Source of the DNA: a virus
DNA: 29,977 bases
Virus record (IMG/VR): IMGVR_UViG_3300049912_000031
Coordinates: 1-29,977 of that record
Strand: one strand, 5' to 3'
Shown here: positions 1-29,977 of the stretch, piece after piece
Layout of the letters: the number at the start of each line of letters is the position of its first letter
Numbering within the stretch: position 1 is the first letter of the stretch
Translations under genes and position numbers: made by a program
Notes under the pieces: generated by a model
What the model was told of the DNA's origin: nothing
The model's input: only the letters and a program-made list of their open reading frames with translations
The model's database searches: none

Positions 1-7
1 TTATATA

Positions 8-15
8 TATATTTG
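8..15 (+). promoter_or_regulatory. Possible Bacteroidota -7 promoter element
   Basis: The octamer TATATTTG matches the Bacteroidota primary-sigma -7 consensus TAnnTTTG. The matching -33 TTG element would fall outside the window, so only half of the promoter can be seen. It lies just upstream of the micro-ORF chain and terminase genes and could start the late transcript. The surrounding sequence is very AT-rich, so chance occurrence is a real possibility. Confidence 0.3.
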
Positions 16-34
16 AAAGAGTTTATAAAAACAT

Positions 35-100
35 ATGTTTATGAAACTCCAAAAAAAACGACTCCGGGAAATTGAATACTTCAAACATAAAGGAAAATGA
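35..100 (+). CDS. Micro-ORF (21 aa), first of an overlapping chain
   Basis: A 21-codon ATG-to-TGA ORF encoding a Lys/Arg-rich peptide (starts MFMKLQKKRL). An in-frame alternative ATG lies at 41. Its TGA at 98-100 overlaps the next ATG at 97 in an ATGA arrangement, the same junction seen between many real genes in this window. I do not recognise the peptide. It could be a real small protein, a leader that couples translation into the terminase genes, or chance. The evidence is the junction geometry only. Confidence 0.3.
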   Translation: MFMKLQKKRLREIEYFKHKGK

Positions 101-153
101 TAACAAAAAATCGCTGCAAATGTGGAGGAAAGAAAAGACCACCGAAAAGATGA
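97..153 (+). CDS. Micro-ORF (18 aa), basic peptide with CxC
   Basis: An 18-codon ORF beginning MITKNRCKCGGKK and ending KRPPKR. It is strongly basic and has a Cys-x-Cys-Gly-Gly motif resembling half a zinc knuckle. It starts in the ATGA overlap with the preceding micro-ORF and stops in an ATGA overlap with the following one (ATG at 150, TGA at 151-153). No function is recognised. The two flanking stop/start overlaps are the main reason to list it. Confidence 0.3.
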   Translation: MITKNRCKCGGKKRPPKR

Positions 154-245
154 TGGAAGAACTTCTTATTCGATCCTGGTTATGGATTGAAATACGATTG
201 ACTCATGCTGAAATATTGAGAAATTATATTATCTGGGTGAACTAA
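150..245 (+). CDS. Small ORF (31 aa) directly upstream of terS
   Basis: A 31-codon ORF (starts MMEELLIRSW) predicted to form an amphipathic, mostly helical peptide rich in Leu, Ile and Trp. It begins in an ATGA overlap with the preceding micro-ORF and ends in a TAATG overlap with the terminase small subunit start at 245. This is exactly how annotated neighbours elsewhere in the genome are joined. The arrangement suggests translational coupling to terS. The product is not recognised. Confidence 0.42.
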   Translation: MMEELLIRSWLWIEIRLTHAEILRNYIIWVN

Positions 246-628
246 TGCCGGCACCAAAAGGAAATAAGAATGCTATTAATAATGACGGGGGAAGACCTCC
301 ATTATTTGATACTGTAAAAGATTTGCAGAATAAAATAGATGCTTATTTTAAAAGAAAGAAGGAAAGAAAAACAATTTGCGGACTTGCTTATTATCTTGGA
401 TTTGAGAGCAGACAATCATTTTATGATTATGAAAAGAGAGTTGAGTTCTCTTACACAATAAAAAGAGCGAGATTAAGAATTGAAATGGTTTATGAGAATA
501 ATCTTCAATCAGGATTCTCAACAGGATCTATTTTTGCTTTGAAAAATATGAGTTGGTCTGATAAACAGGAAATAGAACACAATCTAAATATTCAATCTTT
601 ACCCGATATAATAATCAAGAATAAATGA
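245..628 (+). CDS. terS: Terminase small subunit
   Basis: A 127-residue protein that would bind the packaging site on concatemeric DNA and load the large terminase subunit. The N-terminus carries a basic GxxKGNKNA...GGRPP segment, followed by a Lys/Arg-rich helical region and a helix-turn-helix-like stretch (about residues 42-75, including GLAYYLGF and SYTIKRARL). A C-terminal helix (FALKNMSWSDKQEIEH) follows, typical of small terminases in which the tail contacts TerL. The length is normal for the family. The gene overlaps the large subunit by 4 nt (ATGA), which is the expected partnership. The assignment rests on motif pattern and position, since small terminases diverge strongly. Confidence 0.8.
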   Translation: MPAPKGNKNAINNDGGRPPLFDTVKDLQNKIDAYFKRKKERKTICGLAYYLGFESRQSFYDYEKRVEFSYTIKRARLRIEMVYENNLQSGFSTGSIFALKNMSWSDKQEIEHNLNIQSLPDIIIKNK

Positions 629-2082
629 TTGAACAAACTGTCAGTGATCCTCAGATGGCGATGTTGAATAGTACCTCATCGCTTAATTTGTTTCTGGCAG
701 GGGTTGGATCGGGCAAAACGCATATCGGGGGGATACTTTCTTATCGTCTTGTGAAGATGTATCCAAGATGCCGGGGTTTCATTGGTGCGAATACTTATCT
801 TCAACTTACCCAATCAACCCTCTTCCGCATCCGTGAATACTGGAAATCTATCGGTATTGTTGAATATGACAAACAGATAAATCCTTCAGGTCATTATGTT
901 ATAAATAAGAAACCGCCTTCGCATTTTAATACTGAAGGTCATAATTTTGATGAGTATTACGGTATTATATCTTTCATAAATGGATGTGTTATTTTTACCG
1001 GGTCATTGGATCATGCAATAGCACATTACGGGAAAGAATTCGCCTGGGCCATCCTCGACGAGACTAAAGATTCTGATGAGACAGATATAAAAGAAGTTAT
1101 TCTCTCACGGCTACGACAGAAAGGTATTTATATCAAAGACGGTAAATTCGATTATGAAGGCACGGAATTGAATCCTGTTTATTTTCTTACCACTCCTGCA
1201 CGGGTTGACTGGATTAATGAACTCTTCGAACTTGAAAAATATATCGATGAGATTTCAGCGAAGATATATTCTGATAAGACATTTTTTGAAAAACAGTTCG
1301 GCAACAAGTTTGTAACTATCAGTTCCACATATCACAATCAATCGAATCTTCCTTCAGGATATATAGAGAGTCTCCGTGACAGTAATTCCGAAGAACGATT
1401 CAAAGCATTAGTTTATGCTAATCCTTTTTCAGTTGTTGGAGGAGAATTTTATTCTTCATTCAATAGGTTGAAACATGTTCAGAGGCTTTTATATCTTCCC
1501 GATCTCCCGGTCCATATATCATTTGACCAGAATACAGTCCCTTATAATACTGCTCTTATCTGGCAAGTATGGAAGGAAAAAGAACTATGGATATGTGCCT
1601 GTATTGATGAGATATGTCTTGAGAATCCCCGCAACTCGACAGAAGAGGTATGTGAGGAGTTTATAGCACGTTATCCGAAACATAAATCAGGTCTGTTCTA
1701 TTATGGTGATGCATCAGGCCATAATCGGTCTACTTTGAATAAAGATTTTAAACATCATTACGAGATAGTAGAATACAAACTGCGTAAATATCTTAATAAT
1801 GCATCAGACAGGACATTAATCCAGAATCCCTCACTTGTTAAGCGTAGGGATTTTATCAATCTACTCTTTGAAGATAAATTACCGATAAGATTAATCATTA
1901 ATGAGACTTGTAAAAAGACAATAGCTGATTTCATGTATGTCAAACAGGCTATTGACGGGGGGAAAGATAAACATATTGTCACGGATCCCGAGTCGGGAGA
2001 GAAATATCAGAAATACGGGCATTGTACAGATGCCGCAGATTATTTACTTGTTGAATTATTTAAAAACTTTTATAATGGATAA
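625..2082 (+). CDS. terL: Terminase large subunit (packaging ATPase/nuclease)
   Basis: The DNA packaging motor, 485 residues. It has an N-terminal ATPase with Walker A at residues 25-32 (AGVGSGKT; K31, T32) and Walker B at 141-146 (WAILDE; catalytic E146). A C-terminal RNase H-fold nuclease follows, whose metal-binding acids are probably D301 (ISFDQN), D362 (YGDASG) and D469/D472 (HCTDAADYLL). The length is normal for a full two-domain subunit, and both active sites look intact. It starts in a 4-nt overlap with terS and precedes the portal gene, as in most tailed phages. The TerL would cut and pump DNA through the portal into the prohead. Confidence 0.95.
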   Translation: MIEQTVSDPQMAMLNSTSSLNLFLAGVGSGKTHIGGILSYRLVKMYPRCRGFIGANTYLQLTQSTLFRIREYWKSIGIVEYDKQINPSGHYVINKKPPSHFNTEGHNFDEYYGIISFINGCVIFTGSLDHAIAHYGKEFAWAILDETKDSDETDIKEVILSRLRQKGIYIKDGKFDYEGTELNPVYFLTTPARVDWINELFELEKYIDEISAKIYSDKTFFEKQFGNKFVTISSTYHNQSNLPSGYIESLRDSNSEERFKALVYANPFSVVGGEFYSSFNRLKHVQRLLYLPDLPVHISFDQNTVPYNTALIWQVWKEKELWICACIDEICLENPRNSTEEVCEEFIARYPKHKSGLFYYGDASGHNRSTLNKDFKHHYEIVEYKLRKYLNNASDRTLIQNPSLVKRRDFINLLFEDKLPIRLIINETCKKTIADFMYVKQAIDGGKDKHIVTDPESGEKYQKYGHCTDAADYLLVELFKNFYNG

Positions 2083-2326
2083 CAAAATTATAATTTGTTC
2101 TTGTAATTCATTAGAACATCAGATGATGTTGTGGCATGATAAAGAAGATAATGAAATAATTTTATATACAGAGATTCATTTAATCACATATCATAATTTC
2201 TTTAAGCGTTTATGGTATGGTATTAGATATGTTTTTGGATATAAGAGTCGCTTTGGCGCATGGGATGAATTTATATTTGATGATGAAAATTATAGAAAGT
2301 TAAAAGAATTTATAAACTCAAGATAA
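2075..2326 (+). CDS. Conserved small phage protein between terL and portal
   Basis: An 83-residue protein starting MDNKIIICSCNSLEHQ. I chose the ATG at 2075, which overlaps the terL stop by 8 nt. The longer reading from 1937 runs deep into terL and lacks this N-terminus. The N-terminal CSCNSLEHQ motif, a central HLITYHNFFKRLWYG stretch and a YKSRFGAWDEF motif give the protein a distinctive look that I associate with small hypothetical proteins of Bacteroidota phages. Function is unknown. The Cys-His cluster (C9, C11, H15) could bind metal. The stop at 2326 overlaps the portal start, so the three genes are probably translationally coupled. Confidence 0.75.
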   Translation: MDNKIIICSCNSLEHQMMLWHDKEDNEIILYTEIHLITYHNFFKRLWYGIRYVFGYKSRFGAWDEFIFDDENYRKLKEFINSR

Positions 2327-4104
2327 TGGATAAGGTCGCAGGGTTGGAGTTATTGAAAGAAGTTGTCAAAGAAAACAAGACACACCAGGATTACAAGAGA
2401 GTCACGGAACTAGCAGATAAATATTTTAAGTTAGTGACCGGCAATGGTATTGATACTTTATTGCAACAGATAATAACCAGGGAGACAGAAGATGAGTTTG
2501 AACAAAGGACAAAAATAACGAAATCAGTGTGTCCGGCTATTCTCAACTCTACAAAACTGCCCTTTCAGAAAGCATCACGTAAACAACCTATCGTAAGGAA
2601 AATTGAGTTTAAGAATAATTCAGAAGAACAGAAAACTGAACTGGAATTATTCATTGGTAAATACTGGGGTGACAAATCACTGGAGAAATTCCTTGAATAT
2701 GCATTTATAGATTATAACTATACTGATCCTAATGCTTTCCTGATAACAGAATTCGGGGCATTTGACAACCTTAAAGAGAAAGCCCAGCCATATCCTTTCA
2801 TCGCTACCTCGGAAGAATGCGTGATGTTTGAATATCAAAACGAGATACTCGATTATCTTATTGTCCGGCTGCCGATAACCTATCTCGACAAAGGATCGCC
2901 TCAACCGGGATTCAAATATACTATGTATTTAGGTATGGATACTATCGAATTGGTCCAGGTATCTGAAGATGAGAAATTAAATAAAGATGTTATCGAGATA
3001 GAAAAGAAATATTACCTATTGACTTATTTTGAACCCAAGAATGAGAAAGTTCCTGCTGTCAGGTTTGGTTATCTGAGAGATATAGAGACTAAAGGAAGGA
3101 CTTTTATATCAGTGTTTCATCCCGTACTCTGTTATCTTGAGAAGACTCTGAAGATTGACTCTGAACTGGATCTCTCAACGGCGATGACGGCATTTCCACA
3201 GAGATTTGCTTATGTAACTCCGTGTACCGTCCGTGAATGCAGCAAAGGATATCTTCCTGATGGTAATGAATGTTCCGTATGTCATGGCACGGGTGTTCAG
3301 CCTATGCATCGGGGCACTATGGATATGATAACACTTGCCCTGCCAAAAGATCCCACGCAGATGGTTGCACTGGATAATATGCTTGTTTATAAAGCTCCTC
3401 CGATTGAACTATTGACATTTCAGAAAGACTATATTGAATACCTGAAGATTTCAGTTCAGAATATGATGTTTAATGCCGATCCGCTTCAACGATCAGAAGT
3501 AACGCAGACGGCAACCGAGGTAGTGAATAAGGGAGATAATATGAATGATACTCTTTATCCTTTCGGGAGACAATATTCTTCTATCTGGGAATTTGTCGTT
3601 AAAGATATAGCTACATTCACGGATTTAAACAACGAACTGACTGTACAGCATAAGTTCCCGACAGATTTCAAGATGAAGAGTCTTGAAGAGTTGATGACAG
3701 AACTGCAGACTGCCAAAAATGCCGGAGCTTCAACTTCAACTATTTCGGCTATTGAAGATGATATAAACGAAATACTTTACAGCGATCGTCCGGAAGAACT
3801 TAAAGAAATAAAAATCAAGAATGAGATCAATCCTTTCCGGGGATATAGCGAGGCAGATATACGATTTATAATCTCTCAGAATAATGTTCCGCTTTATTCA
3901 AGGACTCTTTGGGAGAATTTTGAGAGCATATTCCAGGATTTAGAGACAGAGAATCCTGAATTCTTTGATTTTGCCTATTCGAAGATTGTTAAACTGGTCA
4001 AAGCAAAGACCCAGGAATATATGGCGAATATATCAGGAGAGCAAGATGCTCAAGCAAAAAAAGATGCCGAAACATTTGCAAAACAAAATCCATTCGGAGG
4101 TTAA
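2326..4104 (+). CDS. Portal protein with embedded Cys4 zinc-finger-like insert
   Basis: A 592-residue protein in the canonical portal position after terL. It would form the dodecameric ring at the unique capsid vertex through which DNA passes. Support is position, length and a largely alpha/beta organisation with long C-terminal helices (about residues 450-590), including an Ala/Gln/Lys-rich tail. Residues 300-323 contain C300-x4-C305-x10-C316-x2-C319 followed by HGTG, which resembles a DnaJ-type or rubredoxin-like zinc knuckle. I would not expect such a module in a classic HK97-type portal. The start at 2326 overlaps the preceding stop. I am confident of the portal role from context and less so from motifs. 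Confidence 0.8.
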   Translation: MDKVAGLELLKEVVKENKTHQDYKRVTELADKYFKLVTGNGIDTLLQQIITRETEDEFEQRTKITKSVCPAILNSTKLPFQKASRKQPIVRKIEFKNNSEEQKTELELFIGKYWGDKSLEKFLEYAFIDYNYTDPNAFLITEFGAFDNLKEKAQPYPFIATSEECVMFEYQNEILDYLIVRLPITYLDKGSPQPGFKYTMYLGMDTIELVQVSEDEKLNKDVIEIEKKYYLLTYFEPKNEKVPAVRFGYLRDIETKGRTFISVFHPVLCYLEKTLKIDSELDLSTAMTAFPQRFAYVTPCTVRECSKGYLPDGNECSVCHGTGVQPMHRGTMDMITLALPKDPTQMVALDNMLVYKAPPIELLTFQKDYIEYLKISVQNMMFNADPLQRSEVTQTATEVVNKGDNMNDTLYPFGRQYSSIWEFVVKDIATFTDLNNELTVQHKFPTDFKMKSLEELMTELQTAKNAGASTSTISAIEDDINEILYSDRPEELKEIKIKNEINPFRGYSEADIRFIISQNNVPLYSRTLWENFESIFQDLETENPEFFDFAYSKIVKLVKAKTQEYMANISGEQDAQAKKDAETFAKQNPFGG

Positions 4105-4105
4105 A

Positions 4106-4306
4106 ATGGGTAGAAGAGCAAGCAGGGATTTAAAGCCATTAAGCCAGGTAGCTATTATTGATGAACCAATTCTTCAACAGATAGTTGCTGAAGTTGTTCC
4201 TTTGGTCAATCAGGGATCCGATGGCGGGTCTGTTTTGTTATCTGAAACTTATAATAAAGATGCTAATGATAGTATATTGATATGTTCACAATATAATCCA
4301 GATTAA
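4106..4306 (+). CDS. Small protein upstream of fibre gene
   Basis: A 66-residue protein starting MGRRASRDLKPL. I chose the ATG at 4106 over the upstream in-frame reading from 3965, which would overlap the portal gene by 140 nt. A GGAGGT sequence at 4096-4101 sits 4 nt before this start, supporting the choice. The protein has a basic N-terminus, a hydrophobic helix (EPILQQIVAEVVPLV) and an Asn/Asp-rich end. Its stop abuts the fibre gene ATG at 4307. I do not recognise it. By position it could help assemble or attach the fibre. Confidence 0.65.
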   Translation: MGRRASRDLKPLSQVAIIDEPILQQIVAEVVPLVNQGSDGGSVLLSETYNKDANDSILICSQYNPD

Positions 4307-5623
4307 ATGAGTTTAGCAAGATTTCAATTACCTTATGTGACGACTGTTCAGCGAATGGCAGTCATACCAAAAGACAGGGATGTTCTTTTCGATACTGATG
4401 AAAGGACTATCTATATTGGCAATGGGATAACTTATGGCGGTGTTGCCCTTGCCACGATTGACATATCAGGCAAGGTAGATAAGATAACAGGTTATTCACT
4501 TGTTGCCAATATAGAAATAGCAAAGATACACACTCCGGGAAGTGATAATCAGGATTTATCTGATTTACAGCCAAAGGAATCAGGCAAGGGACTTTCAACA
4601 AATGATTATACAGATGCTGAAGAAACTAAACTGGCAGGAATTGAGACAGGGGCAAATAATTATACCCACCCTGCAAATCATTCTCCTTCAATAATAACTC
4701 AAAATTCGACTAATCGTTTTGTTTCCGATACGGAGAAATCTACGTGGAATGGCAAACAGGATTCACTTGGATTTACTCCTGTTGCCAATGATGATTACCG
4801 TCTTGCTGATGCCCGCCCTGCAAATGATGTTTATTCATGGGCAAAAAATGCTTATAAACCCTCTTATACGCCTTCTGAAGTAGGAGCTGAACCGGCAAAT
4901 ATAAATATTCAGAATCATGTAACTGCCACTCATGCTCCGAGTAATGCAGTCCCATTGGCAACGGTCAAGGCTGATTCTGAGATATCAGATGCAATAGATA
5001 AAACACATAGCAATATTTTAGATCATTCAAATAGCCAGGACCATTCACATACAAACAAGACTCAACTTGATTTAGTGACAGATGGGGATCATGATATTTC
5101 TGCTCATGCTGCAATCGTTAATTGGCAGTCCGTTTACAGAACAATATTAGATTCAACAGGCAGTCATATTGCTGCAAAAGTAGCAGGGACATACGGGATA
5201 CCTCAAGGTCAACCACTTGCAGTTTCAGGAACAGGGACTCTTTATGCTCTGAATACAATTTATATTGATTCGGCTGACTATCCGACCATTGACGGCAAGG
5301 CAGCAAAATTAAGAGTACGTTGTAATATTGCCTGTAATGATGTGGCTCCTTTTACAGGAACCTTTGTCGTGGGGCTTCATCCTGTCACCCGTCCAGGAAC
5401 ATCAGGAGGAGCGGGAGTTTGTATTTATACAATAGGATCAGCAGTTACAGGATCAACAGTCACGGGGACTAATCTTGCAGCAGACTCACAAAATAATTTG
5501 GTGGGTTCGGATTTCGCATTGCCTGCAAATGGATTTTACGTTTTGGCGGTAGTTACTTCGGCAACTATGGCGACAAGTTCACATTGTCATGTTTCGGCAA
5601 GTTTACAGATAAGAAATGCCTAA
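4307..5623 (+). CDS. Fibre protein (head or tail fibre)
   Basis: A 438-residue fibrous virion protein. Residues 1-45 (RDVLFDTDERTIYIGNG) match the small N-terminal domain often found at the base of phage fibres, in which an R/P, DTD and IGDG-like pattern recurs. The middle is a repetitive, Asn/Thr/Ala/His-rich shaft with typical fibre phrases (LSTNDYTDAEETKLAGIE, TNRFVSDTEKSTWNGK). Residues from about 270 form a compact beta-rich tip candidate. The gene lies between portal and minor head genes, not with the tail genes, so a capsid (head) fibre is plausible. The three glycosyltransferases that follow may act on it. It overlaps the first of them by 8 nt. Confidence 0.75.
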   Translation: MSLARFQLPYVTTVQRMAVIPKDRDVLFDTDERTIYIGNGITYGGVALATIDISGKVDKITGYSLVANIEIAKIHTPGSDNQDLSDLQPKESGKGLSTNDYTDAEETKLAGIETGANNYTHPANHSPSIITQNSTNRFVSDTEKSTWNGKQDSLGFTPVANDDYRLADARPANDVYSWAKNAYKPSYTPSEVGAEPANINIQNHVTATHAPSNAVPLATVKADSEISDAIDKTHSNILDHSNSQDHSHTNKTQLDLVTDGDHDISAHAAIVNWQSVYRTILDSTGSHIAAKVAGTYGIPQGQPLAVSGTGTLYALNTIYIDSADYPTIDGKAAKLRVRCNIACNDVAPFTGTFVVGLHPVTRPGTSGGAGVCIYTIGSAVTGSTVTGTNLAADSQNNLVGSDFALPANGFYVLAVVTSATMATSSHCHVSASLQIRNA

Positions 5624-6236
5624 ATATTCAGTTGTCATACCATCTTTATTGGCTGATTACAGAACAGCAGCCAAAGATCGCGATAAGAAGATCATCCGGG
5701 CTGTGAATTCTGTATTATTACAGACTTACCAGGACTTTGAAGTGATCATCATAGCTGATGGATGCCAGAAGACTGTTGAAGTGATGAAGCAGGTCATGGA
5801 TCCGAGAATCAGCACTATTCTTATTACAAGAAATAAATTATGGTCAGGCGAACCTCGCAATGCAGGGATACAAAACGCAACAGGGGAGTTTATCATATAT
5901 CTTGATATTGATGATCTTTATGGAGAGAATCATTTACAGATTGTTGCAGATCAGTTAAATAGTTACGACTGGGTATGGTTCGATGATATACGTTATTCGC
6001 CGAGACAGAAACAATGGTATGTCAATCCCTGTGAGATAACGCAGATTTCCAGACATGGGACTTCGAATATATGTCATAAAAGATTATTACCCGTCAAGTG
6101 GGATCATTCAGGATATGCACATGATTTTTATTTTGTCAGGCAACTGAGAGATAATAAGAATTATACGAAGATATATAATACCGAGTATTATGTCATGCAT
6201 GTACCTAATGCCAATACAGGAGGGTATGATTTATGA
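5616..6236 (+). CDS. Glycosyltransferase, family 2 type (first of three)
   Basis: A 206-residue GT-A-fold glycosyltransferase that would transfer a sugar from a nucleotide-sugar donor. The N-terminus has the typical strand (YSVVIPSLL), then NSVLLQTYQDFEVIIIADG. These are followed by GEPRNAGIQNATGEFIIYLDIDD, where D97-x-D99 is the metal-binding DxD motif. Residues after 150 should form the acceptor side. It is short but carries the complete catalytic half. It overlaps the fibre gene by 8 nt and the next transferase by 4 nt (ATGA), so the three transferases form one translational unit with the fibre. Substrate and acceptor cannot be read from sequence. Confidence 0.88.
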   Translation: MPKYSVVIPSLLADYRTAAKDRDKKIIRAVNSVLLQTYQDFEVIIIADGCQKTVEVMKQVMDPRISTILITRNKLWSGEPRNAGIQNATGEFIIYLDIDDLYGENHLQIVADQLNSYDWVWFDDIRYSPRQKQWYVNPCEITQISRHGTSNICHKRLLPVKWDHSGYAHDFYFVRQLRDNKNYTKIYNTEYYVMHVPNANTGGYDL

Positions 6237-6850
6237 AAGTTGCCGCCGTTACGATAACTTACAATCGGCTGGATTTAACTAAAAAGACAGTTGAAAGTTT
6301 TTACGATAAGACTTCAGTTGATTATCATCTCTTTATTGACAATGGTTCTACTGACGGCACACGGGAATATCTTAAAGATTTCAATCATATCTTACTGGAT
6401 AAGAATTTCGGCATTGCCTATGCTTTTCGTGATGCGGTAAACAGGTTAAAAGAATACGATTATATCCTTAAACTTGATAATGATGTAGAGACAGTAACGC
6501 CGGATATAATAAACAGGATGCTGGAGTTTTATGAAAAGAATGGTCAGAATTATGTTTGTTCTCCTGTCGATCTTAATCTTGATCCTAAATTTGCACCTGC
6601 TATATTATTCAAAGGCAGCCTCAATGGATTCAATATAAATCTTACCACGCATACAGGCGGAGCTTTCCAGCTGGCTCCGGCGAGTATATGCAAGAGATTA
6701 TGTCTGGAATTCAGGCATCTTAAATTTGGTGATTATATGATAGGCAAGTATTATCGCCGTCATGCTTATCGTCCTGTTTATCTCATGGATTTAGAGATGA
6801 AACATATAGGTATTAACTATTCGACACCTCATGCAGAATATGTCTTATGA
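6233..6850 (+). CDS. Glycosyltransferase, family 2 type (second of three)
   Basis: A 205-residue GT2-like enzyme. It shows the classic opening VAAVTITYNRLDLTKKTVESF, the nucleotide-binding DNGSTDGT motif at residues 36-43, and the LDND (residues 81-84) DxD equivalent. A TGGAFQLAP segment near residue 140 is in the usual acceptor-loop position. It is the most canonical of the three transferases. It is coupled to the first by ATGA overlap and overlaps the third by about 20 nt. The tight packing and distinct sequences suggest sequential action on one glycan, which is inference. Confidence 0.9.
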   Translation: MKVAAVTITYNRLDLTKKTVESFYDKTSVDYHLFIDNGSTDGTREYLKDFNHILLDKNFGIAYAFRDAVNRLKEYDYILKLDNDVETVTPDIINRMLEFYEKNGQNYVCSPVDLNLDPKFAPAILFKGSLNGFNINLTTHTGGAFQLAPASICKRLCLEFRHLKFGDYMIGKYYRRHAYRPVYLMDLEMKHIGINYSTPHAEYVL

Positions 6851-7508
6851 TCTTATTATAGTATCACAAAGCACTCCTGCGCTTATTCCTGTCACCCAGC
6901 GATGTATTGACTCGGCAAGGGAAGATATGGCAGAACTTAATATTGTTGTCATAGAGACAGGACAACCATATAAATATAATGTTGATAAAATAATAGAATA
7001 TAACGGCGAATTCAATTATAACCGTGCTTTGAATATGGGATTAAAATATGCGAAGAACGAAATCCATATATTAGCTAATAATGATCTTGTCTTTCATCCG
7101 GGATGGTCAAAGATAGGTGATCTGATGAAAGCAAATGGTTATCATTCCGCTTCATGTGCGACAGGCGATATTAAACAGGGTGAATGTCTGTATGAAGGTT
7201 ATTCAATAGAGACTATACTTGCAGGATGGTGTATATTTATAGATGATTATTGTCTTGAAAAGATAGGTCAGCTTGATGAAACGATGTCATTCTGGTTCTC
7301 GGATAATCTTTATGCCTGCCAGATAAAAGCCGCAGGGATAAAACATGCTTTATTTTGTAATTGCCGGGTAGATCATTTAGTAAGCCAGACATTACGTAAA
7401 CAACCGTCACGGATAAGAAGACAATACCAGATAGGAGAATTTCGTAAGTTTAATGAAAGATTAAGATATTATGCCCAAAGAGAAATCACTGACAAAAGTT
7501 ATTCCTAA
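6831..7508 (+). CDS. Glycosyltransferase, family 2-like (third of three)
   Basis: A 225-residue GT-A-like protein. The N-terminal strand is YDLIIVSQSTP, followed by FNYNRALNMGLKYAKNEIHILANNDLVFHPGW, in which NND (residues 83-85) replaces the DxD motif in a pattern common among GT2 relatives. A later LAGWCIFIDDYCLEKIGQLDE segment matches the acceptor and catalytic region of rhamnosyl-type GT2 enzymes. A second ATG at 6840 would give 222 residues and a shorter overlap with the preceding gene, and may be the real start. The 3' end overlaps the next small gene by 38 nt. Family is clear, donor and acceptor unknown. Confidence 0.82.
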   Translation: MQNMSYDLIIVSQSTPALIPVTQRCIDSAREDMAELNIVVIETGQPYKYNVDKIIEYNGEFNYNRALNMGLKYAKNEIHILANNDLVFHPGWSKIGDLMKANGYHSASCATGDIKQGECLYEGYSIETILAGWCIFIDDYCLEKIGQLDETMSFWFSDNLYACQIKAAGIKHALFCNCRVDHLVSQTLRKQPSRIRRQYQIGEFRKFNERLRYYAQREITDKSYS

Positions 7509-7713
7509 TATCTATAAAAGGAATGCAGAGAATATAGGTTTGTTTTTCTTTGTTAAAGCACAGAAACAAATAATTCCTACTGTGACACTTGACCAGGCGA
7601 TAATGAATTTTTTTCGTTTTGCAGAGATATCACTCGATGAATGGGATCTCGAAAGCGCACGAACTACATATAACAGGATGCAGAAAGATTTTTATGACGA
7701 TTGCAGATCATAG
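7471..7713 (+). CDS. Conserved small phage protein in head module
   Basis: An 80-residue helical protein starting MPKEKSLTKVIPNIY, with NAENIGLFFFVKAQKQIIPTVTLDQAI and a C-terminal acidic helix (SLDEWDLESARTTYNRMQKDFY). The long overlap (38 nt) with the glycosyltransferase upstream and good protein-like composition support it as real. It looks like a helix-rich hypothetical protein I associate with Bacteroidota phages, just upstream of the minor head gene. Function is unknown; a DNA- or RNA-binding helical fold is possible. The gap to the next gene is 19 nt. Confidence 0.72.
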   Translation: MPKEKSLTKVIPNIYKRNAENIGLFFFVKAQKQIIPTVTLDQAIMNFFRFAEISLDEWDLESARTTYNRMQKDFYDDCRS

Positions 7714-7732
7714 AATATTTAAAGAGAATTAA

Positions 7733-8689
7733 ATGAAATTGCCTAAACGCATAGCGGACATATTAAAACGTAAACAGGAATTTATTGATTCGCAACGGGC
7801 AAAGATGGAATCCTCTGTTGTAAAACTTCAGTCACGGTTATTCTCTGATATAATCTCTGAGTTGATCCCTGAACTTGATGTAAAAGACGGACTGATCCAG
7901 GATACGGCGAAGAACTATAAATTACTCTCTGTTCTGGATAAGACTTATAAGAGTTTTCAAACAGTATCGAATCAGGTAGTTTTAGGTCAGGTCCTTAAAG
8001 GTACATCGAAGATAGCAAAGTTAAATACTAATTATTTCTCTGTAGTTCTTTCGGGTAATCTTCCTGCAAGATTCGAGGATATCATAGCAAAAACAGATAA
8101 GTTAATTAATCTGAAGATAGGACTCGAAGGCGATAAGGTCTTTAAAGGCGGCTGGCTGGATGCGTTTTTTAACTCAAATACTACAGGACTGGAATTAAAA
8201 GAGATGACTTCAAAAGCCGTTACTTCAAATATGAACCTGAAAGACTATGTTAAATTACTGCGTGAGAAGATAACAGGTTCTGATGAGTCAGCCGGGTTGC
8301 TTGAGAGACAATTCCAGCGATATGGGTATAATTTATACCAGCAATATGATGCCGCTTATAATATGACTCTCGGAAATGAGTTCGGGTTTAATTATTTTAT
8401 TTACCAGGGAGGATTGATTGTCGATTCAAGAGATTTCTGTGCTGCACACAACAATAAGGTATGGTCCAGAGAAGAAAGTGAATCCTGGCGTACGTGGACA
8501 CCCGTACAGGGGGAATATCCTGCAGGTTATGAAGTGAAGGCCAAAGATTTGTATTCCGTGCCGTCTTATATGGATTATCCCGGTTATGATCCATTAATTG
8601 ACCGGGGAGGATATAACTGCCGCCATTCTCTGGGGTGGATCGCTGATGATATAGCCTTGGGGATGAGACCGGAGTTAAAAGAGGATTAA
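7733..8689 (+). CDS. Minor head / head morphogenesis protein (Mu F-like)
   Basis: A 318-residue protein of the phage Mu gpF (head morphogenesis) type. The diagnostic C-terminal region is present: VDSRDFCAAHNNKVW (residues 230-244, with D231, R233, C236, H239), SWRTWTPVQGEYPAG, and the closing GGYNCRHSLGW (292-302). The first 200 residues are helical, as in other members that contact the portal and capsid interior. The family is normally encoded just after the portal. Here it is displaced by the fibre and glycosyltransferase block, which suggests that this block is an insertion into an otherwise standard head module. It ends a cluster; an AT-rich 72-nt gap follows. Confidence 0.88.
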   Translation: MKLPKRIADILKRKQEFIDSQRAKMESSVVKLQSRLFSDIISELIPELDVKDGLIQDTAKNYKLLSVLDKTYKSFQTVSNQVVLGQVLKGTSKIAKLNTNYFSVVLSGNLPARFEDIIAKTDKLINLKIGLEGDKVFKGGWLDAFFNSNTTGLELKEMTSKAVTSNMNLKDYVKLLREKITGSDESAGLLERQFQRYGYNLYQQYDAAYNMTLGNEFGFNYFIYQGGLIVDSRDFCAAHNNKVWSREESESWRTWTPVQGEYPAGYEVKAKDLYSVPSYMDYPGYDPLIDRGGYNCRHSLGWIADDIALGMRPELKED

Positions 8690-8761
8690 ATAGTAACAAT
8701 ATGTTATATTATAATTCTCAATAAATAGTATATTTTTGTTTTTTAAACTAAAGATTAAGTT
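8690..8761 (+). promoter_or_regulatory. AT-rich intergenic region with possible promoter
   Basis: A 72-nt non-coding gap, unusual in this tightly packed module. It is almost entirely A/T. TATTTTTG at 8731-8738 matches the Bacteroidota -7 consensus TAnnTTTG. The expected -33 position (8709-8711) reads TTA, so the match is partial. The predicted start would lie near 8745, 17 nt before the next ATG. It may be a promoter for the scaffold and capsid genes. No terminator-like hairpin with a GC stem is visible. Confidence 0.4.
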
Positions 8762-9169
8762 ATGGAAGAACTGACAGAGAAGAAAATTGATATGATGATC
8801 AATGGACAGAAAGTTAGTGTGAGTGAAAAGGTACTTAAAAGCAGAATGATGAGAGATAAAAAAGTAGAGGTAGAGATAAACGGCAAGCGCATCCGCTGTC
8901 CGGAGCACATGTTAGAAGATATAATGAAGTTTGGCGGATCATTGACCCGAAGGATAGTCAAAAACCCCCCAAAAGAAGTTCTTCTGATGACAGAACCTAA
9001 AACGATAATCCTCCCGAAAGTTGAAAAAGTAATAATCCCATCCGGGACTGAAATCAAAGAAATACCTTCTGTAGGCGAAAAAGAGATTGTAAAATCAGAA
9101 TATCCCGGCGACAAACCTATAGTCAAGAAAACCGTTAAAAAGGGAGTTAAGAAAACTACGAAGAAATGA
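8762..9169 (+). CDS. Small basic protein with duplicated ING motif and Lys-rich tail
   Basis: A 135-residue protein of unknown function at the start of the scaffold-capsid group. Residues 13-30 and 39-56 are a diverged tandem repeat with period 26. Each begins ING-K/Q-K/R-V/I and carries E then L at matching positions (E22/E48, L25/L51). The middle (about 70-115) is Pro/Ile/Val-rich and extended. The C-terminus is a run of KK-V/T-KK-like elements, giving a very basic tail like that of histone H1 or some encapsidated DNA-binding proteins. By position it may be an internal head or DNA-binding protein, but that is inference. It overlaps the next gene by 4 nt. Confidence 0.68.
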   Translation: MEELTEKKIDMMINGQKVSVSEKVLKSRMMRDKKVEVEINGKRIRCPEHMLEDIMKFGGSLTRRIVKNPPKEVLLMTEPKTIILPKVEKVIIPSGTEIKEIPSVGEKEIVKSEYPGDKPIVKKTVKKGVKKTTKK

Positions 9170-9351
9170 TGTATGAGATAAAATCGAAGAAGACGGGTCA
9201 TACCGAGATATTATCTGAAGAGGAGTTTGATAAGTTTTCAAAACATTATATATTCAGCAGGTTTAGTGTCAAGAAACTTGATCTGAAACCACTGATACCA
9301 TCATTAAAAAAAGAGATCATAAAAGAAAAAACGAAAATAAAAAAAGAATGA
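9166..9351 (+). CDS. Small basic protein upstream of scaffold
   Basis: A 61-residue protein starting MMYEIKSKKTGHTEILSEEEF. The second ATG at 9169 is an equally good start. The N-terminal half resembles a short beta-hairpin plus helix, as seen in small hypothetical phage proteins with a KSKKTGxxEILSEEEF-type opening. The C-terminal third is Lys-rich. It is joined by ATGA overlaps on both sides (9166-9169 and 9348-9351), so it belongs to the scaffold-capsid operon. Function is unknown. Confidence 0.65.
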   Translation: MMYEIKSKKTGHTEILSEEEFDKFSKHYIFSRFSVKKLDLKPLIPSLKKEIIKEKTKIKKE

Positions 9352-10223
9352 AGGCTGAAGAGCAGACTAAATTAAACGAGACATTATCCAAAGTCTTTAA
9401 ACTGGATACGGAGCAGTTGGCCACACTCTATAACGAGGCCGGAGATTTAACAGACTTGACAGTTGTAACGGAGGCAGACACTAAAAGAGTTGCTAAGTTC
9501 AACACCGAGAAAACCTCTCAATATAATCGAGGCATAAAAGAAGGTGCGGGGAAAATTGAGAAGGATCTCAAAGAAAAGTATGAAATTGAATCTGATCTTA
9601 TCGGAGTAGAGTTAGTAGATCAAATCGTTCTTAAACAGACTGAAGCGGTTACTAAGGCCAATCCAAAGGATGTCACCAAGCATCCCGATTATATAAAGTT
9701 AGAGACTACTATAGCCAAACAACTTAAAGACCGGGATAAAGAATGGGAAGGCAAAATGGCATTGAAGGAAGCGGAGTTTAAAAAAGAAAAACTCTTTGAG
9801 AAGATCAGGGATAAAGCTCTGGTCAATCTTGAAAGTCGCAAACCGATACTGCCAGGCGATCCTGCGAAGGCTAAAGTATGGAAAGATACTTATCTTAATG
9901 AGTTAAAGGCTGGTAATTACCAGGAGGGGGAAGACGGTGTTCCAATTGTCCTGGATAAAGAGGGCAATACACTGAAAGACAAACACGGAAACCCTGTCAC
10001 CTTTGATGAATACGAGAAGAGTATCTCGGATAAATATTTTGAATATCCGGTTTCTGATAAAAGAGATTCCCCTGGGAATAAAGATTCTAAAGACAAAGTG
10101 AATCTTCCCGGAGATCCAAAGACCGAAGAAGAATGTTTAATTAAGTTAAGAGATCCTAAAATCACTCCAGAAGATCGCAAGAAATGGACAGATTTAATGG
10201 ATAACTTAAAAAGACAAAAATGA
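9348..10223 (+). CDS. Scaffold (prohead assembly) protein candidate
   Basis: A 291-residue, highly charged, Lys/Glu/Asp-rich and mostly helical protein directly before the major capsid gene. Coiled-coil-like stretches occur around residues 60-85 and 115-165, and a Pro/Asp-rich flexible region around 170-260 precedes a helical C-terminus (PEDRKKWTDLMDNLKRQK). Composition, size and position fit a scaffolding protein that guides capsid assembly and is removed on maturation. No Ser-His-Asp protease or ClpP-like signature is visible here or nearby, so any scaffold removal may not rely on a protease encoded in this window. It overlaps the capsid start by 4 nt, which favours matched expression. Confidence 0.7.
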   Translation: MKAEEQTKLNETLSKVFKLDTEQLATLYNEAGDLTDLTVVTEADTKRVAKFNTEKTSQYNRGIKEGAGKIEKDLKEKYEIESDLIGVELVDQIVLKQTEAVTKANPKDVTKHPDYIKLETTIAKQLKDRDKEWEGKMALKEAEFKKEKLFEKIRDKALVNLESRKPILPGDPAKAKVWKDTYLNELKAGNYQEGEDGVPIVLDKEGNTLKDKHGNPVTFDEYEKSISDKYFEYPVSDKRDSPGNKDSKDKVNLPGDPKTEEECLIKLRDPKITPEDRKKWTDLMDNLKRQK

Positions 10224-11227
10224 GTTTAGAAATTACTTGTGGATACCTCCACACGATACAGAGGATGGCCGATGATATCTGGGCCGATCCTATGAAGAAT
10301 AATGACCTTATTGCCGACGTAGTCGGGCTGAAGGCTATTCTTGAAAATCAATCAGTGAATTTTACTGAGATTACCGGCACGAAAAATAATGAACTTCGTG
10401 TCGAGTGGCTTACCAAGTGCGACATCACACCAACATCATGCAGTGACGATTGTACTATTACGGGCGAAGATGCTGATCCTCAATGTAAAGATTACGAGAT
10501 AGAATGTCTTTATGAAACATCCTTCAAAGTCCCTCTCAGGGCTTATCGTGACCGCACCATTGAGATGCAGCAGTCTATAGCTTTTCAGAAACTTGCCCAC
10601 ATGAAGGCCTTGGATGAAAGACTTGTCATATATGCCGGGGCTGGTGTACTTGCTAATCTCGGAACGAACCTTTTCACTCAAGGCGTGGGTAATGTCGTCG
10701 GGACAACTACTTTCATAGCTCCTCAATACTGGGACGATGCAATCTGGGGATATTTCGATCAGGTAAAGAGGCTGAATAAATTCCGGAATCCTTACCTTGT
10801 GACAGGCAATAACCTTTACCAACTGCTCTTCAATCGAACACTTGAGGCTTGTAATGCAGATGGATGCGGTAATTTCAAGAAGATAAACACTATAAAGGTT
10901 TATCAGGATCCCGAGAATGTCGAGACTTATGCTCCCGGCGATACGTTTATGATTCACAAGACTGCCGTTGCATTCCTGAATAAAGCATGGAACAAAATCA
11001 ACCCGATCAATGCCGAACTGAAGGCCGGCCAGTATTGGGAATGGTCAGAAGAATCAAAGAACCTTCCGGGTGTATGGTATGACTTCACAATGAGAGAGAC
11101 CTGCGAAAGCAATGATTTCTACCAGGCTTATAAGATCAAGGTTCACGGACTTTTGGCTGTAAACCCGTTCCCGTGTGATGAAAACAATACGGGTATCTTG
11201 ATGTTCGAATGCGGGACAGGTGACTGA
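10220..11227 (+). CDS. Major capsid protein
   Basis: A 335-residue protein that I call major capsid protein from position (after scaffold, before connectors), size and the strong terminator directly behind it. Sequence features fit an HK97-like shell protein: an N-terminal arm (DIWADPMKNNDLIADV), a helical spine region around residues 110-150 (RDRTIEMQQSIAFQKLAHMKALDERLVIYAGA) and beta-rich segments after 165. The protein has 11 cysteines, clustered at about residues 70-95 and near the C-terminus, unusual for an intracellularly assembled shell. They could bind metal or form stabilising cross-links in the particle. The gene uses an ATGA start overlap. Confidence is limited by the divergence of capsid sequences. 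Confidence 0.78.
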   Translation: MSLEITCGYLHTIQRMADDIWADPMKNNDLIADVVGLKAILENQSVNFTEITGTKNNELRVEWLTKCDITPTSCSDDCTITGEDADPQCKDYEIECLYETSFKVPLRAYRDRTIEMQQSIAFQKLAHMKALDERLVIYAGAGVLANLGTNLFTQGVGNVVGTTTFIAPQYWDDAIWGYFDQVKRLNKFRNPYLVTGNNLYQLLFNRTLEACNADGCGNFKKINTIKVYQDPENVETYAPGDTFMIHKTAVAFLNKAWNKINPINAELKAGQYWEWSEESKNLPGVWYDFTMRETCESNDFYQAYKIKVHGLLAVNPFPCDENNTGILMFECGTGD

Positions 11228-11231
11228 TTTA

Positions 11232-11251
11232 TTAACTTAAAGTTTATAGAA
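11232..11251 (+). repeat. 20-nt direct repeat, copy 1 (ttaacttaaagtttatagaa)
   Basis: This 20-nt sequence is identical to 20816-20835. It contains the small inverted repeat AACTT-a-AAGTT. In both copies it ends 49-50 nt upstream of an ATG that begins with the same 12 nt (ATGTCAGTTTAT). The matching placement before two structural genes suggests a shared regulatory or processing element, or a remnant of duplication. Confidence 0.75.
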
Positions 11252-11258
11252 AAAAGAT

Positions 11259-11289
11259 AAGGTGCAAGTAATTTTATTGCACCTTTTTT
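11259..11289 (+). terminator. Intrinsic terminator after the major capsid gene
   Basis: A 9-bp perfect stem (11259-11267 AAGGTGCAA with 11277-11285 TTGCACCTT) with a 9-nt loop is followed by a run of T (11284-11289). It lies 32 nt after the capsid stop and just before the next structural gene. It probably reduces transcription past the capsid gene, so capsid mRNA exceeds that of downstream connector and tail genes, unless read through. Confidence 0.85.
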
Positions 11290-11300
11290 AATTTAAAAAT

Positions 11301-12386
11301 ATGTCAGTTTATAATTGTCTGTACGATGTAATCGGATTTTCGAGGCAGGAAGATAACTGTGTCGATGGATGGGATCCGTCTTATGCGGTATCTGATTCCG
11401 GTTTATTTATTGATGAACTTCCGGGAATGGCCCTGCGGATATTAAATTCTACAGGAGGCACGTATGATATATGGGAGAAACTTGACCATGCCCGTGAGAA
11501 TGCTGTCAGTGCCTTTAAAGTAGATGTCCTGAGAGAAATACTCAAGACCAAAGAGCCTGCCAGAGGTAAATTTATCGGCGACATAGGAGGCAAGTCTTTT
11601 ACTTCTTCTTTGTCTGCAGATACTTATCATGGTCTGAGGATGTATTCCGATATAACCGGAGGATCATTTAATCTTCGGGCTGTGACATTGATCCTCGATA
11701 CTACCGAAGCGGTTAATCTTAATATCTATACCGGGCCAGATGACGAGGATGGCGCAGCACCTATTCATACAATAGCACTGACTTCCCTGGCAGGAAGGCC
11801 GAAATATAATCTTATAACACCTATCCAATTAACATTAGAAGGAGACCTTTATTTCCTTTTTTCTACTGCAGGAGGTGTTCCTAAGAATAATAAACTGACT
11901 TGTAACTGCGGAGGTTTTAAATGGTGTTTCGATCCAGGTCATCCATGTTACAGATATTCAAGGGATAAATGGACAGAATGGGCTATGGTTGCAGGTGTTC
12001 ATGGTTCAGATCTGACTATACGTGATGACTGGGGAACTTCACGGGAGGCCAGGGGACTTATCCTACATGGTGATTTCGGATGTGATACTCTGGGGATACT
12101 TTGTTCCGATCATTCCGACTGGACAGGCAATATGGTCGATTCTGCTATCGCCTGGGCTATAGTTTATAAAGCAGGTTCTTTTTTATCAAGTTATATCATG
12201 GATTCCGAAGAAGTCAATAGATATACTCTTTTAGGCATTGATGGTTTGTCGGCTAATATTGTTTTCTATGAAACTAAATATAAGGAGATGATTGAATTTA
12301 TCGCTGATAATATCGAAGAGGATCGTAATGAATGTCTTAAATGTCGTTCTCCGCATGGATATAAACGAATGGCACAGATGTTATGA
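11301..12386 (+). CDS. Structural protein, head-tail adaptor candidate
   Basis: A 361-residue protein in the adaptor position directly after the capsid gene. The N-terminus (MSVYNCLYDVIGF) and the SGLFIDELPGMAL motif at about residues 33-45 recur, to my knowledge, in hypothetical structural proteins of Bacteroidota phages. A central beta-rich domain (about 100-190) precedes a Cys-rich segment (LTCNCGGFKWCFDPGHPCY, about 200-218) that could bind zinc or form disulfides. The C-terminus is helical, with CLKC near the end. The role as adaptor or neck protein is inferred from gene order. It follows the capsid terminator and overlaps the next gene by 4 nt. Confidence 0.6.
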   Translation: MSVYNCLYDVIGFSRQEDNCVDGWDPSYAVSDSGLFIDELPGMALRILNSTGGTYDIWEKLDHARENAVSAFKVDVLREILKTKEPARGKFIGDIGGKSFTSSLSADTYHGLRMYSDITGGSFNLRAVTLILDTTEAVNLNIYTGPDDEDGAAPIHTIALTSLAGRPKYNLITPIQLTLEGDLYFLFSTAGGVPKNNKLTCNCGGFKWCFDPGHPCYRYSRDKWTEWAMVAGVHGSDLTIRDDWGTSREARGLILHGDFGCDTLGILCSDHSDWTGNMVDSAIAWAIVYKAGSFLSSYIMDSEEVNRYTLLGIDGLSANIVFYETKYKEMIEFIADNIEEDRNECLKCRSPHGYKRMAQML

Positions 12387-12970
12387 CTTTTCCTGAATAT
12401 GATAAAAGACTTGGAGGGGTTATTAAAGACCTTCAATCCGGGGCGCATGGAATAGTAATGGCACGAATGGCTATCAATGCCCTTACATTAATTAAACAAC
12501 GTGTTCAGGAAGAAGGCAAAACGGCAAAAGGCAGTCAGTTTCCTCCTTATTCTACAAAGGCTATGTTAATAGGATGTAAATCATTTATTCAAAAATCAGC
12601 GTGTAATACTGTTTTTGGGAGTAAAGATAAAAGAAGAGAATTTCAGTGGAGAACTGTCCAAGGACATAAACTTGCTATACTTCCCGGAGGATATAAGCAA
12701 TTAAGAGAGATACAGGGTCGCCAAACTGATCATGTTGATTTCATGATGACAGGTCGGATGTGGAGTGATATTGCAGTTATAAGTAAGGGATCAGATCATG
12801 AAAAAGGAATAGCAATAATAGGAGCGAAGACAGAAGATGATAAAAAGAAACTTGCCGGTAATACAAAACGAAAAGGAGATATTCTTGATCTGTCGCAGGA
12901 AGAAATAGACAGGCTGAAGGCAAGTTATAATTTGGATGTATTACAGATATTTAAAAATAACGGATTGTAA
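12383..12970 (+). CDS. Tail completion / head-tail connector (Mu gpG / HK97 gp10-like)
   Basis: A 195-residue protein with the pattern of the phage virion morphogenesis (Mu gpG, HK97 gp10) group. An N-terminal helix (ARMAINALTLIKQRVQEEG) is followed by KGSQFPPYS, the typical small-then-aromatic segment. The core YKQLREIQGRQTDHVDFMMTGRMWSDI contains the usual LxxTGxM-like pattern. Such proteins sit at the interface between head completion ring and tail. It follows the adaptor candidate by a 4-nt overlap. After it come two small AT-rich genes that look like later insertions before the next morphogenesis gene. Confidence 0.75.
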   Translation: MTFPEYDKRLGGVIKDLQSGAHGIVMARMAINALTLIKQRVQEEGKTAKGSQFPPYSTKAMLIGCKSFIQKSACNTVFGSKDKRREFQWRTVQGHKLAILPGGYKQLREIQGRQTDHVDFMMTGRMWSDIAVISKGSDHEKGIAIIGAKTEDDKKKLAGNTKRKGDILDLSQEEIDRLKASYNLDVLQIFKNNGL

Positions 12971-12972
12971 AA

Positions 12973-12980
12973 AAGGAGGA
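12973..12980 (+). promoter_or_regulatory. Strong Shine-Dalgarno site
   Basis: AAGGAGGA sits 4 nt before the ATG at 12985. Most genes in this window have only an A/T-rich leader, as expected for Bacteroidota, so this near-perfect anti-SD complement is exceptional and fixes the start of the next gene. Confidence 0.7.
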
Positions 12981-12984
12981 GAAA

Positions 12985-13218
12985 ATGGGAGCGCCAATAG
13001 GAAACAGAAACGCAGCAGGACCGCATAGTTATAGAAGTTCTGGGGCAAAAAAGTATTTACGTAGAAAGATGGGGAGTTATAGAAATGCTTTAAGATACTA
13101 TCAACAGACAACGCCAATGAAAGAAAGAGCATTAGTATATAAACAGGGCGGAAGGGGAACATGGGGAACTGATAGTCATGCACCACATGCCCTTAAAATG
13201 AAAATGAAATTTACTTAA
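12985..13218 (+). CDS. Small basic protein, possible moron
   Basis: A 77-residue, strongly basic protein starting MGAPIGNRNAAGPH, rich in Lys, Arg, Tyr and Gly. Its GxPxGNxNA opening is shared with the terminase small subunit of this phage (residues 3-10 there), a motif often seen at the N-terminus of DNA-associated proteins. It has its own strong Shine-Dalgarno sequence, unlike nearly all neighbours, and lies between connector genes. I read it as an accessory gene, probably nucleic-acid binding, without a defined function. Confidence 0.6.
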   Translation: MGAPIGNRNAAGPHSYRSSGAKKYLRRKMGSYRNALRYYQQTTPMKERALVYKQGGRGTWGTDSHAPHALKMKMKFT

Positions 13219-13221
13219 TGA

Positions 13222-13452
13222 ATGAAAAGAAATTGTTTAACTCATTCTCTCGACCAATGGTTATATCTTAGGAAATATAATTATAAACTATGGTATAATT
13301 CGAATCATGTAATTATAATTGAACCGGATATTGATATGTCTGAAAAAGGATATTTACCGCTTGAAAGTTATGGGTATGATCATTTTATAAAATCCTTTTA
13401 TGATTTATCGGAAAAATATAAACAAATATTAAAAGAATACTTTAATCAATGA
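13222..13452 (+). CDS. Small accessory protein, function unknown
   Basis: A 76-residue protein starting MKRNCLTHSLDQWLYLRKYNY, rich in Tyr, Lys, Asn and Ile. Its coding sequence is visibly more A/T-rich than the flanking morphogenesis genes. No motif is recognised. An alternative ATG at 13218 opens a different frame that stops after 17 codons. The stop overlaps the start of the next gene (ATGA at 13449). It looks like an inserted accessory gene within the connector module. Confidence 0.6.
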   Translation: MKRNCLTHSLDQWLYLRKYNYKLWYNSNHVIIIEPDIDMSEKGYLPLESYGYDHFIKSFYDLSEKYKQILKEYFNQ

Positions 13453-14066
13453 ACCAGGCAATAGCTAATATAATAAAAGGTCATATTGAAGGACTGGATT
13501 TTGTCGATAAGATAGCAGGTCTTGTCGCTCCGCTTACTTTTGAGATAAAAGACAAAGATAATAATATGATCACGAAGACCTTCCCGATAGCGTGTTGCGT
13601 ATCGGCTGATGATTGTAAAGAAGGTGCATATAACGAACTTATGCCTGACTCTAAATATAAAACAGTCATCTATTTTGAAGATGGCGGTGTGACATTCGAT
13701 AGATATACAGGTAATCATAAATATTATAAAAGTTCTTTGAGGTTAGTCTGCTGGATCAATATTGAAAAGATCATGGCATCGGGTATCTGCAAATCGGAAA
13801 TACCATGTACCTATGCAGCTCATCTGATTGCGGAGATAATAAAGATATTGCCACGATTCCCTGAGAATCATTCGCCTTTTGATTTTGTATATTCCGAGGT
13901 GATCGGGCAGATAGTCAGGAGTCCGTCAATATTCGGTGCATATACTTATGATGAGAAACATTCTCAATATTTAATGTCTCCCTATGATTATTTTGCACTG
14001 ACAATAGATACATCATTTGCTTTATGTCTGGATAGTGATACAACTGATGATTCGAGTTGCCGATGA
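13449..14066 (+). CDS. Tail terminator candidate
   Basis: A 205-residue protein between the gpG-like connector and the tail assembly chaperone, the usual place of the tail terminator (gpU-like). The N-terminal helix (NQAIANIIKGHIEGLDFVDKIAGL) followed by beta strands, a central helix (YAAHLIAEIIKILPRF) and a late YDYFALTIDTSFALCL strand fits the alpha/beta fold of such proteins, though it is longer than typical. Seven or so cysteines occur, including ACC and DDC. There is no decisive motif, so this is a context call. The stop overlaps the next gene by 4 nt. Confidence 0.5.
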   Translation: MNQAIANIIKGHIEGLDFVDKIAGLVAPLTFEIKDKDNNMITKTFPIACCVSADDCKEGAYNELMPDSKYKTVIYFEDGGVTFDRYTGNHKYYKSSLRLVCWINIEKIMASGICKSEIPCTYAAHLIAEIIKILPRFPENHSPFDFVYSEVIGQIVRSPSIFGAYTYDEKHSQYLMSPYDYFALTIDTSFALCLDSDTTDDSSCR

Positions 14067-14326
14067 AAACAATAATGAAATATATTACCCCGGCGATAGC
14101 AGAAGAGTTGATTAAATATCGGAAACGCACTAATCCTATAAAACAGACGAAATTAAATAAGATTAAAAATATGATGTTATCCGGAAGATGGAAGAATAAG
14201 ATAGGGACTCCTATAGTTGTTAAAAATAGCGAGTTACTTGATGGTTATCACAGGCTTACGGCAATAATAGAGACACGGAGATGTTATTTAATACCCATAG
14301 AATCAGATGATAGCATTACTCTTTAA
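14063..14326 (+). CDS. ParB-like domain protein (small)
   Basis: An 87-residue protein. I use the ATG at 14063 (ATGA overlap with the previous stop) instead of the TTG at 14057. It opens with TPAIAEELIKYRKRTNPIKQTKLNKIKNMMLSGRW, then GTPIVV and LLDGYHRLTAIIE (D60-G61-x-H63-R64). This is the order of a widespread ParB/sulfiredoxin-like family in which an NR-x(n)-GxW segment precedes a DGxHRLxA motif. In those proteins the DGxHR loop sits at the nucleotide-binding site. This copy is the minimal domain alone. It is AT-rich and sits inside the tail module, so it is probably an accessory gene with a role outside the virion. Confidence 0.7.
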   Translation: MKTIMKYITPAIAEELIKYRKRTNPIKQTKLNKIKNMMLSGRWKNKIGTPIVVKNSELLDGYHRLTAIIETRRCYLIPIESDDSITL

Positions 14327-14594
14327 GTTAGTTATCATATCGGTTGTTTTTGTCAATCTCTGCGAACCAGGGATGATCTTCTCATGGTATGGGAAACAGA
14401 TTAATAAACTGCCTGACTGGCTTTATAACCCTCTTGGCGGATGTGTGAAATGTTTCGCCGGACAGGTTTCTTTCTGGGGATACCTGGTTGTTTATTTTCA
14501 TCCTTATAATTTATTTGAACACATAGTATTTACCTCATCGTCTATTTTTCTCTCACTAATACTTAATAAGATATGGACACTCTCAGATCAGTAG
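14307..14594 (+). CDS. Small membrane protein with GGCxxC motif
   Basis: A 95-residue protein with two or three predicted membrane segments: about residues 3-18 (LLFKLVIISVVFVNLC), 50-64 (AGQVSFWGYLVVYFH) and 72-88. The GGCVKCF motif at about residues 44-50 lies just before the second segment. The pattern CxxC next to a W-containing membrane helix recalls DUF1360-like small membrane proteins. It overlaps genes on both sides by about 20 nt, in different frames, so it is embedded in the operon. Function is unknown; superinfection exclusion or another host-interaction role is possible but not shown. Confidence 0.65.
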   Translation: MIALLFKLVIISVVFVNLCEPGMIFSWYGKQINKLPDWLYNPLGGCVKCFAGQVSFWGYLVVYFHPYNLFEHIVFTSSSIFLSLILNKIWTLSDQ

Positions 14595-15064
14595 ATTTAA
14601 GCAAAAAATTTTTTGAATGCGGAGGACGTAAATTTTATGTCAGAGATTCGCTTTCATTTTCAAGGTATAAGGAACTTCAGAAGATAAACCTGGAGTTTGG
14701 TTATTCGGCGACGTTTCATGATATTTTCAAACATATAAAAGAAGCATGGGATTATCTCAATGCTATTAAGTTAGGCGAGGCGGCTGTGATACTTCATAAT
14801 ATAATGTATGGCGTGGTCAGCCTGGAAGATAAAGATGATCCGGCATTACGAATGTGTGCTTTATTTATTGATGAGGAGGGTGAAGATCCAACAATCTACG
14901 ATGAGGGTAAGATGAGAGAGAAGATTGAATGTTGGGGAAAGGAGTTGGACACCCTCCCTTTTTTTCAACTGGCATCCAACTTAGTTCCAAACTGGATGCC
15001 GGTTTACAATCTCGTTTTAAAAGATGGTTTGCCAAAGGCGGAGAAAGAAGAACTAAGTATATAA
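14573..15064 (+). CDS. Tail assembly chaperone, short form (gpG analogue)
   Basis: A 163-residue protein immediately upstream of the tape measure module, starting MDTLRSVDLSKKFFECGGRKFYVRDSLSFSRYKEL. The GGRxFYVRDSLS opening and mostly helical remainder fit the tail assembly chaperones of Bacteroidota phages as I know them. These proteins bind the tape measure protein and recruit tail tube subunits. Termination at 15062-15064 yields this short form. Ribosomes that slip at 14956-14965 produce the longer form. It overlaps the upstream membrane gene by 22 nt. Confidence 0.8.
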   Translation: MDTLRSVDLSKKFFECGGRKFYVRDSLSFSRYKELQKINLEFGYSATFHDIFKHIKEAWDYLNAIKLGEAAVILHNIMYGVVSLEDKDDPALRMCALFIDEEGEDPTIYDEGKMREKIECWGKELDTLPFFQLASNLVPNWMPVYNLVLKDGLPKAEKEELSI

Positions 15065-15213
15065 AAAAAGAGGTTGAGGCATTAGATAAAGATTGGAATG
15101 ATTTAATTTATTCTTTATGTGAGGGCAATGCTACTGAGATGATCGCTTTAAAGAAGTTCGATATATTTGATTTTTTTGATTATATAGAAAATAAGAGCAA
15201 GAAAGATGGCTAA
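14573..15213 (+). CDS. Tail assembly chaperone, -1 frameshift fusion (gpG-T analogue)
   Basis: The long form is read as 14573-14962 joined to 14962-15213, giving 213 residues. The zero-frame ribosome meets C-CCT-TTT-TTT at 14956-14965, slips back one base and continues in the frame that encodes FSTGIQLSSKLDAG and then a charged helical C-terminus ending NKSKKDG. The -1 frame is open from before the slip site to 15213 and is not a gene on its own: no good start lies close upstream. The C-terminal extension is expected to bind the tape measure protein. The G/GT pair is one of the most conserved features of long-tailed phages, and its position here is exactly the standard one. Confidence 0.82.
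14956..15003 (+). promoter_or_regulatory. Programmed -1 ribosomal frameshift site with downstream hairpin
   Basis: Two overlapping heptamers fit X-XXY-YYZ in the zero frame: CCCTTTT (14956-14962) and TTTTTTT (14959-14965). The codons are CCT 14957-14959, TTT 14960-14962, TTT 14963-14965. A stem of 11 pairs follows, 14968-14978 with 14993-15003 (one G-U pair), closing a 14-nt loop. The spacer is 5 nt from the first heptamer and 2 nt from the second. Slippage gives the chaperone fusion. Confidence 0.85.
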
Positions 15214-15775
15214 AGGACATACTGCATGGAATAAAGGAATGAAAGGAGTTACTTTAGAAACCAGTCAAAAAATGAGTAAATCTGCTAAACTCAGGAGACG
15301 ATTGCCATGTTCTAATGAGACAAAAGAAAAATCAAGAATAAAAGCAATAGGAAGAAAATTTGGACCAACACCAGAAGATCGTAAGGAAAAAATGAGGAAA
15401 GCATTAAAGGGGAAACCCTGCCCACACCCTAATCGTAAAAGCCGAAAAGGGATACAGACCAGATATATTCCTAAAAGTGCTTTTAAAACAGGTCATAAAG
15501 CATGGAATTTTGTTGATGGTAGAAGTAATAGATTAGATTTAAAAATCAGATATGGTGAAAATTGGCCAAAAATAAGACAACAAGCGATAATAAGAGATCA
15601 ATATGTTTGTCAAAAGTGCGGAATCGATAATGTTCCATTTGAAGTTCATCATATAATATCATTTCTTATTACAAGAGATAATTCGTTAGATAATTTAGTG
15701 ACATTATGTAAAAGATGCCATAGGAAAATCGAAGCAATGGAAATGAAAATGTACAAAAATAAGGAGGTGGCATAA
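15206..15775 (+). CDS. HNH homing endonuclease with NUMOD3-like motifs
   Basis: A 189-residue free-standing HNH endonuclease. The N-terminal part has NUMOD3-like DNA-binding motifs (GHTAWNKGMKG at 4-14, a related copy TGHKAWNFVDG at 95-105, and Lys/Arg-rich helices between). The C-terminal HNH domain shows C135-x2-C138, the catalytic VHHI (H148, H149), DNLVTLC with N163, and C168-x2-C171-H172, so zinc-binding and active-site residues are intact. It is wedged between the tail chaperone and the tape measure gene, overlapping both. Such enzymes spread by cutting uninserted alleles and are typically mobile. No intron boundaries are evident. It brings a strong Shine-Dalgarno for the tape measure start at its own 3' end. 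Confidence 0.92.
   Translation: MAKGHTAWNKGMKGVTLETSQKMSKSAKLRRRLPCSNETKEKSRIKAIGRKFGPTPEDRKEKMRKALKGKPCPHPNRKSRKGIQTRYIPKSAFKTGHKAWNFVDGRSNRLDLKIRYGENWPKIRQQAIIRDQYVCQKCGIDNVPFEVHHIISFLITRDNSLDNLVTLCKRCHRKIEAMEMKMYKNKEVA
15761..15768 (+). promoter_or_regulatory. Perfect Shine-Dalgarno for the tape measure gene
   Basis: AAGGAGGT, an exact anti-SD complement, lies 6 nt before the ATG at 15775 and inside the last codons of the HNH gene. It fixes the tape measure start and may maintain tape measure translation after the endonuclease insertion. Confidence 0.7.
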
Positions 15776-17835
15776 TGGATGTAACATTAGTCCTGAAGGC
15801 GGACAATTCGCAGTATATAAACAAGATGAAAGAAGCGCAACAGGCTTCTCAGAAAGTCTATGATGTTGCTGAGAAAGGCGGGAAGCGTGAGAAGGGTATT
15901 CTTGAGGAGATAGATGCTACACTTGTACGTCTTGAGAAGTCGAAACGTAAAGCATTCACTTATGAAGATATTGAGAAATATAATAAGAAGATTTTAGAAG
16001 CCAAGCAGCATCTTGGCGAATATGAAAAGGCCGGTCAGCAAGTTGAAAAACAAACTGAATCTATGGCTCAGACTTTTGGCAAGTGGGTCATGGGACTGGG
16101 GCTTGTCGTTACCGTTTTAAATAAACTCAAACAGGCTTTCGAAGATACCCGGCAAGGGATGATTATTTTTGCCCAGGCAGGAGCGGCAGTAAACCAGGTT
16201 CTTTATAATATGGTTAACAATGTCGGGAACTGGAATGAGAATGTCGGACAGGCTATAGTTCTTGCGAAGAAAATGGCAGAACTTCAGATCAAAGACTCGC
16301 TGGAAAAAGTTCGTGCAAATAAATTAATGCGTGAATATAATAAACTCTATACTGAAGCAAATGAGATAGCAGGAACAAATATCGAGAGAATCAGTAAATT
16401 AACCGAAGCAAAAAGGAATTTTATTGATGCTTTAAAATTAGAAATTGCAAGTACCGCAGAACAATTAATGATCGCAAAAGAACAATGGGGCCTTGCGCCT
16501 ACGAGTGAGACAGCAAGAAAAGCGGTATTTGCTTTAACCAATGAATTATCCAATTTGATTGAGCAAAAATCCCAGGGAGTCCGCAGATTATCGAGAACGA
16601 TAGCGAATGAAGAAGCTAGAATATTTACAGATGTCCGGGATGAGATTAAAAAAGCATTGGAAGATATAGAAAAATGGCAGGAAGATTATACAGAAGAGAC
16701 AAAAAAGGATGTTGAAAAAAGGAAAAAATATCTTCATGATACAGATCTTGAAGCATTCAGGGAAAATGAGAAATTTATTGAAGATTATTTAAAGGCAGAT
16801 GAACAGGCAAAAGATAAGGAATGGGAAGATGAAGTTGATTTCCAGAGGAAGATAGCGAAAGCAAAAAGAGATGCTGCCAAAGAATCATATGATATGCAAC
16901 TTGTAATAGCAGAGAAAGTCAAGAAATTAGAAGATGATGCTAAAGCACAAAGAATAGAAAATCTTCTTGCAACCGGCGATGCTATTGTTCAGTATATCGG
17001 ACTGATCCAACAACTTGTCGATGCAGAAGTTTTAAGAAAAGAAAAAGAACGTGAGTTACTTGATACCCGTATCTCGGAACTGGAATCAGAGATAAACACA
17101 GAAGCAGAACTTCGAGATAAAGGAGTTGCTTCTAACGTGAAAGCCAGGGAGGCAGAACTTGCCGCAGTCAAAAAACAACGTGACAAAGCTCTCAAAGATG
17201 AGGAGGCAGCCCGTAAAAAACAACATACCCTGATGATTGCCGGGTTGCTGGCACAGCAGGCTGTAGATATAGCAAGAATAATAGCTTCTACGGCAGTAGC
17301 TAATGCAGCAGCAAGAGTAGCACAGGCTGAAGGCATGGCAACATTTAATCCGGCTATGGTTGCGGCAGCTCAGGCATTAATCGTAGCTAACCGTGTGGCT
17401 GCGGCGATAGGTATTGCATCTTTAGTAGCAGCTATAGCAACGGCAGCAACGGCTAAGTATGCCAAAGGAGGATGGACCGGCGAAGGCAAACGACGTGATG
17501 AGACAGGAGAACGCATAGCCGGAGTGGTGCATGAAAAAGAATTTGTCATCCGTAAAGGTCCGGCAAATAAGTTCCGTGAAGTCCTTGAGGCTATAAACCG
17601 TGATGATAAAAAGATGATTTTTAATTCTTTTAATAAATTGACTCCGGAACTTATAGGCGGGAATACAGTTAATAATGTCATTGTCGAGAATGAGGGACCT
17701 AATAAAAGGCTCGACATCCTTGTAACAGAACAACGAAGATTAAATAAAAGGTTATCAACTTTGGAATCAATCCATGATACAGTACATGAGACAATAATAC
17801 GAAAAGGCAATACTACAAGAGTAATTAAAAAATGA
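15775..17835 (+). CDS. Tape measure protein
   Basis: A 686-residue protein with the hallmarks of a tail tape measure: long charged coiled-coil-like helices (about residues 1-100, 185-275 and 290-490), hydrophobic segments (FGKWVMGLGLVVTVL near 100-115), and a very Ala-rich stretch at about 505-565 (AVANAAARVAQAEG, AAIGIASLVAAIATAATA). A Gly-rich GGWTGEGKRRDETGERIAGVVHEKEFVIRKGP region follows, typical of the C-terminal part in Bacteroidota phages. At about 0.15 nm per residue the length predicts a tail near 100 nm. It occupies the centre of the newly assembling tail and is ejected into the host envelope. It overlaps the HNH stop by 1 nt and the next tail gene by 4 nt. Confidence 0.92.
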   Translation: MDVTLVLKADNSQYINKMKEAQQASQKVYDVAEKGGKREKGILEEIDATLVRLEKSKRKAFTYEDIEKYNKKILEAKQHLGEYEKAGQQVEKQTESMAQTFGKWVMGLGLVVTVLNKLKQAFEDTRQGMIIFAQAGAAVNQVLYNMVNNVGNWNENVGQAIVLAKKMAELQIKDSLEKVRANKLMREYNKLYTEANEIAGTNIERISKLTEAKRNFIDALKLEIASTAEQLMIAKEQWGLAPTSETARKAVFALTNELSNLIEQKSQGVRRLSRTIANEEARIFTDVRDEIKKALEDIEKWQEDYTEETKKDVEKRKKYLHDTDLEAFRENEKFIEDYLKADEQAKDKEWEDEVDFQRKIAKAKRDAAKESYDMQLVIAEKVKKLEDDAKAQRIENLLATGDAIVQYIGLIQQLVDAEVLRKEKERELLDTRISELESEINTEAELRDKGVASNVKAREAELAAVKKQRDKALKDEEAARKKQHTLMIAGLLAQQAVDIARIIASTAVANAAARVAQAEGMATFNPAMVAAAQALIVANRVAAAIGIASLVAAIATAATAKYAKGGWTGEGKRRDETGERIAGVVHEKEFVIRKGPANKFREVLEAINRDDKKMIFNSFNKLTPELIGGNTVNNVIVENEGPNKRLDILVTEQRRLNKRLSTLESIHDTVHETIIRKGNTTRVIKK

Positions 17836-19667
17836 GTTTACTTCCATATACAAATGGTAATATTCCTGTTTACAGGTTTTATCTTAATACTTTTCCTTCT
17901 TCTTCGGTGATTTATGAGGTATTTCCTTTAAACTTTCTTTCGACTTCACTTGTCGATCAACCGGAAGGAGATCAGGTTTTCTATCGCCGTAAATTTAATG
18001 GTTCTCTTTTGTTTGGCACAAATGATAAAGTTTATGACTCTTTAGGATTACCTCATAATCGTTCTGATGATTTTTCCCTTTTATGGGCAGTAGAGAGTAT
18101 TGACCCCTGTGAAAAACTTTATTTTACAATAACTAAAAGTTACGGAACAACTACTGATATTTACTGGGAAGGTTCATTTTCCACTTCAGACGGTGAGTTT
18201 GATATAGACAGATGTACATTTGAGGTAACTCCTATTACTGAAGACGACTTCACAGATATACTTGAATTAGCCGATGTAGAATATAATATTCTTGACGTAG
18301 CAACACAAGTATCAGTGACTGCAAAGTTAATAGGAGGAGGAACAGAGGTCTATCCTGATAACCGATGGCTTTATAAACCGGGATCAGATAATGTCGTGGA
18401 ATTTTTATGTGATAAAGTGAAGACGGGGGTTAATGTGTCAAGTACATTTTTCACCGCTGATCCTAATCCAATAACTTTGGCGACGAATCATCTAAAGTCA
18501 TTGACTATAGCACAGAAATCAGATATAATACGTCCTGCTTCTTCAGATCCGGCTACATCAGCAATGCTTTCTTTTAATGGGTTGATGGAAATCCTCCGGG
18601 CAATGTTTAATGTTTACTGGAATTATGATGCATTGACAGATACTATAAATATAGAACATATAAGCTGGTTTACAAAAATTGCAGGACTGGATTTGAGAAA
18701 TCAGTTATCGTGTACGGCAACTAATAAATACAAATATCTCAAATCAGAAATGCCCAAATTTGAGAAATTTAATTTCATGGAAGCTGACTATCCTGATTTT
18801 GTCGGCGTTCCCATATGGTATGACTCTGCTTGTGTAAACCAGGATGCTGAAAATAACATCAAAGAGATATCTATAAACGTGACGACCGATCTGGAATATA
18901 TCCTTGATAACGAAGATGCTATATCTGATGAGGGATTCGTGATTCTTTGTACATGGTCCAATGGAGGTACAAACTATGTAGAACGCATCCAGGGGATATT
19001 GGGATCAGATGATAAATTAAATATGAGACTTTCCTGGTCCAGGCTCCAGCAGGCTTACCACAGGCATAATAGAATTTTGTTAACAGGATATATGAATGAA
19101 ATCTTAAATAATTTTTGTTCTACCATAAAAATGAAGTCTCAGGATTGTTCTGCCATTATATGCCCTACGGAAGATTATAATTCTGAAGATGAGATAACAA
19201 CTGAATTGGGAGAGACATATTTCGGCGGGACAAATGCATCAGTCTTAAAGGCTTCGATAAGACCCAATAATGTCATTGATTTTGAACTTGGCTATGGATT
19301 ACCTGATGTCGCTAATCCCGGTTATGATGATGATTATTTTTTCGTCACAGGTTATATAGACTGGGTTGCAGAAGATGTTTTTAATATATATTTTGATTTT
19401 AGCCAACCAGCACCACATGATATAAATATAAGAATAAGAAACTTTGTTTATACCGGGGCTGCCCTTCAATGTACTTCAGGATGGGATAATGTGACATTTA
19501 CTGCAGGGACTATCTCAGAGACTTATAACGGTACACTTTGCGAATTTCTCGATGTAGGCCAGTGTTTTCAGGTTGAAATAGAATACACCGGCGCTGATAT
19601 GGATGGCATGACTATTACACCAGCTGCAGAGAGTTGTACTGTGGCTGTAATTTATACGATATTATGA
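17832..19667 (+). CDS. Large distal tail protein (Dit/Tal-like region)
   Basis: A 611-residue beta-rich protein directly after the tape measure gene, where distal tail and tail-associated (baseplate hub) proteins are encoded. It opens with NGNIPVYRFYLNTFPSSSVIYEVFP and a YRRKFNGSLLF segment that could be the tube-like or galectin-like domain of a Dit. A middle part (about residues 190-470) has a recurrent hub-like look, with FNGLMEILRAMFNVYWNYDALTDTINIEHISWF. The C-terminal third is beta-rich with several cysteines. No enzymatic motif is visible. It overlaps the next gene by 4 nt when that gene starts at 19664. Assignment to hub or Dit is by position and general architecture. Confidence 0.65.
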   Translation: MSLLPYTNGNIPVYRFYLNTFPSSSVIYEVFPLNFLSTSLVDQPEGDQVFYRRKFNGSLLFGTNDKVYDSLGLPHNRSDDFSLLWAVESIDPCEKLYFTITKSYGTTTDIYWEGSFSTSDGEFDIDRCTFEVTPITEDDFTDILELADVEYNILDVATQVSVTAKLIGGGTEVYPDNRWLYKPGSDNVVEFLCDKVKTGVNVSSTFFTADPNPITLATNHLKSLTIAQKSDIIRPASSDPATSAMLSFNGLMEILRAMFNVYWNYDALTDTINIEHISWFTKIAGLDLRNQLSCTATNKYKYLKSEMPKFEKFNFMEADYPDFVGVPIWYDSACVNQDAENNIKEISINVTTDLEYILDNEDAISDEGFVILCTWSNGGTNYVERIQGILGSDDKLNMRLSWSRLQQAYHRHNRILLTGYMNEILNNFCSTIKMKSQDCSAIICPTEDYNSEDEITTELGETYFGGTNASVLKASIRPNNVIDFELGYGLPDVANPGYDDDYFFVTGYIDWVAEDVFNIYFDFSQPAPHDINIRIRNFVYTGAALQCTSGWDNVTFTAGTISETYNGTLCEFLDVGQCFQVEIEYTGADMDGMTITPAAESCTVAVIYTIL

Positions 19668-20824
19668 AAACAATTTATACTTCTTTACCGATTTATGACT
19701 CTATCTCGAAACAATGCTATGAGAGAGGAAAACATGGAGGTGTTGATAAGCCTGTACCGATAATATGTCCACGGCACAGATTACCTTCATGGCAGTATAA
19801 TGTTGAGGCAACTGTAGTAGGTGCGGTGACGAGAATCGATCTCGTGGATATTGACGGGAATCTTACAAATATAACTACCTATTTCCCTGTTCTCTCGGAT
19901 GATTACGTTCTCATTACAGATACTTATTATAAATATGATGGAGATACTTTAAATTATCTTCTTATTGCGGGTATTTATTATCTGAAGATCACTCATGCCA
20001 ATGGTTATATTTATTGGTCTGAATGGTTTATGGTAGATTGCGTTTATTTGAATCTTATAACTACATGGGTAAATATTTCTTACGATACATTTACAAAAAA
20101 CGATACTGTTATTACTTCAGCAATAGAAACAGGGGTCGCACTACCAGGACAAGCAAGATCAGATTATTTTACATTGTCACCACTGGAAATGATAATGATT
20201 ATCTTTTATCATACTCAAAATTCCGACCAGTTGCCGGAATTATATCTTTGGGATAGTGGCGGAGCGATAGATCATCATACTGCCATAGCAGGGTTGAACG
20301 TGATTTTTTTGACAGCGGTTACAGGGGGAACGTGTCATTTAACTTTTGATAATTCGGCTGCAACAAATTTTTTAACTACAGAAATTTATGTCATCAGAAG
20401 TTATTCAACAAAATACTTGACAATAAATTATTATAATGACTGCGACCTCGGAGATATTCTTTATCAGGATGGATTTGAACAGACTATATGGTTTGAATCA
20501 GAGACTATGGAGACAACCTTCCCACAGGATGAAGAAGGCATGAAAAACGGCGAAGGTCGTTTTGTGCGAAGTTTTGCACGACAAACGAAGAAATATATAG
20601 CCCGGACAAAAGAGATGCCCGATTTCATGGTCGAAGTCTTTAACCGCATGAAACTCCATGATACGGTAGAGTTGACGGATCTTGTAGGTAATGTAAATGA
20701 TATTTATAATCTCGAAGTCGAACATGAATGGCTCTGGAATGATAAATATTACGTTAAGATAGATTTAACATTCGATTATAACGAGGCATTTGTCATTGCA
20801 GGATGTTGTAATAATTTAACTTAA
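19664..20824 (+). CDS. Tail / baseplate-associated protein
   Basis: A 386-residue protein starting MKTIYTSLPIYDSISKQCYERGKHGG. I chose the ATG at 19664 (ATGA overlap with the previous stop), because the upstream in-frame candidate at 19634 is a TTG. The N-terminal half is made of short beta-rich stretches. The C-terminal half has YNDCDLGDILYQDGFEQTIW, ETTFPQDEEGMKNGEGRFVRSFARQTKKY and DYNEAFVIAGCCNNL, phrases that in my memory recur in hypothetical tail proteins of Bacteroidota phages. It is the second of two paired large tail genes. A role in the tail tip is likely; details are unknown. The 20-nt repeat covers its stop codon. Confidence 0.65.
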   Translation: MKTIYTSLPIYDSISKQCYERGKHGGVDKPVPIICPRHRLPSWQYNVEATVVGAVTRIDLVDIDGNLTNITTYFPVLSDDYVLITDTYYKYDGDTLNYLLIAGIYYLKITHANGYIYWSEWFMVDCVYLNLITTWVNISYDTFTKNDTVITSAIETGVALPGQARSDYFTLSPLEMIMIIFYHTQNSDQLPELYLWDSGGAIDHHTAIAGLNVIFLTAVTGGTCHLTFDNSAATNFLTTEIYVIRSYSTKYLTINYYNDCDLGDILYQDGFEQTIWFESETMETTFPQDEEGMKNGEGRFVRSFARQTKKYIARTKEMPDFMVEVFNRMKLHDTVELTDLVGNVNDIYNLEVEHEWLWNDKYYVKIDLTFDYNEAFVIAGCCNNLT

Positions 20825-20835
20825 AGTTTATAGAA
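20816..20835 (+). repeat. 20-nt direct repeat, copy 2 (ttaacttaaagtttatagaa)
   Basis: Identical to 11232-11251. It overlaps the stop codon (20822-20824) of the preceding tail gene and ends 49 nt before the ATG at 20884. That gene, like the one at 11301, begins ATGTCAGTTTAT. The rest of the 59-nt gap is A/T-rich without a GC-stem terminator; TATTTTTA at 20853-20860 is one base from the -7 consensus. Confidence 0.75.
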
Positions 20836-20883
20836 TCGATTAAAGTGTATATTATTTTTATTGTTTAATTAAAATTTAAAATT

Positions 20884-21453
20884 ATGTCAGTTTATGTTTT
20901 GCCCGATTGTCCAACAGACTGTACGGGAGTTTTAGAATCAGTGAGTTTCAATGAATGTGCACCGGAGGTGCATTTCGGAGAAATAGCGAGGTTGTATCTG
21001 TGGGTTGATTCAGCCACTCCGCCATTTCCAAGCAATGTTGGTTACTGGTCAGGGGTAGAATGGTCGAACCATCTTCATCCATCGGGAACGGCTGTCGATG
21101 ATATCCGTGAATTTACCGTCATAGGCGAGATGCCTGAACCGGAACAGACAGAGACTCCAATATCGGGAGACCGTACAGTCATAGGTTATAAAAAATTCAC
21201 TCTCAACCTGGAAATTGATGAGACTAACGATGTAAACTATAACTTTCTTCTGGCCTCGGAATGTAATGGCAAGTATAAATGTAACTTTGAGACTGCCGAC
21301 GGTATTCTTTATGGCGGGTATGAGGGTTTGGATGTATCAGTCAAGATGAACCAGGTTATACCAAAGAGCCGACAGGAGGTTGTTAAGATCATGGTTAAAG
21401 TGTCATGGTCGAGTAAGAACCATCCTTTCAGATGCGTTTCACCTGTAGCATAA
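20884..21453 (+). CDS. Major tail tube protein candidate
   Basis: A 189-residue beta-rich protein starting MSVYVLPDCPTDC. The size, a probable two-sheet barrel organisation (VIGEMPEPEQTETPISGDRTVIGYKKFTLNLEIDE followed by YNFLLASECNGKYKCNFETADGILYGG) and its own leader with an intergenic gap fit a highly expressed tail tube protein. No other tube candidate is present between the connector genes and the tape measure, where it would normally be. Nine cysteines are present, including a DCPTDC cluster at residues 8-13 and C135/C140. Alternatively it is a baseplate protein. It shares its leader layout and first codons with the gene at 11301. Confidence 0.5.
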   Translation: MSVYVLPDCPTDCTGVLESVSFNECAPEVHFGEIARLYLWVDSATPPFPSNVGYWSGVEWSNHLHPSGTAVDDIREFTVIGEMPEPEQTETPISGDRTVIGYKKFTLNLEIDETNDVNYNFLLASECNGKYKCNFETADGILYGGYEGLDVSVKMNQVIPKSRQEVVKIMVKVSWSSKNHPFRCVSPVA

Positions 21454-21459
21454 AAAGAT

Positions 21460-22254
21460 ATGGCAACAGATTATACGACAGGATGCGGAGGTCTGGCACT
21501 GAGTTTTATTCAGATGCTGGCTGCCTGCATAGAAGGGTATCATGATATTGCCGGTGTAATGCATTATAGAATAAATACACTGCTTTCTTCTGATACCTGT
21601 GATGAATTAAGTGATTTCCTCGGTTGTAATATATCACATATCGAACCGGAAAGACAACTTGTCGAAAATACATTTGTCCTTGATGACTGTAACCTGCTCG
21701 CATGGAAGATGTTTAATAATACTTCCGAGTGGACAGATTATAAAGAATGCGGGGAAATACCACAGACACTAATACAGATGCTCGCACGATGTATCGTTGA
21801 ATATAGTGACCATGATAGGATAAATATAATTATTGACGCAAATGTATGTACTGAGATAACGCCTCTTCTGGATTGCAATACAAACGCCATTGAATCTGAA
21901 AGACTAATGGTAACTAATCTCTTTGCTGTTGATGATTGCGACCGGTTACTGTTGAAAATATTCTCCAATACCAGTACAATGACCGATTACAATACTCAAT
22001 GTACAGAAGCCCCGGAATCATTTTATGAGTTACTTGCCAGGTGTATTGTACTTTATAACGGTCATTATTATCTTAATGTCGCAGGGGTGACGGGTGTTTG
22101 TGATGATCTTCATGCATTCTGGACCTGTTCCAATAATCACATAGATCCTGAAAGGGCATTGGTAGAGAATGTTTTTTGTACTGATTCTTGTGGTAATCTG
22201 GCACTTAAATTATTTGGCCAGAGTCAATTTAGTTGGAGAGGAGGCGACCAATGA
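21460..22254 (+). CDS. Triple-repeat five-cysteine protein, virion candidate
   Basis: A 264-residue protein built almost entirely from three repeats of 84-88 residues, at about 9-94, 97-177 and 181-254. Each repeat has five cysteines at matching places: C9/C97/C181, C23/C111/C195, C47/C130/C214, C56/C139/C223 and C77/C160/C244. The spacing is 14, 19-24, 9 and 21 residues. Each also shares LA-x-CI, an I-x-x-ER motif 8 residues after the fourth Cys, and LVxNxF or its equivalent before the fifth. C240 is the only extra cysteine. The regularity suggests a small disulfide- or metal-stabilised helical domain, repeated three times. It follows the tail-tube candidate and overlaps the next gene by 4 nt. 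I do not recognise the family. Confidence 0.78.
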   Translation: MATDYTTGCGGLALSFIQMLAACIEGYHDIAGVMHYRINTLLSSDTCDELSDFLGCNISHIEPERQLVENTFVLDDCNLLAWKMFNNTSEWTDYKECGEIPQTLIQMLARCIVEYSDHDRINIIIDANVCTEITPLLDCNTNAIESERLMVTNLFAVDDCDRLLLKIFSNTSTMTDYNTQCTEAPESFYELLARCIVLYNGHYYLNVAGVTGVCDDLHAFWTCSNNHIDPERALVENVFCTDSCGNLALKLFGQSQFSWRGGDQ

Positions 22255-22649
22255 GCGATGTAAAAAATACCGGGTTTAAGAAGATGGAATGTACAGACAT
22301 CCATCATCAGAATAAAATGATACAATCTGATGTCGGAGCAGGGTTTGTCGATGTCCAGGTCGTAGGTACTGATGTAAATATCTCAGGTCCCAAGACGGGG
22401 GCGAGTATTACGGTTCTCACGGGTGATTATTCTCCGGGCGTGGATGCTGACGGCAATGCCTGTACTAATCCTGACGGGACTTTTCTGATTTGTATAGAGA
22501 CGGCAGGTATATTTTTCGTCACTCTATTCGACGGGTCAGATTTTTTGATCACTACGGTACAGTCAACGGCATACCTGGGGCAATGGTATCCGGCAAAAAT
22601 TATCTCCGTCAATGTAGGGACTACAGGTGATTTCTCTGTAGGGTATTAA
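22251..22649 (+). CDS. Small tail/baseplate protein, beta-rich
   Basis: A 132-residue protein starting MSDVKNTGFKKMECTDIHHQNKM. I chose the ATG at 22251, which overlaps the preceding stop (ATGA) and has GAGGAGG at 22238-22244, 6 nt upstream. The in-frame TTG at 22233 is less likely. The N-terminal IHHQNKMIQSDVGAGF motif is followed by beta-rich sequence with an ETAGIFFVTLFDGSDF segment. It lies in a run of small to medium beta-rich proteins leading to the tailspike and is probably a structural part of the tail tip. No known domain is recognised. Confidence 0.65.
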   Translation: MSDVKNTGFKKMECTDIHHQNKMIQSDVGAGFVDVQVVGTDVNISGPKTGASITVLTGDYSPGVDADGNACTNPDGTFLICIETAGIFFVTLFDGSDFLITTVQSTAYLGQWYPAKIISVNVGTTGDFSVGY

Positions 22650-22676
22650 CAATGTTGATTTTTACATTTAAATTTT

Positions 22677-23018
22677 ATGGGATACTATAATGTAGAAGCA
22701 GATGTAGTTGATTTGATTTTTACCCAATGTGATACTATAGATATGTCATTTTCTGTCTATTTAAATGATGTTCTTTATGATATGACAGGGATGCAACTTG
22801 ATATGCAGGTAAGAAAAACGAATGGTGATTTAGTAAGGTCATTCACGAGTTCCGGGGGTACACCAGCAATAACTATTGCGACAACTACATTTAATATCTA
22901 TTCTACCGGGTTTACGAGAGCATTTACATATAATTATGATGTACAGCTAACCGACGGGGCAGATATTATGACAATTATGAAAGGCAGAGTTATTGTAAAA
23001 AAAGAAAGAACTTTATGA
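22677..23018 (+). CDS. BppU N-terminal-like baseplate protein
   Basis: A 113-residue protein with an Ig-like pattern resembling the N-terminal domain of upper baseplate proteins (BppU_N type). DTIDMSFSVYLNDVLYDMTGMQLDMQVRKTNGDLVRSF is followed by strands around TFNIYSTGFTRAFTYNYDVQLTDGADIMTIMKGRVIVKKE. This follows the pattern of a polar N-strand, a DLTG-like turn, an IRxxxG strand, and a final GxVxV strand. Such domains attach receptor-binding modules to the baseplate. Here it stands alone, directly before the lectin-like and spike genes (4-nt overlap), suggesting an adaptor role. Confidence 0.7.
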   Translation: MGYYNVEADVVDLIFTQCDTIDMSFSVYLNDVLYDMTGMQLDMQVRKTNGDLVRSFTSSGGTPAITIATTTFNIYSTGFTRAFTYNYDVQLTDGADIMTIMKGRVIVKKERTL

Positions 23019-23821
23019 GCATAAGAATAGGAATAGGAATAAAGCCATCATCGGTATCGGGTTATTCGTGGGATGCCTCAGCTACTGCTTTATTAAATAG
23101 AATGATTGCTGCCGGGGAAACGCAAACTGATGCAAGGGCAAGAAATATAAATGATACTATCATTGCATTAAAGGCAGCAAATCTATTTGATACTCGTTTT
23201 GACGGGATGGGCATTACAAGGGCAACGGGACTTGGTTCAAGTAAATTAAACTGGGTTCAGAATGCTTTTAATCTTACAAAAGGCGGTGCAGGTACTTTAA
23301 CATTTACAACTGATGGAGGTTATAATAGTGATGGTTCAACAACATATCTTAAAACTAATTTCATTCCAAGTGTTAATGGATCAAAGTTTAAACAGAATGA
23401 CGCTTCTTTTTGGTTTTTAATTAGTGGTTCGCTTGGTTCGGGTGTTATGGGCCACGGTGTTGATGATGGCGGAGCTCGTAAGATTGTAATTGGGGCAATA
23501 ATAGGTTCAAATGATTTGAATAAGTTAAATAGTGCTACTTCAAGCGGAGTAGGTGCAAGATATGCTATTGGTTATAATTGTATGGCAAGAACAAATGCAA
23601 CAACTCAGGATAAATATATTAATGCGAATGCTTATAATAATGCAGCTAATTCAACTGGATTACCTGTTAGTGAAATATATTTATTAGCATACAATGATGC
23701 TGGTACGCCGAGTTATTTTGTTCCTGAGAGATTAGAGGCATGGGGTTACGGAGCTTATATAACACAGGCGGAATTTCTTACTATTCAGGGAATTGTTAAT
23801 GCTTATATAGCAGCATTATGA
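23015..23821 (+). CDS. Tail tip protein with lectin-like (LamG-type) domain
   Basis: A 268-residue Gly/Ser/Asn-rich protein. After a short N-terminal segment (SIRIGIGIKPSSVSGY) and a helix rich in Ala, the region from about residue 60 to 260 has the beta-sandwich rhythm of concanavalin-like/LamG domains (LNWVQNAFNLTKG, STTYLKTNFIPS, DASFWFLISGSLG, PERLEAWGYGAYIT). The C-terminal ITQAEFLTIQGIVNAYIAAL helix is typical of LamG-type phage proteins, to my knowledge. It would bind host glycans during adsorption. Overlaps of 4 nt on each side tie it to the baseplate adaptor and the spike, forming an adsorption cassette. Confidence 0.6.
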   Translation: MSIRIGIGIKPSSVSGYSWDASATALLNRMIAAGETQTDARARNINDTIIALKAANLFDTRFDGMGITRATGLGSSKLNWVQNAFNLTKGGAGTLTFTTDGGYNSDGSTTYLKTNFIPSVNGSKFKQNDASFWFLISGSLGSGVMGHGVDDGGARKIVIGAIIGSNDLNKLNSATSSGVGARYAIGYNCMARTNATTQDKYINANAYNNAANSTGLPVSEIYLLAYNDAGTPSYFVPERLEAWGYGAYITQAEFLTIQGIVNAYIAAL

Positions 23822-25749
23822 AATTTTCCGTAACACAAATATTGCCCAAGAAATTCAGTTGCACTCAACTGTCTATTCCGTTGCCCGGACAACTTTCTCT
23901 GGATGTTGTTCAGTGTCTCACGGGTGACTGGTATAAAAGTGGATCGAAATATTATTTTCGTGACCATTCCGGCAACGGTTATGATGCAGAGATTTTAGGA
24001 TTTGATGCTGAAGAACTAACTGGAGTGGGTTTTTCTTATAATTCAAATGCAAAAATAAAACAACCATCGTCTGGTTCTGCGTTCACCGCATTACAGGCAG
24101 CAGACTTTAATAATTTTTGGTATATATCCGGAGTACCGAGGGAAATTCCTTATTGTTTATTGTTTCAAGATATCCATTATCATCATCAAATTTTCAGCCG
24201 TCATTATACCGGAACATATACAAACGGTTATGTAAAAGATATCTGCACCTACGACCATGTATTAACCGGAAATCAGTTATCTGCGGCAAAATCATTTTTC
24301 GGAGTGCCGACAGAATTGGTTGCAACGGCATTATGGGTCGACAATGCTGGAAATGATACAACCGGAACAGGAACAAAGGCATTGCCTTTTAAAACAATCC
24401 AACACGCCGTAACGGTTGCCAATCCAGGCGATACAATTTATCTTGGTTACGTATATGATAAAGTTGATCTTACGGCAAAATTATTGCATATTCAAGGTAC
24501 GGGATATTCTGAAATAAATGGGACTCAGTTAGGGGCAGGAGCCTTTACATTAAAATCTTCTTTAAATTCAACTTTTAAAAATCTTGTAATTTCCAATTTC
24601 GATCAGACAGGGAATAACGGAGTTATTAGCATAACCGGAGGCAGTCCAAAATTCTATCTTTGTAATCTTGGAATTGCAACTATACGTTATCATCCACATC
24701 AAGATTGTACTCATGCAATGGATATTTCCGGAGCATCATTAGTTGAATGGTATGGTGGCAATATTAATTACTTGCCTAATCTTGCAAGTTATCTGATCGT
24801 AAATGATACATCTGATTTTAAATTTATTGGTGGTTATGTTCGTGGCTGCTTTAAATTCAATAATGCTTCAACAGGAAATATTAATATTGATATATATGGT
24901 GGTTCTGCCTCATTTCAATCTCATTTTTATAATACGAGCATAGTTACATTTAATGTAAGAACAGATACTATCATCCGAGATTTATTATTTAATGAATTAT
25001 TAGGATATTTAACATCGGGATGGAGATTATATGATACTGCAATTTTAAATCTTAAATATCAAAAACGTGCATTTGCTGTCAATTTAATCTCAGGCACACC
25101 TGTGTTAAATCTATCTCAAAGTATTGCTACTATTTATCCATATATAAATGCCGGGGCAGGTGTTGCAGCAGGAGCGATAGTAAATATTAATTACTGCCAA
25201 TTAACACTTGATGTGAATAATGATATATCCGGTGTTCATAATTTAGAGGATTTTGCCGGTATAAATTGGAACATAAAACATTCAACAATAGAATTTTCCG
25301 GTCATTCAGGTTTGTTTAAAACAATGGGGCAACCTATTGGATTGACAAATGGCGTTGATCCTGTCTTGCTTATTGAAGACAGTATAATTATAGATCATTG
25401 CGATGATGGCGTTCCGTTTGGTTTGAATTACCCGGTTTGTGTTGCCAATAAGGGAAAAACAACTATAAGAAGGTCGAAACTTATAAATATGGATTATGAT
25501 GGTATAAGTGCAAATAAATTACTGGTAATAACAAAAGATGCCGGGCATTTTCTGAATGTTGTTCTTGAAGATGTAGAATTTATTAGTGATGTTACACCCG
25601 GAGGAAATTTATTCCAAGTAATCAAATCAGTTCCATTGACCATTAATGATTATGTAGATATAATTGGAACTTTCATAAATCACACGCAAGAATATGATCC
25701 TTGTGATGTTATGGCAGATTGGAATTATCTTTTAGCAAATGCACCTTAA
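23818..25749 (+). CDS. Tailspike with right-handed beta-helix domain
   Basis: A 643-residue receptor-binding or depolymerase-type protein. Residues 1-165 form an N-terminal attachment and lectin-like region (GDWYKSGSKYYFRDHSGNG, then YVKDICTYDHVLTGNQLSAAKSFFG). Residues 173-200 carry WVDNAGNDTTGTGTKALPFKTIQHAV and then NPGDTIYLG, the standard opening of pectate-lyase-like parallel beta-helices. Irregular short strands continue to about residue 600. Catalytic residues cannot be assigned, but beta-helix spikes often degrade capsular polysaccharide. The last residues include HTQEYDPCDVMADWNYLL, a possible terminal helix. It ends the tail module. Confidence 0.8.
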   Translation: MKFSVTQILPKKFSCTQLSIPLPGQLSLDVVQCLTGDWYKSGSKYYFRDHSGNGYDAEILGFDAEELTGVGFSYNSNAKIKQPSSGSAFTALQAADFNNFWYISGVPREIPYCLLFQDIHYHHQIFSRHYTGTYTNGYVKDICTYDHVLTGNQLSAAKSFFGVPTELVATALWVDNAGNDTTGTGTKALPFKTIQHAVTVANPGDTIYLGYVYDKVDLTAKLLHIQGTGYSEINGTQLGAGAFTLKSSLNSTFKNLVISNFDQTGNNGVISITGGSPKFYLCNLGIATIRYHPHQDCTHAMDISGASLVEWYGGNINYLPNLASYLIVNDTSDFKFIGGYVRGCFKFNNASTGNINIDIYGGSASFQSHFYNTSIVTFNVRTDTIIRDLLFNELLGYLTSGWRLYDTAILNLKYQKRAFAVNLISGTPVLNLSQSIATIYPYINAGAGVAAGAIVNINYCQLTLDVNNDISGVHNLEDFAGINWNIKHSTIEFSGHSGLFKTMGQPIGLTNGVDPVLLIEDSIIIDHCDDGVPFGLNYPVCVANKGKTTIRRSKLINMDYDGISANKLLVITKDAGHFLNVVLEDVEFISDVTPGGNLFQVIKSVPLTINDYVDIIGTFINHTQEYDPCDVMADWNYLLANAP

Positions 25750-25761
25750 TAATTTAAAAAA

Positions 25762-25896
25762 ATGGCAAAAGTAAAGAAAGCAAAAACAACAGGAGAGGGC
25801 GAACCTACTCCATTGTATGCATGTGTAGATTGCGGATATTCAGGGCAACAGTCTATTTGTCCTTCTTGCGGGAGGCTGTGTGTGAAAGTTGAATGA
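25762..25896 (+). CDS. Zinc-ribbon microprotein (44 aa)
   Basis: A 44-residue protein starting MAKVKKAKTTGEGEP, with a basic N-terminus and two CxxC pairs, C21-x2-C24 and C33-x2-C36, in the contexts ACVDCGYSG and ICPSCGRLC (an extra C40 follows). This is a minimal zinc ribbon. It begins 13 nt after the spike stop and ends before the next ATG at 25903. It is short, but the paired cysteines, the ATG in an A-rich leader and its fit between genes support it. The role is unknown; a nucleic-acid or protein-binding adaptor is plausible. Confidence 0.7.
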   Translation: MAKVKKAKTTGEGEPTPLYACVDCGYSGQQSICPSCGRLCVKVE

Positions 25897-25902
25897 AATG
25901 TC

Positions 25903-26430
25903 ATGCCTGAACATGATTGTATACAACAAAAAGAAATTGGTCGGATAAGTGCCATACTTGATAAGATCAGCAAGGAAGTTTATGGCAATCATGAAGCCGG
26001 ACTTGTAAAAACTATTCCCCGGTTAGAAGAAAAGATAAACAATCTTGCAGGTAGTGTCGCCTCCCATACCAATGTAATATCAAGTTTTATAGAATTTCAA
26101 GCAACACATAACGGAGAGGTGAGAAGTAAAAAAGAAATGGAGGAGAGGGCAAAAATAGCAATAGACTTACTTGCTACACAAAAAAGGGATAAGATGCAAA
26201 AAATATTTATGTCTATCATGGCTATTATTGCTGCTTGCGGATTGACTCTCACTGCTTATTTCGGATTTATAAATAATAAGAAACAAGATACTGCCATTAA
26301 AAAAGTAGAGGGACTTGGCGAGCCAGTAGTAACGAATAGCAGGGGATCAATATATCCACTGCCTCCGGATGTTAAAGTAAGATATTTCCGCAATGATTCT
26401 GTCTATAATTTTAGAGATACGGTAAGATGA
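25903..26430 (+). CDS. Membrane-anchored coiled-coil protein, lysis cassette
   Basis: A 175-residue protein. Residues 8-95 are helical and coiled-coil-like (EIGRISAILDKISKEV, IPRLEEKINNLAGSVASHTNVISSF). One transmembrane helix follows at about 101-123 (IFMSIMAIIAACGLTLTAYFGF), then a polar, periplasm-like tail with PPDVKVRYFRNDSVYNFRDTVR. The layout is like XhlA-type or holin-associated accessory lysis proteins. It overlaps the endolysin gene by 4 nt, which supports a lysis role. A membrane-bound tail protein is the alternative. Confidence 0.65.
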   Translation: MPEHDCIQQKEIGRISAILDKISKEVYGNHEAGLVKTIPRLEEKINNLAGSVASHTNVISSFIEFQATHNGEVRSKKEMEERAKIAIDLLATQKRDKMQKIFMSIMAIIAACGLTLTAYFGFINNKKQDTAIKKVEGLGEPVVTNSRGSIYPLPPDVKVRYFRNDSVYNFRDTVR

Positions 26431-26876
26431 ATCATTTTTCTGAACTATCAAAACAAAGACTTGAAACTTGTCATAAGGATCTGAAAACTCTTTTCGCTCA
26501 TGTGATAATTGATTATGATTGTTCAGTTATTTGCGGATGGCGTGGCAAGGAAGATCAGGATCGGGCATTTGCCGAGGGCAAGTCACAGAAGAAATTCCCA
26601 GATTCAATGCATAATTACTGGCCTTCACTGGCTGTTGACGTTGTGCCATTCGAAGGAAATCATATTGATTGGTCAAAAACCCAATCGGCTTATTTTGCCG
26701 GTTATGTCAAAGGAATTGCAGACCAACTTTATAGGATAGGAACAATATCACACCGGATAAGATGCGGGGTTGACTGGGATCAGGATTCAGATATTGATGA
26801 TACAAAGTTCTGGGATGGTCCTCATTTTGAAATTGTAATTAATCCGGGGGAAGTATTCAGCCATGATAAATATTAA
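26427..26876 (+). CDS. Endolysin, M15-type zinc peptidase
   Basis: A 149-residue endolysin of the Peptidase_M15 (VanY/T5 endolysin-like) type, expected to cleave L-Ala-D-Glu or similar bonds in peptidoglycan. The first zinc ligand is H62 in SMHNYWPSLAVDVVP, with D71 as the second. The family's D-x-P-H pattern is D130-G-P-H133-FE, giving the catalytic acid and third ligand. The spacing H62 to D71 is two residues longer than the common SxHxxGxAxD, fitting the HNxxPSxAVD variant of phage enzymes. No signal peptide is visible, so a holin is needed. The neighbours are membrane proteins, consistent with that. Confidence 0.9.
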   Translation: MNHFSELSKQRLETCHKDLKTLFAHVIIDYDCSVICGWRGKEDQDRAFAEGKSQKKFPDSMHNYWPSLAVDVVPFEGNHIDWSKTQSAYFAGYVKGIADQLYRIGTISHRIRCGVDWDQDSDIDDTKFWDGPHFEIVINPGEVFSHDKY

Positions 26877-26879
26877 ACA

Positions 26880-27014
26880 ATGAAGTCTTCTAATATTTAT
26901 AAATTATATTCAGTTGCAAAATGGATATGGCAATTCTTCAAAGATTACTGGCATCTGATTTTACTTGCAGGATTCCTTATAACATTATTATTAATTAATA
27001 AATGGTTACCGTAA
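26880..27014 (+). CDS. Small single-pass membrane protein (44 aa)
   Basis: A 44-residue protein starting MKSSNIYKLYSVAKWIWQFF and ending NKWLP. A strong transmembrane helix lies at about residues 24-39 (WHLILLAGFLITLLLI), and an amphipathic Trp-rich segment precedes it. It begins 3 nt after the endolysin stop and precedes the holin gene by 12 nt. Size and location suggest an antiholin, pinholin or spanin-related role, but topology and function are not established. Confidence 0.7.
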   Translation: MKSSNIYKLYSVAKWIWQFFKDYWHLILLAGFLITLLLINKWLP

Positions 27015-27026
27015 AAAATTGAAATT

Positions 27027-27263
27027 ATGGAACGTTCAAAATTCTTACAATTAAACTGGAGAGACTTTTTTAAAGGCCTCATTGTGGCAATTCTTACTGC
27101 TGTTTTAATCTTGTTTCAGACAGTTCTTATCGATCCGTCTATTTATTCATTTAAGGCTGTGGCTATTAGATGCGGATGGACGGCCCTTGCTGCTACCGTT
27201 GCCTACCTTTTAAAGAACCTCGGAACTAATTCAAAAGGAGAATTGCTTACGCCGGAAGGATGA
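27027..27263 (+). CDS. Holin
   Basis: A 78-residue protein with two predicted membrane helices, about residues 15-34 (FKGLIVAILTAVLILFQTVL) and 43-62 (AVAIRCGWTALAATVAYLL). A LxWRDFxKGL N-terminus and a KNLGTNSKGELL C-terminus are features I associate with holins of Bacteroidota phages. It would form membrane lesions that release the M15 endolysin. It follows the endolysin and the small membrane protein and overlaps the spanin-like gene by 4 nt (ATGA). Confidence 0.78.
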   Translation: MERSKFLQLNWRDFFKGLIVAILTAVLILFQTVLIDPSIYSFKAVAIRCGWTALAATVAYLLKNLGTNSKGELLTPEG

Positions 27264-27826
27264 AAAAGTATATCTACGGATTTATTGCTGTTATAATTGG
27301 GTTACTCATCCTTGAAACTCGCATTCAATCGGGCAAGATTTCACGTCTGAAGATCGAAAATTCCAGGGTTCAGGCTAACAATGTCCAGTTATTCGGCGAG
27401 AAACGACAGCAAACAACCCTCTATTTAAAGGAAAAGGAACTGACGAGGGAACTATCCACTCAAAGGGATAGCCTCGCAAAAGCCCTCAAAATACGTCCTA
27501 AACAGGTCGAGAAGATCGTTTACAGGGATAATACAATCAGGGATACAGTCATTAAGGAGGTTCCTGTCATCATTTCAGGCAAAAATGAATGGAAGATTTC
27601 CGATAAGGATAAGTGCTGGAGCTGGAATGCTATTGCAAATCTTAATGGTGATTCCTTAAAAGTCAATAGGACGGGATTTGATTATCATAACCGGACTACC
27701 GAAACATATTACCAGAAGCGGCCAAAGAAATTTTTGTTTATTCATTATGGCAAGAAGCAGAATTATATTGAGATCAAGCCGGAATGCGGTGAGGTTACCG
27801 TGAAGTCGTTTGTTTTTGTAAAATAA
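27260..27826 (+). CDS. Spanin-like inner membrane protein (Rz-like)
   Basis: A 188-residue protein with an N-terminal membrane helix at about residues 5-19 (IYGFIAVIIGLLILE). A coiled-coil-like helix follows (about 28-80, including ISRLKIENSRVQANNVQLFGEKR), then a polar domain with KEVPVIISGKNEWKISDKDKCWSWN. The pattern is that of i-spanins or the single-protein spanin relatives of Bacteroidota phages, which act on the outer membrane after endolysin action. No lipobox is visible, so it is not an o-spanin. No overlapping second spanin gene was found. It is the last gene of the lysis cassette, followed by a terminator. Confidence 0.7.
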   Translation: MKKYIYGFIAVIIGLLILETRIQSGKISRLKIENSRVQANNVQLFGEKRQQTTLYLKEKELTRELSTQRDSLAKALKIRPKQVEKIVYRDNTIRDTVIKEVPVIISGKNEWKISDKDKCWSWNAIANLNGDSLKVNRTGFDYHNRTTETYYQKRPKKFLFIHYGKKQNYIEIKPECGEVTVKSFVFVK

Positions 27827-27860
27827 GGGGTTTTCATTTTCATAGTGGTTTTAGTGAGTT

Positions 27861-27897
27861 GAGGACTGGTTTGTGGTTATCCAGTCCTCTTATTTTA
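27861..27897 (+). terminator. Intrinsic terminator after the lysis cassette
   Basis: A 9-bp stem, GAGGACTGG (27861-27869) with CCAGTCCTC (27881-27889), closes an 11-nt loop and is followed by TTATTTT. It lies 34 nt after the spanin-like gene and probably ends the late transcript. Confidence 0.85.
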
Positions 27898-28054
27898 CCC
27901 CCAAGTTACAGGATTTAGGGCAAATTTCGATTTTTAACACTTCATGCGTATCTGTATATCATTTTGTGGCGAGTGCCTTAAATATGCCTTTCTGTTCGAA
28001 ATACGGTTATATGTGGTTCATAAAAAAAAGAACTAAAATAATTGGAAAAATGTA

Positions 28055-28084
28055 TTGTCATGTCAAAAATGTATGTTACATTTG
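28055..28084 (+). promoter_or_regulatory. Bacteroidota-type promoter for the early genes
   Basis: TTG at 28055-28057 and TACATTTG at 28077-28084 are separated by 19 nt. This matches the Bacteroides primary sigma consensus (TTG, 19-21 nt, TAnnTTTG) exactly. The predicted start is about 28090, roughly 25 nt before the ATG at 28116. It follows the late terminator and is the best promoter in the window, supporting a Bacteroidota host and early expression of the genes that follow. Confidence 0.8.
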
Positions 28085-28105
28085 TGATAAATAGTATTCA
28101 CTAAA

Positions 28106-28115
28106 ACCGACTAAG
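28106..28115 (+). repeat. Inverted repeat arm, left (accgactaag)
   Basis: This 10-nt arm abuts the ATG at 28116. Its exact reverse complement lies at 28363-28372, just after the stop of the same gene. The pair brackets one early gene and could pair in the mRNA or mark the edges of an inserted cassette. Confidence 0.7.
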
Positions 28116-28361
28116 ATGAAAACAGCAACATTCAACAATCAGGGTAAAAAGGTAAATGTTAATATTCCTGAAAAGGAATTACATGATGACGACAATCCTT
28201 TATTTGCATTTAGTACAATGTCAACCGAACTCCTTACTAATTTTGCAAAAGGCAAATATGATATTGATTTTTATTTAAGGAATGAACTCGCAAACAGAGG
28301 ACTGAATATTAATGGTCAATGGATTGGATTTGTTAATGCAAGGAAAGAATTTAAAATATAA
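28116..28361 (+). CDS. Small conserved phage protein, first early gene
   Basis: An 81-residue protein starting MKTATFNNQGKKVNVNIPEKEL. The C-terminal half (AKGKYDIDFYLRNELANRGLNINGQWIGF) contains a LARxELANRGLDxNGxWVGF-like phrase that I have seen in small hypothetical proteins of Bacteroidota phages and elements. It is the first gene of the early operon, directly behind the promoter at 28055-28084, and lies between two arms of a 10-bp inverted repeat. Function is unknown. Confidence 0.75.
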   Translation: MKTATFNNQGKKVNVNIPEKELHDDDNPLFAFSTMSTELLTNFAKGKYDIDFYLRNELANRGLNINGQWIGFVNARKEFKI

Positions 28362-28362
28362 C

Positions 28363-28372
28363 CTTAGTCGGT
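28363..28372 (+). repeat. Inverted repeat arm, right (cttagtcggt)
   Basis: Perfect reverse complement of 28106-28115. It starts 1 nt after the stop of the first early gene and touches the left end of the hairpin at 28373-28415. Confidence 0.7.
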
Positions 28373-28415
28373 CGGGTGCGGGTATGGTCTAATAAACCTT
28401 TTTAACTCGCACTCG
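28373..28415 (+). promoter_or_regulatory. GC-rich leader hairpin upstream of the RHH gene
   Basis: An 11-pair stem, 28373-28383 with 28405-28415 (two G-U pairs), closes a 21-nt loop. No T-tract follows, so it is not an ordinary terminator. It sits 30 nt before the ribbon-helix-helix gene, so it could be an RNA regulatory or RNA-processing structure, or part of an operator. Confidence 0.5.
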
Positions 28416-28445
28416 TTACCGCATTTAATAACTAAATTTAAAACT

Positions 28446-28625
28446 ATGGACAAGAACATTCGGGTAATAATTCCCTCGGAATTGAACATCAAATTAAATG
28501 AACACATCGAAAGGATTCGGGATGTGGGTGTAAAGATCACAAAGGCTGAACTCATAATCCGGCTTGCCTCGCTTGGATTACAGGTCGAGAAGAAAGAAAT
28601 CAAAATCGATTCAATAAAACCATAA
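28446..28625 (+). CDS. Ribbon-helix-helix type DNA-binding protein (59 aa)
   Basis: A 59-residue protein starting MDKNIRVIIPSELNIKLNEHI. The pattern is ribbon-helix-helix: a polar-hydrophobic beta strand (IRVIIPSEL), helix A (NIKLNEHIERIRDVG), then helix B (TKAELIIRLASLGLQVEKKE). The strand residues would contact DNA in a dimer. Proteins of this kind commonly act as repressors, with their operator close to their own promoter. The gene lies 84 nt after the first early gene, behind a leader hairpin. It is a likely early-region transcription regulator, with the operator not proven. Confidence 0.7.
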   Translation: MDKNIRVIIPSELNIKLNEHIERIRDVGVKITKAELIIRLASLGLQVEKKEIKIDSIKP

Positions 28626-28638
28626 ATGAAATAATAGT

Positions 28639-28875
28639 ATGAAAAACATTAATCCTTTATTTGCAGACTTAATCAAATCTGCCATGAATCCTCTTGCCGA
28701 GGGTATCGCTCCCGATGAACATTCACCGGAAAATATCATCAATGAGATTTCCGATGATGAGTCCAGGATAGCCAGTCTTGAAAGACAAGTTGAATATCTG
28801 AAGAAACAAATCCTGAGACAAGTTAATATTAATGATGGATTTATCAAGTTAATAGAAGAATTAAATAAGCGATAA
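28639..28875 (+). CDS. Small coiled-coil protein
   Basis: A 78-residue acidic and helical protein starting MKNINPLFADLIKSAMNPLAEGIAPDEHSPENI. Its C-terminal part (DDESRIASLERQVEYLKKQILRQVNINDGFIKLIEELNKR) has the heptad rhythm of a coiled coil. Its stop overlaps the next ATG (TAATG, 28873-28877). No domain is recognised; it may be an oligomeric accessory factor for replication or regulation. Confidence 0.7.
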   Translation: MKNINPLFADLIKSAMNPLAEGIAPDEHSPENIINEISDDESRIASLERQVEYLKKQILRQVNINDGFIKLIEELNKR

Positions 28876-29072
28876 TGAACTGGTACGATACGGAACATTT
28901 AAAGAAAGTCGGCGATGCTTTCAGGGAAAGTTACACGCCCGAAGTGCATGAAGAGATTCAGAAGATCAGGGAAGAGAAAATTCCTTGTGACGTTTGCGAA
29001 CTAAGAAAAGAAATGGCAGGGAAGGAAGTTGTTTATGATCCTTGTGATGAATGTGAAAATAAACCAAAATAA
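28875..29072 (+). CDS. Small Cys-pair protein, possible zinc-binding
   Basis: A 65-residue protein starting MNWYDTEHLKKVGDAFRESY. The C-terminal half has C38-DV-C41 in IPCDVCELRK and C57-DE-C60 in DPCDECENKPK, two CxxC pairs 15 residues apart, giving a likely zinc-binding treble-clef or ribbon-like tip. The N-terminus is a charged helix. The start is in a TAATG overlap with the preceding gene. Function unknown; early accessory protein. Confidence 0.7.
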   Translation: MNWYDTEHLKKVGDAFRESYTPEVHEEIQKIREEKIPCDVCELRKEMAGKEVVYDPCDECENKPK

Positions 29073-29087
29073 TTTAAAACCACGATT

Positions 29088-29711
29088 ATGGCAATTTATG
29101 CAGAAAAACACGAAGGCGAATTTCAATCAGTAAAACCGGGCGTTTATATGGCTCGTTGTTTTCGGATGATTGAAATAGGAACTATCAAAGAGGAGTTTCA
29201 GGGCAAAATAAAAGATGTCCAGAAGGTAATGATTACATGGGAACTCCCGACAGAGAAGGCAGTTTTCGATCAGGCTAAAGGCGAAGAACCATTTGCAGTA
29301 TCAAAGACTTATACACTTTCACTACATGAAAAATCAAATCTCCGGCATGATCTTGAAAGTTGGCGGGGCAAAGGTTTCTCGGAAGATGAGGCAATAAAAT
29401 TTGACCTTACAAAACTTCTCGGCAAACCTTGTTTAATAACTGTTATTCAACAACCATCAAAGACAAATCCGGGAAGGAACTATACGGTTGTCAGTTCTGT
29501 CTCTCCGCTGATGAAGGGACAGGAATGCCCGGCACAGATAAATCCTACAAAGATTTTATCCTATGATGAATTTAACTGGGAGTTGTTTGAAACATTATCT
29601 GATTTCACTAAGGACAAAATCAAATCTTCAGTTGAATTTCGTTTGATGCAGGAGCCGGGTAATGTCACCCAGGAATCCGGCAATGACGAAAATAATGATA
29701 TGCCCTTCTGA
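29088..29711 (+). CDS. Single-stranded DNA-binding-like protein
   Basis: A 207-residue protein with an OB-fold-like beta-rich N-terminal region (GVYMARCFRMIEIGTIKEEFQGKIKDVQKVMITWELP, KTYTLSLHEKSNLRHDLESWRG, KPCLITVIQQPSKTNPGRNYTVVSSVSPL). It resembles the phage DUF669/SSB-like group next to recombination genes. The C-terminus (about residues 180-207) is polar, Asn/Glu/Asp-rich and ends in NDMPF, the DxxPF-type acidic tip that SSB proteins use to recruit partners. Intact tip and N-terminal strands suggest that it binds ssDNA and recruits replication or recombination proteins. It is followed 1 nt later by the next gene. Confidence 0.7.
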   Translation: MAIYAEKHEGEFQSVKPGVYMARCFRMIEIGTIKEEFQGKIKDVQKVMITWELPTEKAVFDQAKGEEPFAVSKTYTLSLHEKSNLRHDLESWRGKGFSEDEAIKFDLTKLLGKPCLITVIQQPSKTNPGRNYTVVSSVSPLMKGQECPAQINPTKILSYDEFNWELFETLSDFTKDKIKSSVEFRLMQEPGNVTQESGNDENNDMPF

Positions 29712-29712
29712 T

Positions 29713-29977
29713 ATGGAAACAGCACTTTCAACAATCAGCATACTTCCTTCGACGAAGGATCAGTTAAAAGTTTTCAGCCGTAAACTGAAAGATGAGATAC
29801 TTGCCAATGACAAGGATCCGCTGAAGATTCTTGTTCAACTCAAATTTATTGAGAAATTACTTGAAGATGTTTTAAAGGATGAAGAAATTGATCTTCATTT
29901 CCTCCGGGAATTTGAACTCTACGAAAGAGAAAGAGTTATCGAAGTCAACGGGGCTAAACTTCAACAGTCAGAAGTCG
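29713..29977 (+). CDS. Partial gene at right edge, helical phage protein
   Basis: The first 88 codons of an ORF that starts METALSTISILPSTKDQLKVF and is still open at the window end. Predicted helices include DQLKVFSRKLKDEILAN and DPLKILVQLKFIEKLLEDVL, followed by acidic segments (DEEIDLHFLREFELYERERVIE). A sequence of this shape follows SSB-like genes in some Bacteroidota phages as I recall, but I cannot name it. It starts 1 nt after the preceding stop, so it is co-translated. Truncated only by the window boundary. Confidence 0.75.
   Translation, partial: METALSTISILPSTKDQLKVFSRKLKDEILANDKDPLKILVQLKFIEKLLEDVLKDEEIDLHFLREFELYERERVIEVNGAKLQQSEV

Follow-up and report, generated by a model that had tools for sequence, protein, structure and literature searches.

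A triplicated cysteine domain encoded beside a tail-tube candidate in a phage fragment, and its single-unit relatives

The virion of Agrobacterium phage Milano is networked by disulfides, and its structural proteins contain 2.1–2.4% cysteine (PMC10491603, PMC10811340). The bonds described are largely inter-subunit and lie within known folds, namely those of the tube, sheath, collar, capsid and baseplate (PMC10491603, PMC10811340). Milano, whose virion stability is provided via disulfides, and its relatives 7-7-1 and OLIVR4 have cysteine-enriched structural proteins, and some but not all structural candidates are likewise cysteine-rich in the DNA analyzed here, the 29,977-base IMG/VR record IMGVR_UViG_3300049912_000031 (referred to below as the window). 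Seven structural candidates in the window (the 10220, 11301, 13449, 17832, 20884, 21460 and 22257 genes) exceed a Milano-like level of ~2%, with a cysteine content of 2.1–6.1%. Values of 3.3% for the MCP candidate, 2.8% for the 11301 gene, 3.9% for the 13449 gene and 3.2% for the tail-tube candidate were obtained, and the 264-residue protein described here, at 6.1%, ranked top among the virion-type genes compared. Low values were found for the portal (1.2%), the 7733 gene (0.6%), the 9348 gene (0.3%) and the tape measure (0%). In contrast to Milano, the cysteine signature in the sequence of the 264-residue protein is intra-domain and lies in a small, uncatalogued domain of a different phage group.

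The protein also resembles the small stand-alone accessory proteins of tail and adsorption whose genes lie between those for the tail tip and the fibres. With these it shares size, adsorption-module position and, in one relative (L035), modular fusion to a fibre-like protein. Unlike those proteins, it is without a PHROG, Pfam, NCBIfam, PDB or BFVD match and is internally triplicated.

The triple-unit gene and its repeats

The window is a phage fragment in which terminase and portal genes were recognized by profile match, while tape-measure-like and tail-type genes were assigned by size, order and weaker matches. The tape-measure candidate is followed by two tail-tip-like genes, a 189-residue tail-tube candidate with six cysteines (20884..21453, + strand) and the triple-unit gene (21460..22254, + strand), an open reading frame with an ATG start that encodes 264 residues including 16 cysteines. 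The identity of the tube candidate is inferred, and a PDB sequence search with its profile returned no match. Downstream on the same strand lie a small beta-type gene of ~110–130 codons (22257..22649), kept just 3′ of the domain gene in most relatives; a small gene preceding the fibre/spike genes (22677..23018) that matched phrog_1084, of unknown function, at E 1.5e-8; and the fibre/spike genes. Among the last, a 643-residue spike-like protein (23818..25749, + strand) in an adsorption-module context matched phrog_4577 (tail protein, 3.7e-5), phrog_16653 (hydrolase, 3.7e-7) and DUF1565 (1e-3). Additionally, two overlapping frames just 5′ of the tape measure (14573–15213) are arranged like the genes of a tail assembly chaperone with a programmed frameshift.

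The 264-residue protein is made up of three homologous units, 88, 84 and 84 residues long, as given by C1-to-C1 spacings of 88 and then 84 and by the 84 residues from the third C1 to the end. Unit 1 spans residues 9–96 (21484..21747, + strand; Cys 9, 23, 47, 56 and 77), unit 2 residues 97–180 (21748..21999, +; Cys 97, 111, 130, 139 and 160) and unit 3 residues 181–264 (22000..22251, +; Cys 181, 195, 214, 223 and 244, plus the off-grid Cys 240). Unit 3 was modelled alone (pLDDT 81). The first-pass annotation had placed 15 of the 16 cysteines on a repeating grid, and this was borne out: the columns C9/97/181, C23/111/195, C47/130/214, C56/139/223 and C77/160/244 are cysteine in all three units, with C240 the odd one, whereas random placement of 16 cysteines put at most six in such columns in 20,000 trials. 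The spacing within a unit is C1-x13-C2-x18/23-C3-x8-C4-x20-C5.

Twenty-one columns are invariant across the three aligned units, five of them cysteine, and unit pairs score 25–34 SD above shuffled sequences. Between units, amino-acid identity is 35–47% and nucleotide identity 44–57%, with third positions changed most; this indicates an old repeat kept by selection on the protein. The purifying selection proposed initially agrees with a dN/dS of ~0.15 against the orthologues in L002 and L003, a ratio obtained with saturated dS. Two motifs described at first pass held only in part. All three window units have the ER motif, but its arginine is not retained in single-unit relatives, and LxxN is only approximate (unit 2 reads MVTN), the strict form in the window being V-x-N.

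Relatives of the domain and their gene order

Queried on its own, the window protein gave no hits among viral contigs or phage records, and the unit profile and neighboring genes were needed as probes to reach relatives. The unit profile recovered two triple-unit orthologues in IMG/VR phages (L002 and L003). Probing with the upstream neighbor (20884–21453) recovered L013, L014, L016, L025 (a Bacteroidetes MAG contig), L032–L038 and L039–L041, among which L034 is a near-copy of L033 and L036 of L032. The single-unit homologues that the first-pass annotation had suggested looking for were found at nine loci (L013, L014, L016, L025, L032, L033, L035, L037 and L038), each with a gene of 80–114 codons directly 3′ of the tube candidate. 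An HMM built only from the triple units recognized nine out of ten single-unit proteins, with E values of 1e-20 to 1e-5; the second copy in L035 gave the 1e-5 match and the other eight fell between 1e-20 and 1e-7. The outlier, L038, was recovered by a leave-one-out profile at E 2e-6. In total, 19 units were collected from 12 distinct phages or loci.

In all 12 (the window, L002, L003 and the nine single-unit loci), the domain gene occupies the same place between the tube candidate, which always lies immediately 5′, and the fibre genes, so that the position beside tail-tube candidate and spike genes remarked on at first pass is now seen as synteny. Four tube-candidate relatives of flavobacterial type (L026, from a Winogradskyella MAG, and L039–L041) lack the domain gene, which indicates that this gene is not essential for the tails of the wider group.

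In the unit tree, all nine units from the triple proteins fall into a single clade (96/95) in which first, second and third units each group across phages, and in the tree of the upstream neighbor the three triple-bearing phages likewise form a clade (100/100). The simplest history suggested by these trees is a single triplication in the common ancestor of the window phage, L002 and L003. The ancient origin claimed earlier for the triplication is upheld by the single-unit orthologues and the trees. When the unit profile was run against two samples of Bacteroidota genomes (396 and 393, with the center genome G001 in both), only G001 matched, which is the MAG that brought in L025; no origin from a bacterial host gene is therefore visible in these samples, and the family appears to be phage-restricted.

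The failure to recognize a family at first pass was repeated in the library searches. Neither the window protein nor its relatives gave a credible match in Pfam, PHROGs or NCBIfam, and a PDB sequence search with the cysteine domain was empty. An NCBIfam match to RdgC was dismissed as chance (20 bits against a cut-off of 489). The members share a unit of ~75–95 residues with invariant C1 and C4, paired C3 and C5, a second hairpin of VD-x-C-G type and a gene adjoining the tube candidate. Judged by these sequence features, the cysteine domain is a proposed new family that none of the searched libraries describes, rather than a new kind of system.

Placement in the tail module and possible roles

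The reading that we favor, at somewhat better than even confidence, is that the 264-residue protein is a tail-associated structural protein, accessory or adaptor, from a siphovirus-like phage with Bacteroidota-type hosts, and comprises three tandem disulfide-stabilized domains. It draws on the repeats and their conservation, on synteny, on the change from single to triple units, on covarying cysteines and on the fusion in L035, and is favored further by the fold model, by the other cysteine-rich virion-type genes of the window and by the Milano precedent; from these we infer the virion location, disulfide bonding and topology, a docking role and occupancy by three units. The domain would most likely dock between the tail (tube or tip) and the receptor-binding proteins encoded next door. 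Triplication would provide three docking units per chain, one polypeptide filling the positions of separate single-domain copies.

The gene that follows the domain gene in L038 is homologous to the window 13449 gene (30% identity, E 1e-32), which in the window sits between the head genes and the tape measure, a place that suggests a tail-terminator-type protein. Its occurrence beside the tube candidate and the domain in L038 is in keeping with a tail role.

The fusion concerns one phage only. L035 carries its second copy of the domain at the N-terminus of a 305-residue protein, the C-terminal part of which is related to that of a 275-residue, signal-peptide-bearing protein with a VGIGTTTP start from a Bacteroidota genome. 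The fibre-like character of the 305-residue protein is a reading of its motifs rather than a database match. Together with the C-terminal extension that follows the domain in L038 and the 1298-residue fibre encoded by the next gene in L013, this fusion would suit a pure fibre adaptor, in which the receptor-binding protein is split and the domain protein forms its N-terminal docking part, binding only the next fibre product. Most copies, however, stand alone and usually adjoin the gene of another small protein, and we regard this narrower role as possible but doubtful.

It is unlikely that the domain belongs to a non-virion late protein, such as a tail assembly factor or a lysis or host-modifying protein, lying in the tail operon by chance. 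No relative is known from virion proteomics, the domain is missing beside four tube-candidate relatives, and small accessory genes do occur in late operons, as exemplified in L014 by a gene (8852–9385) between the single-unit gene and its usual neighbor that weakly matches Imm5-like immunity proteins, under the cut-off. Against this stand the constant place beside the tube candidate in 12 of 12 phages or loci, the L035 copy joined to a fibre-like C-terminal part, a cysteine-rich make-up common to virion proteins and the lack of an apparent signal peptide in the cysteine-domain protein.

Bacterial signal peptides are unusual on virion proteins, which assemble in the cytoplasm. Signal-peptide-like starts were observed on fibre-like or adjacent adsorption-module proteins in L013 (9051–12947), L035 (8660–9533), L041 (7698–9314), L026 (9962–11041), L038 (7927–9864) and L047 (766–3245). 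A gene in the fibre position of L016 (7887–9425) carries a glycosyl hydrolase family 16 domain and possibly encodes a polysaccharide depolymerase. Caspase-domain (Peptidase_C14) genes were found near the tail/lysis end of two phage loci, L025 (6178–6993) and L032 (9755–10543).

Predicted fold and cysteine pairing

The AlphaFold2 model of the full chain had a pLDDT of 52, with only unit 3 confident, and was too poor for the arrangement of units, so that a fold search with it was meaningless. The three-fold related symmetry raised as a possibility at first pass found no support in this model, in which one unit only was resolved. The single unit, modelled from 19 alignment rows, reached a pLDDT of 81 and a pTM of 0.63. 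It is predicted to contain a helix (13–19), strands 21–24, 27–30 and 32–37, a cysteine loop, a second helix (55–63) and strands 64–66 and 72–79, giving a predicted helix-hairpin / loop / helix-hairpin fold. An internal two-fold repeat of the helix-hairpin, suggested by the model, was unsupported by profile comparison. No Foldseek match to the single-unit model reached E ≤ 0.001 (best 3.4 in the PDB and 0.26 in BFVD), a search limited in power by the small domain and the pTM of 0.63.

C1 and C4 are invariant in all 19 units. Eighteen units have both C3 and C5, and L037 has lost the two together; C2 is optional (12 of 19) and has no co-varying partner. Seven units (L014, L016, the first copy in L035, L037, L025, L032 and L033) have an extra pair of cysteines, the first close to where the second strand ends or directly following C3, the second where the last strand ends; the other 12 units lack both. 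The independent covariation events are few, namely one co-loss and about two co-gains. The five-cysteine repeat described at first pass is therefore correct for the window, but the core of the family consists of C1, C3, C4 and C5, and a plain five-cysteine definition was dropped on account of the C2-less units and of L037. Homologues lacking repeat cysteines, which were to count against the domain as first described, were found for C2 and, in L037, for C3 and C5, and not for C1 or C4.

This pattern predicts disulfides C1–C4 and C3–C5, an optional third disulfide and a free C2; disulfides are preferred to a metal site because cysteines are lost and gained in pairs. An account in which the cysteines simply sit buried in the core, with neither disulfide nor metal, would suit the compact predicted fold and the reducing cytoplasm, but paired gain and loss is unexpected of independent core residues and makes this account distinctly improbable. 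Least probable of all is that the four core cysteines of each unit hold zinc or another metal: four near-invariant cysteines would suit a tetrahedral Cys4 site in a virus assembled in a reducing cytoplasm, but the paired CxxC-type ligands and four conserved cysteines of a zinc-binding Cys4 site were not found, no CxxC knuckle is made by core cysteines in any of the 19 units (which speaks against a zinc ribbon), L037 loses exactly C3 and C5 and keeps the other two of its four core cysteines, C1 and C4, the additional cysteines appear and disappear as a pair, and no zinc-binding family was matched. Of the unusual disulfide or metal chemistry envisaged in the first-pass annotation, the disulfide part is favored by the co-varying cysteines and the metal part is unsupported.

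For the tail-associated, disulfide-stabilized protein preferred here, the two intradomain disulfides would probably arise after lysis. They would tie the loop that carries cysteines and lies between both halves of the unit to the end of the first helix and the turn of the second hairpin, leaving C2, where kept, as a free or intermolecular thiol. The domain is probably a new, modest kind of tail part with sulfur bridges. A bolder reading, which we hold only tentatively, is that it represents a phage-only fold and a disulfide-stapled block of Bacteroidota-phage tails that went from one to three copies in a single lineage, in which covalent tail cross-linking is tuned through the optional third pair and the free C2; this would be a second, independent disulfide-laced tail beside that of Milano. 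As a putative family of tail-module domains that occurs naturally in both single- and triple-domain form, it is testable and offers a convenient case for tandem fusion replacing separate subunits in phages and for the use of disulfides in tails other than those of Agrobacterium phages. For a group of Bacteroidota phages with poor annotation, it also serves as an aid to assigning genes.

Sugar-related genes were also observed. Three consecutive family-2 glycosyltransferase genes (5616–7508, the third under the Pfam cut-off) lie between the portal and capsid genes of the window, and similar genes occupy the same place in a related phage (L049, 5069–7201), hinting at glycosylation of the virion or the host surface. 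The phage carrying the L002 triple-unit orthologue contains a large sugar-gene cassette (L048, 7928–16794) with genes that appear by eye epimerase-, kinase-, isomerase- and nucleotidyltransferase-like.
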